This document shows positions 1-28,495 of a stretch of 28,495 nucleotides of DNA, piece by piece. Every line of letters begins with the position of its first letter. Within the stretch, counting starts at the first letter, position 1. Source of the DNA: a virus. Position numbers and translations under genes: made by a program. The stretch lies in the IMG/VR virus record IMGVR_UViG_3300042880_000142, positions 1 through 28,495 of that record, one strand, 5' to 3'. The notes under the pieces were generated by a model. It did not search any database. It was not told where the DNA came from and saw nothing but the letters and a program-made list of their open reading frames with translations.

Positions 1-1554
1 GTTTCTGTTTATGATGCGTTCAAGCATTTAGTTGGGTGCATGACTGATAACCTGGTAGGCTTTGAATCGGATTTCTTTTTTACATTACCTTCTGATACTG
101 ACACCATCTGCATAAGCAATGGCAGATCAATAAGAACAAATCAAGATGTTGAGATAGTTGTTACGTTTGAGCAATTGTATTCAAGACTATTTGCAAAGTA
201 CGAACTTGGTATTGGGTTTGAAAGGTCGGCTGCAAATACTCCAGTATTGAGAATAGAACCCGTTGAGTATTTCTTTCAGTTAAATGAATCGGCATCATTA
301 CTTAATCAGCCCGATATTAAATTAACATTTGACACACCAAGATTGTACGCATCGGTTCGATTTGGGAATGATCCAATTTTGGAAGCAAATGAAAGTATCA
401 GCGGTCAACCTCTTACGTTTATTCAAACACCATTCCGAGGATTTAGAAATGAATCATTTGGTTTTACCGGAGAGTGTAACACTGATACGGTCTTAGATGT
501 ATCGGCTTCTGATATTGTATTTGACACAAATACTATTGAGGATATTTTCAGAAACAACAATAATACATTTGACCTCAACAACGTAATCGTACAAGTTCAA
601 TATGTTTCAAGCGTAACACCATATTTTGAGGCTAAACAATATGATCCATACGGTATTGGTCAGAGCGTTTTTAATGGAGGATTTACTAACGAGTATGTTT
701 CTGCCAATTGGATCAATGGCTATCCTAACTCATTATTCTCGTTTTTAGAAGAACCATTTGATCCTACAACAACAGACTTCTTAGTACAGCCTAATGTAGC
801 ATCAGAAGTATTTAATGATATTAGATTTGATTTTGATGGTGGATTTGTTTCTATCCTTCAAGAAACTGGTCACAATGCAGTATTTTTTACTGAGGTATCA
901 GATCCTAACAACCTATTTGATTTTGATACTTACAATGTACCATTTGCAGGTCTTTATACCTTTTCATCAGGATTGGTTTATGATGCACTTAGAGTTGATG
1001 GTTTCCCTTTTCCAATAGACACTACAGAATACGGTAGAGAAAGAAAGTTTTACATTCAACAATACGATGCAACCGATACATTTATTCAAGAGTTTGAAGT
1101 TTCAAATTCAGGATCTTCAAAAATTGAAGCTTGGAGCGAACTATTAAATGTTCAGTTTGTTTGCAATCAAGGGGATAAGATCAAGGTAAACGCAGCCGGT
1201 AAAAGATCGACACAAGTTGGTGGCTTTCTTTCTCTTCAAAGATTCTTAGACAATGGTACTGTTTTAGGAGTTCCTCGACAATCATACTTTACTGGTTCAG
1301 GAATACCGTTTGACAATACCGAATTACAGCCAGTAAATATTGACGATGTTCGTTCACTTCTGTATTCATTCGAACGCCCTTTATCAATGGTCGAAATCAA
1401 TTCGATTTTAGGGAATACGTCTTCACCGATTCAATTGGGGCGAACCACGGATGTTAACTCTGCAATTAACGGCTACATCAAAACACTTGAGATTCAATCT
1501 TTCACAAGGCAAAACGCTAACTTTGTCTTAAAATCAAATCAGATACTTCGATGA
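1..1554 (+). CDS. Large virion/tail protein, 5' end outside window
   Basis: The frame is open from base 1, so the ATG at 40 is probably an internal methionine and the gene starts upstream; at least 517 codons are visible. The protein is acidic, rich in Asn, Phe, Thr and Ser, and has no signal peptide, membrane segment or enzymatic motif. It reads as beta-rich, as virion structural proteins often do. A segment near the middle (FSSGLVYDALRV) looks like a jelly-roll or C1q-like strand pattern, but this is weak. It overlaps the next gene by ATGA, so the two are translated together, and it lies upstream of the portal and head genes. A tail, baseplate or fiber-associated role is inferred from context only. 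Confidence 0.75.
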   Translation, partial: VSVYDAFKHLVGCMTDNLVGFESDFFFTLPSDTDTICISNGRSIRTNQDVEIVVTFEQLYSRLFAKYELGIGFERSAANTPVLRIEPVEYFFQLNESASLLNQPDIKLTFDTPRLYASVRFGNDPILEANESISGQPLTFIQTPFRGFRNESFGFTGECNTDTVLDVSASDIVFDTNTIEDIFRNNNNTFDLNNVIVQVQYVSSVTPYFEAKQYDPYGIGQSVFNGGFTNEYVSANWINGYPNSLFSFLEEPFDPTTTDFLVQPNVASEVFNDIRFDFDGGFVSILQETGHNAVFFTEVSDPNNLFDFDTYNVPFAGLYTFSSGLVYDALRVDGFPFPIDTTEYGRERKFYIQQYDATDTFIQEFEVSNSGSSKIEAWSELLNVQFVCNQGDKIKVNAAGKRSTQVGGFLSLQRFLDNGTVLGVPRQSYFTGSGIPFDNTELQPVNIDDVRSLLYSFERPLSMVEINSILGNTSSPIQLGRTTDVNSAINGYIKTLEIQSFTRQNANFVLKSNQILR

Positions 1555-3215
1555 GTTACATAATAGCACCTAATCAACCGATTCCGTTATTTACCGAATC
1601 AGAACTTAACTCACAAGGTTGCGGCTGTGGAGATCAAGGGTATTCGATGCCAGTGGATGTAAACGATCAACTGTTTATCCAACTGATTTCAGAACCTTGC
1701 GATCCTGCATACACTAACAATGAAGCTGCTATTCAAGCATGGACTGAAAGTTATGGATCGGTGTGTGCTGATGAAGCTGATCCAACTGGGTTTTATTCTT
1801 TTACATTCAATGCCGACTATCCTTATTCGGTGTTCGCTGTAACGATTACTGTTGAATCGATTACTCAAGGCACGTTATCGGTATTGCTGCAAGGTAGTGA
1901 CGCTCAATTTATTTCTTCAGCAGGAACGGTTACACTTTACTTCTCGACTGATATTGTTACGGGTGGTGACTTTACTCCAAACATAACAATCACAGGTTCG
2001 CAGTTCATTGGATGCTTTGGTGCTGATGTACAAGTTCAAGGCATACCAACAGAAACCCGGATTGCTTTTGTCGATCCTGAAACACTACTACCCATTGATG
2101 GTTTAGCGGTAAGAAATATCGAAGTAACCGAAAATGTACTTACGATCCGTTTAGATGTCAATGCTCAAGACTTAACCAACGGATGCTATCGGATTGCTGT
2201 TGCTGACTTCTGTACGAATACTTGCAGCCAATTCAGATTAGAGAACGGTTTCTTTATCAACGGTTCAGAAGGTTGGATCATAACCGAGGAGAATATTACT
2301 TGGGACATAACAACACAATACGCTTCATGTACGATCGATGAAGACGATGAGAATACCTACACACTTACTTCTGAATCGGTACTATGTCAAGATGTCGAGT
2401 ACAACATTCAGTTAACCGATGTCGATGTTCAAACCGTTCAATACAGAATTGTTGCAGGTGACACCGTTACGGCTTGGTTCAATACTGAAGGAGTGTTCTC
2501 AACTTCTATTATTGCAACTGGAGCAGCACCGATTAACTTAGAGATCCAATGTCGTGCGTTAACTTCAGGAGGTGTTGGAGTTGGTGGATTCTTGGCTTTT
2601 ACTTCGGTACAAATCAGCCCCGTAGATTCTGATGTTTCATTTGATCTATTTTCGGAAACAATTACGATCGGAGAATTCGAAGGATGTATAAACGGAGTGA
2701 CCTACTTTAAGATCGAAGGATGTAATGGTCAGGATCAATTCGGAATGACTTTTACAAATACCGATTTCTTACCAGGTGTTCGTGTTGCAGGTAGATTGTT
2801 CCGAGCGCAATACGATGCAGACGTTGACTTGTTTAGATATTCGGACGGCACACGCAAGACCGCCTATGCTGACGTATCAAAACGCAAGACCTTAAGCATA
2901 TCGCAACAACCTGAATACGTATTCGATTTCTTGTCTAAGGCTTTGTTCTTTGATGCTTTATTCATTAATGGACAATCATACGCACCGGTAGAAGATTCAT
3001 TCCCTGAGATCACTTGGAACGATGCTAACGATTTAGGTGACTTGGAACTTGAACTATACATGAGAACGGGCAAACTTGTTAAGGTCGATTGTTCAGGTGT
3101 TGAAGCAGGTTGTACTCCATCCGTTCCGAATGATGTTGTTAACGGCTTGCTAACTCAAAACGGAGATCAAATCTTATTGCAGAATAACGATATTTTGTTA
3201 GATCAAAATGGATAG
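1551..3215 (+). CDS. Large Cys-containing virion/tail protein
   Basis: 554 aa, starting at an ATG that overlaps the previous stop (ATGA). The N-terminus has a Gly/Cys-rich stretch (CGCGDQG, about residues 24-30), and cysteines are scattered through the protein. The body alternates short hydrophobic and polar segments, as in beta-sandwich structural proteins. The end is a short degenerate repeat built on Q-N-[GN]-D-x-[IL]-L-L (about residues 533-552), a pattern I associate with flavobacterial phage virion proteins. No enzymatic motif or membrane segment is visible. Virion (tail or appendage) component is an inference from size, composition and its partner gene. Its stop lies just before a promoter-like element that opens the next unit. 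Confidence 0.75.
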   Translation: MSYIIAPNQPIPLFTESELNSQGCGCGDQGYSMPVDVNDQLFIQLISEPCDPAYTNNEAAIQAWTESYGSVCADEADPTGFYSFTFNADYPYSVFAVTITVESITQGTLSVLLQGSDAQFISSAGTVTLYFSTDIVTGGDFTPNITITGSQFIGCFGADVQVQGIPTETRIAFVDPETLLPIDGLAVRNIEVTENVLTIRLDVNAQDLTNGCYRIAVADFCTNTCSQFRLENGFFINGSEGWIITEENITWDITTQYASCTIDEDDENTYTLTSESVLCQDVEYNIQLTDVDVQTVQYRIVAGDTVTAWFNTEGVFSTSIIATGAAPINLEIQCRALTSGGVGVGGFLAFTSVQISPVDSDVSFDLFSETITIGEFEGCINGVTYFKIEGCNGQDQFGMTFTNTDFLPGVRVAGRLFRAQYDADVDLFRYSDGTRKTAYADVSKRKTLSISQQPEYVFDFLSKALFFDALFINGQSYAPVEDSFPEITWNDANDLGDLELELYMRTGKLVKVDCSGVEAGCTPSVPNDVVNGLLTQNGDQILLQNNDILLDQNG

Positions 3216-3224
3216 TTATATTTG
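3195..3224 (+). promoter_or_regulatory. Bacteroidota-type promoter, TTG-N19-TATATTTG
   Basis: TTG at 3195-3197 is followed after 19 bases by TATATTTG (3217-3224), matching the Bacteroidota -33/-7 consensus TTG-N19-21-TAnnTTTG. It overlaps the end of the preceding gene and would give a leader of about 70 nt before the ATG at 3303. That leader has short inverted repeats (TTGCA/TGCAA and TTGGT/ACCAA). It is the best-formed promoter in the late region. Confidence 0.65.
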
Positions 3225-3302
3225 CAACTATCTTGTGCAACTGTTGGTGCAAATCGATTCGACCAATGTAACTGATCGATACAAACGTAAACCCATAAAA
3301 TA

Positions 3303-3839
3303 ATGGCTTGCGTATCATATTGCGATGAAGCATTACCATCGCACAATTTGGTTGATTGCAACGTTTATTCTTTAGGTGGTTCTCCTGCGATGATCGTTGG
3401 GGCTTGCGGTACTACACTTGCAGACCCATCAGACGCTACTGAAATTCAGGCTTTGCTTGATGAAGGAACAGCTACACTTATCGAAGACGTTCGAATTGCT
3501 CTACCTGCGGGCGCACCGGTTACAGTTGATTCTCCAATCGGCTGCGGTCTACCTATCAGAATTAACGAAGATCGTACTCTTACAATCTTTGATGCAAACG
3601 TAACTGATGAGAATGTCGATTTCTTCGATGATCTTAACAACAGACGTTTAGCTTGGGCATTGATCTACTTGTGCGATAGTAACAAGGTTGTATTTATCAA
3701 TCCTGCGGCAGGCATCACAAGTTCAATTCAGTTTGTTATTCCTGAACAGAACAACGAATTGCAGAACTTTACTGGTGTTTTGACTTGGAGAGATAAGGCA
3801 ATCCCGAAACAATATCCTGCACCGGTTGGAATTTTCTAA
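3303..3839 (+). CDS. Probable abundant virion protein in its own transcription unit
   Basis: 178 aa starting MACVSYCDEALPSHN. It is not a family I can name. The protein is compact, acidic and beta-rich, without signal peptide or membrane segments; several cysteines lie in the first half (C3, C7, C19, C35). It has its own consensus promoter upstream and a rho-independent terminator just after its stop. Among the plus-strand virion genes here, only the major capsid gene is similarly isolated. That arrangement suggests a high-copy product such as a tail tube, major tail or decoration protein. The gene itself is secure; its role is inference from the transcription unit and its position within the virion genes. 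Confidence 0.75.
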   Translation: MACVSYCDEALPSHNLVDCNVYSLGGSPAMIVGACGTTLADPSDATEIQALLDEGTATLIEDVRIALPAGAPVTVDSPIGCGLPIRINEDRTLTIFDANVTDENVDFFDDLNNRRLAWALIYLCDSNKVVFINPAAGITSSIQFVIPEQNNELQNFTGVLTWRDKAIPKQYPAPVGIF

Positions 3840-3862
3840 CTCGGTTAAAATCAAAACGAAAG

Positions 3863-3887
3863 CCCTCGATATTATCGGGGGTTTTTT
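3863..3887 (+). terminator. Rho-independent terminator after the 3303 gene
   Basis: Stem CCCTCGAT (3863-3870) pairs with ATCGGGGG (3874-3881) through eight pairs including one G-U, with a 3-nt loop, followed by TTTTTT (3882-3887). It lies 24 bases after the stop at 3839 and just before the next promoter-like element. Confidence 0.85.
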
Positions 3888-3890
3888 GTT

Positions 3891-3898
3891 TAAATTTG
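3891..3898 (+). promoter_or_regulatory. Promoter -7 element TAAATTTG with almost no leader
   Basis: TAAATTTG matches TAnnTTTG and ends only 4 bases before the ATG at 3903. Transcription starting at the usual distance would give a leaderless or nearly leaderless mRNA. No TTG is seen at the expected -33 position, which overlaps the preceding terminator. Confidence 0.45.
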
Positions 3899-3902
3899 TC
3901 CT

Positions 3903-4832
3903 ATGGCAAAAGATAAACAAAACGATTCGGGCGTAGTTCTTTATGCGTTCGGTCATAAGGCTTACTTGTATGCAGCTTATAACATAGCGTATTCAATTAA
4001 GAGATTCAATCCATCGGTTCACATCACTTTGTTTTGCGAGAATGAAAACACAACACGCTCTACAATTTGGAACTGTCAAGTGTTTGATCGATTGATTCAG
4101 ATTAACCCTGAACGAATCCGAACTAACGGGAAGTTTGATCCTGGCAAAGTAAAGGTCACAATGTACGATTCATTGCCGTACAAGTACAATCTATACTTAG
4201 ACTGCGATGCTGTTGCTATTAAAGACATTCAGCCTTTAATCGATGAGTTAATTGCGGACGGCAAAGAATACATTTCACACACGGTCGGATATCACACAAT
4301 CGATCAAGGTGTTGGGCTTATTCCATCAATGCAATGGGCAAAGGCTGAAAAGGTTTGGAAGCATTGGGATCTTACCAAAGAATCCGTTTTACCTGCGATC
4401 AATTCATCCTTACAGTTCATTGTTAAGTCGGATAAAGCCGCTGAGATTTACGCATGTGCTTCATTCTTTTACTTATCAAATCCATTGCCTATTAAAGACC
4501 TACATATTAAGTGGGGCGGTGGTCAACCTGATGAGTTATACATGAACGCTGCATTTGCTCGATTAGGTTACGATCCTGCACCAACGAATCAACCTAAGGC
4601 AGATATTGGAGAAGGTGGTTACATTCACTTCGCAATGAGGCGAAATGCCACCATCGAACAAGTACAAGAACAGTTCTACTTACAATCATATTACGGAGGT
4701 CGTGGGTTTACTGCTTCATTCTATACTGAGTGGATTGATCGGTTACTATTTAAGTGGCATCACGAAACAAAGGATTCTCACCTTTACAAGATTTCAGAAA
4801 TCGTTAAGAACAAACACGCTAATAAAAAGTAA
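3903..4832 (+). CDS. GT-A fold glycosyltransferase
   Basis: 309 aa. The N-terminus (VVLYAFGHKAYLYAAYNIA) reads as the first strand and helix of a nucleotide-sugar-binding GT-A fold. NLYLDCDAVAIKD (about residues 96-108) supplies the DxD motif (D100, D102) that coordinates the divalent metal and nucleotide sugar in GT8-like and related transferases. A later GGGQPDELYMNAAF segment resembles the acceptor-side conserved region of such enzymes. No membrane segment is seen, so it should act in the host cytoplasm. Likely targets are virion proteins, DNA bases or a host glycan; the sequence does not decide which. It is followed by a methyltransferase overlapping by one base (TAATG), suggesting a coupled modification pair inside the virion gene block. 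Confidence 0.85.
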   Translation: MAKDKQNDSGVVLYAFGHKAYLYAAYNIAYSIKRFNPSVHITLFCENENTTRSTIWNCQVFDRLIQINPERIRTNGKFDPGKVKVTMYDSLPYKYNLYLDCDAVAIKDIQPLIDELIADGKEYISHTVGYHTIDQGVGLIPSMQWAKAEKVWKHWDLTKESVLPAINSSLQFIVKSDKAAEIYACASFFYLSNPLPIKDLHIKWGGGQPDELYMNAAFARLGYDPAPTNQPKADIGEGGYIHFAMRRNATIEQVQEQFYLQSYYGGRGFTASFYTEWIDRLLFKWHHETKDSHLYKISEIVKNKHANKK

Positions 4833-5356
4833 TGGCAAAGGATACTTCACATATTGACTTTTGGAACAGCGAGAAAGAGGTTGGTGAATTTCTTGCATCA
4901 TTGATTAAACTTACTAAGGCTCGAACAGTTTTAGAGGTCGGAGTGTTTCAAGGTAATACATCAATGCCAATGATCGAAGCTTTACCGATGGGAGGCTATT
5001 ACGTAGGTATTGACATCGAGGACTTACGACTTGACCAGAATATTAAGGGTTGGAAGAAAGACGGTTGTGTTGTTGACTTTATAGAAGCATCATCTCATAA
5101 GGCTTTAGAGAAATTGCCTACTTATCATTTCGATTTAATATTTGTTGATGCTGCTCACCATTGGGATCACATCTTACCGGAATGGAAATTAGTTGAGAAA
5201 CTACTTGGGCATGGTGGCGTTATTGTTTACCACGATTCAATGCACATTGCAGATGTTAACCGATTAATGGTTTATGCAATGAACTACGGATGGGAATCGG
5301 CAACCCTTAAAACACCTGAGTTAAGAGGCTTAACGATCTTAAGTAAAAACTTGTAA
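4832..5356 (+). CDS. Class I SAM-dependent methyltransferase
   Basis: 174 aa with a recognisable Rossmann methyltransferase core of the Methyltransf_24/cephalosporin-hydroxylase-like type. Motif I is TVLEVGVFQGNTS (about 32-44), the acidic end of strand 2 is GIDIED (about 59-64), DLIFVDAAHHWDH (about 101-113) contains the conserved Asp/His strand, and GGVIVYHDS (about 128-136) is the next strand. The family methylates small molecules, sugars or proteins; no nucleic-acid target domain is present. Its start codon shares one base with the stop of the glycosyltransferase, so the two probably modify the same substrate, for example O-methylating a transferred sugar. That pairing is inference. Confidence 0.85.
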   Translation: MAKDTSHIDFWNSEKEVGEFLASLIKLTKARTVLEVGVFQGNTSMPMIEALPMGGYYVGIDIEDLRLDQNIKGWKKDGCVVDFIEASSHKALEKLPTYHFDLIFVDAAHHWDHILPEWKLVEKLLGHGGVIVYHDSMHIADVNRLMVYAMNYGWESATLKTPELRGLTILSKNL

Positions 5357-5382
5357 CTTTAACCAACCTTAAAACACACACC

Positions 5383-5454
5383 ATGAACTTTTGTAAATCA
5401 CGTTCTTGCGGTTCAAACATCATAGACAAACCATCAACTAAAGCAGTTGCATAA
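5383..5454 (+). CDS. Possible 23-aa microprotein before portal gene
   Basis: A short frame encodes MNFCKSRSCGSNIIDKPSTK plus three residues and ends exactly one base before the portal ATG at 5455. The ATG follows an A/C-rich context (AAAACACACACC) like other starts in this window. It has two cysteines spaced by five residues (C4, C9) and a basic N-terminal half. Tight placement and start context are the only support; it may instead be a leader peptide that couples translation to the portal gene. Confidence 0.35.
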   Translation: MNFCKSRSCGSNIIDKPSTKAVA

Positions 5455-7350
5455 ATGATACTTACACCACTTCAAATCGATTTAATCGTTAAGAACTTTG
5501 TTGAGGTTCATAAGGGGCGAATGAATGCCGATAAGTCAAGGCATCAATACTTACCTGAATATTGGACGGGTTACAACTATTGTCTTCAACAATACGATGC
5601 GATTGAACCGCACGTAAGGCAAGATGTATTCCCTGCTAAGTTATTCGAGCAACGTGCGCCTAACCAATCTGAACTACAAGCAAAGTACATAAGAGCGAAT
5701 TACAAAGGAACTACTACGCCAGTATTCGAGGACTTTGTAAATACTGTAGGTCGTGCTTTTGCCGAACAGAATTGGTCGTTAAAGGTCAATCAAGAACTTG
5801 ACAGTCGTTACGTTGGCGAATCGTTTAAGAAGTATGCAGGCGAACAAATTCCAATCTTTGGTTCTTTGGAGTTATGGGCTAAGTCTATGCTGCCAACATT
5901 GAAGCTTAAGGATGCAAACGGTGTAATCGCTATACGTCCAATGTCGCTTGATTACATGCGGTCAGAAGAGAATGAGGTTATTACGGATGCAAACGGTAAC
6001 CCCGTGCTATCTAATGAACTTATAAAGCCTATTCCGACTTATCATTCAGTTCATAGAATCGTAGGTCAGCAGCTTGGTGAATGGTACTTAATTATTACTG
6101 ATGAAAGATCAGAAGTTTTAGTAGGTAATAAAAAGGTTCGTGAAGGAATTGTTCTTGAACTTTACGATGGGCAGTCAATTTATCGCATTGAGCAAACGGG
6201 CAAAAAGGAAAGTTATAAGTTTGCAGATCCGATTATATTCTATCAGCACGAACTTGGCTATGTTCCGGTTATTAAACTCATGGGCATTCCGATCTTAGCA
6301 GCCGGCACACTTGTTTATAATTCTCCCTTTGTTACGGCTGTTGGATTGCTTGACTTGGTGCTTTTGGATCAGTCTTATTTGCAGATCAGTAAGGCAACAT
6401 CAGCATTCCCGTTTATGGTTGCTATCGGTGACATTTGCGACTTTGAGCAAAACGGTAATAAGTGCAACGATGGTCAAATTTGGACGGGCGAAAGAACAAC
6501 GACTTGTCCTGCTTGTTCAGGTGCAGGTATTCGTTCTCGATTCAGTCCAACTGGTCAACTACTTATTAAGCCTAAGACTTCACTTGCCGATGGTGACAGT
6601 GGGTTATCCGGTAAATACTTAGAGTTCGTTTCTCCTTCAATGGAAACGCTCGAATTCTTAAGGCGTGAAATAAACTTCCAAACAGATAAGGCTCGTTCAA
6701 TTCTACACCTCAACACTTCAGATCAGGCTGCAAATTCTGGTGAAGCAAAAACTGCAACGGAAAGCATAAGCCGTAACCGTGCAACTCACGCATTCATTAA
6801 ACCTATCTCAGATCAGATGTTTGCGATTGTGGAGTTCACTTACAACACCATCGGACAAATGCGTTACGGTGAATATTACGGTGGAATTGAATTGCAGAAA
6901 CCAACGACATTCGATATCGCAACACCTTCAGATTATCTTTCGATCATTACCGAGGGAGTTAACGCAGGAGTGCCGCCACACGTAACATATCAGAACCTTT
7001 ACAACTATGCTTATTCAATAAACTCGTCTAACACGAAAGTCGTTAAGATGCTTGATTTGATCTTTGCAGCCGATAAGATTCTGACATTGTCCAGTGCTGA
7101 CATCATTGCCCGAATTGCAAACGGTACTGTTGAAAAGTATCAGGACATCTTACACACTTCAGCACCTCAACTTATTGCGATGCTCGATGGTACATGGGAG
7201 GCTTCAGAACTTTACCCTACCTTCTTCGATCAGCCTATTGCAGATCAGGTGGCACAACTTGAACAAGCTGCTAAAGACGAACTGATTGAAGTTGGAGATC
7301 CTATTGCTGAACAGATACGATTACTTACTAATCCTCCAATCGGGGCTTAA
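5455..7350 (+). CDS. Portal protein
   Basis: 631 aa. Length, position directly before a MuF-like gene, scaffold and capsid, and overall pattern identify the dodecameric portal that forms the DNA entry vertex. These include an N-terminal alpha/beta wing, a long middle part and a helical C-terminus with FLRREINFQTDKARSILHL followed by ATESISRNRATHAF. A four-cysteine cluster (C328, C337, C351, C354; CX8C-X13-CX2C, ending CPACSGAG) looks like a zinc-ribbon insertion and is unusual for portals generally, although I associate it with portals of Bacteroidota phages. The start at 5455 abuts the preceding short frame. The stop shares one base with the next start (TAATG). Confidence 0.85.
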   Translation: MILTPLQIDLIVKNFVEVHKGRMNADKSRHQYLPEYWTGYNYCLQQYDAIEPHVRQDVFPAKLFEQRAPNQSELQAKYIRANYKGTTTPVFEDFVNTVGRAFAEQNWSLKVNQELDSRYVGESFKKYAGEQIPIFGSLELWAKSMLPTLKLKDANGVIAIRPMSLDYMRSEENEVITDANGNPVLSNELIKPIPTYHSVHRIVGQQLGEWYLIITDERSEVLVGNKKVREGIVLELYDGQSIYRIEQTGKKESYKFADPIIFYQHELGYVPVIKLMGIPILAAGTLVYNSPFVTAVGLLDLVLLDQSYLQISKATSAFPFMVAIGDICDFEQNGNKCNDGQIWTGERTTTCPACSGAGIRSRFSPTGQLLIKPKTSLADGDSGLSGKYLEFVSPSMETLEFLRREINFQTDKARSILHLNTSDQAANSGEAKTATESISRNRATHAFIKPISDQMFAIVEFTYNTIGQMRYGEYYGGIELQKPTTFDIATPSDYLSIITEGVNAGVPPHVTYQNLYNYAYSINSSNTKVVKMLDLIFAADKILTLSSADIIARIANGTVEKYQDILHTSAPQLIAMLDGTWEASELYPTFFDQPIADQVAQLEQAAKDELIEVGDPIAEQIRLLTNPPIGA

Positions 7351-8231
7351 TGGCTGAATTTGAAAAGTTAGTTAAAGATAAGCAAAGGTTATTCGATGAA
7401 ACCCCTGCGAACCTTGCAACTGCTTCTGTTGTGGCTCAACGCCAAATTTGGAATGAAATTTCTGATTTAGTTGAATCATTAGAAACCGATCAAGATGGTC
7501 GAATTGCTCAAACGCAAAACAACATTCGAAAGATCGGTGAGATTCAAACCGCTTTAGTTAGTGCTATTGCAGGAAGTGAATACATCGATGCGGTTCGTAC
7601 TTTCTTGGGAGATATAGATGAAGGTGCAAGGCTTTCAGATGATATTGCCAGGCAAATACAAAGATCATTTCAACCGTCCGAAGTCGTTCAGCAACTACTT
7701 GAAATATCTAAGCAGAACGCATTACAATCGCTCTTAGGTGAATCGATGCGTGCAAGGGTTACGCTTCCATTTGTCGAGCAACTAACTTCAGCAGTAGCAA
7801 CAAGATCAACGCTTAGAGAAACGGTAAGAGCATTAAGAACCGTTATTGAAGGTGACAAAGATGTAGACGGTCGATTGGTTGCCAATGTTCGAACGGTTGC
7901 ACAAACAGCCCAAGCAATTGCAGACCGTAACTATTCCGCACAAGTGAATGAGGCGGTCGGTGCTGAATGGTTTCGATACGCAGGAAGTGAGATAGATACT
8001 ACACGTGAGTTCTGTTCTGAAAGACATCAGCAGTATTACCACAAGAAAGAGATTGAGGCATGGGCAGACGAGAACTGGAACGGTAAGATCGCAGAAACAA
8101 ACTCAAGAACTATCTTTTCAAATGCAGGTGGTTGGAATTGCAGACACTCGATTATTGCCGTATCAATTCGTAGAGTGCCGCCTGAAGTTGTAAAAAGAAA
8201 TATCGATAACGGGAATTATAAACCTGATTAA
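7350..8231 (+). CDS. Head morphogenesis protein, SPP1 gp7/MuF-like
   Basis: 293 aa. The N-terminal two thirds is helical and charged. The C-terminal domain (about 206-268) carries the family signature: WFRYAG, DTTREFCSERH, W(N)GK, then TIFSNAGGWNCRH ending in Cys-Arg-His. Proteins of this family are minor capsid components packaged in few copies and located near the portal. It overlaps the portal stop by one base and ends 17 bases before the next small gene, whose -7 element lies directly after its stop. Family assignment rests on the C-terminal signature and gene order. Confidence 0.8.
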   Translation: MAEFEKLVKDKQRLFDETPANLATASVVAQRQIWNEISDLVESLETDQDGRIAQTQNNIRKIGEIQTALVSAIAGSEYIDAVRTFLGDIDEGARLSDDIARQIQRSFQPSEVVQQLLEISKQNALQSLLGESMRARVTLPFVEQLTSAVATRSTLRETVRALRTVIEGDKDVDGRLVANVRTVAQTAQAIADRNYSAQVNEAVGAEWFRYAGSEIDTTREFCSERHQQYYHKKEIEAWADENWNGKIAETNSRTIFSNAGGWNCRHSIIAVSIRRVPPEVVKRNIDNGNYKPD

Positions 8232-8232
8232 C

Positions 8233-8240
8233 TATATTTG
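8233..8240 (+). promoter_or_regulatory. Promoter -7 element TATATTTG before scaffold genes
   Basis: TATATTTG lies directly after the stop at 8231 and 8 bases before the ATG at 8249, giving a leader of only a few bases. No TTG is visible at the -33 distance. It shares the core CTATATTTG with the capsid promoter. Confidence 0.5.
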
Positions 8241-8248
8241 TACACAAT

Positions 8249-8458
8249 ATGAGTATGAACATCGTAATGCCTGATGGTGACCTGAAACGCAATGTTTCTC
8301 CGATGGTTGCTGAACTGTTAATTCGTAACGGTGGCAGAATATTAGAACTTAAACCAATCAACATAAATCATGATGAAACCAGAAGAAGCACTGAAAGTAG
8401 TGGAGTTCTTAGGACTAAACGAACTCGAAAGCCACGAAGAAGCGAGAACGAAGTTTGA
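8249..8458 (+). CDS. Small basic protein overlapping scaffold gene
   Basis: 69 aa starting MSMNIVMPDGD. The first 40 residues (…VSPMVAELLIRNGGRILEL) look like a real folded small protein of the kind found between MuF-like and scaffold genes. The last 30, encoded where the frame overlaps the scaffold gene by 89 bases, are very rich in Arg, Lys, Ser and Thr, as expected for an out-of-frame reading of scaffold sequence. It has a promoter-like element immediately upstream. Either the overlap is genuine or the ancestral gene ended near 8370 and lost its stop. No function is recognised. Confidence 0.6.
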   Translation: MSMNIVMPDGDLKRNVSPMVAELLIRNGGRILELKPININHDETRRSTESSGVLRTKRTRKPRRSENEV

Positions 8459-9209
8459 AGAAAAGTTTGCCCCTAAAGATGAGATCGGTAAGCAGATCGG
8501 AAAAGTAACGGCTGTACTCGCTCAAAAAGCAAAAGACATATTCAATCCGTTTGGCATTGAAGTAAATGTCGAAGAGTTAAAACAAGGGAAGATCGAAGAT
8601 GGATTTGTGAAGCTTGGTAAACTTGCTCACGAAAACTACACGACCAAAGTAAATGAGTTGACAAAACTTGCTGAACAAGGTGGATCGACTGAAGTTATTA
8701 AGGAGTGGGAAGATAAGTTCAGTAAGTCTACTAAGAAGATCAGCACCTTAGAAGAGCAACTCAAACTTAAGGACGAAGCGATCGTTACCTTAAAGACTGA
8801 ATACACACACAAAGAAGTTCAACGCAAGAAAGACGATTTCTTCTTTGGCACTTTGTCTAAGGTAGAACTTGATCCGGAAGTAGCAACAAAGGCAAACAGT
8901 AAAGCTTCGTTGTTATACGATGGATTCGTTAACAAGATTAAGTCTTCGATCAAGATTGAAGAGGATGAGAAAGGTTCGTTCTTTATCGCTGATGCTGAAG
9001 GTAACCCAATTAAGAACCCTGCAAAGGCTCACGAACATTTAACGCTTGAACAATACTTGCAAGCTGAAGCAAATAACTACGGCATCGCAAAGAAAAACCC
9101 ATCAGCCGGAAAGACTATGGGATCTTTTCAAACGAAAGCAAATAATTCAAATGATGAACCTACAAGACCTTCAAACATTAGCCCTCGTGCTATGGGGATA
9201 AGACCTTAA
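8370..9209 (+). CDS. Capsid scaffolding protein
   Basis: 279 aa, very rich in Lys and Glu, with predicted long helices and a coiled-coil stretch around residues 80-165 (ISTLEEQLKLKDEAIVTLK). This composition and the position between MuF-like protein and major capsid protein are typical of phage scaffolds such as the GP20-like family. The C-terminus is flexible and Ser/Asn/Pro rich and ends RAMGIRP, a likely capsid-interacting tail. Scaffolds nucleate procapsid assembly and are then released. The start at the first of two tandem ATGs (8370, 8373) lies inside the preceding gene. A strong terminator follows 22 bases after the stop. Confidence 0.75.
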   Translation: MMKPEEALKVVEFLGLNELESHEEARTKFEEKFAPKDEIGKQIGKVTAVLAQKAKDIFNPFGIEVNVEELKQGKIEDGFVKLGKLAHENYTTKVNELTKLAEQGGSTEVIKEWEDKFSKSTKKISTLEEQLKLKDEAIVTLKTEYTHKEVQRKKDDFFFGTLSKVELDPEVATKANSKASLLYDGFVNKIKSSIKIEEDEKGSFFIADAEGNPIKNPAKAHEHLTLEQYLQAEANNYGIAKKNPSAGKTMGSFQTKANNSNDEPTRPSNISPRAMGIRP

Positions 9210-9231
9210 AGATCGGTTTAAGTGGTGTTGG

Positions 9232-9265
9232 AAAGCCTCGGTGTTAATTCACTGGGGCTTTTTTT
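9232..9265 (+). terminator. Strong rho-independent terminator after scaffold
   Basis: AAAGCCTCGGTG (9232-9243) pairs over 12 bases with CACTGGGGCTTT (9250-9261), including two G-U pairs, around a 6-nt loop, followed by a T run to 9265. It lies between the scaffold gene and the converging minus-strand gene, and separates scaffold from capsid transcription. Confidence 0.9.
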
Positions 9266-9266
9266 A

Positions 9267-9530
9267 TTAGATCAATCCAAAGAAAGGTCTACGTGATACG
9301 GACTTCTTACCTTCACAACTCCACAACTGTCTTGCCCACCAATTCGGAGAACCTTTAGGCGATGCAATACCTGACGAACGAGCGCAGTAGTTATCGCCTG
9401 CATCAGTGCCAGGCTTTACTCGAAAGTCAGAATCTCCGAAGTGAGTTTCATTACCATCTTCATCAACTGCTTTGTATTTCTTGCCGTCTCTATCCGAACT
9501 CGTTACAGTATAACCTTTGTATTGTGGCAT
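9267..9530 (-). CDS. Small conserved Bacteroidota phage/mobile protein
   Basis: 87 aa on the minus strand, start MPQYKGYTVTSSDRDGKKYK. The second half has the pattern HFGDS, KPGT, DNYCARSSGIASPKG, SPNWWARQLW and ends in a basic segment with RRPFFGL. I recognise this FGD/YCxRSxGI/PNxWAxxxW arrangement from small uncharacterised phage and viral proteins, but no function is established to my knowledge. It converges on the scaffold terminator and lies 31 bases downstream of the lipoprotein gene on the same strand. The pair forms a reverse-oriented cassette inside the head module. Confidence 0.7.
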   Translation of the reverse strand: MPQYKGYTVTSSDRDGKKYKAVDEDGNETHFGDSDFRVKPGTDAGDNYCARSSGIASPKGSPNWWARQLWSCEGKKSVSRRPFFGLI

Positions 9531-9561
9531 GTCGAATTAATTATACTGCTAAAATACGATG

Positions 9562-9816
9562 TTAATTACATTTAACTCGTGTAGATCCTTCGTAATCTTG
9601 ACCTTGAATTGTTACGGTCGTGTTTGACTGCATTTGCTCAATGTAGTTATTGAGTTGATTGCGTGTCATTCCGCACATTTCGATTTCAGTTTCAATAGTT
9701 TGAAATTGCACACCAGGTTGTTGAGGTGCTGTTTGAAGAATCGTACATTCATAACACTTTGAACAAGATGTTAATGATGCGATTAAAATTGTTAAGGCAA
9801 TAATTGAAGTTTTCAT
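9562..9816 (-). CDS. Small lipoprotein, moron-like
   Basis: 84 aa. It starts MKTSIIALTILIASLTSCSK, a short lipoprotein signal peptide with lipobox LTSC, so C18 would be lipidated after signal peptidase II cleavage. A CxKCYEC-type cluster follows, then a Gln/Thr-rich acidic domain ending near VKCN, with further cysteines. Small Bacteroidota lipoproteins commonly begin this way. A minus-strand lipoprotein inside the plus-strand head genes suggests a lysogenic-conversion or superinfection-exclusion cargo gene acting at the cell envelope. The start context on its own strand is GAAACACTATG, shared with genes at 16031 and 19548, so it uses phage-like initiation signals. Confidence 0.75.
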   Translation of the reverse strand: MKTSIIALTILIASLTSCSKCYECTILQTAPQQPGVQFQTIETEIEMCGMTRNQLNNYIEQMQSNTTVTIQGQDYEGSTRVKCN

Positions 9817-10157
9817 AGTGTTTCGGGTTTATTTTTTTTTGAATCTATAGTTAGTTCCTGACGAGTTTGAGGCAGTGCAATGGTTGGTCAGCAAAAGTGT
9901 TTACCCCTTACCCCTTAATAAGAGATAAACATATTTGCTAACCCTTATTTCCTTCCTGAGAATCGGTCGTTTATAGTTCGGCTGTAACCGGATAGTGTTT
10001 CGTCCTGACATTACATTTAACAGCTTTTTGTGCAATCTAATTGCTTCGGTGTTATCCTTTAAGTCGTTTGCATCCTGCACGAATTGACTTCGCAGGAATG
10101 TAATTAATGACTATGTTTCAAAGTGTTTCATCGATTTGTTTTAGTTTGTCATTCTCC

Positions 10158-10217
10158 CCCGTGCGTGCTGCATTGTATCAATTGTCTTCCTAAAAGGTAT
10201 GAAACGACACGCACGGG
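10158..10217. repeat. 10-bp perfect inverted repeat CCCGTGCGTG/CACGCACGGG
   Basis: CCCGTGCGTG (10158-10167) and CACGCACGGG (10208-10217) are exact reverse complements separated by 40 bases. The arms are much more GC-rich than the surroundings. Read as RNA they form a long hairpin only 13 bases before a terminator stem, on either strand. Alternatives are a protein-binding operator pair or a replication-associated element. Confidence 0.6.
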
Positions 10218-10229
10218 ATATAAAGAACG

Positions 10230-10265
10230 AAAAAGCCTGATACGGTTGGACACGTTCAGGCTTTT
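10230..10265. terminator. Bidirectional terminator upstream of capsid gene
   Basis: AAAAGCCTGA (10231-10240) pairs perfectly with TCAGGCTTTT (10256-10265), and ACG (10242-10244) with CGT (10253-10255) inside, after a one-base bulge. Each strand ends in a T run after the stem. There is no upstream plus-strand gene for about 1 kb, so it probably ends a non-coding transcript or insulates the capsid promoter. Confidence 0.8.
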
Positions 10266-10385
10266 GTGTAAATCTACCCCAGTAGATAAGTCTTAAGAAA
10301 CGTCCAACTGTTTCGATGACAAACATAGACATTTATTTAATATCCAAACATTTCTTACAAATATATTTTTAGTTTCAATTATTAC

Positions 10386-10393
10386 TATATTTG
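10386..10393 (+). promoter_or_regulatory. Promoter -7 element TATATTTG of capsid gene
   Basis: TATATTTG followed by CA, as at the 3217 promoter (TATATTTGCA). No TTG lies at the -33 distance; the upstream sequence is AT-rich. It would start a transcript with a leader of roughly 100 nt before the capsid ATG at 10496. Confidence 0.6.
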
Positions 10394-10398
10394 CATCG

Positions 10399-10450
10399 CA
10401 CAAGATTACTCGTTGGGATTGCCGCCCATTAAGGCATCGTTGGCGTTGTG
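10399..10450 (+). promoter_or_regulatory. Structured leader of the capsid mRNA
   Basis: CACAA (10399-10403) can pair with TTGTG (10446-10450), closing a domain containing the hairpin GATTGCC (10417-10423) with GGCATC (10433-10438), one bulged T and a 9-nt loop. CGCC/GGCG is a competing inner pairing. The segment is unlikely to be coding. It may protect the abundant capsid mRNA from decay. Confidence 0.4.
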
Positions 10451-10495
10451 AACAGCCAATTCAATCGCTTCACTTCATCTCAACTATTTTTAATC

Positions 10496-11545
10496 ATGTC
10501 AATTTCACGTATCCTATCCGTGTGTCCTGAAATTCAGCGACCATTAGGAGAATTATTTGCGGAAACACAATTCCGTGAGCCGCTTCCTTTCTTGGAATTC
10601 CTTAACTCTGACATCAACACGTCTGCAATCAGAACTGAAGTATCACCAGGTGGTGGAAAGCTTCGTCAAGTTCAGGCTCGTTGGATTCAGCGTTTACCTG
10701 AATCAATCGCTGTTGAAGGTGCTGACATCAAAAACTGTTCTGCATCAGAAGAGTACGGTGATTCAACTGAACTTTACACACTCGAAACAACTGATACTTA
10801 CCAAGTATCTCAGTTGATCGATGCTGAAGCAATCGCAACACACTGTCAAGATAACGACCGTTATGTACTTGAATCAATCGCACGTTTAGGTAACGCATTA
10901 GAGCGTAAAGTGGCTTCTGCTGCTGCGACTCAAACTGCTGCTCAAATGGGTGAATGGGGTACTGAGGTTGAAAACTTTTTCACTGTAACAAGCGATGCAC
11001 TTGTACTTCCTACCAAATTAGCAGATGGTTCAATCGCTCCATTTACTTTACAGCAAATCCAACAAGCAACTCAGATGGCTGCTTATCCTGGAGCGTTCGT
11101 AGGTTTCGGTGGTGCTGCAATGAACTCTTACGCTATGCAAATCATGGCAGGTTGTTGCGCTCAGTATGGTATTGATCTTTCGGCTGTGCTTGCTCAGTAC
11201 GGATTCTCTTTCTCATACGATCAGCGTTTAGCGACTGCATTGGGTGGACAAACTCAGAACTTAATTACTATTCCAGGTGCTATTCAATTGCTGTCTTACA
11301 ATCTTGCTTCTTGGAATCAAGGTTTGGCAGATTCAATGAAAGGTGGAATGGGTTACTCACGTACTCAGGTGTTCTTACCTTCAGGATTGCCAGTTGATCT
11401 TACAATGAAAGATGATTGCGGTAACTTGTCTATCGTAATGACTTTCACTGGTAAGGTTGTAACTATGCCTGATGATGTATTCGAGGCTTCTGATAAGTAT
11501 GCAGGTGTTAAATTTGTAAATCAAGTTAGCATCGTAAACCCGTAG
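10496..11545 (+). CDS. Major capsid protein
   Basis: 349 aa from the ATG at 10496. An in-frame GTG at 10448 would add 16 residues, but it lies inside the structured leader, and MSISRILSVCPEIQRPLGELF is the more natural start. Supporting points are position after scaffold, its own promoter and terminator, typical length, no signal or membrane segments, and an even Ala/Gly/Gln/Thr-rich composition. Residues about 40-60 (IRTEVSPGGGKLRQVQ) precede a helix-rich central part (YVLESIARLGNALERKVASA), a plausible spine-helix/N-arm organisation for an HK97-type shell protein. I cannot confirm the fold by reading. Three hairpins follow the stop at 11545. Confidence 0.8.
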   Translation: MSISRILSVCPEIQRPLGELFAETQFREPLPFLEFLNSDINTSAIRTEVSPGGGKLRQVQARWIQRLPESIAVEGADIKNCSASEEYGDSTELYTLETTDTYQVSQLIDAEAIATHCQDNDRYVLESIARLGNALERKVASAAATQTAAQMGEWGTEVENFFTVTSDALVLPTKLADGSIAPFTLQQIQQATQMAAYPGAFVGFGGAAMNSYAMQIMAGCCAQYGIDLSAVLAQYGFSFSYDQRLATALGGQTQNLITIPGAIQLLSYNLASWNQGLADSMKGGMGYSRTQVFLPSGLPVDLTMKDDCGNLSIVMTFTGKVVTMPDDVFEASDKYAGVKFVNQVSIVNP

Positions 11546-11548
11546 TAA

Positions 11549-11593
11549 GTCCTGAGTATTTATTACTTCAGGACGGGGAGAACGTGCTTCTCC
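11549..11593 (+). promoter_or_regulatory. Two hairpins directly after the capsid stop codon
   Basis: GTCCTGA (11549-11555) pairs with TCAGGAC (11568-11574), extended by GTA/TAC inside. GGAGAA (11577-11582) pairs with TTCTCC (11588-11593). Neither is followed by a T run, so they are more likely 3' stabilisers or processing sites of the capsid mRNA than terminators; the true terminator follows at 11625. Confidence 0.5.
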
Positions 11594-11624
11594 AAAATGA
11601 CGATGACATACTATTAAATTAACG

Positions 11625-11656
11625 AAAAGGGTGCGGTTTATATCGCATCCTTTTTT
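11625..11656 (+). terminator. Rho-independent terminator of capsid unit
   Basis: AAAAGGGTGCG (11625-11635) pairs with CGCATCCTTTT (11644-11654), with one G-U pair and an 8-nt loop, and the T run continues to 11656. It ends transcription from the capsid gene before the next promoter-like element at 11659. Confidence 0.85.
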
Positions 11657-11658
11657 GT

Positions 11659-11666
11659 TATCTTTG
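11659..11666 (+). promoter_or_regulatory. Promoter -7 element TATCTTTG before neck/fiber genes
   Basis: TATCTTTG matches TAnnTTTG, follows directly on the capsid terminator and lies 16 bases before the ATG at 11683. A TTG at the -33 distance is not clear. It would drive the 11683-16008 genes, which overlap one another. Confidence 0.5.
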
Positions 11667-11682
11667 ACCAACACTATTCGAT

Positions 11683-12690
11683 ATGTGCGAATCAACACTA
11701 TTAGGACTTAAGGGCTGCAATGCGACCGAACCTACCACGGGATTGTATCTCGATGATTTGGGTATAACTCAGTCATTGCTTGGTCAATTAATTACCGATC
11801 AGTATCAGAACGGGGTTGAACTGTTTGAGGCTAAACGGTCATTCGCTTGGAGACAATTGCAATCCAAGATGATGACGGCTATTGCAACTCATATCAAACC
11901 CAATACTATTATTGAGGGCAAACGAGTAGGGCAGTTCAATTCGAATCCTGCTGTTGCTGTAACGGCTAAAGGCGCAGGTCAATGGGTTGGGATTCGTTTG
12001 AAGATAACGCCACAATCGACTTCTTTCTTGGAGTTGTATTTAGACAATATAATTATTCACGGCACTGCCACAAATATCGCTGTTAAGGTTTTCGATCTAT
12101 ACACTAAAAAGTTGATCGATACTTTTACGGTTCTTTCCGGTGGTGCAGAACAGTTCGTTCAGAAGAACTTTAAGTCAGCCCGTAGAGCGACAGAAATTGC
12201 GATTGTTTACGAAAGTACGTTCGACACTTTACGAATGATCCCGAAGCAGGGTAGTTGTTTAGACTGTGGTGGAAATCCTAAATATTCTCACATGTGTCCG
12301 TTCGTTGATGCGTTGGGCGTGGTGTTAACGATTGCTGCTGATACTGTTCAAACGGTTACCTCAACACCTTACACTTGGGGTATGTCGTTAAATTACAATG
12401 TTAATTGTGATCGTAACTCTTGGCTGTGTTCAATTGGTGCAAGCTTATCGATGTCGTTGGCTTACTTAACGGCTGTTGAGATTGTCGGATATGGGTTGAC
12501 TGTATCGACTACACAACGATCAAATACGGCTGTAACGATTTCTGCTGAACAATTAACTCAAATGCAATCGGCTTACACGGCTCGGTTTAATGAAGAGTTT
12601 AATGCAGTGCTTCAGCATATTCAGTTACCTCAAGATACTTATTGCTTTGATTGCCGTAGAACAAGTCAATACGTAACAGCACTACCGTGA
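11683..12690 (+). CDS. Virion-associated protein downstream of capsid
   Basis: 335 aa, start MCESTLLGLKGCNATEPTTG. It is not a family I can name with a function. The N-terminal part (TGLYLDDLGIT…ELFEAKRSFAWRQL) has a pattern I associate with genes placed right after capsid in flavobacterial phages. The middle is beta-rich (ISTLEV-type strands, about 95-170), and the protein contains about nine cysteines, including CLDCGG and CFDC pairs that could bind metal or form disulfides. It has no signal or membrane segment. Head completion, connector or decoration roles fit its position. Its stop overlaps the next start as GTGA. Confidence 0.7.
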   Translation: MCESTLLGLKGCNATEPTTGLYLDDLGITQSLLGQLITDQYQNGVELFEAKRSFAWRQLQSKMMTAIATHIKPNTIIEGKRVGQFNSNPAVAVTAKGAGQWVGIRLKITPQSTSFLELYLDNIIIHGTATNIAVKVFDLYTKKLIDTFTVLSGGAEQFVQKNFKSARRATEIAIVYESTFDTLRMIPKQGSCLDCGGNPKYSHMCPFVDALGVVLTIAADTVQTVTSTPYTWGMSLNYNVNCDRNSWLCSIGASLSMSLAYLTAVEIVGYGLTVSTTQRSNTAVTISAEQLTQMQSAYTARFNEEFNAVLQHIQLPQDTYCFDCRRTSQYVTALP

Positions 12691-13211
12691 CAATCGAAGA
12701 ACTTAACAAAGACTTAGAACAAGCAGCATCGGATTTAACGACCGTGTTTGCAGGGTTCTATTTGTGTGCAGCCGATCTAAAGGACGCAATGCAAGAAAGG
12801 ATCTTTGTTAAGTCTACCGGTGCTGATGGGCAACAATTACCGTCAAAACCTTATAGTACCGAACCCATCTATGTCAGCCCTGATGTAACGATTAGATCCC
12901 TTGCAGCTTTTCAGGTTGGAAAGACTGGCAAGAAGATTAAATCGGCATACTTTCCGAACGGTTATAATCAATTAAAGCAAGCAAGTGGAAGACCTCCATT
13001 GGAACTTTCAAACAACCTTGCTAATGACTTTCGAAACACTCCACAAGTCGATCAATTTAATACGGTCAAAATTCTGGTCGATGAGAATAATGTCGGCAAG
13101 ATTGCAGGACTTGAAAAGCTTTATGGAGAAATATTCTTTCCGACTGAGGACGAACTAAACGATCTTGTTTATTGCATTGAAATTCAGACGGCACAAACAC
13201 TTGAACGATGA
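12687..13211 (+). CDS. Neck/tail-completion protein, HK97 gp10-like
   Basis: 174 aa with a GTG start overlapping the previous stop (GTGA), the best start because it lies immediately before the conserved helix IEELNKDLEQAASDL. The central pattern (MQERIFVKSTGADGQQLPSKPYST, then YFPNGYNQLKQASGRPPLELSNNLANDF) follows HK97 gp10-type neck proteins, in which a 'DG + variable residue + L' element precedes a 'LelTGdL' strand. Such proteins join the head connector to the tail and imply a tailed, probably long-tailed virion. No tape-measure gene is present in this window. It is followed by an ATGA overlap with the fiber gene. Confidence 0.6.
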   Translation: MTIEELNKDLEQAASDLTTVFAGFYLCAADLKDAMQERIFVKSTGADGQQLPSKPYSTEPIYVSPDVTIRSLAAFQVGKTGKKIKSAYFPNGYNQLKQASGRPPLELSNNLANDFRNTPQVDQFNTVKILVDENNVGKIAGLEKLYGEIFFPTEDELNDLVYCIEIQTAQTLER

Positions 13212-15787
13212 ACGTATTAAAAGCCATAATTGAAAGGTTAAATCAGAAGTTGGACGCAAGCAATTTGTTTCCATCTATTTATGGTATCGCTTCACCTGAT
13301 CCGAATAATGCTAAATCATTCTTAGCTTACGATGGTAATGGGCAGAACTTACTTACTGCTGACTACGATAAAACCGATGGTACTTGCTTTTGGACTTTAC
13401 GTTCTGCTGTATCTGTTCGTAAGGCTGATGCGGTTCAAGTTGTGGCGTGCCAAGATATGTACGTTACGACCTTTCCGCTCCGGGCTTATACGATAGTTAA
13501 GAAAACATCACTACCGTGCGATTCGAACGCTACTGAAGGGTACGTGATGGATATGTTTTGGAAGTACGTTCAAGGCAAGGACACGGCATTACGATCAAAC
13601 ATTGGCGTTACGGATATTTACTTTCGCCCCGTATCGGTTAGCCCTAACACACCGGATCTACCCAAACAATTTGAATACGTTACTTTATACTTCGATCTTG
13701 ATGTTGAGGTAACGGCTCAACTGATTGAAGGATGTTACGATGAGTGCGGTGTAAATCCTATTCCATTGCCTGATGGATCTTGTCCACCTATCAATAGAGT
13801 TGTAAGTGTAACTGGATTAGATACGGATAATACCGATCCATCTCGACCGATCGTAAAGATTTCGGTTGATGGTACAACAATTATCGGTGAAGGAACTCCT
13901 GCCAATCCACTAATCGCTATTGGTGGCGGTGGTGGTGGTGGTGCTTTGATTGCCTTGCCATTTACCACAGATCACTTGGCTGCTACGGGCAATGCTTATG
14001 CGATTGGTAACATTGTTTGGTATCTTGGCAATGTTTACCGATGTATCGCTGCGAATGATTCCATCCTTCCAACAAATACAACCTATTGGGTTAATCTTGG
14101 TGCAGGCTTTGCAACGGTTCAACAGCCATCAGATTGGAACGCATCAAGTGGGAACAATCAGATCCTAAACAAGCCAAATATTCCTGTTTTGCCTTCTACT
14201 ATTGTTGAATCAGTAACAGCAACAGCACCATTAACATCTTCGGGCGGTGCAAATCCTGATCTTGCAATACCGCAAGCAACGGCATCGGATGACGGCTATT
14301 TAGATAGTGCTGATTGGTCAACTTTTAACGGCAAGTTCGATGTTCCAACGGGAACGAATACAGACTATCTTGATGGAACGGGAACACCAACACCATTCCC
14401 GACAATTCCAACGGGTACTGTTACATCGGTAGATCTTACAATGCCTGCTGCATTCTCGGTTACTGGCAATCCAGTTACAACAAGCGGAACATTAGCAGTA
14501 GCAGCAGCAGGATTAAGCACACAATACATCAGAGGAGATGGGCAACTTGCTAACTTTCCAACATCGGGAGGCGGTGGATCTTCACTTAACTACTACCTCA
14601 ACGGCTCTGTAAGTCAAGGCACTTTGGACGGTGTGGCGTTTAAGCAAATGAGCAGCACTCCCGTAATTGGAGGAGGTACAAACTTTAGTATCAGTTCTGA
14701 TGGTTACATTGAATCATTCATTACTGATGCAAGTGTGCCTAATCAGTTAGCAATTCCTGCTGGGAATTGGCTTTTTGAAATGTATTTTCAAGCAAACAAC
14801 AGCGGTGGATCTCCGAGGTTTTATGTTGAACTTTGGAAGTTAAGTGCAGGCACTTTGAGTTTAATTTCTTCAAGTGTTACAAATCCTGAGTTCATCACTA
14901 ATGGAAATCAAATTGATTTATACACCACTGCTCTTGCTGTTCCAAGCACAGTCTTGCTTGCTGCCGATAGACTTGCAATAAGAGTTTATGTGATTACTTC
15001 TGGAAAGACAATCACTTTACATACTGAAAACAGTAATCTTTGTGAAGTCATTACTACATTCTCAACTGGCATCAATGCTCTTAACGGCTTAACAGTGCAA
15101 GTGCAGAACTTAGCAGTTGGAACTTCGGGTACTGACTTCGCTATAAGTTCAGCAAGCAGCACTCACACCTTTAACCTACCAACTGCATCAGCATCCAATA
15201 GAGGGGCTTTAAGTAGTGGCGATTGGTCAACCTTTAATGGTAAATTTAACACGCCATCAGGAACGACTGCTCAGTATGTGCGAGGCGATGGATCGCTTGC
15301 AACCTTTCCGACTGCACCAACTATCTACAAAAGCACAACAGACCAAACAGCAGTAACGGGAGTTACGACAAACACTAAAGTTGTGGGCGTGCTTATCCCT
15401 GCAAATACAATAACAACGGGCGCAATCGTGGAGATTAAGGCGAGGGCAGGAAAAACAGGATCGATAGGGCTTATGACATTAAGAGTTTATGCAAATACAG
15501 CAGATTCGATAGTTTCGCCTGCTCCAACACTTTTAACTACATCAACAACACCTGCTCCATCTTCGACCTTTATGTCAATTAATCGAATTGCTGTTGTTAA
15601 ATCTTCTATAAACACTCAAACTGCTCAGGCAACTGTCAACATAATAAGTGAATTTATTGGCGGTACAGCAAGTTTAACTAACTCTAATATTGATTGGACT
15701 GTTGCGCAATACATTATCTTTGCTATTCAGAATAGTAGTGCGCTCGATTCAACTGTTCTATCTTACTACGAAATCGAAATTAAATGA
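13208..15787 (+). CDS. Tail fiber/receptor-binding protein with fused N-terminal virion domain
   Basis: 859 aa. Residues 1 to about 185 form a compact domain (MNVLKAIIERLNQKLDA … YVTLYFDLDVEV) resembling a stand-alone tail-terminator-sized protein. A Gly run (IGGGGGGG, about 237-244) links it to a carbohydrate-binding-like module (YAIGNIVWYLGNVYRCIA … YWVNLG, about 250-302; CBM5/12 pattern). Then come fiber repeats: DWNASSGNNQILNKPNIP (about 307), DWSTFNGKF twice (about 371 and 672), and RGDG-x-L-A-x-FP twice (about 440 and 689). The C-terminus (about 705-859) is beta-rich and probably the receptor-binding tip. The repeats are typical of flavobacterial phage fibers. Confidence 0.75.
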   Translation: MNVLKAIIERLNQKLDASNLFPSIYGIASPDPNNAKSFLAYDGNGQNLLTADYDKTDGTCFWTLRSAVSVRKADAVQVVACQDMYVTTFPLRAYTIVKKTSLPCDSNATEGYVMDMFWKYVQGKDTALRSNIGVTDIYFRPVSVSPNTPDLPKQFEYVTLYFDLDVEVTAQLIEGCYDECGVNPIPLPDGSCPPINRVVSVTGLDTDNTDPSRPIVKISVDGTTIIGEGTPANPLIAIGGGGGGGALIALPFTTDHLAATGNAYAIGNIVWYLGNVYRCIAANDSILPTNTTYWVNLGAGFATVQQPSDWNASSGNNQILNKPNIPVLPSTIVESVTATAPLTSSGGANPDLAIPQATASDDGYLDSADWSTFNGKFDVPTGTNTDYLDGTGTPTPFPTIPTGTVTSVDLTMPAAFSVTGNPVTTSGTLAVAAAGLSTQYIRGDGQLANFPTSGGGGSSLNYYLNGSVSQGTLDGVAFKQMSSTPVIGGGTNFSISSDGYIESFITDASVPNQLAIPAGNWLFEMYFQANNSGGSPRFYVELWKLSAGTLSLISSSVTNPEFITNGNQIDLYTTALAVPSTVLLAADRLAIRVYVITSGKTITLHTENSNLCEVITTFSTGINALNGLTVQVQNLAVGTSGTDFAISSASSTHTFNLPTASASNRGALSSGDWSTFNGKFNTPSGTTAQYVRGDGSLATFPTAPTIYKSTTDQTAVTGVTTNTKVVGVLIPANTITTGAIVEIKARAGKTGSIGLMTLRVYANTADSIVSPAPTLLTTSTTPAPSSTFMSINRIAVVKSSINTQTAQATVNIISEFIGGTASLTNSNIDWTVAQYIIFAIQNSSALDSTVLSYYEIEIK

Positions 15788-16008
15788 TAGACATCACAAT
15801 TAACGCAACACAACTAAGTTATTCGTCATCGGTTATCGGCTTGTTTTCTGCCGACTATCAGAGAGATGAGATTGATATTGTCGATGATAATTCTATTCAT
15901 ATTCCAACCGATCAAGGTGTTATCTTGTTGAATGTTGGTCAATATACTTTTAATGGCTTGGCGTTTACTAATTCTGTTGATGCGCTTGCCTTGATTATTT
16001 CTTTGTAA
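15784..16008 (+). CDS. Small fiber-associated protein
   Basis: 74 aa starting MIDITINATQLSY, beta-rich and acidic, with no signal or membrane segment. It overlaps the fiber gene by ATGA, so it is probably a translationally coupled tail protein or fiber chaperone. The stop codon at 16006-16008 forms the first bases of the next -7 element. No family is recognised. Confidence 0.65.
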   Translation: MIDITINATQLSYSSSVIGLFSADYQRDEIDIVDDNSIHIPTDQGVILLNVGQYTFNGLAFTNSVDALALIISL

Positions 16009-16013
16009 TTTTG
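16006..16013 (+). promoter_or_regulatory. Promoter -7 element TAATTTTG
   Basis: TAATTTTG matches TAnnTTTG, overlaps the previous stop codon and is 17 bases before the ATG at 16031. A TTG at 15986-15988 gives a 17-base spacer, slightly short of the usual 19-21. The leader ends in AAAACACTATG, a start context shared with the gene at 19548. Confidence 0.4.
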
Positions 16014-16030
16014 TAAAAAACTAAAACACT

Positions 16031-16516
16031 ATGTCAGGCAAGAAAGTTACCGAATTACCAGTGTTAGCAACCGCAGCAACTGATGATGTGATCTATGTTG
16101 TTGATACATCAACAAACACTTCTAAGCAAATTGCTGTTGAGGATATCTATTCTGGTATGCCACAATTAGATAGCGGTGTGTTTACGCCTGTTATTTCAAA
16201 CATCCAAAATTCTGCTATTATAGATCCATCACAAGGACTGTACAGTCGTGTTGGAGATGTAGTTACAATGACCTTTGGAATTAATATTGAAATGGATGTA
16301 GCAGAATCAACAACTACATTTGATTTTACTTTACCTATTGCATCAAATTTTACATTATCTAATCAGCTTCTTGGAAGTTGTAATGTTGATTCTAATATAA
16401 GTATTCTGTACGCTAAATCTTCTTCAACTATTGGAAGGGTAGAAGTTCAAACAACTTCGGCAGGTGTTTTAATGCCTGATTTACAACTTATGATTCAATA
16501 TCAAATAATACCTTAA
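16031..16516 (+). CDS. Putative tail fiber or fiber-tip protein
   Basis: 161 aa. The N-terminus (SGKKVTELPVLATAATDDVIYVVDT) matches the 'KxTELPxxxxxxxDDxxxVVD' opening common to phage tail-fiber proteins. The rest is beta-rich (SRVGDVVTMTFGINIEM and later strands), as in fiber heads. It starts 22 bases after the preceding small gene behind its own promoter-like element and ends in a TAATG overlap with the endolysin gene. It may be a second receptor-binding protein or a tip module of the long fiber. Confidence 0.65.
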   Translation: MSGKKVTELPVLATAATDDVIYVVDTSTNTSKQIAVEDIYSGMPQLDSGVFTPVISNIQNSAIIDPSQGLYSRVGDVVTMTFGINIEMDVAESTTTFDFTLPIASNFTLSNQLLGSCNVDSNISILYAKSSSTIGRVEVQTTSAGVLMPDLQLMIQYQIIP

Positions 16517-16980
16517 TGCGCTCAACATCCATCAACGGCTTGAAGATCATCGAAACCGCCCGTAAAGAAATAGGGCAAACTGAAAAGCCAATCAATAGCA
16601 ACAAGACCAAGTACGGCAAATGGGCAGGTCTTGACGGCGTGGCGTGGTGCGGTTTATTCTGCTCGTGGGTTTACGAAATGGCAGGCAACCCAATGCCTAA
16701 AATCGGATTTCGTTTTAATGGATTCGCAGGATGCCAAACAGCCGTAGCGTATTTCAGAACGAATAAGAAGATTGTTACAGAACCGCAAGAAGGTGACTTG
16801 GTTTTCTTTGATTGGAACGGAGATAAACGCCACGATCACGTAGGATTGTTCGTTAAATGGATCGACAAAGACACAATCGAAACAATTGAAGGAAACACGG
16901 CTATCGGAAACGATTCAAACGGTGGCAATGTAATGATTCGGAAACGACACAAAAGATTCTGTTTGTTCGTTCGTCCTTAA
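16516..16980 (+). CDS. CHAP-type endolysin (peptidoglycan hydrolase)
   Basis: 154 aa. The catalytic cysteine is in VAWCGLFCSWV (C45), the histidine in RHDHVGLF (H108) and the polar residue in ETIEGNT (E125/N127), the order of CHAP amidase/endopeptidases. The segment KEIGQTE (about 18-24) is typical of the small single-domain version of this family. There is no signal peptide, so release would depend on a holin. It would cut cross-links or stem peptides in host murein at the end of infection. It overlaps the fiber gene by one base, and lysis-type genes follow downstream. Confidence 0.85.
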   Translation: MRSTSINGLKIIETARKEIGQTEKPINSNKTKYGKWAGLDGVAWCGLFCSWVYEMAGNPMPKIGFRFNGFAGCQTAVAYFRTNKKIVTEPQEGDLVFFDWNGDKRHDHVGLFVKWIDKDTIETIEGNTAIGNDSNGGNVMIRKRHKRFCLFVRP

Positions 16981-17065
16981 AACCTTACACACCTCAACTC
17001 GAACCGATATTTAGCAAAACCAAACAAACTTCTGAGCGTATAATTGTAGAATAAAACCTACGATT

Positions 17066-17830
17066 ATGCGCTTTTTACTTTTACTTCTATTAACTACCAA
17101 CCTTTCCGCCCAGTGTGAAACGGATCTGAACGGTCGTGCTTATTTAGGTATACCAAGCTTTTTCAGTTTGTACTTTAGTGGGCAATGTGTTGAGCGTAAC
17201 ATGGGAGATACTACTATCTGCGTTAAGTTTCCACCTCAATCGGTCGGAATGGTGGCAGGTTTTAGTTATTCATCTCCAAGTGGTCAACCTGCATTCGTGA
17301 CGGCTATCAATCAATACCGAACTGATTGCGAACTATTCGAACAAAGCCCGTTAATTTACCCTTCCACGGATACTACAATCGTTTGCTATACTATTGATGC
17401 GGTTCTGATCGATAACTTCTGCCCTTATGCGATTCTTTCACCTGGTTTAAGTGTAGATTTTTGCAGCATCGAAGCACAATACGAACAAAACTTTATAAGA
17501 CTTCACTTTGCAACATGCTCAAACACCGGAACACTAAGATATGATGTAGTTATTTCAGGCGATTTAACGAATTGGAAAACTATTTACACGTTACAACCCG
17601 ATCAAGTCAATTCGAGCGATCTAACGGACTATAACCTGACAATTCCGTACAACATTGGAGGGCTTCAGTACATCGCAGTTCGTGAAATTGACTACGAAGG
17701 ACGATCTACAGTTTCAGATATTGCAGTTTTGATCGTTCCGGAAGTGGTAAGCAATCAAATCGGCTTCGATATTCTCGGTCGATCTGTGAACAATTCAAAT
17801 TATCTTTACATAGTAAAACCAACCCGATGA
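17066..17830 (+). CDS. Secreted protein resembling type IX secretion cargo
   Basis: 254 aa. MRFLLLLLLTTNLSA|Q is a Sec signal peptide cleaved after about residue 15. Cysteines along the mature part suggest disulfides. Residues about 136-222 follow the pattern common in Bacteroidota surface proteins just before the T9SS sorting domain: a 'VRLxWxT…YDVxxSxDxxNWxxI' stretch, then 'YIAVREIDYEGRSTVSDI' in place of 'YYRLxQxDxDGxxxYSxI'. The end (FDILGRSV … YIVK) resembles a shortened type A sorting domain ('YDLLGRxV … Yii'). It lies between endolysin and holin candidate and overlaps the latter by ATGA. Function is unknown; an envelope or extracellular role is inferred. Confidence 0.75.
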   Translation: MRFLLLLLLTTNLSAQCETDLNGRAYLGIPSFFSLYFSGQCVERNMGDTTICVKFPPQSVGMVAGFSYSSPSGQPAFVTAINQYRTDCELFEQSPLIYPSTDTTIVCYTIDAVLIDNFCPYAILSPGLSVDFCSIEAQYEQNFIRLHFATCSNTGTLRYDVVISGDLTNWKTIYTLQPDQVNSSDLTDYNLTIPYNIGGLQYIAVREIDYEGRSTVSDIAVLIVPEVVSNQIGFDILGRSVNNSNYLYIVKPTR

Positions 17831-18033
17831 ATATCAGTAAATTTCGGCAAATCTTAGACCTGATCCTTGACTATTGGACACGGACGGTCGGAGCAGCACT
17901 CGGTCTTATTGCCTTGTTGCTATATCTTTTTAATCAAATAGACGAGCCGACATTTTATAAGTTCATTGGTGCGATGGTAGCCATTGGAGTGATACCCAAA
18001 ACAAGCAAAAAAAATGAAACAGATGAGGGATAA
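17827..18033 (+). CDS. Holin candidate
   Basis: 68 aa with two hydrophobic segments, TVGAALGLIALLLYLF (about 20-35) and FYKFIGAMVAIGVIP (about 43-57), separated by a short polar loop, and a charged C-terminus (KTSKKNETDEG). Small size, two membrane spans, a charged tail and location just downstream of an endolysin fit class II holins, which permeabilise the inner membrane at a set time. Overlap with the preceding gene is ATGA, and it overlaps the next gene by 20 bases. No sequence family is recognised. Confidence 0.6.
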   Translation: MNISKFRQILDLILDYWTRTVGAALGLIALLLYLFNQIDEPTFYKFIGAMVAIGVIPKTSKKNETDEG

Positions 18034-18505
18034 CGGAATAACTTACGACACTTTGCTTCACCGCATACCATCGGACACAGACACCGTTTCTTTTTATCGT
18101 GTTGTTGCTGTGGGCAAAGACTACCATTCTTACTTTACCGTTAACCACGGCATGGTAACAAAGGTCTATGTAACAGAACGAGGGGACACTTTCTATTATT
18201 ATGATTATTCTCCTACGATTGAATCCCTTACCTTTAACGTAAAATTGCATAACGCTCAAAGGTCTATGGATGCTCACGATACAATTATACCTGGAACAAT
18301 CGCACCGATTGGTGACACTCGGTTAACCTCTGAGTTTATCGAATTACCTCAACCGGTTACTGTAAATGTTAAGCACGATCATAGTGTTGAGTGTACTGGA
18401 GGCTTGATATTCTTATCAATCTTAGCGACTTCAATGTACATTGTTCGTTCAGCAGCTTGTTGGAATGAGTTTGCAGTGAAGTTTCGAACGATACTAACCG
18501 CCTGA
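18014..18505 (+). CDS. Membrane protein with C-terminal anchor in lysis region
   Basis: 163 aa. The N-terminal 120 residues are polar and beta-rich (DTVSFYRVVAVGKDYHSYF). One hydrophobic segment (GGLIFLSILATSMYIV, about 129-144) lies near the C-terminus with a short basic tail. There is no N-terminal signal peptide. The start at 18014 overlaps the holin candidate by 20 bases. A lysis accessory or envelope protein is suggested by position only. A terminator follows 7 bases after the stop, closing the unit. Confidence 0.6.
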   Translation: MKQMRDNGITYDTLLHRIPSDTDTVSFYRVVAVGKDYHSYFTVNHGMVTKVYVTERGDTFYYYDYSPTIESLTFNVKLHNAQRSMDAHDTIIPGTIAPIGDTRLTSEFIELPQPVTVNVKHDHSVECTGGLIFLSILATSMYIVRSAACWNEFAVKFRTILTA

Positions 18506-18512
18506 TCTTATT

Positions 18513-18540
18513 AGCCTCGAATGTTTCGGGGCTTTTTTTT
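18513..18540 (+). terminator. Rho-independent terminator of lysis unit
   Basis: AGCCTCGAA (18513-18521) pairs with TTCGGGGCT (18525-18533), one G-U pair, 3-nt loop, followed by a T run through 18540. Confidence 0.9.
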
Positions 18541-18553
18541 GCACAATAACCCC

Positions 18554-18561
18554 TATATTAG
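18554..18561 (+). promoter_or_regulatory. Weak promoter -7 element TATATTAG
   Basis: TATATTAG differs from TAnnTTTG at one position. It lies between the lysis terminator and the GTG start at 18582, where a promoter is needed because the terminator is strong. No clear -33 TTG. Confidence 0.3.
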
Positions 18562-18581
18562 CAACAAAATTCATATCTATA

Positions 18582-19160
18582 GTGTCAGCATTATTTCTAC
18601 TTGAAAATTCCGCTTCATGCCTCTATGCAAAGATGGGTGTTGATAAGGTTTTCACATATCGGAACGACCTATTTAAGTCTAATTTTGCACACATTAAACC
18701 GCTTGAGTTCGATCATCTTGTTTCGGATGATGAAGATACTGACGAGATCCAATTAGCATTTGATCGGGCAAAGAAAATCCCGAACAATCCGAGGGTTTTT
18801 AATTGTCGAACCTTAAAACGTAACGGAGTACACCAGTGGATCGTTTGGGAAGTGTGTTTTATAATGGGCGAATATCATTTGTTAGGTGTGATGCTTTACG
18901 ATGTGGTAAGTTCTACATCGCATCAATATGAAAAGTTAAAGAAGCAATTGGAAGATGTGAAGTCGATCATTGCTCACGACCTAAGACAGCCGTTAAGATC
19001 CATAGTAGGTCTTAACTCATTGCTTCAACAAGTGGATAAAAAGACCGAACCCCGTGAATATGCTAATCTTTTACGGATGCTTAACGAATCAACTCAACAG
19101 CTTGATGATGTTTTTAAACGTGCGATTGAACGTGGAGAAATAGGTATTAACCCCGATTAA
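18582..19160 (+). CDS. PAS plus histidine-kinase DHp protein lacking the ATPase domain
   Basis: 192 aa from a GTG start. Residues about 5-110 form a PAS-like sensor: FLLENSASCLYAKM opens the fold, and FNCRTLKRNGVHQWIVWE…GVMLYDVV matches the 'F.CR…G…W..W…gv.yDit' end of PAS domains. A helix with a heptad pattern (YEKLKKQLEDV) leads into IIAHDLRQPLRSIVGLNSLL, the HisKA H-box with phosphoacceptor H132, then the second dimerisation helix (EYANLLRMLNESTQQLDDV). The protein stops there; N, G1, F and G2 boxes of the catalytic domain are absent. It could titrate, receive phosphate from, or heterodimerise with a host kinase. An ATG at 18633 would cut into the PAS domain and is less likely. Confidence 0.75.
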   Translation: MSALFLLENSASCLYAKMGVDKVFTYRNDLFKSNFAHIKPLEFDHLVSDDEDTDEIQLAFDRAKKIPNNPRVFNCRTLKRNGVHQWIVWEVCFIMGEYHLLGVMLYDVVSSTSHQYEKLKKQLEDVKSIIAHDLRQPLRSIVGLNSLLQQVDKKTEPREYANLLRMLNESTQQLDDVFKRAIERGEIGINPD

Positions 19161-19179
19161 ACCTATTACCCTAAATGGC

Positions 19180-19187
19180 TATATTTA
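19180..19187 (+). promoter_or_regulatory. Promoter-like element TATATTTA, no leader
   Basis: TATATTTA differs from the -7 consensus only in the last base and ends 3 bases before the ATG at 19191, so any transcript from it would be leaderless. Confidence 0.3.
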
Positions 19188-19190
19188 CCC

Positions 19191-19376
19191 ATGCAGAACA
19201 CAGTTGTTATTAGTGAAACCGATAAGCGGTTGTATGAGGTTGTAAGATACCGATTCAATAATAAGTTGTTAAGTATAAATGGGTGTATTCGTGTGTTGAG
19301 GTCTGTTGTTTCGGATCGGGAATATTTCGAGCAAGTCGGAAAGCATGAATTTTTAAGGTCGTTACAATTAGAATAG
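19191..19376 (+). CDS. Small basic protein after the PAS-DHp gene
   Basis: 61 aa starting MQNTVVISETDKRLYEVVRY. Mixed charge, predicted mostly helical after the first strand, one cysteine, no membrane segment or known motif. It lies 30 bases after the PAS-DHp gene and could be its partner. A -7-like element sits directly before the ATG. The hairpin at 19413 would terminate it. Confidence 0.55.
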   Translation: MQNTVVISETDKRLYEVVRYRFNNKLLSINGCIRVLRSVVSDREYFEQVGKHEFLRSLQLE

Positions 19377-19379
19377 TTA

Positions 19380-19387
19380 TATCTTTG
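19380..19387 (+). promoter_or_regulatory. Promoter -7 element TATCTTTG with no gene behind it
   Basis: TATCTTTG matches TAnnTTTG. The next protein gene is 160 bases away behind another promoter, and a strong terminator hairpin lies only 26 bases downstream, so the likely product is a short RNA. Confidence 0.5.
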
Positions 19388-19390
19388 TCG

Positions 19391-19456
19391 TGTTCGTAGG
19401 GGTTACGGAAAAGCAGAAGGGGTGTTGGCATTAGCCGCCCCTTCTGTGTTTTTATT
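19391..19456 (+). ncRNA. Candidate small RNA of about 65 nt with strong terminal hairpin
   Basis: Downstream of TATCTTTG there is a small hairpin CGTA/TACG (19395-19406 region, loop GGGGT), a purine linker (GGAAAAGC), then CAGAAGGGG (19414-19422) pairing perfectly with CCCCTTCTG (19438-19446). Inside that stem is GGC-ATTA-GCC (19427-19436). TGTTTTTATTT follows as terminator tail. Promoter, short body and terminator make a complete stand-alone RNA unit. The hairpin may also terminate the upstream gene. Confidence 0.5.
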
Positions 19457-19496
19457 TAGTTGATGTTTAGCGTGTTGTAATTATTTTAATCGTGTA

Positions 19497-19529
19497 TTGT
19501 CGGTGGTATTATGCTGTTGTGTACGTTTG
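19497..19529 (+). promoter_or_regulatory. Early-type promoter with TGTACGTTTG
   Basis: TACGTTTG (19522-19529) is a -7 element inside the 12-mer GTGTACGTTTGT, identical at 20980 and 26659. TTG at 19497-19499 lies 22 bases upstream. It precedes the first operon of small early-type genes, starting at 19548. Confidence 0.65.
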
Positions 19530-19547
19530 TAATCTAAACAAAACACT

Positions 19548-19763
19548 ATGTCAAAACTAATAGTAGAAGCAGTAAACGAAAATGATGATGGTTTTAAATT
19601 GATATTTCTTTCAGATATAAGAGATGGTGAACCTGAATTTCAATTTGATCTTTTAGATAAAAATGATAATCCCATTTTTTCAGATCAAATATCAATTTCT
19701 AATGACGAGGCAAGGGTTTTAATTTCATTTTTAACATCTGTTTTAAATAATAAACCATTTTAA
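19548..19763 (+). CDS. Small acidic protein, first gene of early-type operon
   Basis: 71 aa starting MSKLIVEAVNENDDGFKL, strongly acidic with alternating strand-like segments and a C-terminal helix (NDEARVLISFLTSVL). No family recognised. The start lies in the AAACACTATG context. Being first behind an early-type promoter and acidic, it could be a host-interaction or nucleic-acid-mimic protein, but nothing in the sequence proves this. Confidence 0.65.
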   Translation: MSKLIVEAVNENDDGFKLIFLSDIRDGEPEFQFDLLDKNDNPIFSDQISISNDEARVLISFLTSVLNNKPF

Positions 19764-19774
19764 TTTTTAGCCCC

Positions 19775-19999
19775 ATGACCAACCGACTAACCCAAAAGAC
19801 ACGACCGATTAAAGTAGAACAGATTGGAGATAAGTTTAAAGTTTCCGTTGAATTTAAGAAAGATACATTCAGCACGGTAACCAATAAACGACATCCAGTA
19901 AAAGTAATTCAGCAAGGTAAATGCTCAGGTATTTTAACTTTGCAAGATGCGTACGAAATCATCTACGATCAAATCATTAACGACAACCAACTACGATGA
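19775..19999 (+). CDS. Small basic early-type protein
   Basis: 74 aa starting MTNRLTQKTRPIKVEQIGDK. The N-terminal two thirds is Lys-rich and beta-like (FKVSVEFKKDTFSTV), and a C-terminal helix follows (LQDAYEIIYDQII). The start is preceded by TTAGCCCC directly before ATG, the same context as the gene at 21019. It overlaps the next small gene by ATGA. Function is not recognised; the basic charge would fit nucleic-acid binding. Confidence 0.6.
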   Translation: MTNRLTQKTRPIKVEQIGDKFKVSVEFKKDTFSTVTNKRHPVKVIQQGKCSGILTLQDAYEIIYDQIINDNQLR

Positions 20000-20127
20000 A
20001 GCTATCTAATCAAACCGTTATAGTTTTAATGTGTCTAATAGGAATATCGATACTTACTTCAATTGGTGTGTTTATTTACCACATCACTCGAAACGAATTG
20101 AAGAACCCTAAGAACGATAATTTATGA
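19996..20127 (+). CDS. 43-aa single-span membrane protein
   Basis: MKLSNQTVIVLMCLIGISIL opens a protein with one clear membrane segment (about residues 7-28) and a polar C-terminus (HITRNELKNPKNDNL). It overlaps the previous stop and the next start by ATGA on both sides, strong evidence that it is translated. Small phage membrane proteins of this kind often affect the envelope, lysis timing or exclusion; no function is assigned. Confidence 0.6.
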   Translation: MKLSNQTVIVLMCLIGISILTSIGVFIYHITRNELKNPKNDNL

Positions 20128-20360
20128 CAGTCCCCGAACCTAAAGAACTTAAGGATATCGTTCATCAAATGCGATGGAACTCTATTCCTAAATCTGCAAT
20201 CTGTCAAGTTCTATTTGAACGCTACGATCTAAAGTGGCACGAAATCGCTTTTGCTATGGGCTTACAGAAACAAGTCGATGTGGATCGGTTGAAACAACAG
20301 CATCGTAAACTAATTAGATCAAACGAAGAATATCAAACCATCTACAAACAAATCAAATGA
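20124..20360 (+). CDS. Small helical protein, possibly HTH-like
   Basis: 78 aa starting MTVPEPKELKDIVHQMRWNS. It is mostly helical, and the region IPKSAICQVLFERYDLKWHEIAFAMGLQ (split here as IPKSAICQVLFERYDL and KWHEIAFAMGLQ) has the size and spacing of a helix-turn-helix ending in a Gly. The C-terminus is charged and helical. Overlaps on both sides are ATGA. DNA binding is a guess from helix pattern only. Confidence 0.6.
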   Translation: MTVPEPKELKDIVHQMRWNSIPKSAICQVLFERYDLKWHEIAFAMGLQKQVDVDRLKQQHRKLIRSNEEYQTIYKQIK

Positions 20361-20839
20361 AAATAATTGCAACGATCTTAATTCTATGCGTACTAACGTC
20401 ATGCGTAACTGAACGCAAACGGCTGAAGATATGCGAGAACTGCCCGACCAAAATTGAAACGATTGTACGTGATAGCATCGTTCAGAAAGATTCGATCATT
20501 GTATTGCCAGGTGAAACGATTACGGAATACATCCGGATCGAATGTCCTGATGGTGCGAAGCCAAAAGTAACGACTAAATCCAAGTCGGGTAAACGTGGTA
20601 AGCTTGAAACTAAAATGATCGATCCAAACACTATCAAAGCAGATTGCGTTATCGATTCTGCTGCTGTCGTTTTAACTTGGAACGAAACGCACCGAACCAT
20701 CAAGACTGAAAAGGTTCTACCTACACCGGTTAATTGCTACGATTGGAAGGATATGATTATAGCGATCGTTTTAAGTTTGATCGGTTGCGGAATATTTGGA
20801 GCGTGGTTCGTTTGGATAAAACGGGATAGAAAAGAATAA
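20357..20839 (+). CDS. Putative unimolecular spanin: lipoprotein with C-terminal membrane span
   Basis: 160 aa. MKIIATILILCVLTSCVTER is a lipoprotein signal with lipobox LTSC (C16). The periplasmic-sized middle (about 20-128) is Thr/Lys rich and probably beta-structured with paired cysteines (CENC). A second hydrophobic segment (MIIAIVLSLIGCGIFGAWFVW, split as MIIAIVLSLIGC and GIFGAWFVW, about 133-153) lies at the end, followed by the basic tail KRDRKE. Outer-membrane lipid anchor plus inner-membrane C-terminal anchor is the topology of u-spanins, which fuse the two membranes in lysis. It is apart from the endolysin unit, and a terminator follows 25 bases after its stop. Confidence 0.65.
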   Translation: MKIIATILILCVLTSCVTERKRLKICENCPTKIETIVRDSIVQKDSIIVLPGETITEYIRIECPDGAKPKVTTKSKSGKRGKLETKMIDPNTIKADCVIDSAAVVLTWNETHRTIKTEKVLPTPVNCYDWKDMIIAIVLSLIGCGIFGAWFVWIKRDRKE

Positions 20840-20864
20840 CTACATTATAACCAACAACAACCTG

Positions 20865-20890
20865 AGCCGATCTAACAAGTCGGCTTTTTT
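20865..20890 (+). terminator. Rho-independent terminator of first early-type operon
   Basis: AGCCGA (20865-20870) pairs with TCGGCT (20880-20885), extended by CT/AG inside after a one-base bulge, with T run 20885-20890. Confidence 0.8.
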
Positions 20891-20975
20891 ATTGAAATTA
20901 ATCGTTCTAATTATCAGCATATTAACAAAGAAACAAACATAAAAATAGCATCCAATGTCAGACGTATTAATAATA

Positions 20976-20988
20976 TGTGTACGTTTGT
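20976..20988 (+). promoter_or_regulatory. Early-type promoter with TGTACGTTTG
   Basis: The core GTGTACGTTTGT is identical to those at 19522 and 26659; TACGTTTG occupies 20980-20987. No TTG is clear at -33. It starts the recombination operon after the terminator at 20865-20890. Confidence 0.6.
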
Positions 20989-21018
20989 TCTATCAAATAA
21001 CAAGAACGAATTAGCCCC

Positions 21019-21195
21019 ATGACAACTATCACAAATTTAACCGGAAGTAAAGCAGTAAATATCTCAACTGATTCAACTGGAAAAGTAAGAGCGATGTACA
21101 TTCAAATCTATCAAGGACACGAACAAGTGCTTCAATCAAAAACATTTGCTTCAGTAAAGAGTGCAGAAAAATGGGCTAATTCAATCTTAAACTAA
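21019..21195 (+). CDS. 58-aa early-type protein
   Basis: MTTITNLTGSKAVNISTDST begins a small protein with two or three strand segments (AMYIQIYQGHEQVL) and a C-terminal helix (SVKSAEKWANSIL). The start has the TTAGCCCCATG context shared with the 19775 gene and lies 32 bases after an early-type promoter. No family recognised. It is the first gene of the unit that leads to the exonuclease. Confidence 0.6.
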   Translation: MTTITNLTGSKAVNISTDSTGKVRAMYIQIYQGHEQVLQSKTFASVKSAEKWANSILN

Positions 21196-21216
21196 TAACC
21201 CCACAACCTCAACCCC

Positions 21217-21477
21217 ATGACACACTACTTTAAACTAATTGGCAAGCCCGTTTATTTCGGGTACTGTAACGGTCGGACGATCCGAATTAAATTAAATCCA
21301 CATTCCATTACAGTTTTCCCACGTGCGGAATCGGATGACTACCAAATCTTCTCAGCAGGTTCAGAAGATTACGAAGCGATCGGAGCAGAAAGATTTAGCA
21401 ACATCCTAACCGAAGCCAACGAAATTATTCAGAAAGAAATCCAACTTCAACTATCACTTTCAATCATCAAGAACTAA
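21217..21477 (+). CDS. Small early-type protein upstream of recombination genes
   Basis: 86 aa starting MTHYFKLIGKPVYFGYCNGR. Beta-like N-terminal half, acidic middle (SEDYEAIGAERF), and a C-terminal amphipathic helix (ILTEANEIIQKEIQLQLSL). The start context is CAACCCCATG. Spacing to the next gene is 5 bases. Not recognised. Confidence 0.65.
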   Translation: MTHYFKLIGKPVYFGYCNGRTIRIKLNPHSITVFPRAESDDYQIFSAGSEDYEAIGAERFSNILTEANEIIQKEIQLQLSLSIIKN

Positions 21478-21482
21478 CCCCG

Positions 21483-22025
21483 ATGGAAACACTAACCCAC
21501 TACAAGAAACTACGCAACCCTGACTACATGGGAGCGTACTGCATGCCAACTGACGGAGGCGAAATTATACTAACGATTAAGTCCGTGCGTGTCGAATCCG
21601 TTGCGAATCCTGACGGTAAGAAATCAGATTGCACCGTTGTTCACTGGATGGAACAGAATTGGAAACCGATGATTCTGAACGCAACTAACAGTAAGACAAT
21701 TTCCAAGCTTGCAAAGTCACCATTTATTGAAAAGTGGCAAGGCTTACAAGTTCAGATTTACACCGCTAAGATCAAAGCTTTCGGAGAAGAACATGATGCG
21801 TTACGAATCAGAACATTTGCACCGAAGCCAACCGCAGGACCTACACCCGATCCGATCATTGACGAACTGGCAATCAAGGAATCGATCGATAAGTTAAACA
21901 CCTGCACTACCGAGGAAGGACTAACCGCAATGTTTAGATCATTCACGCCACAGATGCAGAAGATCGATTCTATTATTAAAGAAGCGAAGATGGTTAAAGA
22001 CATGATTAAAGCGACTGAACAATGA
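21483..22025 (+). CDS. Conserved recombination-associated protein, possible ssDNA-binding partner
   Basis: 180 aa. The first 110 residues follow a pattern I associate with Bacteroidota phage genes located before YqaJ exonucleases: HYKKLRNPDYMGAY, EIILTIKSVRVE, CTVVHWMEQNWKPMILNATN, KTISKLAKSPFIEKWQG, VQIYTAKIKAFGEEHDALRI. The alternating strands would fit an OB-like barrel. A Pro-rich linker (PKPTAGPTPDP) leads to a helical C-terminus, an arrangement seen in single-strand-binding proteins. The stop overlaps the exonuclease start by ATGA. No RecT, Redβ or Erf signature is visible, so this is the best candidate in the window for the strand-annealing or SSB role. Function is inferred from context. 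Confidence 0.65.
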   Translation: METLTHYKKLRNPDYMGAYCMPTDGGEIILTIKSVRVESVANPDGKKSDCTVVHWMEQNWKPMILNATNSKTISKLAKSPFIEKWQGLQVQIYTAKIKAFGEEHDALRIRTFAPKPTAGPTPDPIIDELAIKESIDKLNTCTTEEGLTAMFRSFTPQMQKIDSIIKEAKMVKDMIKATEQ

Positions 22026-22636
22026 TACTGCACAACATCGAACAAAGAACAGCCGAATGGTATCAGATACGAGTAGGCAAAGTTACCGGATCAGAATTCA
22101 AAAAAGTAATGTCAAAGAATTGGATGGACTATGCCGATAAGATCGCAGCCGAACAATTGACCGGATCAAGCCTTGACGATGAAGATGGATTCGTAAGTTA
22201 TGACATGCAACGTGGAATCGATTTAGAGCCATTAGCCGCAGCAGAATATCAACAGCGCAACAATATTCAACTTGATCTATACGGCTTTATTCAGTCATCT
22301 AAATTTGAGCATTTAGGACTTAGCCCCGATGCAGTTGGTTTAGAAGTTTCTTTCGGTGTTGAGATCAAAGCACCTAACGTAGCAACTCACATTCGATACA
22401 TTCGCCACGAAAAGATTCCTGCAAACTATTACGATCAGATTCTATGCTATTTCGTAGTGTGCGATTCCATCCGACACGTTGACTTTGTTTCTTATTGCCC
22501 CGATCTTGAACAATACCCGTACTGGCAGAAACGAATTACACGGGATGAAATGCAAACCGAAATCGAACAAGCCGAACAATCGCTTACCAAATTCTTCAGA
22601 CAAGTAGAAACCGTTAAAACCCTTATCACACAATGA
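22022..22636 (+). CDS. YqaJ-family lambda-type exonuclease
   Basis: 204 aa with the family motifs in order: EQRTAEWYQIRVGKVTGS (about 7-24), MQRGIDLEPLAAAEY (about 62-76, with E69), LGLSPDAVG (D103), GVEIKAPN (E114 and K116, the E-x-K pair) and YYDQILCYF (Q139). These make the two-metal PD-(D/E)xK nuclease site of lambda exonuclease and YqaJ. The enzyme would resect double-stranded ends 5' to 3', leaving single strands for annealing during recombination or replication. It overlaps neighbours on both sides by ATGA. All catalytic residues appear intact. Confidence 0.9.
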   Translation: MILHNIEQRTAEWYQIRVGKVTGSEFKKVMSKNWMDYADKIAAEQLTGSSLDDEDGFVSYDMQRGIDLEPLAAAEYQQRNNIQLDLYGFIQSSKFEHLGLSPDAVGLEVSFGVEIKAPNVATHIRYIRHEKIPANYYDQILCYFVVCDSIRHVDFVSYCPDLEQYPYWQKRITRDEMQTEIEQAEQSLTKFFRQVETVKTLITQ

Positions 22637-23196
22637 GAAAGCAACTAAATAATACCGTATGTGCTGAACTCGCACAGAACTTCAAGCCGTTTAAAGTAAG
22701 ACGCAATCCGTTAAAGCCTCAGAACGGATTCAAAACCTCTACAACTTACAAAGTAACTGAACTGCGTAAGAACGCACTTAACCAGTGGGTAGTTCGATTT
22801 ATATCTTCTAAGCACGATTGGTTGGCTGAAAACTTTGATTTGATCGTAGAGAAACTACCCGAACCGAAACGAGTTTTAAGTGGTTATGATGAACGAGGAC
22901 AAATGGTAATAGGAGAATACTCACATACCGATCAAGACGCTTTTACTCACGTTAAATATTATGACAGCACAATTAAGTTAGTCGCTGTTGAGGTTGATCC
23001 AATTCAATTCAAAGCAAAGCAGATCGATGATAAACTTACAACGCTTTATGAGTTTAAGCCTAAACAACCGAACCCCGACAATCAAACTGTTAAGTCATTG
23101 GTTCAATACGTTTCAGAAAACAAAGATTCAATGAGTAAGGAATCGCTTATGCACTTTGCCAATCTTATCGGACTTGTTAAACTCGGAGCATTATGA
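22633..23196 (+). CDS. Uncharacterised protein of recombination operon
   Basis: 187 aa starting MRKQLNNTVCAELAQNFKPF. The basic N-terminal half (KVRRNPLKPQNGFKTSTTYKV) and strand pattern up to about residue 80 suggest nucleic-acid binding. A polar middle and a C-terminal helical tail (VKSLVQYVSENKDSMSKESL) follow. No motif recognised. ATGA overlaps link it to the exonuclease and the next gene, so it probably works in the same recombination or replication process. Confidence 0.65.
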   Translation: MRKQLNNTVCAELAQNFKPFKVRRNPLKPQNGFKTSTTYKVTELRKNALNQWVVRFISSKHDWLAENFDLIVEKLPEPKRVLSGYDERGQMVIGEYSHTDQDAFTHVKYYDSTIKLVAVEVDPIQFKAKQIDDKLTTLYEFKPKQPNPDNQTVKSLVQYVSENKDSMSKESLMHFANLIGLVKLGAL

Positions 23197-23444
23197 GCAG
23201 ACAACGATCAGGACGCACCGGAGTAAAAGAAGAAGTCGTAGTTGATTATTTCGATTTTTCTTTACTTGTTAGAGGCTATTACATCGAAGGAGAAAAAGCC
23301 GATAGAGATTATCCAGGTACTGCTTCAGACTTCGAAATTGAAAGCATAACATTAATCGAAGGAACATTACTTGACATTATTGACCAAGCACTTAACCATG
23401 ATGAATTGGTTAACGACTGCATAAAAGAAATCGAACGATCATGA
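23193..23444 (+). CDS. Small acidic conserved phage protein
   Basis: 83 aa. The pattern DYFDFSLLVRGYYIEGE…DYPGTASDFEIESI resembles small uncharacterised phage proteins with an 'FDF.L.V.G.Y..g' opening and 'FEI..I' strand. The remainder is acidic and helical. ATGA overlaps on both sides support translation. No function is known to me for this type. Confidence 0.65.
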   Translation: MSRQRSGRTGVKEEVVVDYFDFSLLVRGYYIEGEKADRDYPGTASDFEIESITLIEGTLLDIIDQALNHDELVNDCIKEIERS

Positions 23445-24067
23445 ACTTCACACTTAAAACAATTCATCAGGTAATCAAGGAAGAATTACCTGAACCGTAT
23501 TTATCACTCGCCAATAAATACACTACACAGAATAGGATTGTCCGAGATCTTCCCGATGCGATACTAAAATTAGTACCGTGGCAACCATCCGGCACAGACG
23601 AGGGTTATCAATTTTGGGAGCATATTTATTTATGGGCTAAAGGAATCAGAAAGACCTTACCTGAATTTCTTGATGCTCCAGTTAAGGTAAAATCCTACAG
23701 CTTCAATTCAAGATACAACGATTGTCTTAACGAGGCGAAATTAGCAAACTCAATCATCGTTAAAATGTTTGGTCGTGTTCTGCTAAATCGGGAAATTGAT
23801 GAAGTCTACAAGCGTTACATTATCTTCAATTATCTTCTTTCAATCCGTGGGGATAGGTTTGGGTTTGCAATGATCGGACGAGCTGTTGCAGAAGCGATTG
23901 GAAGATCAACACCTTTTAACCATTCTACGGTCTATCATGCCCAATTGTCAGAATCAAATCTTATCGATACAAACGATTCGACCTACCTAATGATGAAGCG
24001 AGTGTTCGATCACGAAATGATGATGAACAGCGCAGTTGAATGGCACGAAGATGTTATTGATTACTAA
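23441..24067 (+). CDS. Protein with DnaA-domain-IV-like C-terminal DNA-binding segment
   Basis: 208 aa. The N-terminal half (about 1-85) includes VPWQPSGTDEGYQFWEHI, a short pattern also used in small phage proteins. The C-terminal half (about 110-200) is helical, and its segment MIGRAVAEAIGRSTPFNHSTVYHA (split as MIGRAVAEAIGRS and TPFNHSTVYHA) reads like DnaA domain IV, where 'IG..FggRDHSTVlHA' binds the DnaA box; the HSTV core (161-164) is intact and Arg-Asp is replaced by Phe-Asn. No AAA+ Walker motifs are present, so it is a DNA-binding module without ATPase. It closes the recombination operon and directly precedes the structured RNA and replication genes, suggesting an origin-binding or regulatory role. 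Confidence 0.65.
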   Translation: MNFTLKTIHQVIKEELPEPYLSLANKYTTQNRIVRDLPDAILKLVPWQPSGTDEGYQFWEHIYLWAKGIRKTLPEFLDAPVKVKSYSFNSRYNDCLNEAKLANSIIVKMFGRVLLNREIDEVYKRYIIFNYLLSIRGDRFGFAMIGRAVAEAIGRSTPFNHSTVYHAQLSESNLIDTNDSTYLMMKRVFDHEMMMNSAVEWHEDVIDY

Positions 24068-24083
24068 ATAATTCTTATCTTTA
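24057..24083 (+). promoter_or_regulatory. Weak promoter before the structured RNA
   Basis: TATCTTTA (24076-24083) differs from TAnnTTTG in the last base, and TTG at 24057-24059 gives a 16-base spacer, shorter than usual. It would start an RNA at about 24088-24090, exactly where base-paired structure begins. Confidence 0.35.
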
Positions 24084-24206
24084 CAGCACGTTCAGAGGTG
24101 AGAGCCTGAACCCGCAAGACATTAACCGCCCAATGGCGGCTACGTCAGAAAGTAGTTAACGCTACTATCTGCTCTCACCGTAGCCTTCATTGGGCTTTTG
24201 CGTTTT
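24084..24206 (+). ncRNA. Multi-helix structured RNA with competing folds
   Basis: Five complementary helices fit in 120 bases. P0: GTTCAG (24090-24095) with CTGAAC (24106-24111). P1: GGTGAGAGC (24097-24105) with GCTCTCACC (24171-24179), nine perfect pairs. P2: CCGCC (24126-24130), CAAT loop, GGCGG (24135-24139). P3: AGTAG (24151-24155) with CTACT (24162-24166). T: GCCCAATGGCGGCTAC (24128-24143) with GTAGCCTTCATTGGGC (24180-24195), 15 of 16 positions paired including one G-U, followed by TTTTGCGTTTT. P0 and P1, and P2 and T, share strands, so the RNA must choose between folds, or P1 and T form a pseudoknot. The next ATG (24210) is 4 bases after the T tail. A leader switch, a trans-acting RNA or an origin element are possible; no known class is recognised. 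Confidence 0.7.
24128..24206 (+). terminator. Terminator-like 16-bp stem within the structured RNA
   Basis: The T stem described for the RNA encloses 36 nt and is followed by TTTT GCG TTTT. The interrupted T tract makes it weaker than other terminators here. It could end the recombination operon and be antagonised by hairpin P2 (24126-24139), which uses the same 5' strand. Confidence 0.5.
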
Positions 24207-24209
24207 AAT

Positions 24210-24404
24210 ATGAACAATACAGATCGAATAATTATAAAGCAATATGATTTAGAAATGGGAAGGCTTCACGGAGCGATCACACCAAATATGAATCGTGAAA
24301 CATTAATTTCTTCTATTGTAATTTTACAGAAGTTTTTGTTGATGCCCGATGATGTAAAACTTGAAAAGGCAAAAAAGTATTTTAACGATCCAAAGCCTTT
24401 TTAA
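24210..24404 (+). CDS. Small protein behind the structured RNA
   Basis: 64 aa from the ATG at 24210 (a TTG at 24198 lies inside the terminator tail and is rejected). MNNTDRIIIKQYDLEMGRLHG is followed by a helical stretch (RETLISSIVILQKFLLM) and a basic end (KAKKYFNDPKPF). No family recognised. Its start codon follows the structured RNA by only 4 bases, making it the most direct target if the RNA controls translation. The replication gene follows after one base. Confidence 0.6.
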   Translation: MNNTDRIIIKQYDLEMGRLHGAITPNMNRETLISSIVILQKFLLMPDDVKLEKAKKYFNDPKPF

Positions 24405-24405
24405 A

Positions 24406-25086
24406 ATGTTTAACTACTTCAATTATTTCTATCATTGGATAGAAGAAAATCCCGATAAGGTCGATCCGTATATTACTGCAGTTTATTTTGCATTGCTTAA
24501 CCGTGCAAATAAGTCAGGATGGAAAGATAAGTTTGCAATCATTCTTGTTGACCTGCAGGAAACTTGCGGAATCAATTCACGAACTACAATGTTAAAAACA
24601 CTTGCTCGGTTAGAAGAATTTGGATTTCTGCAGACTGTTTCAACCACAACAAATCAATACAAAAATAGAGTAATATGCCTTCCATTAAATGAAAAGCACT
24701 TGGATAGCACGTGGAAAGCAGATGAAAAGCACGTGGATATCACTTGGACACATAATAAGACTATTAAGATAGATAAGACTATAAAGACTATAAAGACCAA
24801 AGGGGCGGATTTAAGTAAGGTCTATTCTGAAAACGAATTAGTCAATAAGCACTTCATCGATTTTCTGCAGAACAGAATCGAAATAAAGAAACCCGCTACT
24901 CAACGTGCTGCAGATTTATTAGTTACCGAAATGCGTAAACTTTACAAAACACCCGATGAAGCAATACAAGGAATTAATCAATCAATAATGAAAGGATGGA
25001 CTGGATTATTTCCAGTAGGTTCGCAAAATAACAAACCTCAACAACCTGCCCAATTCTCACGGGCATCACTAAACCACTTCGTATGA
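24406..25086 (+). CDS. Replication protein with winged-helix N-terminus
   Basis: 226 aa from the ATG at 24406; a TTG start at 24361 would overlap the previous gene by 44 bases and is not needed. Residues about 1-95 (FNYFYHWIEENPDKVDPYITAVYFALLNRANK … CGINSRTTMLKTLARLEEFGFLQTV) form a helix-turn-helix/winged-helix domain like replication O/DnaD-type initiators. A Lys/Thr-rich linker (KTIKIDKTIKTIKTKG) leads to a C-terminal helical part with MRKLYKTPDEAIQGINQSIMKGWTGLFP, split here for length, resembling the end of phage initiators that contact the helicase. ATGA overlap with the DnaB-like gene supports an initiator/helicase-loader role. Confidence 0.75.
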   Translation: MFNYFNYFYHWIEENPDKVDPYITAVYFALLNRANKSGWKDKFAIILVDLQETCGINSRTTMLKTLARLEEFGFLQTVSTTTNQYKNRVICLPLNEKHLDSTWKADEKHVDITWTHNKTIKIDKTIKTIKTKGADLSKVYSENELVNKHFIDFLQNRIEIKKPATQRAADLLVTEMRKLYKTPDEAIQGINQSIMKGWTGLFPVGSQNNKPQQPAQFSRASLNHFV

Positions 25087-26471
25087 AACAAGCAATCGAC
25101 ATAGAACAACGAGTTATATCACTCCTGCTCACTACTGAAAATCCTGAACATGATTTCTTTGCCTACATCAAGAAAGATTATTTCACAACTGAGCAATACA
25201 TCAAAGCTTACGAATTAATCGAACTTCTCAGAGCCGATAAGAAGCCAGTAAACATAACTTCATTCACGCACCTAAATCGGGAAAAGAAATTACTATCACA
25301 TCCCGACCATATTAAGATCATCACATCATCTGACACGCTATCATACGGTGAACCATTTATGTATTACGTCCACGAACTTCGTGAGGCATACATCAAACGT
25401 GAAATAAGCAGAATCGTTACAGAAGAATCAGTCGGACTATACGATCGAATCGATGCTTCACAATCAGCTGCCACCATCGTCAAGAAACTGACCGAACTTA
25501 TGGACACTGGTACAACCTCGGATAACATCATTACCATTTCAGAACTTACCCGAAATGAACGTGAAGCATACTTCAGACGGCAATCACTTAATCAAGCAGG
25601 CAAGACTTCAGGGATCGAAACGGGACTATCAGCACTCAATAAGTTCACCGGTGGTTGGCAATCTGAATTTATAATCTTAGCAGGTCGACCATCGATGGGT
25701 AAGACAGCACTTGCATTATTTCACGCAATGCGATCTGAAGAACCTGGCATTTACATTAATCTCGAAATGGGACAATCTCAACTTTCGCAAAGGTTGATTC
25801 TCCAATACTCGGACGGAATGATTAACTCAGCACGACTTCGAGATGGTAACTTAACTCAACCCGAACTACACGCTTTTGAATCCACCATTTCAAAAATAGA
25901 AAACAAGCCGTTTACAATTTACGATAAGCCTCGATGCGGTGTTCATGAAGCGATAAGGGTAATTCGTAGGGAAGCAAGAAAAGGACGGTGCAAATGGGTT
26001 GTAATCGATTACCTGCAACTAATGACAATCGAAGGTTACAGAGGCGGAAATCGTGAAGCCGAAGTAGCAGAAATTAGTAAGACACTCAAAGCAGCACAGA
26101 AAGAACTTGGAATCCCGATAATAGCCCTTGCACAGTTGAGCCGTCAAGTAGAGCAACGAGCCGATAAGAAACCAATGCTCTCCGATCTTCGAGAATCAGG
26201 ATCACTTGAACAAGATGCGGACACTGTATGCTTCGTTTACCGTCCTGCTTACTACGACTTGAAAAAAGAAGATGGAGGTGAATACACTAACGAGATATTT
26301 TACCTTTTTGAAAAGCATCGACAAGGTGCAACTGGGACTGTTGAGTTTAGGCATAACCAATACATGACCGATTTCTTTGATGCAAAACAAGAACCTTTCA
26401 ACTCTTACCTACCCGTAGCAGAATCCACATCACTAAACCACATAAGACAAAATGAAGATCTACCATTCTAA
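25083..26471 (+). CDS. dnaB: DnaB-like replicative helicase
   Basis: 462 aa. The N-terminal domain (about 1-140; IDIEQRVISLLLTTENPEH opens it) is the DnaB collar. The RecA-like C-terminal domain has Walker A GRPSMGKTA (201-209), YINLEMGQSQLSQRL (about 224-238), Walker B VVIDYLQLM (306-314), ALAQLSRQVEQR (about 348-359) and DLRESGSLEQDAD (about 368-380). These are the standard DnaB motifs and all key residues are present. It would unwind the phage fork as a hexamer, loaded by the preceding initiator. The final RHNQYMTDFFD region is typical of the C-terminus. It overlaps the next small gene by 20 bases. Confidence 0.95.
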   Translation: MKQAIDIEQRVISLLLTTENPEHDFFAYIKKDYFTTEQYIKAYELIELLRADKKPVNITSFTHLNREKKLLSHPDHIKIITSSDTLSYGEPFMYYVHELREAYIKREISRIVTEESVGLYDRIDASQSAATIVKKLTELMDTGTTSDNIITISELTRNEREAYFRRQSLNQAGKTSGIETGLSALNKFTGGWQSEFIILAGRPSMGKTALALFHAMRSEEPGIYINLEMGQSQLSQRLILQYSDGMINSARLRDGNLTQPELHAFESTISKIENKPFTIYDKPRCGVHEAIRVIRREARKGRCKWVVIDYLQLMTIEGYRGGNREAEVAEISKTLKAAQKELGIPIIALAQLSRQVEQRADKKPMLSDLRESGSLEQDADTVCFVYRPAYYDLKKEDGGEYTNEIFYLFEKHRQGATGTVEFRHNQYMTDFFDAKQEPFNSYLPVAESTSLNHIRQNEDLPF

Positions 26472-26634
26472 CGAATTCGTCAATGTAAGTATTGACAAGA
26501 CTAAGCAATTGATTGAACTTAACGCTTTGACAGATGAAGAAATATCTCAACTTTATCCGGAACTATCTAAGACACTTAATCGAGATGAAATTATAAAAGC
26601 CGTTGTGTTCGGTATCGAAAATAATAACCCTTAA
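26452..26634 (+). CDS. Small protein overlapping helicase end
   Basis: 60 aa, MKIYHSNEFVNVSIDKTKQL. Acidic and helical, ending in KAVVFGIENNNP. It begins inside the last codons of the helicase gene (20-base overlap), which suggests translational coupling. No family recognised. No terminator follows; the next early-type promoter overlaps the region after its stop. Confidence 0.55.
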   Translation: MKIYHSNEFVNVSIDKTKQLIELNALTDEEISQLYPELSKTLNRDEIIKAVVFGIENNNP

Positions 26635-26636
26635 TG

Positions 26637-26666
26637 TTGCCCGTGTTATTTATTTGTGTACGTTTG
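26637..26666 (+). promoter_or_regulatory. Early-type promoter TTG-N19-TACGTTTG
   Basis: TTG (26637-26639) and TACGTTTG (26659-26666) are separated by 19 bases, the consensus spacing. The core GTGTACGTTTGT is the third exact copy in the window. It starts the unit of the 26682 gene and cytosine methyltransferase. Confidence 0.7.
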
Positions 26667-26681
26667 TTGAAAGATTAGACT

Positions 26682-26849
26682 ATGGCACGACTGAAGAAAT
26701 ACAATGAAGCAACTAAGCACCTTAGTAAACGAGTTCCGGCAAGTCAGTTAAAGAAGTGCCACGAATTAATTGATGAATACCTAACCCCATTTGAAGCACC
26801 GAAAGATGATCGAACTTATAAACCAACCGAGCCAAAAGGCACAATTTAA
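26682..26849 (+). CDS. 55-aa basic protein upstream of methyltransferase
   Basis: MARLKKYNEATKHLSKRVPA opens a Lys-rich helical protein with SQLKKCHELIDEYL and a polar tail (PKDDRTYKPTEPKGTI). The start lies 15 bases after the early-type promoter. It overlaps the methyltransferase gene by 44 bases. The size and basic helical opening would fit a small DNA-binding regulator, but no motif is decisive. Confidence 0.55.
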   Translation: MARLKKYNEATKHLSKRVPASQLKKCHELIDEYLTPFEAPKDDRTYKPTEPKGTI

Positions 26850-28056
26850 CTTAAAAGGTTTAACAGTTCTTTCTTTATTTGATGGTATGAGTTGCGGACA
26901 ACAAGCACTTAAACGTGCTGGTATTGGTGTATCTGAATACTATGCATCCGAAATTGATAAACACGCCATAGCCGTTACCATGCACAACTATCCAAACACA
27001 AAGCAGTTGGGAAGTGTTGTTAACGTGGATGGTTACTCATTGCCTAAGATTGATCTTTTAATAGGAGGATCTCCTTGTCAAAGTTTTTCATTTGCCGGAA
27101 AGCGTAAAGGAATGTCAACGAAGGATAGTCAAGAAATATTGACTTTGAATCATTACCTACAATTGAAAGCTGAGGGCTTTGAGTTTGAAGGGCAAAGCTA
27201 TTTGTTTTGGGAGTATATGAGATTGCTGAACGAATGCAAACCAACATACTTTCTGCTTGAGAATGTATTGATGGGCGAAAAATGGGAAAAGGTTTTGAGC
27301 AGGGCTATTGGCGTAAATCCTATCGAAATAAACTCTGCATTGGTATCGGCTCAGAACAGAAAGAGATTGTACTGGACGAATATTGGAATGCAACCCAGTG
27401 GTTTGTTCGGTGATTTGGAAAGCATAATTAAGCAGCCCAAAGACAAAGGCATATTGCTAAAAGATATACTTGAAATTGAAGTTCATAAAAAGTATTTTTT
27501 AAGCGAAAAAACTGTTGCAAAAATTACAAGAACCAACAATGGAGAAAGATGTTTTACAACTGCTGATAAAGCATTATGTCTGGCCGCTGGGTATCACAAA
27601 CAAGGTAGAGATAATCAATACATCGTAGCAAGTAGAGGAAGAAACCCCGAAAATCCAAAAAGCAGAAAGTCGGGATTAGAAACCGAGCAACAGAACAGAG
27701 TTTATGATGCTAATGGGATCAGTCCTGCGTTGTGTGCATATAAATCTGATTTACTGATTACAGGACTTAATGAAAATCAGCAAAAGAAATTTAATACTAA
27801 CATAAATTCAGACAAAGCCAATACACTTACGCTTGCACAAGGAAGAATGGGCAGCAGTAATGAATATATGGATTCGGTTAGTAAAATTGCTAACATAACA
27901 TCTGTTATCAGACGACTAACTCCAATAGAATGCGAACGATTGCAGACAGTTGCCGATAATTACACTTCCGTTGTCAGCGACACTCAAAGATATCGGATGC
28001 TTGGAAATGGATGGACTGTTGATGTAATTGCTCACATATTCTCTTATTTAAAATAA
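26806..28056 (+). CDS. DNA (cytosine-5) methyltransferase
   Basis: 416 aa from the ATG at 26806 (an in-frame TTG at 26791 would add five residues). Motif I is LSLFDGMSCG (about 22-31), motif IV GGSPCQSFSFAGKRKG (88-102 region, catalytic C91), motif VI LLENV (about 150-154), motif VIII SAQNRKRLYW (about 181-190), and motifs IX-X RRLTPIECERLQ and LGNGWTVDVI at the end. Target recognition lies between about 190 and 340. All catalytic elements are intact. It methylates cytosine C5 in a specific sequence that cannot be read from the protein. No restriction endonuclease is next to it, so protection of phage DNA from host restriction is the likely role. Confidence 0.92.
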   Translation: MIELINQPSQKAQFNLKGLTVLSLFDGMSCGQQALKRAGIGVSEYYASEIDKHAIAVTMHNYPNTKQLGSVVNVDGYSLPKIDLLIGGSPCQSFSFAGKRKGMSTKDSQEILTLNHYLQLKAEGFEFEGQSYLFWEYMRLLNECKPTYFLLENVLMGEKWEKVLSRAIGVNPIEINSALVSAQNRKRLYWTNIGMQPSGLFGDLESIIKQPKDKGILLKDILEIEVHKKYFLSEKTVAKITRTNNGERCFTTADKALCLAAGYHKQGRDNQYIVASRGRNPENPKSRKSGLETEQQNRVYDANGISPALCAYKSDLLITGLNENQQKKFNTNINSDKANTLTLAQGRMGSSNEYMDSVSKIANITSVIRRLTPIECERLQTVADNYTSVVSDTQRYRMLGNGWTVDVIAHIFSYLK

Positions 28057-28096
28057 CAAGGACAAATGACTAAAAACGATTGAATCAATTAATCAC

Positions 28097-28104
28097 TAAC
28101 TTTG
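28097..28104 (+). promoter_or_regulatory. Promoter -7 element TAACTTTG before packaging genes
   Basis: TAACTTTG matches TAnnTTTG and lies 10 bases before the ATG at 28115 (4 before an in-frame GTG at 28109). It would open the terminase unit. No clear -33 TTG. Confidence 0.45.
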
Positions 28105-28114
28105 TAACGTGAAG

Positions 28115-28204
28115 ATGCCGAAAGACGTAACACTAATAGAAATCATCGCATGGGTAGTATTGGTTACTATCTTATGTGCAGGTGTGAATTTAATGATTAA
28201 CTGA
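28115..28204 (+). CDS. 29-aa single-span membrane peptide
   Basis: MPKDVTLIEIIAWVVLVTIL is followed by CAGVNLMIN and a stop: one membrane span with a short charged N-terminus. An in-frame GTG at 28109 would add two residues. It ends one base before the terminase start at 28206 and lies behind a promoter-like element. Size makes it uncertain, but the clean hydrophobic pattern and tight packing support translation. Confidence 0.45.
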   Translation: MPKDVTLIEIIAWVVLVTILCAGVNLMIN

Positions 28205-28205
28205 T

Positions 28206-28495
28206 ATGCAGTCTTACATTCCAATTTGGCAAACATTAGGAAGACCAAGAAAGTTCGATAAATCCGAACAACTCTGGGAAACAGCACTCGAATACTTTAA
28301 AGCCACAGATCAACGTGTTTGGACTGAAACGGATTGGGTAGGAAAGGACGCAACAGAAGTAGAACGGGTTAAACGAACTCCTTACACTATCGCAGGGTTT
28401 TGCGTATTTATAGGTGTTTCAAGGCATTGGTGGAATGAGTTTCGGAAAGTCGCAGAAGAAGATTTTTTGGAAGTCTTTGCACGTATAGAGGATGT
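28206..28495 (+). CDS. Terminase small subunit, 3' end outside window
   Basis: At least 96 codons, open to the end of the window. MQSYIPIWQTLGRPRKFDKS is followed by LWETALEYFKATDQR, a variable basic linker (DATEVERVKRTPYT), then IAGFCVFIGVSRHWWNEFRK and EEDFLEVFARIED. This 'GRPxKF … YF … RPYT..GFC.F..VS…W' order is characteristic of a common phage DNA-packaging small subunit. It binds the packaging site on phage DNA and regulates the large subunit, expected immediately downstream. The first codon is one base after the previous stop. Confidence 0.85.
   Translation, partial: MQSYIPIWQTLGRPRKFDKSEQLWETALEYFKATDQRVWTETDWVGKDATEVERVKRTPYTIAGFCVFIGVSRHWWNEFRKVAEEDFLEVFARIED

Follow-up and report, generated by a model that had tools for sequence, protein, structure and literature searches.

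We find that the segment from 24,091 to 24,206 on the plus strand of the IMG/VR virus record IMGVR_UViG_3300042880_000142, analysed as a single window of 28,495 nucleotides, holds a real RNA element that sequence comparison confirms as a member of a structured RNA family. The family is new to Rfam and widespread in phages, with 66 distinct versions that carry a perfect 9-bp partner, mostly on IMG/VR phage contigs. In its members, a hairpin loop, GGUNNNAKC, forms a pseudoknot with a strand beside a terminator-like stem. The code in this pairing differs between close relatives yet still matches itself, which hints at a form of RNA control over phage replication not described before. The family stands at the head of replication-region genes, and its natural allele swaps amount to ready-made compensatory mutants.

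All the helices described in the first-pass annotation of this DNA, namely a 9-bp helix, small hairpins, a 6-bp hairpin, a long stem and a T-rich tail, are present between 24,080 and 24,210. The minimum free energy (MFE) of this segment is -48.5 kcal/mol (z -5.59), and none of 200 dinucleotide shuffles folds as well. What sets the structured RNA proposed there clearly beyond chance is compensatory change in the pseudoknot, long stem and P3 hairpin of relatives. On the plus strand the element opens with the P1 hairpin, TTCAG/CTGAA (24,091-24,110), which in the window is 6 bp long (GTTCAG at 24,090-24,095 with CTGAAC at 24,106-24,111). Its recognition loop consists of an A followed by GGTGAGAGC and carries the code GAGAG. 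The loop sequence GGTGAGAGC (24,097-24,105) is the 5' strand of the pseudoknot, identified from the sequence, from covariation and from a partner-blind pattern, and forms a perfect 9-bp match with the 3' strand GCTCTCACC at 24,171-24,179. The latter lies directly 5' of the 3' strand of the terminator-like stem, hereafter T. T pairs 24,128-24,144 (24,137 unpaired) with 24,179-24,195 (24,186 unpaired), forming 16 pairs with one mismatch in the window's MFE structure, and is also supported by changes across the family. Between the 5' strand of T and the 3' strand of the pseudoknot, the MFE structure places the P3 hairpin (24,146-24,171), whose last G is shared. The overlapping and competing strands noted earlier are also seen, as a local hairpin CCGCC-CAAT-GGCGG (24,126-24,139; arms 24,126-24,130 and 24,135-24,139) competes with the long stem T, and C24179, common to T and the pseudoknot, can pair either with G24097 of the pseudoknot or with G24144 of the long stem. 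Likewise, the proposed pseudoknot between the 9-bp helix (there called P1) and T stands, its 3' strand adjoining the terminator-like stem. The stretch CGCAAGA (24,113-24,119) pairs with 24,196-24,202 in the window's own MFE structure, a pairing absent from the RNAalifold consensus.

The annotation had recognised no known RNA class here, and Rfam agrees: the element finds no family at the gathering score or at E-values up to 5, with only four weak unrelated matches, c4 not among them, and no covariance model of a known Rfam riboswitch matches it. A gathering-score scan found no c4 (RF01695) in the window, L028, L044, L052, L176 or L206, and ARAGORN found no tRNA or tmRNA in the window. We found no published description of this RNA in the literature searched, which included few subscription papers.

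Relatives were reached through both protein and pattern searches. A search with the O-like replication protein of the window led to 12 IMG/VR loci, and a recognisable copy of the RNA lies upstream in 11 of them; the twelfth, L009, begins too late to include the RNA position. The copy in one locus, L006, has 99.3% identity across 143 bases; its upstream flank is different, and the gene behind it is another one. A pattern derived from P1 matched 107 stretches of viral contigs, a second pattern lacking the P1 stem matched 96 stretches and brought in further P1 stems, and a third matched seven. Scanning loci L001-L119 for perfect 9-bp partners only gave 99 occurrences, 66 of them unique, including that of the window; 18 matches were set aside (nine class 3 loci, L114, which is cut by a contig end, and eight lone matches that lack a partner). 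Altogether, 88 unique elements of classes 1 and 2 were read, 81 and seven respectively. A covariance model gave one strong match per class 1 locus (L002-L119), and one in 22 of 23 whole class 1 records; minus-strand matches of up to 32 bits mirror the stems. The remaining record, IMGVR_UViG_3300044695_002763 (G022), has two: this 52-kb contig holds two related replication modules (L167 and L168) 34.7 kb apart with different codes, and a DnaB-like gene lies behind the element of L167. We considered that G022 might hold two prophages; the 34.7-kb spacing is close to the 34-36 kb of related contigs, which makes an assembly of two strains as likely, and this record was not used as evidence.

The searches of bacterial sequences yielded no bacterial genome carrying the element. 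On bacterial genome contigs there were 47 pattern matches; among the 13 listed, a 9-nt complement is present in L143 and absent in 12, and none of the 47 loci gave a model match above 27 bits, compared with at least 69.9 for full-length class 1 members in L002-L119. Neither pattern matched any of 395 genomes from the phylum of a Chitinophagaceae metagenome-assembled genome (G037). DNA searches of named phages, each with one element, found no match to the RNA of the window, to class 1 L082, to class 2 L176 or to class 3 L015.

Formation of the pseudoknot, T and P3 is shown by covariation in an alignment, A1, of 66 RNAs (65 distinct rows). A1 comprises 65 of the 66 unique versions plus L013; the incomplete L084 was left out, and the window sequence, minus its first T, replaces L001. 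RNAalifold finds P1, T and P3 in A1 unprompted. With the pseudoknot added to this structure, 96.7% of cells are paired and 19 pairs are changed on both sides, and the covariation of the whole structure is 0.400, compared with 0.141 after shuffling and no more than 0.090 after a shift of one to three columns. The annotation had suggested covariation among homologs as a check, and homologs do show compensatory changes: the pseudoknot is paired in all 65 distinct rows (100%) with four pairs changed on both sides, and both-side changes occur in 10 of 13 modelled pairs of T and five of six of P3. P1 varies in a single row of A1, by a U-G pair, and relatives found through the other patterns have different P1 stems, such as TTTAG/CTAAA and TTAAG/CTTAA. 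Within the pseudoknot, the letters GGU...A.C and G.U...ACC are constant, and NNN and K vary.

Since requiring a perfect partner selects for pairing, this bias was removed with a partner-blind pattern, which matched 101 times; one match, at a contig end, was dropped, and 80 unique fragments resulted. In 80 of 80, the loop has its complement in the leader on the same strand, over 9 bp in 72 and over 7 bp in eight, all of class 2 with the code CGCAG; none lacks a complement. A complement to another code was found in 0 of 720 trials. G-U pairs make up 0 of 264 variable pseudoknot pairs and 75 of 831 paired cells in T. This last number also bears on whether the inverted arms are read as DNA, in an origin, packaging or recombination site. 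Such an element would fit the position beside replication genes, and the arms are indeed inverted repeats; the G-U pairs kept in T and the covarying hairpins nevertheless point to RNA, as does a promoter box at a fixed distance (see below). Cumulative GC skew, the one measure used for origin placement, peaks near 18-21 kb, away from the element, and we regard a DNA-level role as highly improbable.

The variable letters NNN and K of the loop constitute the code, of which there are 11 in A1, 12 in class 1 and 13 when class 2 is included. Those seen consist of A, C or G, followed by AG, GA, GU or GC, and then A and G or U. Among 44 RNA pairs with at most three differences in 93 backbone columns, the code differs in 18, and 17 of the 18 show two or three changed pairs at a time. 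The per-column rate is 0.233 in the code, compared with 0.010 in T, 0.038 in P3 and 0.031 in the linker, for pairs that are not independent of one another. For example, L007 and L025 have flanking DNA that is 73-86% identical and differ in one backbone column and in two code pairs. On a backbone tree, built from few columns in phages that recombine, at least 28 code changes are required, compared with a mean of 39.4 (32-46) in 200 shuffles. This pattern fits selection for exact, discrete codes, and the incongruence could in part stem from recombination in which the middle of the RNA is swapped.

The same pattern can be set against a leader in which a ligand or protein chooses between T and read-through and the code reflects neutral compensatory drift and recombination. 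The invariant letters around the pseudoknot (GGU/ACC, A5), the leader position and the terminator-like end would all be expected of such a sensor. Drift, however, should leave G-U steps, which are missing from the variable pseudoknot pairs although tolerated in T, and should proceed by single pairs, unlike the multi-pair steps of nearly all close RNA pairs that differ in code. Recombination of the middle of the RNA could still yield multi-pair differences; on balance, we consider a sensing leader decidedly unlikely.

Other properties of the codes are less clear-cut. Duplexes within a code have a mean energy of -14.1 kcal/mol and those between codes -5.4 kcal/mol, and some cross-code duplexes come near own-code strength (-13.2 and -12.1 kcal/mol). 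The codes are no more wobble-orthogonal than random sets (2 versus 2.5), and among 84 hand-picked loci there is no avoidance of a shared code within samples (six of 34 pairs share a code, 6.5 expected). All 81 class 1 elements have a purine as second code letter, as would suit the UNR portion of a U-turn loop; the base before UNR is G and not Y, which counts against this likeness. YUNR loops are described as common in antisense recognition in one treatment of the subject (PMC4485353).

The context of the element is that of a leader. What the annotation called a weak promoter is the box TATCTTTA (24,076-24,083, plus strand), which ends 7 nt before P1 and matches TAnnTTT, which we take to be a Bacteroidota-type promoter. 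Across the family, 78 of 81 class 1 elements have a TAnnTTwN box whose end lies 4-7 nt upstream of P1, counting all boxes at that distance (74 of 81 for the last box alone), compared with 94 of 7304 background slots. Downstream, a start codon follows closely behind the T-rich tail as had been noted, with a gap of 3 nt and not 4: the ATG at 24,210 opens a 64-aa ORF (24,210-24,404, plus strand), which, translated from an upstream in-frame TTG at 24,198, has no PHROG or Pfam match at E 0.001. Next on the same strand are an O-like replication initiation gene (24,406-25,086; phrog_678, E 3.6e-13) and a DnaB-like replicative helicase gene (25,083-26,471; PF03796, E 5e-77). A C-5 cytosine DNA methylase gene (26,791-28,056; PF00145) lies downstream of the helicase. 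The upstream neighbour of the element is an ORF at 23,441-24,067; further upstream is a RecE-like exonuclease gene (22,022-22,636; phrog_149 and phrog_434), and a recombination system of this kind could help the swapping of short modules.

The link to replication genes made in the annotation thus holds for the window, and the first genes vary across the family. An ORF with an ATG start begins no more than 20 nt behind the T-run in 84 of the 88 class 1 and 2 elements; no ORF was called in the remaining four (L195, L040, L052 and L084). The first genes were classified by their N-terminal motif, and models were run on six and then five of them. By this measure, 45 of 88 are DUF6291-like (function unknown; YRS/SFxLY motif), with DUF6291 found in three of three tested; against PHROGs, three of four hit nothing but families without a known function, and the fourth has primosomal and O-like families among its matches as well. 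Five of 88 are O-like by motif (L097 confirmed), and others include an HNH endonuclease, a helicase and, by eye, a DNA methylase-like protein. HNH-type endonuclease genes lie between the RNA and the O-like gene in L007 (from 4476 onwards, by Pfam) and in L006 (about 4690-5000, by eye). The replication context is therefore shown for the window and some relatives, and we infer it for the remaining members; with so many DUF6291-like first genes, the term replication operon is itself partly our reading. A start codon so close to the element, whichever gene follows, suggests a leader that acts in cis.

This spacing also weighs on the view that the element is a stand-alone phage small RNA acting on the host or other phages, in which the pseudoknot only stabilises the fold and ORF proximity reflects genome compactness. 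The element, about 115 nt long, forms a unit in itself that runs from a promoter box to a terminator-like end, it is kept while neighbouring genes change (L006, and the phages Danklef and Freya described below), and class 3 elements (L015 and relatives) end in a terminator hairpin with no ORF start directly behind. Against this view stand the ORF start, close to the T-run in nearly all elements although the first gene varies, and the fast code turnover, which a purely structural helix does not explain. We judge a stand-alone role unlikely.

The loop core and the coupling to a terminator-like hairpin recur in three other layouts; as these are the only features shared, common descent of the layouts is something we infer. 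In class 2 (nine loci, for example L176), P1 is a long hairpin, and its loop and that of the terminator hairpin are complementary; in L176 both hairpins are in the MFE structure. Class 3 (nine loci, four unique) has the loop inside the terminator hairpin itself and the complement 54-56 nt upstream; L076 has a variant code on both sides. The contig of L015 also carries an abiF RNA (RF03085, 42.4 bits) at 7273-7308 on the plus strand, the only Rfam match there, and a further structured RNA may, judged by eye, lie at 8540-8700, past the class 3 element. Class 4 extends the same pairing, tentatively, to isolated phages: in the Polaribacter phages Danklef and Freya, GGTGGAA is followed 52 nt later by TTCCACC adjoining a terminator-like stem, and is preceded by a TATATTTGC box. 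This assignment rests on a 7-bp match noticed by eye, and 122 of 6356 other GGTNNNA sites (1.9%) have such a complement 20-150 nt downstream, an upper bound for chance as it includes reversed family arms. The element is common to both species, with an alignment that stops shortly behind the T-run; in Freya it lies directly before a gene, and in Danklef one ORF intervenes. The Danklef counterpart of that gene is 33% identical to the O-like gene of the window over 48% of the query. No 7-nt GGTNNNA pairing was found in the leaders of related genes in the Riemerella phages GRNRAP2, CRP5 and CRP6 or the Nitratiruptor phage NrS-3, and likewise none in L212; those in L210 and L211 are located inside a gene and not in a leader. 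The isolated phages, with their possible relative of the element, offer an entry point for study.

Taken together, these features are compatible with an element that would be the leader of a replication-region operon and a co-transcriptional attenuator, in which code pairing sets termination and provides allele-specific autorepression, a reading that we hold to be about equally likely to be right or wrong. By sequence, the parts of a leader are present: promoter box, P1 with its recognition loop, T with its T-run, and a start codon directly behind, the GC-rich stem and T-run thus lying between promoter and start codon in the family. An attenuator is favoured by this anatomy: T and the T-run stop at the start of the first ORF, and the pseudoknot strand is made immediately before the 3' strand of T. 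Completion of T would stop transcription ahead of the first gene, and T formed in read-through RNA would occlude the start codon. The pairing of loop and strand could form before T is complete and, by contesting one pair of T, would set the frequency of termination. As the T domain averages -30.2 kcal/mol and the code duplex about -14, T would be expected to prevail at equilibrium, and any effect of the pairing should be kinetic; by a geometric estimate, the full 9-bp pseudoknot, T and P3 should not all fit together comfortably, as on the other side T and P3 are joined by two bases. Two observations count against an attenuator: class 3 elements have no ORF start directly behind, and the window's own T-rich tail, TTTTGCGTTTT (24,196-24,206; last T run 24,203-24,206), is interrupted and is paired within its MFE structure. 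The attenuator reading does not rest on the label of replication proteins, so that its standing is unaffected by the weakness of that label.

In the trans part of the attenuator reading, terminated RNAs of the same allele would pair with the nascent leader, giving allele-specific autorepression in the control of replication or superinfection. The code changes fast yet always matches, from which it would follow that the partner matters by allele, and allele-specific action in trans would be the simplest reason for the codes. Intramolecular pairing, on the other hand, should usually beat a partner in trans. The annotation had also raised action in trans, but no target inside the phages is clearly enriched: in 112 loci of at least 6 kb, many of them partial genomes, the own loop is matched seven times and the own complement three times, compared with 2.9 and 4.25 per code for other codes. 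The trans part thus appears weakened by this result, by the lack of sample avoidance and orthogonality, and by the strong cross-code duplexes, and the annotation's interpretation as a whole is partly supported. A broader proposal, which we entertain tentatively and with more doubt than confidence, is an RNA compatibility system in which each leader would carry one of a dozen or so discrete codes, terminated leaders would silence same-code operons in trans, negative frequency dependence would keep exchanging codes among leaders that are otherwise nearly identical, and lytic-looking phages would also take part.

The promoter type suggests that the hosts are probably Bacteroidota; those of class 4 are Polaribacter. 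Among the class 1 and 2 records, many of which are fragments, a tyrosine integrase (PF00589) occurs in 0 of 34 and a resolvase (PF00239) in two of 34, making classical prophage immunity unlikely for these classes. Three Polaribacter phages encode an integrase according to one report (PMC8776804).

Three kinds of known RNAs invite comparison. Riboswitches of the preQ1-I and SAM-II type resemble our family in that a compact pseudoknot, whose linker is A-rich, is coupled to expression; our family differs from them in its fast-changing code helix and in having no Rfam match, and no metabolic gene was seen among the first genes examined. Plasmid copy-control RNAs work by attenuation and produce allele-specific incompatibility, and their partner RNA is transcribed from the opposite strand, whereas the leader RNA has both partners in one transcript. 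For ColE1 RNAI/RNAII and pIP501/pT181, replication control by U-turn loop pairing is described (PMC4485353). Our best reading, by analogy, is that the leader RNA would work like the c4- and P4-type immunity RNAs without necessarily being one of them. In c4, RNA and target belong to a single transcript of the same strand, and P4 immunity relies on early termination ahead of replication genes. Like the leader RNA, c4 (P1/P7, RF01695) and the P4/N15-type immunity RNAs pair with complementary stretches of phage transcripts, and allele differences in c4 are described as making P1 and P7 heteroimmune (PMC12197685). The leader RNA differs in having one complement, about 70-80 nt downstream beside the terminator-like stem, with none found elsewhere in the phage, in having no Rfam match, and in residing on records mostly free of an integrase. 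Its hosts are probably Bacteroidota, whereas c4 appears under Proteobacteria and phages in one listing (PMC2864571). A role for RNA in recognising kin is known so far from the c4- and P4-type RNAs of temperate phages, and the family described here makes it testable whether kin recognition through RNA, and with it a mutual limit on replication, also occurs in phages with no known repressor.
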